Shown in pieces: positions 1 through 12,054 of a DNA stretch of 12,054 nucleotides. Source of the stretch: Endomicrobium sp. (GTDB taxonomy: Bacteria > Elusimicrobiota > Endomicrobiia > Endomicrobiales > Endomicrobiaceae); NCBI GenBank assembly GCA_031264425.1, contig JAISDY010000139.1, positions 1-12,054 on the forward strand, given 5' to 3'. Position 1 is the first letter of the stretch, and the number at the start of each line of letters is the position of its first letter. A model generated the notes under the pieces. It saw only the letters and a program-made list of their open reading frames with translations. It was not told where the DNA came from and searched no databases. The translations under genes and the position numbers were made by a program.

Positions 1-1544
1 TTAAATTTGATTCCTGCTCTTTCGTCTCTGTCGTCAATCAAAACGTCTATGCCTTTTGAGGTAAACTCTTTGTAGAGTTTATCCGTTGTTTCTTTAATTT
101 TTGTATCTGCATAATTTACGGGTATTATTACGACATTAAAAGGAGCTATATTGTCGGTCCAAATTATGCCATTATCATCGTGCGATTGCTCTATAGTAGC
201 GGCAAGAACCCTTGTGACACCTATACCGTAACAACCCATCACTATAAGATTTTCTTTGCCGCTTGTGTCCAAATACGTCGCATTCATAGATTTAGAGTAT
301 TTTGTTCCCAGTTTAAAAACATGTCCTACTTCAATACCTCTTGAAAATCTTAAAGGTTCTTTTTTGCATCTCGGACATATATCTCCATGCGTAACTTTTC
401 TTATATCAGCGATAATGTCCGCACTATAATCTCTCTTAAAGTTTACATTTTTAAGATGATAATCTTTTTTGTTTGACCCAGTAACTGCATTTGAAATTTC
501 AACCACAGACAAATCTGCAATAATTTTAATGCCTTTAAGCCCTAAAGGACCGGCAAAGCCCAAAGGAGCGTTAGTTATAGAAATAACTGTCTGCTCATCT
601 GCAAGAACAATTTCGTTTGCGCCAAGCAAGGACTGAAGTTTTATTTCGTTTATTTCATGAACGCCTCTTACCAAAGCAATGACAGGATTACCGTCAGCTT
701 TGTATATCATTGTCTTAATAAACTTTTCAGGAGATGTATTTAAAAACTTTGCAACGTCTTCAACAGCTCCGACGTTAGGAGTTAAGACTTCTTCCAAAGG
801 CAAAGGTTTTTCTTTTGGCTGCGATATAGCCAAACATTCGGCTTTTTCGCTGTTTGCTCCATATCCACAATCGCACCATGCAATTTCTTCCTCACCGGTG
901 TCTGCCAAAATCATAAACTCGTGGGAAAAAGACCCGCCTATAGCTCCGGAAGCAGCCTCAACTGCGCGAAACTTAAAACCACACTTTTTACAGACATTTG
1001 TATAAGCGTCAAACATAATTTTATAATATTTTTCCAAATCAGCTTCGTCAGTATGAAATGAGTATGCATCTTTCATCAAAAACTCTTTAGCGCGCATAAC
1101 GCCAAAACGAGGACGAATTTCATCTCTAAATTTTGTGCCAAACTGATATAACATCAACGGAAGCTGCTTGTAAGACCTGATTTCTTTTCTTACTAAATCC
1201 GTTACAGCTTCTTCCGCTGTAGGAGCTAAACAAAATTCCGCATCTTTCCTGTCTTTAAGTCTGAAGAGTTCCTTGCCGTAAACATTCCATCTACCTGTTT
1301 CAAGCCATAAATCTTTAGGAAAAAGCAAAGGAAGGGCTATCTCTTGACCGCCTGCTGCGTTCATTTCTTCCCTTATTATATTTTCAACCTTTCTTAAAAC
1401 TTTTAAACCTAAAGGCAAAAACTCATAAAATCCCGAAGCCAACTTGCGTATCATTCCAGCTCTTATCATCAGTTTTGCAGATATAATATCTGCGTCTGAA
1501 GGAGCTTCTCTTAAAGTAGGAATTAACATCTTCGTAAAAAACAT
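1..1544 (-). CDS. proS: Prolyl-tRNA synthetase, bacterial type with editing insertion (3' end outside the window)
   Basis: Charges tRNA-Pro with proline in the cytoplasm. The frame is open from an ATG at 1544-1542 to the left edge: 514 complete codons and two bases of the next. Bacterial-type ProRS is usually about 570 residues, so only the end of the anticodon-binding domain is missing. Class II motifs are visible: motif 2 around FRDEIRPRFGVMRAKEF and motif 3 at GCYGIGVTRVLAA. Between them lies the INS (YbaK-like) domain that deacylates mischarged Ala-tRNA-Pro, with cysteine pairs at CDCGYGAN and CPRC and the typical RGIEVGHVFKLGTKYS segment. The start is supported by AGAGG five bases upstream. 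A 119-base gap separates it from greA, the preceding gene, with no clear promoter in it. The TTA at positions 1-3 is out of frame and is not a stop for this gene. Identity is very secure. Confidence 0.97.
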   Translation of the reverse strand, partial: MFFTKMLIPTLREAPSDADIISAKLMIRAGMIRKLASGFYEFLPLGLKVLRKVENIIREEMNAAGGQEIALPLLFPKDLWLETGRWNVYGKELFRLKDRKDAEFCLAPTAEEAVTDLVRKEIRSYKQLPLMLYQFGTKFRDEIRPRFGVMRAKEFLMKDAYSFHTDEADLEKYYKIMFDAYTNVCKKCGFKFRAVEAASGAIGGSFSHEFMILADTGEEEIAWCDCGYGANSEKAECLAISQPKEKPLPLEEVLTPNVGAVEDVAKFLNTSPEKFIKTMIYKADGNPVIALVRGVHEINEIKLQSLLGANEIVLADEQTVISITNAPLGFAGPLGLKGIKIIADLSVVEISNAVTGSNKKDYHLKNVNFKRDYSADIIADIRKVTHGDICPRCKKEPLRFSRGIEVGHVFKLGTKYSKSMNATYLDTSGKENLIVMGCYGIGVTRVLAATIEQSHDDNGIIWTDNIAPFNVVIIPVNYADTKIKETTDKLYKEFTSKGIDVLIDDRDERAGIKF

Positions 1545-1608
1545 AAATACCTCTGCCTATTGTTCTTGTTAGACATATAATTACCATGACTTTGCCATCA
1601 GATTCCGG

Positions 1609-1630
1609 ATTGCGGGGCAATAACCGCAAC
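1609..1630 (-). repeat. REP-like hairpin remnant in the greA-proS gap
   Basis: On the minus strand TTGCGG (1629-1624) pairs with CCGCAA (1615-1610) around an 8-base loop, and a flanking G-T wobble extends the stem to 7 bp. The stem and the following AATCCGGAATC resemble the widespread intergenic palindromes of the type ATTGCGAG...CGCAATCC. The surrounding sequence is degenerate, and no T-run follows, so an intrinsic terminator is unlikely. This is the main content of the 119-base gap between greA and proS. The family assignment is an inference from pattern memory; only the hairpin itself is directly visible. Confidence 0.4.
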
Positions 1631-1663
1631 GACGAACACAAAGACTTGCAAGCATATACAAAA

Positions 1664-2128
1664 CTACCTTGAAATTTTTAATATTTTAAATTTCGTCTTG
1701 CCTGCCGGAAGTTCCACTTCAACAGTTTCTCCGTCTTTATGCCCAAGCAGTCCTTGCACAAGAGGAGACTGAACGGATATTTTATTTGCCGAAAGATCTG
1801 CTTCTTCCAGATCCACAACGGTATATTCGTAATCGTCGCCGTCTTCATCTTGTATAGTAATAGTAACGCCTATAAACACTTTATCGGATTCTATATTTTG
1901 ATCTTCAATAATTTTTGCGCGCGATATTTTTGAATCTAATTCCATTATTCTGCGCATGAGATTTGTAAGAGCTTCTTTTGCAGCATGATACTCCGCATTT
2001 TCTCTTAAATCGCCGTGTTCCCTAGCTCTTGCGATCTCATCCTGAATTAAAGGTTTTCTTTTTTGTAACTCCTCTAATTCTTTAATAAGTTTTTCTCTGC
2101 CGTCTCTCGTTAAATAAATATCTGCCAT
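1664..2128 (-). CDS. greA: Transcription elongation factor GreA
   Basis: A 154-residue protein of normal GreA length. GreA enters the RNA polymerase secondary channel and stimulates cleavage of backtracked RNA. Residues 1 to about 75 form the coiled-coil finger with its acidic tip in EHGDLRENAEYHAAKEAL, where D40 and E43 match the catalytic acidic residues of the family. Residues from about 80 to 154 are the FKBP-like C-terminal domain, including the VQSPLVQGLLGHKDGE segment. The ATG at 2128 lies one base after the ispG stop, with GGAGG about eight bases upstream inside the ispG tail, so translational coupling to ispG is likely. The stop is TAG at 1666-1664. GreA between ispG and proS is not part of the usual core of this cluster. 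Confidence 0.97.
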   Translation of the reverse strand: MADIYLTRDGREKLIKELEELQKRKPLIQDEIARAREHGDLRENAEYHAAKEALTNLMRRIMELDSKISRAKIIEDQNIESDKVFIGVTITIQDEDGDDYEYTVVDLEEADLSANKISVQSPLVQGLLGHKDGETVEVELPAGKTKFKILKISR

Positions 2129-2129
2129 T

Positions 2130-3227
2130 TTAGTCCTCCGAACTGTTGGTCAGGCGATCTTTTATCATAGAAACAAGCTTTGCAACCCATTTATCCGGCT
2201 TTACTTTTCCGATAATCTCGCCATTTTTGAACAATATGCCGCCGTCTTTGCCACCGGCTATTCCGAAATCCGCATCTTTTGCTTCTCCGGGACCATTGAC
2301 GACACATCCCATCATCGCGACCTTTATAGGCTTAGAAAGTTTTCTTAAATCTTTTATTGTCGCCACTCTACTTTCCATATCTGAAACTATTTTTATCAAA
2401 TCAACTTGAGTTCTTGAACAAGTGGGACAGGAAATTATTTCTATTCCAGAACTTCTAAGCTCTAAAGATTGTAGGAGAGAATACGCAACTTTTACCTCTT
2501 CAACAGGGTCCGCAGTTAAAGATACTCTCACCGTGTCGCCTATCCCATCATAAAGCATAACACCAAGACCTGCAGAAGACTTTATAGTACCGCTAAAAAT
2601 TGAGCCGGATTCCGTTATGCCTATATGTAATGGATAATTCCTTTTTGAAGCGAAAATTTTATACGCTTGAACCGTTGTGTCAATATTTGAAGCTTTTAAC
2701 GAAACAACTATACCAAAAAAATCATGCTTTTCTAAAATCTTTACATGCTCCATTGCAGCTTTTGCAAGGGCTTTAGCTCGTGAAGCGTTGTCAGGGAAAT
2801 TATGAACTTCTTTTAATGACCCTGCATTGACGCCAATTCTTATAGGAATGTGAGCTTTTTTAGCTTCTTTTACTAAAATTTCAACTTTGTCTTTTGATCC
2901 GATATTCCCAGGGTTTATTCTTAATTTATCTATACCTTGCTTTATTGCTTCTAAAGCTATACGGTAATCAAAATGAATGTCTGCTACCAACGGAATTTTT
3001 ATACTCTTTTTTATTTTGCTTACGTTATAGGCAGATTCCATGTCGGGCAGAGAAACTCTTACTATTTCGCAACCGACTTCTTCAAGCCGCTTTATTTGTT
3101 TTACGGTTGCTTTCCAATCTTTTGTATTTGTGTTAGTCATTGACTGTACAGCAATAGGTGCACCGCCGCCTATTATAACACCGCCGATATTAACTTTTCT
3201 TGTTTGATTTCTCTTATAAAATTTCAT
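2130..3227 (-). CDS. ispG: 4-hydroxy-3-methylbut-2-enyl diphosphate synthase (IspG/GcpE)
   Basis: Catalyses the penultimate MEP-pathway step, reductive ring opening of methylerythritol cyclodiphosphate to HMBPP, using a [4Fe-4S] cluster and ferredoxin or flavodoxin electrons. The product is 365 residues from the ATG at 3227. The N-terminal TIM barrel is seen in IGGGAPIAVQSM, VADIHFDYRIAL and KLRINPGNIG. The C-terminal cluster domain has C267 and C270 in SCPTCSRTQVDL, C308 in GCVVNGPGE and the cluster-ligating glutamate E315. A longer frame exists from a TTG at 3239, but it has no Shine-Dalgarno sequence and would overlap fic; the ATG follows the fic TGA by one base. The ribosome site for the ATG is also weak, which suggests original coupling to fic translation. 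Works in the same pathway as dxr at 5216-6382. Confidence 0.96.
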   Translation of the reverse strand: MKFYKRNQTRKVNIGGVIIGGGAPIAVQSMTNTNTKDWKATVKQIKRLEEVGCEIVRVSLPDMESAYNVSKIKKSIKIPLVADIHFDYRIALEAIKQGIDKLRINPGNIGSKDKVEILVKEAKKAHIPIRIGVNAGSLKEVHNFPDNASRAKALAKAAMEHVKILEKHDFFGIVVSLKASNIDTTVQAYKIFASKRNYPLHIGITESGSIFSGTIKSSAGLGVMLYDGIGDTVRVSLTADPVEEVKVAYSLLQSLELRSSGIEIISCPTCSRTQVDLIKIVSDMESRVATIKDLRKLSKPIKVAMMGCVVNGPGEAKDADFGIAGGKDGGILFKNGEIIGKVKPDKWVAKLVSMIKDRLTNSSED

Positions 3228-3228
3228 T

Positions 3229-3989
3229 TCACTTGCCAAAATAATGTTTTAACAATCTGATGTAATCTCTGACACTTTCATATTCAACATTTGATATAAA
3301 ATTGTAAAAAGGTTCAATTATACCTTTATTAGCTAATCTTATGGACGATATATAATCGCTCCTTAATATCGGCGGGACAATGGCTATAGGATAACCCGCT
3401 TGGAGTAAAGCAAGATTCATAACAAGCCTTGCAGTTCTGCCGTTACCGTCACTAAAAGGGTGTATAGTCGCAATTCTTTCGTGAAGTTTAGCAGCGTAAT
3501 GAACCGGGTGAAGCGACTCTTTTAGTTCGGGCATTGAACTTATAAACTCTTTCATGAGTTTTGGAACATCACTAATTTTAGGAGGTAGATAATCCGTACA
3601 TGAAATAAAAACTTGTTCAACTCTATATTTGCCGGCTTTGCTTTCATCTATTCTAAAATAAAATAACCTGTGCAATTCAAGAATATTAGATTCTGTAATC
3701 GTATCGTTTCCTGCAAGTTTCTCAAGCAAAGTATAAGCGTCGCTGTGACCAAGAGCTTCGTTAATCTCTCTAACTGGTTTTCCGCCTATAGTGTACCTCC
3801 TTCAATTATGACTTTTGTCTCAGACTCGGTTAAAGAATTGCCTTCAAGCGCATTACTCGTATAAGTAAAACCTATGCGATAATACTCTTGCAACTCTTTT
3901 ATTAACTCTTTGTCAAAAGGGCGATATTTGTCTATCTCCGCTTTTAACTCGTCAACTTCTTGATTTCTGTCTTTATAAATATTGGACAT
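3229..3989 (-). pseudogene. Fic-family AMPylase, broken by a one-base frameshift
   Basis: Fic proteins transfer AMP (or related groups) from nucleotides to target proteins. The catalytic motif is complete in the 3' part: HPFSDGNGRTAR, fitting HxFx(D/E)GNGRxxR. The 5' part carries the inhibitory helix motif SNALEGN, fitting (S/T)xxxE(G/N). The two parts are in different frames. The first frame runs from ATG 3989 (AGGA just upstream; another ATG lies at 4022) to TAG at 3788-3786. The second frame resumes with ACT ATA GGC GGA at about 3792 and reads TIGGKPVREINEALGHSDAY, exactly the segment expected after EGG(T). One lost base at about 3792-3797 explains this; restored, the protein would be about 254 residues. 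It stops at TGA 3231-3229, one base before the ispG ATG. A sequencing error cannot be excluded from one sequence. Confidence 0.85.
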
Positions 3990-4045
3990 ACTGTCCTTTT
4001 GAAAATTTACTCTCTTAAACATACAAACACAACAAACTACTTTAA

Positions 4046-4082
4046 CTTGGATTCCTGATAAAGACTTTCGTGAGACGACGAC
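4046..4082. repeat. Degenerate palindromic intergenic repeat
   Basis: The segment begins with TTGGATTCCTGATAAAG and ends with GAGACGACGACA on the plus strand. This resembles decayed copies of the common intergenic repeats of the type CTGGATTCC...GGAATGACGA, in which a GGAATCC end faces a TCGTCATTCC end. The pairing is now poor. It sits upstream of the broken fic gene. The family likeness comes from pattern memory and has low certainty. Confidence 0.3.
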
Positions 4083-4108
4083 AAAGACAAAAAACCAGAA
4101 AGATCAAA

Positions 4109-4155
4109 GTATTTAAAATTTAGGCGACGCATAATGGTGCATAAATTTAAAATAC
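4109..4155. repeat. AT-rich 14-bp inverted repeat between rseP and fic
   Basis: The arms are GTATTTAAAATTTA at 4109-4122 and TAAATTTAAAATAC at 4142-4155, complementary at 13 of 14 positions, with a GC-richer 19-base spacer between them. It begins nine bases downstream of the rseP stop in the direction of transcription. It could fold as a long AU hairpin at the end of an rseP transcript, but no proper T-run follows, so it is not a standard terminator. It may be the end of a small inserted element. The function is unknown. Confidence 0.6.
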
Positions 4156-4163
4156 AAGATCTA

Positions 4164-5219
4164 TTACTTGCCGAATAGTTTGCCTATGCCTAATCTCAAA
4201 AAGTCGCTATATGTCGCAAAGATAAAAATTCCAATAACAAAAATCAAGCCAATGGTATTATAAACCTGCACAACTTTTGTACTTATTTGTTTTCTGATTA
4301 TGCCTTCTATAACAAACAAAACTATCATACCGCCGTCAACCATAGGTATAGGAAATAAATTAAACATGCCTAAAGCCACCGATATAACAGCAAGAAATTC
4401 CAGATAATCAGCTATCCCAGATTTAGTAGCGTCGCCCATCAGCTGGATTATGCCTATAGGTCCTGAAATATCAGGTTTTTCAAGCGAAATCAGTTTGACA
4501 ATAAGGTATTTAACAGTCATAAAAGTTTGGAAAAGAGGAGCTTTTATACCCAAATAAGCAGACTCAAAAAACCCTGCTTTTGATTTTTCTATGAAAGGAG
4601 CTATGTCAATAACGCCTGTGCCGGTAGCAGGATTTTTATCCACAGTTAAGATAGCATCAAAAGTGTAGGTGCCTCGCTCAACTACAAAAATAGCCTGTTT
4701 ATCAGCTTTATTTTTTAAATTTTCCATCATTTCGCCCCATGTATTTACTTCTGCTCCGTCAATGGATTTTATTCTGTCTCCGCTTACAAGACCGGCTTGA
4801 GCCGCAGGCTTATTTTTTATGACACTGCCAACTAAAGATGTTTTTGAAATACTAGTGACGCCCCATATGTTAAAGACAAAGACAAACAAAAAAACTGCCA
4901 AAATATAGTTTGAGAATGGTCCTGTAAAAGATATAAATACTTTCTTATACCATTTCAGAGACAAATATTCGTCATCAGCTCCTGTCGCATTCTCAGCGGT
5001 GTCTCCTGCCATAGAAACAAATCCACCAAAAGGTATAGCTTTGATGGCATATTTTGTACCATTATGTGTATGCTTTATTAAGTCTGGACCAAAGCCAAAA
5101 GCAAAAGTTAATACTTTAACTTTACAAGCTTTTGCAGCGAGAAAGTGTCCAAGTTCATGTATAAAAACTAAAAAACCAAATCCTATAGCAACTCCAAGTA
5201 TCTGTATGATTATTGTCAT
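4164..5219 (-). CDS. rseP: Site-2 intramembrane metalloprotease RseP (M50 family)
   Basis: A 351-residue polytopic membrane protease that cuts transmembrane segments of anti-sigma factors or remnant signal peptides. The zinc site HELGH is at residues 21-25 in the first membrane helix, and the third ligand lies in FPIPMVDGG with D295, a V-D-G variant of the usual L-D-G motif. A single PDZ domain is visible at roughly residues 115-195 (VGSVIKNKPAAQAGLVSGD, then IKSIDG), and further hydrophobic helices lie at about 95-115, 270-290 and 320-340. E. coli RseP is longer and has two PDZ domains; the one-PDZ form is common elsewhere. The ATG at 5219 overlaps the dxr stop by four bases (ATGA). Tandem stops TAA TAG end the gene. 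The substrate cannot be inferred from the window. Confidence 0.95.
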   Translation of the reverse strand: MTIIIQILGVAIGFGFLVFIHELGHFLAAKACKVKVLTFAFGFGPDLIKHTHNGTKYAIKAIPFGGFVSMAGDTAENATGADDEYLSLKWYKKVFISFTGPFSNYILAVFLFVFVFNIWGVTSISKTSLVGSVIKNKPAAQAGLVSGDRIKSIDGAEVNTWGEMMENLKNKADKQAIFVVERGTYTFDAILTVDKNPATGTGVIDIAPFIEKSKAGFFESAYLGIKAPLFQTFMTVKYLIVKLISLEKPDISGPIGIIQLMGDATKSGIADYLEFLAVISVALGMFNLFPIPMVDGGMIVLFVIEGIIRKQISTKVVQVYNTIGLIFVIGIFIFATYSDFLRLGIGKLFGK

Positions 5220-6382
5220 AATTTGAATTCCTTTTCTATTAAATTACGCGCATAAACTCTTGCCCGAGAGTCTGATTCAAAAAAATCTTCTAAAAATATA
5301 TTTTTTGAAATTTTATGAGCCTTCATTGTTTTATCAACTATTTTTGCAATATCTGTAAATTTTATTTCTTTGTCTAAAAAACTCTTTACTGCAATTTCAT
5401 TAGACGCATTCATAACAGTAGGTAGCGTTCCTCCTTTTTCAGCCGCCAAATATGCCAACTTTAAACACGGAAACTTATTAAAATCAGGCTTATAAAATTC
5501 TAGCTTACCAACTTCCGCAAGATTCAAAAACTTTATATTAGATTTTAATCTCTCGGGATATGTCAACGCATATTGTATTGGCAGTCTCATATCAGGGGTT
5601 GAAAGCTGAGCTATAATAGAACCGTCAATATACTCCACCATAGAATGAACTATAGACTGAGGATGTATAACTATTTCAATTTTATCTATTGGAACGCCAA
5701 AAAATATGGAAGCTTCTATTGCTTCAAGACCTTTATTCATAAGCGTAGCGCTGTCTATCGTTATCTTTTTCCCCATTTTCCAAGTAGGATGGGCTAAAGC
5801 CTGCTCTACAGTTATCTTAGAAAAATCGCCAGCATATTTATAAAATGGACCTCCGGAAGCCGTAAGTATTATTTTTTTTACTTGACTTTTTTTCTCTCCA
5901 ACGCAGCATTGGAATATTGCCGAATGTTCGCTATCCACAGGAAGCACGGAAACGCCATTTTTCTCAGCAAGTTTTATTATGTGCTCTCCAGCCATAACAA
6001 GGGACTCTTTATTGGCAAGAGCAACATTTTTTTTTGCTTTTATCGCCGCTATTATTGATTTCAAGCCCACGGAACCAACGATTGCGGCTAAAACCGTGTC
6101 CACTTTAGGCATAGTTGCGAGTTTTTCAAGACCACTCTGCCCGCTGTAAACATTAGTTTTTATTTTATTTGAAATGCACCATTTTTTCAGTTCTACGGCA
6201 TCCCTATCATTTGCAACGGATACTGCGGAAGGATTAAATTTTTTAATCTGGGCTTTCAAAACTTTTAAATTAGATCCAACGGCAAGCGCCTCAATATAAA
6301 CTTTATCTTTCATTTTTGACGCTAAATCAATCGTTTGCTTGCCTATAGAGCCTGATGAACCTAAAATCGCTATTCTTTTCAT
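5216..6382 (-). CDS. dxr: 1-deoxy-D-xylulose 5-phosphate reductoisomerase
   Basis: First committed enzyme of the MEP isoprenoid pathway, converting DXP to MEP with NADPH; the target of fosmidomycin. The product is 388 residues, near the usual length. The N-terminal Rossmann motif GSSGSIGKQT starts at residue 8, and LANKESLVMAG is at about residues 122-132. The metal ligands D150, S151 and E152 lie in PVDSEHSAIFQC and fall at the same numbers as in the E. coli enzyme. Substrate-binding segments TASGGPF and SATLMNKGLE (N216, K217, E220) and the flexible-loop region HPQSIVHSMVEY are intact. It overlaps cdsA upstream and rseP downstream by four bases each (ATGA), typical of coupled translation. 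No anomalies seen. Confidence 0.98.
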   Translation of the reverse strand: MKRIAILGSSGSIGKQTIDLASKMKDKVYIEALAVGSNLKVLKAQIKKFNPSAVSVANDRDAVELKKWCISNKIKTNVYSGQSGLEKLATMPKVDTVLAAIVGSVGLKSIIAAIKAKKNVALANKESLVMAGEHIIKLAEKNGVSVLPVDSEHSAIFQCCVGEKKSQVKKIILTASGGPFYKYAGDFSKITVEQALAHPTWKMGKKITIDSATLMNKGLEAIEASIFFGVPIDKIEIVIHPQSIVHSMVEYIDGSIIAQLSTPDMRLPIQYALTYPERLKSNIKFLNLAEVGKLEFYKPDFNKFPCLKLAYLAAEKGGTLPTVMNASNEIAVKSFLDKEIKFTDIAKIVDKTMKAHKISKNIFLEDFFESDSRARVYARNLIEKEFKL

Positions 6383-7194
6383 TTTATAAACATTAAAACG
6401 TAATATACGGCAGGAGCCGCAAAAATATAAGAATCAAACCTGTCAAAAACGCCGCCATGTCCGGGAATTATTTTACCGGAATCTTTAACATTGCCGTCTC
6501 TTTTAATCAGAGATTCTGCAAGGTCTGAAAACTGCCCAACAACAGATATAACCAACCCTAATATCACAGCTTCACATAAAGTTAAAATACTACTTATAAA
6601 CAAATATCTACAAACAACAGCCGTAAGAACACCAAAAATAATTCCCGCTATAGCTCCTTCTATAGTCTTTTTAGGGCTAACTTTTTTGGCAAGTTTATGT
6701 TTACCAAACATATATCCAAAAGTATAAGCCGCAGTATCCAAAACCCAAACTTCAATAAAAATAAGAAACATCAATTGCCTTCCGCCATTTAAATCACGGA
6801 TATAAACCATATGAGCGAGAGCCAACGGAATAAAAAAAGCCCCAAGGAAAGATGTTGCAATTCTCTCAACACTGAGATCTGCTTTCCCTTTAAAAACTTC
6901 CACCACAAAAAAAATAAGAAGAATTAAAATTGCTGAAATTGAAGATTTATCCATACAACAGCAGCCGCAACCGCAGCATATTTCGCAAAAGCACAGAAAA
7001 AGAAAAAATCCCGCTGCCATAATTAAAGACGCAACCGCGTGGGGTTTGTACTTTTTTACTATCAGCAGATACTCATATACTGAAAGCACAGAAACAAAAA
7101 ACATCATTGCATAGAACGAAATGCCACCAAAGTATATGCACAAAAAAACTAAAGGCATACCAATAACGGCGGTAAGTATTCTGGTACTAAGCAC
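6379..7194 (-). CDS. cdsA: Phosphatidate cytidylyltransferase (CDP-diacylglycerol synthase)
   Basis: Integral membrane enzyme making CDP-diacylglycerol from phosphatidic acid and CTP, the branch point for bacterial phospholipids. The 271-residue product has multiple hydrophobic helices and the full C-terminal family signature (SLIKR, then KDSG and PGHGGVFDRFD) at about residues 228-254, with the acidic and histidine residues kept. The start is GTG at 7194, directly after the uppS TAA; the GGGGGG run in the last uppS codons serves as a Shine-Dalgarno-like site. The odd feature is a cysteine cluster at residues 68-80, with eight cysteines in 13 residues (CFCEICCGCGCCC), at the end of a membrane helix in the otherwise weakly conserved N-terminal half. 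It overlaps dxr by four bases. Confidence 0.95.
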   Translation of the reverse strand: MLSTRILTAVIGMPLVFLCIYFGGISFYAMMFFVSVLSVYEYLLIVKKYKPHAVASLIMAAGFFLFLCFCEICCGCGCCCMDKSSISAILILLIFFVVEVFKGKADLSVERIATSFLGAFFIPLALAHMVYIRDLNGGRQLMFLIFIEVWVLDTAAYTFGYMFGKHKLAKKVSPKKTIEGAIAGIIFGVLTAVVCRYLFISSILTLCEAVILGLVISVVGQFSDLAESLIKRDGNVKDSGKIIPGHGGVFDRFDSYIFAAPAVYYVLMFIK

Positions 7195-7902
7195 TTAAAT
7201 CCCCCCAAAACGCCTATCCCTCTTTTGAAATTCAGAAATTGCAGCTTCTAAATCTTTAGGAGTAAAATCAGGCCAAAGTTTATTGGTCACATAAATCTCG
7301 GAGTATGCTATTTGCCACAAAAGAAAATTTGAGATTCTAAACTCTCCAGACGTACGGATAAGCAAGTCCGGGTCCGGTTGACCGGCAGTATATAAAAAAG
7401 ACGACACAATTTCTTCCGTCGGCTTTTTTATACCTTGTTTTAACATCTCTTCAAAGACTTTTACAATTTCTTGTCTTGCTCCGTAATTTAAAGCTATATT
7501 CAACTCTAAATCCGTATTATTTTCCGTGTCTTTGCAAACAGAAAGAATCTCAGATTTCAAATCTTGCGGGAATTTTGACAAGTCGCCAAGTATTCTAAAT
7601 TTGATACCGGCATCGCTTAACTCTTTCAAATCTTTCTTTATAAATCGCGAAAGCAAAGAAAAAAGTGCGTCAACTTCGGTTTTAGGTCTTTTCCAATTTT
7701 CAGTAGAAAAAGCATAAAGGGTCAAAACCTTGACTCCAAGCCTGCTGGCAGACTTAACAATCTTTTTTACGGTTTTGACCCATTGTCTATGACCAAAAAC
7801 TCTGGGTAATGACCTTTTCTTAGCCCATCTGCCATTCCCGTCCATTATAATCGCTATATGTTCGGGTATCAAAAAGTCTTCCTTACTTTTGAGAAATTGC
7901 AC
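7195..7902 (-). CDS. uppS: Undecaprenyl diphosphate synthase (cis-prenyltransferase)
   Basis: Condenses isopentenyl diphosphate units onto farnesyl diphosphate in cis to make the C55 carrier lipid for peptidoglycan. The signature HIAIIMDGNGRWAKKR holds the catalytic Asp (residue 21 of the long form), and the C-terminal substrate motif RTSGEFRISNFLLWQ and the IYVTNKLWPDF segment are intact. The longest form starts at GTG 7902 (235 residues), overlapping the ferredoxin gene by 20 bases without a visible ribosome site. A TTG at 7872 (225 residues, reading MIPEHIAIIMDG) follows AAGGAAG with about seven bases of spacing and lies just after the ferredoxin stop; I think this is the more likely start. 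The product uses isoprenoids from the pathway served by dxr and ispG in the same operon. Confidence 0.96.
   Translation of the reverse strand: MQFLKSKEDFLIPEHIAIIMDGNGRWAKKRSLPRVFGHRQWVKTVKKIVKSASRLGVKVLTLYAFSTENWKRPKTEVDALFSLLSRFIKKDLKELSDAGIKFRILGDLSKFPQDLKSEILSVCKDTENNTDLELNIALNYGARQEIVKVFEEMLKQGIKKPTEEIVSSFLYTAGQPDPDLLIRTSGEFRISNFLLWQIAYSEIYVTNKLWPDFTPKDLEAAISEFQKRDRRFGGI
7878..7884 (-). promoter_or_regulatory. Shine-Dalgarno site favouring the TTG start of uppS
   Basis: AAGGAAG overlaps the ferredoxin TAA stop and is seven to eight bases upstream of an in-frame TTG at 7872-7870. The upstream GTG at 7902 lacks any comparable site, so this decides the likely uppS start. Confidence 0.55.
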
Positions 7903-8056
7903 TTACAGGGCAGGTAGATTCACATGCTCCACAGCTTACGCATACGCTGGCATTTATTTCATACTTGTCGTCTTTCTGCTCAATAGCTGAAACTGGACAA
8001 TTACCCGCACATGCTCCGCAACCTACACATATATTCTTGTCAATTTGGTAAGCCAT
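7883..8056 (-). CDS. Small 2[4Fe-4S] clostridial-type ferredoxin
   Basis: A 57-residue low-potential electron carrier with two CxxCxxCxxxCP motifs: C10, C13, C16, C20 and C39, C42, C45, C49. They are separated by a short loop, giving the pseudo-twofold bacterial ferredoxin fold. The start is the ATG at 8056, because GGAGG lies eight bases upstream; an earlier in-frame ATG at 8071 overlaps that ribosome site and would add only MEDKK. It lies between frr and uppS, where most bacteria have no extra gene. Its likely partners include oxidoreductases in general and possibly the iron-sulfur enzyme IspG encoded about 4.7 kb downstream. That partnership is an inference from co-transcription, not shown by the sequence. 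Confidence 0.95.
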   Translation of the reverse strand: MAYQIDKNICVGCGACAGNCPVSAIEQKDDKYEINASVCVSCGACESTCPVSAISQK

Positions 8057-8085
8057 TTTTTTATCCTCCATTTTTTCTTTATGCG

Positions 8086-8646
8086 TTATATTTGCATCAC
8101 TTCTTTTTCTTTCAAAGCAATGCTTTCGTCAATTTTCTTAATATAGTCGTCAGTCACTTTTTGAGCGTCAGTCTCAAACTTCTTTCTGCCATCTTCGGTT
8201 ATAACTTTATCTTTCTCAAGCTTCTTTATGTTCTCAACCAAAACTCTTCTTTCATTTCTTACTGCTACTCTAAAATCTTCAGCCATTCTGCTTATGGATT
8301 TTGCTATTTCTTTTCTTCTTTCTTCCGTGAGAGGAGGAACTGATATACGTATAATTTTGCCATCGTTTACTGGCGTCATTCCTATATCAGCCTTAAGTAT
8401 AGCTTTCTCTATAGCACCAAGCTGAGACGCATCCCAAGGTCTTATTTCTATTGTTTTGGCATCAGGAACACTGACACCTGCGAGCTGATTTATTGGCATC
8501 AAAGAACCGTAACTCTCAACTTTTATTCCTTCTATCACAGCACTTGAAGCTCTGCCGGTTCTAATAGAAGCCAACTCGCTTTTTAATCTATCTATAGTTT
8601 TTTTCATAGCCTCTTCCGACTTAGAAAAAAAACTTTGAATTTGCAT
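8086..8646 (-). CDS. frr: Ribosome recycling factor
   Basis: Splits post-termination ribosomes with EF-G. The 186-residue product has the standard length and the family's two-domain layout: a three-helix bundle interrupted by a small beta domain at about residues 30-105. Conserved segments are SIRTGRASSAVIEGIKVESYG, cut here to its core RTGRAS, then PLNQLA-like MPINQLAGVSVPDA, IRPWD, NDGKIIRISVPPLTEERR and the C-terminal arm KKIDESIALKEKEVM. The ATG at 8646 immediately follows the pyrH TAA, with GGAGG just upstream in the pyrH tail, so translation is coupled. The gene belongs to the conserved rpsB-tsf-pyrH-frr group. Confidence 0.98.
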   Translation of the reverse strand: MQIQSFFSKSEEAMKKTIDRLKSELASIRTGRASSAVIEGIKVESYGSLMPINQLAGVSVPDAKTIEIRPWDASQLGAIEKAILKADIGMTPVNDGKIIRISVPPLTEERRKEIAKSISRMAEDFRVAVRNERRVLVENIKKLEKDKVITEDGRKKFETDAQKVTDDYIKKIDESIALKEKEVMQI

Positions 8647-9345
8647 TTACTCCTCCACTCTCGTACCTATTTTCTCACCGCTTATAACCTTTTGTAAATT
8701 GCCTTCTTTATAAAAGTCAAATACTATAATTGATATACTAGACTGCATGCACAAAGAGAACGCTTCCGCATCCATAATTGCCAAATGTTTATCCAAAGCT
8801 TCTTGGAAAGTTAAAACATCGTATTTAACGGCATTCTTATCTTTTTTAGGATCAACATTGTAAACACCGTCCACCTGTGTAGCTTTTAACAAAATATCAG
8901 CCTTTATTTCAGCAGCTCTTAATGCCGATGCTGTGTCAGTGGTAAAGAAAGGGTTTCCTGTGCCGCCGGCAAAAATAACGACATATCCTTTTTCAAGACG
9001 CCTTACAGCTTTTTCTCTGTTAAATTTTTCAACAAAACCACTTACACCGCTTGCTGAAAAAACAGTTGATTTTACGCCAGATTTTATCAAAGAATCGTTT
9101 AAAGCAAGAGAGTTCATTACAGTAGCAAGCATTCCCATCTTATCAGCCGTTACTCTTTCTATAAACTTTCCTCCACCTCTCCAGATATTGCCCGCTCCTA
9201 TAACAACCGCCAGCTGAACATTTCCTTTGTCAACAACAGATTTAATCTCTCTTGTAACTTTTGAGAGACTTTTCTCGCTTATTGACGAAGAATTATCCGA
9301 AAGAGATTCTCCTGAAAGTTTCAACAGAACTCTCTTTGAGTTCAT
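8647..9345 (-). CDS. pyrH: UMP kinase (UMPK, amino-acid kinase fold)
   Basis: Phosphorylates UMP to UDP; a cytoplasmic hexamer typically activated by GTP and inhibited by UTP. The product is 232 residues, near family length. Motifs seen in order are KLSGESL at the N terminus (phosphate binding), GAGNIWRGGG, ADKMGMLATVMNSLAL, and AGGTGNPFFTTDTASALRA followed by KATQVDGVYNVDP. The usual GGGNIWRG glycine loop reads GAGN here, a conservative but uncommon change. The ATG at 9345 is two bases after the tsf stop, and its ribosome site (GGAG) lies in the last tsf codons. Identity is secure. Confidence 0.97.
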   Translation of the reverse strand: MNSKRVLLKLSGESLSDNSSSISEKSLSKVTREIKSVVDKGNVQLAVVIGAGNIWRGGGKFIERVTADKMGMLATVMNSLALNDSLIKSGVKSTVFSASGVSGFVEKFNREKAVRRLEKGYVVIFAGGTGNPFFTTDTASALRAAEIKADILLKATQVDGVYNVDPKKDKNAVKYDVLTFQEALDKHLAIMDAEAFSLCMQSSISIIVFDFYKEGNLQKVISGEKIGTRVEE

Positions 9346-9347
9346 TG

Positions 9348-9944
9348 TTATTCTTCTCCGAGTTTAAATCTTGCAAATCTCTTTATTACTATATTCTCGC
9401 CTATTTTAGCTATAGCTTTTGTCACCAAATCTTTTATGGTTTCTTTACCGCTTGTGTCCCTCATATAAATCTGGTCGTACAAACATATCTGCCTGTAAAA
9501 TTTCTCAATTTTACCCTCAATGATTTTATCCCAAACTTTTTCCGGCTTCCCTTCTTCCTTAAGCTGAGCTTTGTAAATTTCTTTTTCTGCATTCAAAATA
9601 CTTTCAGGCACTTGTTCGCGAGAAACATATGTGGGAGAAACAGCTGCAATTTGCATAGCTATTTCTTTAACTAAAGCCTGAAAATCTTCAGTTTTTGCTA
9701 CAAAATCCGTTTCACAGTTTACTTCAACTAAAACCCCAAGAGTTCCATTTCCGTGTATATAAGAATGAACTAAGCCTTGTTTTGCAGCTCTTCCTGCTTT
9801 TTTAACAGCAGAAGCCATGCCTTTTTCTCTAAGCCACTGGCAAGCATTTTCAACATTATTATTTGATTCTTTGAGAGCATTGCGACAATCCATTATTCCC
9901 GCGCCTGTCATCTCTCTGAGTTTTGTTATAAGTTCAGTTGACAT
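9348..9944 (-). CDS. tsf: Elongation factor Ts (short form)
   Basis: Guanine nucleotide exchange factor for EF-Tu. The product is 198 residues, the compact form (E. coli has 283), with only one core subdomain; similar short forms occur in Thermus and cyanobacteria. The N-terminal UBA-like domain is seen in [18 protein letters not shown] and WLREKGMA, followed by the EF-Tu-contacting motif [12 protein letters not shown] at about residues 77-88. The C-terminal module has [14 protein letters not shown] and [18 protein letters not shown]. The ATG at 9944 lies inside the end of rpsB, an 11-base overlap, with GGAG in the rpsB tail as its ribosome site, so S2 and EF-Ts are translationally coupled. 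Nothing looks truncated. Confidence 0.97.
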
Positions 9945-10728
9945 TATCTTCTTCTCCTTCCTTAGAAGATTCTTCTTTCTTTTCTTCCTCTTCTTTTGCA
10001 GGTTCTGCGGCGATAACGTCCGCTCCTTCGCCTTCTTTCTTTTCAGTTACGCCTTTTCCTTCTAAAACAGCATCGGCTATAATTGAACAGAAAAGCTTTA
10101 CTGCTCTTATAGCGTCATCATTTCCCGGAATAGGATAGTCAACCAAATCAGGGTCGCAGTTAGTATCGCAAATAGCAACGATAGGAATGTTGAGTTTTCT
10201 TGCTTCTGAAACAGCTGTAGATTCTTCGTTAGAATCAACCACAAACATAAGACCTGGAAGTTTTGTCATATTTTTTAACCCTTCCAAAGACTTTTCAAGC
10301 TTAATTCTCTCTCTTTCAATCTGAGACTGTTCTTTTTTTGAAAGAATCTGGAAAACACCGTCTTCTTTCATTTTTTCTATTTCTTTGTATCTTGCAATAG
10401 ATTTCTTTAAAGTTTCAAAATTTGTAAGAGTTCCGCCAAGCCATCTTTCAGCTACAAAAAAAGTTCCGCAACGCTGAGCTTCCTCTTTTACTGGAACCTG
10501 AGCTTGTTTCTTTGTTCCTACAAAAACTATTTCTTTGCCCTCGGCAACAAGATCTCTTACTACTTTGTAGTTTTTCTTCAATTCTTTAAGGGTTTTTTGA
10601 AGATCTATGATGTGAATTTTGTTCCTAGTTCCAAAAATAAACTTCCCCATTTTTGGATTCCATCTTCTGGTTTGATGTCCGAAATGAACACCGGCTTCCA
10701 GCAAAGCCTTCATTGTAATGTTTGCCAT
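9934..10728 (-). CDS. rpsB: 30S ribosomal protein S2
   Basis: A 264-residue component of the small subunit, located near the ribosome's back, where S1 docks in many bacteria. Family segments are [20 protein letters not shown] at the N terminus, [63 protein letters not shown] and [14 protein letters not shown]. The last 35 residues are an acidic, lysine-containing tail rich in E, K and A, longer than in many S2 proteins and probably disordered. The start is ATG 10728 with AAGGAG six bases upstream. The frame stays open upstream to a TTG at 10824, but that region is leader RNA, not protein. First gene of the operon and probably autoregulated through its leader. Confidence 0.98.
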
Positions 10729-10890
10729 ACTTCTCTCCTTTGGTTTTAACCGCCGTAACGGTTTCCGTTTCAAGACGTATTTTCGTCTCACGGCTTCCAC
10801 AACCTTCCATCTCCAAAACCTCAAAGTTTTCCTCTGAGACCGTTTGGTAAATCCGATTGTGTGATTATTTAAGGTTATGACCCTAAAGAC
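10729..10890 (-). promoter_or_regulatory. Structured rpsB mRNA leader, candidate S2 autoregulatory element
   Basis: About 160 nt between the inferred transcription start and the rpsB ATG. Two structures are directly readable on the minus strand. The upstream hairpin pairs CCAAA (10847-10843) with TTTGG (10817-10813), and CTCAGAG (10838-10832) with CTTTGAG (10826-10820) over a GAAAA loop. Nearer the start, an outer helix GCCGT (10794-10790) and ACGGC (10756-10752) encloses two hairpins: GAGACG (10789-10784) with CGTCTT (10777-10772), and AACGG (10769-10765) with CCGTT (10761-10757). Together these form a three-way junction ending 11 bases before the AAGGAG ribosome site (10740-10735). Alternative pairings exist. 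S2 is known to repress rpsB-tsf through the leader in E. coli; applying this here is an inference. Confidence 0.65.
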
Positions 10891-10896
10891 TGTACT

Positions 10897-10925
10897 ATTC
10901 TATCAAAACCTATAATTGTTTTCAA
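10897..10925 (-). promoter_or_regulatory. Predicted sigma70-type promoter of the rpsB operon
   Basis: Minus-strand -35 box TTGAAA (10925-10920), a 17-base spacer, and -10 box TAGAAT (10902-10897), each one base off or near consensus. The start of transcription would be near 10890. It is the best promoter seen in the window and lies in the largest gap, just upstream of the structured rpsB leader. The rest of the gap toward murA (10926-11022) is AT-rich; I see only a weak TTTCT/AGAAA hairpin and a short T-run, with no convincing murA terminator. Confidence 0.7.
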
Positions 10926-11022
10926 GAGCTGACAGTTTGTGTTATTGTTAATAGTAATAAAAAATTTGTGCTAATTTAATTCAAAGTTTTTTCTATTTAA
11001 GAAAGTTTGTATGTCATTTTAT

Positions 11023-12054
11023 TTAGACATGCACTCTTTTTATATCTGCTCCGAGTTTTTTAAGTTTTTTTTCAAGCAGGTCATAGCCCCTATCAAGATG
11101 ATAAATTCTTGATACAATCGTCTTGCCTTCTGCCGCAAGCCCCGCCAATACAAGAGCCGCACCAGCTCTTAAATCTGAAGCCATCACAGGCGCTCCTGAG
11201 AATTTATCAACTCCAGTTATATTAGCCACCCTAGACTCTATTCTTATATTTGCTCCGAACCTTTGTAATTCCGCAACATGCATAAATCTGTTTTCAAATA
11301 TGGTTTCTTCTACTTTTGAATGTCCTTTTAAAAGACACATCAAAGCCATCCACTGAGCTTGAACATCAGTCGGAAACCCCGGATAGACTTCCGTTTTTAT
11401 ATTTTGAGGATGTAAACTCCTCACCCATTTAACTCTAATGCTTGTTTCATTTTCCTTAACAAATAACCCGCTTTTTTTCAATTTATTGCTTATCGCTTCA
11501 ATATGCTTTGGAACAACATTTTTAAGAACAACGTCACCCTTTGTGATAGCCGCAGCTATCATATATGTTGCAGTCTCTATTCTATCGGGAATCACTTCAT
11601 GCGTAAAACCTCGTAAGTTGTCAACACCGTCAATAATTATTTTTCCCGTACCCGCACCGCTTATTTTAGCCCCCATCTTATTTAGGACATTAACCAAATC
11701 TTCTATTTCAGGCTCTTTAGCTGCATTAACTACTGTAGTTTTGCCTTTAGCTAAAACTGTGCTAAGTAAAATATTTTCAGTTGCTCCAACGCTTGGAAAC
11801 TTTAAATCTATAACAGCGCCTTTAAGTCCGTCTTTTGATAAGGTTTTAATATATCCGCCTTCAATAGAAATTTCGGCTCCAAGTTTTTTAAAAGCATCCA
11901 AGTGTATGTCTATAGGTCTTGCCCCTATGGTACATCCTCCGGGCAAAGAAACGTCAACACGGTTAAGCCTTGCAAGCAATGGTCCCATTATTAAAACGCT
12001 CGCCCGCATTTTTCTGACCAAATCGTAAGGAGCTATATGTTTATACTTACAAGA
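11023..12054 (-). CDS. murA: UDP-N-acetylglucosamine 1-carboxyvinyltransferase (5' end outside the window)
   Basis: Adds enolpyruvate from PEP to UDP-GlcNAc, the first committed step of peptidoglycan synthesis. The frame is open to the right edge and continues upstream of an internal Met at 12021 (residues before it read CKYKHIAPYDLV), so the start lies outside; 343 codons are present of about 420 expected. The catalytic cysteine, the fosfomycin target, is kept in LPGGCTIGARPID, with its codon at 11934-11932. DRIETATYMIAAA and GFPTDVQAQWMAL, with its catalytic Asp, are also intact. The C terminus ends at TAA 11025-11023. A gap of 294 bases with its own promoter separates it from rpsB, so it is probably a different transcription unit, though no strong terminator is visible. 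Confidence 0.97.
   Translation of the reverse strand, partial: SCKYKHIAPYDLVRKMRASVLIMGPLLARLNRVDVSLPGGCTIGARPIDIHLDAFKKLGAEISIEGGYIKTLSKDGLKGAVIDLKFPSVGATENILLSTVLAKGKTTVVNAAKEPEIEDLVNVLNKMGAKISGAGTGKIIIDGVDNLRGFTHEVIPDRIETATYMIAAAITKGDVVLKNVVPKHIEAISNKLKKSGLFVKENETSIRVKWVRSLHPQNIKTEVYPGFPTDVQAQWMALMCLLKGHSKVEETIFENRFMHVAELQRFGANIRIESRVANITGVDKFSGAPVMASDLRAGAALVLAGLAAEGKTIVSRIYHLDRGYDLLEKKLKKLGADIKRVHV

Follow-up and report, generated by a model that had tools for sequence, protein, structure and literature searches.

A leader of the S2-responsive rpsB motif class very probably precedes rpsB-tsf in Endomicrobium and other Elusimicrobiota

The rpsB-tsf locus and its leader

The window, i.e., the whole stretch of 12,054 nucleotides of Endomicrobium sp. 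DNA that was analyzed, carries rpsB and tsf on its minus strand, preceded by a leader and a promoter-like site (Table 1). The rpsB leader is a genuinely structured RNA: in sense orientation, 10729-10890 had a folding energy of -51.3 kcal/mol, compared with a mean of -33.5 kcal/mol (sd 3.5) for shuffled sequences (z = -5.1), and this energy was reached by none of 200 shuffles.

Table 1. Features of the rpsB-tsf locus in the window and of the terminator-like hairpins in two loci of family f17
Feature	Positions	Strand	Basis or remark
tsf (elongation factor Ts)	9348..9944	-	downstream of rpsB; tsf start overlaps rpsB end by 11 bases
rpsB (ribosomal protein S2)	9934..10728	-	Pfam PF00318, E 1.7e-100
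rpsB start codon	10728-10726	-	
rpsB leader, 162 bases	~10890 to 10729	-	
Shine-Dalgarno sequence AAGGAG	10735..10740	-	
ACC, proposed pseudoknot strand 2	10742..10744	-	1 base before AAGGAG
P5 hairpin AACCG/CGGTT	10748..10763	-	linker alignment, folding
P4, CCGT (10793-10790) with ACGG (10768-10765), enclosing GAGACG/CGTCTT hairpin	10765..10793	-	
Conserved core of S2 leader (rpsB motif)	10792..10866	-	matches of R1/R2 (the window is one of the rows in both models), covariation
P1 3' strand GGTTGTG, then GAAGCC	10798..10804	-	fold, core alignment
P2 3' strand GTTTTGG	10813..10819	-	core alignment
P3 hairpin	10820..10838	-	fold, core alignment
Bulge GGU, proposed pseudoknot strand 1	10839..10841	-	complementarity, letter association
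P2 5' strand CCAAAC	10842..10847	-	core alignment
P1 5' strand CACAATC	10855..10861	-	fold, core alignment
Promoter-like site, extended -10 (TTGAAA, 17, TAGAAT)	10897..10925	-	consensus match, recurrence in leaders
f17 terminator-like hairpin	L200 479-450	-	
f17 terminator-like hairpin	L201 471-506	+	

A single promoter consensus match in the window is no more than shuffled sequence yields. Of the 65 tabled leaders, 41 had the extended -10 pattern no more than 110 bases upstream of the core, whereas 200 shuffled sets averaged 2.8 such leaders and never had more than 8 (the table omits L143 and L018, a near copy of L017). This recurrence makes it likely that transcription starts near 10890, upstream of the whole leader structure. 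Close to where the transcript presumably begins, a short extra hairpin (10868-10887, minus strand) was predicted in one leader fold. Elsewhere in the window, a Fic-domain gene lies between ispG and rseP (3229-3990, minus strand; PF02661 in the open piece 3229-3729). By eye it seems to be interrupted, as an upstream piece runs into a stop before the PF02661 piece.

The conserved core has three helices

A genus alignment, followed by a set of 54 leaders built by searching, delimited the core at 10866-10792 as an element of three helices, P1 to P3. The genus alignment A4 had 18 rows, and seven leaders that were harder to align were left out (L008, L011, L014, L021, L022, L023, and L055). The larger alignment A6 comprised 54 leaders out of 58 matches, after removal of L027 and the near copies L106, L109, and L111; L032, L033, and L049 were unmatched at that stage and are hence absent. 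For the 53 distinct core rows, 93.6% of the cells were paired and two-sided changes occurred at all 16 pairs, counts that lean toward structure because this alignment was fitted to the model. None of 500 shuffles reached any of the five measures that were applied, and the pairing dropped to 36-51% when the partners were shifted by 1 to 3 columns. The MAFFT alignment of the genus, which was not fitted to structure, was 94.4% paired and had two-sided changes at 8 of the 16 pairs; two of the five measures were matched by 10 and 65 of 500 shuffles, respectively, and the other three by none. A mixed genus-order MAFFT alignment was out of register, and no counts were drawn from it. Strong conservation was also seen for unpaired letters such as GAUU, the bulge GU, and GUGGARG.

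An earlier note on this DNA had described a two-part hairpin at 10813-10847. This hairpin is conserved and corresponds to P2 plus P3, but it is only the inner half of the longer core, the outer helix P1 having been overlooked.

The region between core and ribosome site is a variable linker

The same note had placed a three-way junction at 10752-10794, and its strand, coordinates, helices, and distance of 11 bases to AAGGAG were all correct. The junction is the minimum-energy fold of the window taken alone, 3.1 kcal/mol more stable than the fold with P4 and P5, and the pair probabilities in the window were 0.76-0.97 for its two disputed helices versus 0.02-0.03 for the fold that the relatives share. 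Nevertheless, two of its three helices failed in the relatives. On 21 genus rows, the GCCGT/ACGGC helix reached a pairing of 64.4%, and one of its pairs was broken in 19 of 20 scorable rows; the AACGG/CCGTT helix reached 67.0%, with two pairs broken in 14 and 16 of 20. Only GAGACG/CGTCTT, which is common to both folds, held up, with two-sided changes in 4 of 5 counted pairs. On the same number of genus rows, the helices of the alternative fold were 100% (P4, CCGT/ACGG) and 92.6% paired (P5, AACCG/CGGTT). The linker alignment (A8) contained 21 of 23 prepared linkers, L023 and L078 being left out. When 26 genus linkers were folded singly, the junction was formed by that of the window only.

As a conserved element the junction was therefore rejected, two of its helices being broken in relatives and the fold being absent from their linkers; in the window itself, it may still form, given its predicted energy. 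It might be the functional element, possibly a feature that arose only recently in this genome, a reading for which its rank as best fold of the window speaks. However, two helices fail already in the nearest relative, L002, whose S2 is 99% identical, and the same letters are able to form P4 and P5, so that we regard this as highly improbable. P4 is kept within the genus, and outside of it the same region is a variable linker. Among relatives, the linker measured 7 or 8 bases in L036 and L027 and more than 100 in L029; being so variable, it is not the core of the element.

Distribution in Elusimicrobiota

An S2 start was found downstream of the element in all 65 tabled Elusimicrobiota leaders. 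Model R1 had matches in 58 of 95 genomes of the class, and model R2 had matches in 67 of 294 genomes of the phylum, with one match per genome. The latter belonged to the genus (29), to other genera of the family (29), to other families of the order (6), to the class (1), and to the phylum elsewhere (2). With strict filters and E 0.01, the remaining 227 of the 294 genomes had no R2 match, yet the leaders of two of them, G040 and G044, were detected in another R2 search (E 3.6e-5 and 0.065). Two R1 matches, at 2359-2415 of the window and at 3037-3110 of L013, were taken as chance.

Of the 31 genomes of the genus in which rpsB was matched, 24 had the leader and G002 had a weak trace of it, whereas six had rpsB without a recognizable leader (loci L020 in G008, L025 in G027, L031 in G028, L034 in G017, L035 in G030, and L037 in G021). 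These six assemblies are small (0.2 to 0.6 Mb, rounded) and 52-85% complete, but the DNA upstream of rpsB is present in all of them, so incompleteness does not explain the missing leader. Its absence fits a loss of control under extreme genome reduction; the leader was retained in G003, an assembly of 0.4 Mb.

Relation to known S2 leaders

The 2009 description of the rpsB motif covers Proteobacteria, Cyanobacteria, and some Firmicutes, and the part of it considered here includes a pseudoknot of J2-3 with a 3' extension after P1, with three pairs in Firmicutes (PMC2704228). The window leader shares with it the long stem capped by P3, a short or absent side stem P2, and the location before rpsB (PMC2704228). 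A pseudoknot of the published architecture may form as well, GGU and ACC of the window being complementary. Mapped from the text description, P1 plus P2 of the window equal the published P1, and the published P2 is the side stem. Two differences are that this part of the description does not mention Elusimicrobiota (PMC2704228) and that the Endomicrobium genus carries the extra P4/P5 linker. The leader is thus very probably, as judged from sequence and predicted structure, the known S2 feedback switch class in a further phylum, one not mentioned in that part of the 2009 description. The suggestion of an undescribed class, made in the earlier note, cannot be upheld, as the architecture matches the published motif (PMC2704228, the part considered). 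In the literature surveyed, the coverage of which was partial, no S2 leader was reported from Elusimicrobiota.

The Rfam search that the note had proposed gave no match of the window to RF00127 (t44), even at E 10, and the gathering cut-off of 44 bits was reached by none of 59 relatives, the best score being 25.1 bits. Membership in the Rfam family was therefore rejected. Among rpsB leaders of relatives, the t44 model matched those of G041 (E 0.0044) and G038 (E 4.66); a third match, in G042 (17.3 bits, E 1.05), scored above G038 but is not at rpsB. Weak Rfam matches of the window, to snoR121 (E 2) and rli42 (E 7.9), were attributed to chance. The t44 model also had matches in two control genomes, including Thermotoga maritima, and one of the two was above the cut-off.

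The leader of E. coli (t44) resembles that of the window in having CACAC before P1, GUGGAGGC after P1, and the GGU bulge before P3. A GGGGU/ACCCC pairing is possible by eye, similar to the pseudoknot proposed for the window, but the internal loop between P1 and P2 is shorter. With filters off, R2 scored the E. coli leader at 17.4 bits (E 0.062 in 51,882 bases); it was missed by R1 and, across 81 sources, by R2 with default filters. The sequence-structure link to the E. coli leader is thus weak, weaker than that to rpsB leaders of Bacillota.

Searches outside the phylum were based on the best 80 rpsB loci listed from named genomes, 73 of which are not titled Elusimicrobia. R2 matched directly before rpsB in 17 of these 73 loci, all of them Bacillota by title or genus name, and 13 of the matches had E <=0.01. 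Matches in L187 and L193 were not directly before rpsB. No rpsB leader was found by R2 in five loci titled other phyla (L133, L142, L173, L174, and L193), and five of the seven Elusimicrobia loci among the best 80 listed had no R2 leader either. Whole-genome R2 searches of three Bacillota gave a match in two and none in the genome of L161. The Bacillota leaders (L164, L147, L176, L161, and others) share the order ACACACG-P1-GAUU-P2-GGU-P3, AUGAA, P1', GGAGGAA with those of Elusimicrobiota. ACC is often found before the Shine-Dalgarno site, and three pseudoknot pairs are possible in 11 of the 16 tabled. In contrast, GGUGC often replaces GGUCC, and the linker is short and lacks hairpins.

A putative pseudoknot next to the Shine-Dalgarno site

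The bulge before P3 is mostly RGU, and the sequence just before the Shine-Dalgarno site is mostly ACY, as exemplified by the complementary triplets GGU (10841-10839) and ACC (10744-10742) of the window. The triplets were assigned by a fixed rule, the last ACN before the Shine-Dalgarno site, which misassigned E. coli and may misassign others, e.g., L021 and L155. In the 65 leaders, the first bulge letter and the third letter of ACY were G-C in 34 cases, A-U in 15, G-U in 5, A-A in 6, U-U in 2, and C-A, A-C, and G-A in one each. The letters are associated (Fisher p = 1.8e-8, 55 rows, G/A vs C/U, kinship ignored). All three pairs are possible in 54 of the 65 leaders, and the first pair is lacking in the other 11. 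Shuffling within four kinship groups gave a mean of 44.2 standard pairs, compared with the 54 observed, and none of 5000 shuffles was as high. On a partial S2 protein tree, the bulge letter changes six times, and starred branches contain only two independent pairs, too few for a sign test. Joint switches of both letters were seen for L107/L110 (inside an AGU-ACU clade with moderate support) and L033/L036.

Proposed mechanism and alternative readings

In E. coli, S2 represses rpsB-tsf via the leader with the assistance of S1; as the operator does not include the ribosome site, the details of the mechanism are described as unclear (PMC10931766, the part considered). For the window, we propose that transcription from near 10890 yields an mRNA with the S2 leader, whose core P1-P2-P3, with its GGU bulge, would form a pseudoknot with ACC. 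Excess S2, perhaps together with S1, would bind the core and stabilize the pseudoknot beside AAGGAG. As ACC ends one base before AAGGAG, we infer that the stabilized pseudoknot would crowd the ribosome site and thereby keep 30S subunits from starting on rpsB. Translation of tsf would fall with that of rpsB, since the tsf start overlaps rpsB, and P4 and P5 would be a variable linker. S2 as ligand, repression upon binding, and the pseudoknot as switch are suggested by analogy with E. coli and by the position of the element. We consider this whole explanation probable and hold it with good confidence. The reading as a ribosomal-protein autoregulatory leader, already favored in the earlier note, is the best supported one in view of the S2 start behind every tabled leader, the covarying core, the S2-operator architecture, and the proposed pseudoknot strand at the Shine-Dalgarno site.

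Two other readings keep the structure and change its role. S2 might act on transcription, on mRNA decay, or by another kind of ribosome occlusion, without a pseudoknot switch. This would agree with the absence of support from the S2 tree, with its two independent pairs on starred branches, with genus leaders such as L010, L012, and L017, which keep the core and lack the third pseudoknot pair, and with the terminator-like hairpin that follows the leader in L200 and L201. However, the three pairs are all possible in 54 of 65 leaders, and in most of those tabled the second strand is located at the Shine-Dalgarno site; hence, we regard a switch without the pseudoknot as rather unlikely. Alternatively, the element could be a conserved structured 5'-UTR that sets mRNA stability or the level of translation and does not respond to S2. 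The published motif has no obvious likeness to the regions of 16S rRNA bound by S2 (PMC2704228, the part considered), i.e., h26 and h35-h37, which speaks for this reading. Yet the element shares its architecture with a class for which a response to S2 in vivo is known from E. coli (PMC10931766 and PMC2704228, the parts considered), and unpaired letters such as GAUU, the bulge GU, and GUGGARG are strongly conserved, as expected of a protein site. A UTR independent of S2 is thus very unlikely, and an S2 autoregulatory leader acting through the pseudoknot remains the preferred reading.

The known range of the S2 leader would thereby come to include a phylum distant from the model organisms, and because the t44 model misses the Elusimicrobiota leader, S2 feedback is probably under-annotated. 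Leaders of ribosomal protein genes have mostly been described as narrowly distributed (PMC7247131, PMC6097659, and PMC4647458, the parts considered). The S2 leader, unlike most of these, spans phyla.

Terminator-like hairpins in family f17

In both leaders from family f17 of the phylum (L200 and L201, distant relatives of the window), a terminator-like hairpin with a T run follows the S2 leader, ahead of the rpsB start; the other f17 genomes had no leader at E 0.01. Such hairpins also arise by chance in shuffled sequences (means of 1.0 and 1.3). In L201, complementarity between the 5' arm of the hairpin and the 3' flank of P1 makes transcription attenuation possible. Both leaders retain a poly(A)-ACC run, though the rpsB Shine-Dalgarno site is over 100 bases away, an indication that the pairing is part of the sensor. 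A tentative idea, against which we still lean slightly, is that one S2 sensor has two outputs in the phylum: the Shine-Dalgarno pseudoknot in Endomicrobia and an intrinsic terminator in L200 and L201, with the 3' flank of P1 as a possible antiterminator. If the f17 terminator is real, a swap of outputs on one sensor becomes testable.
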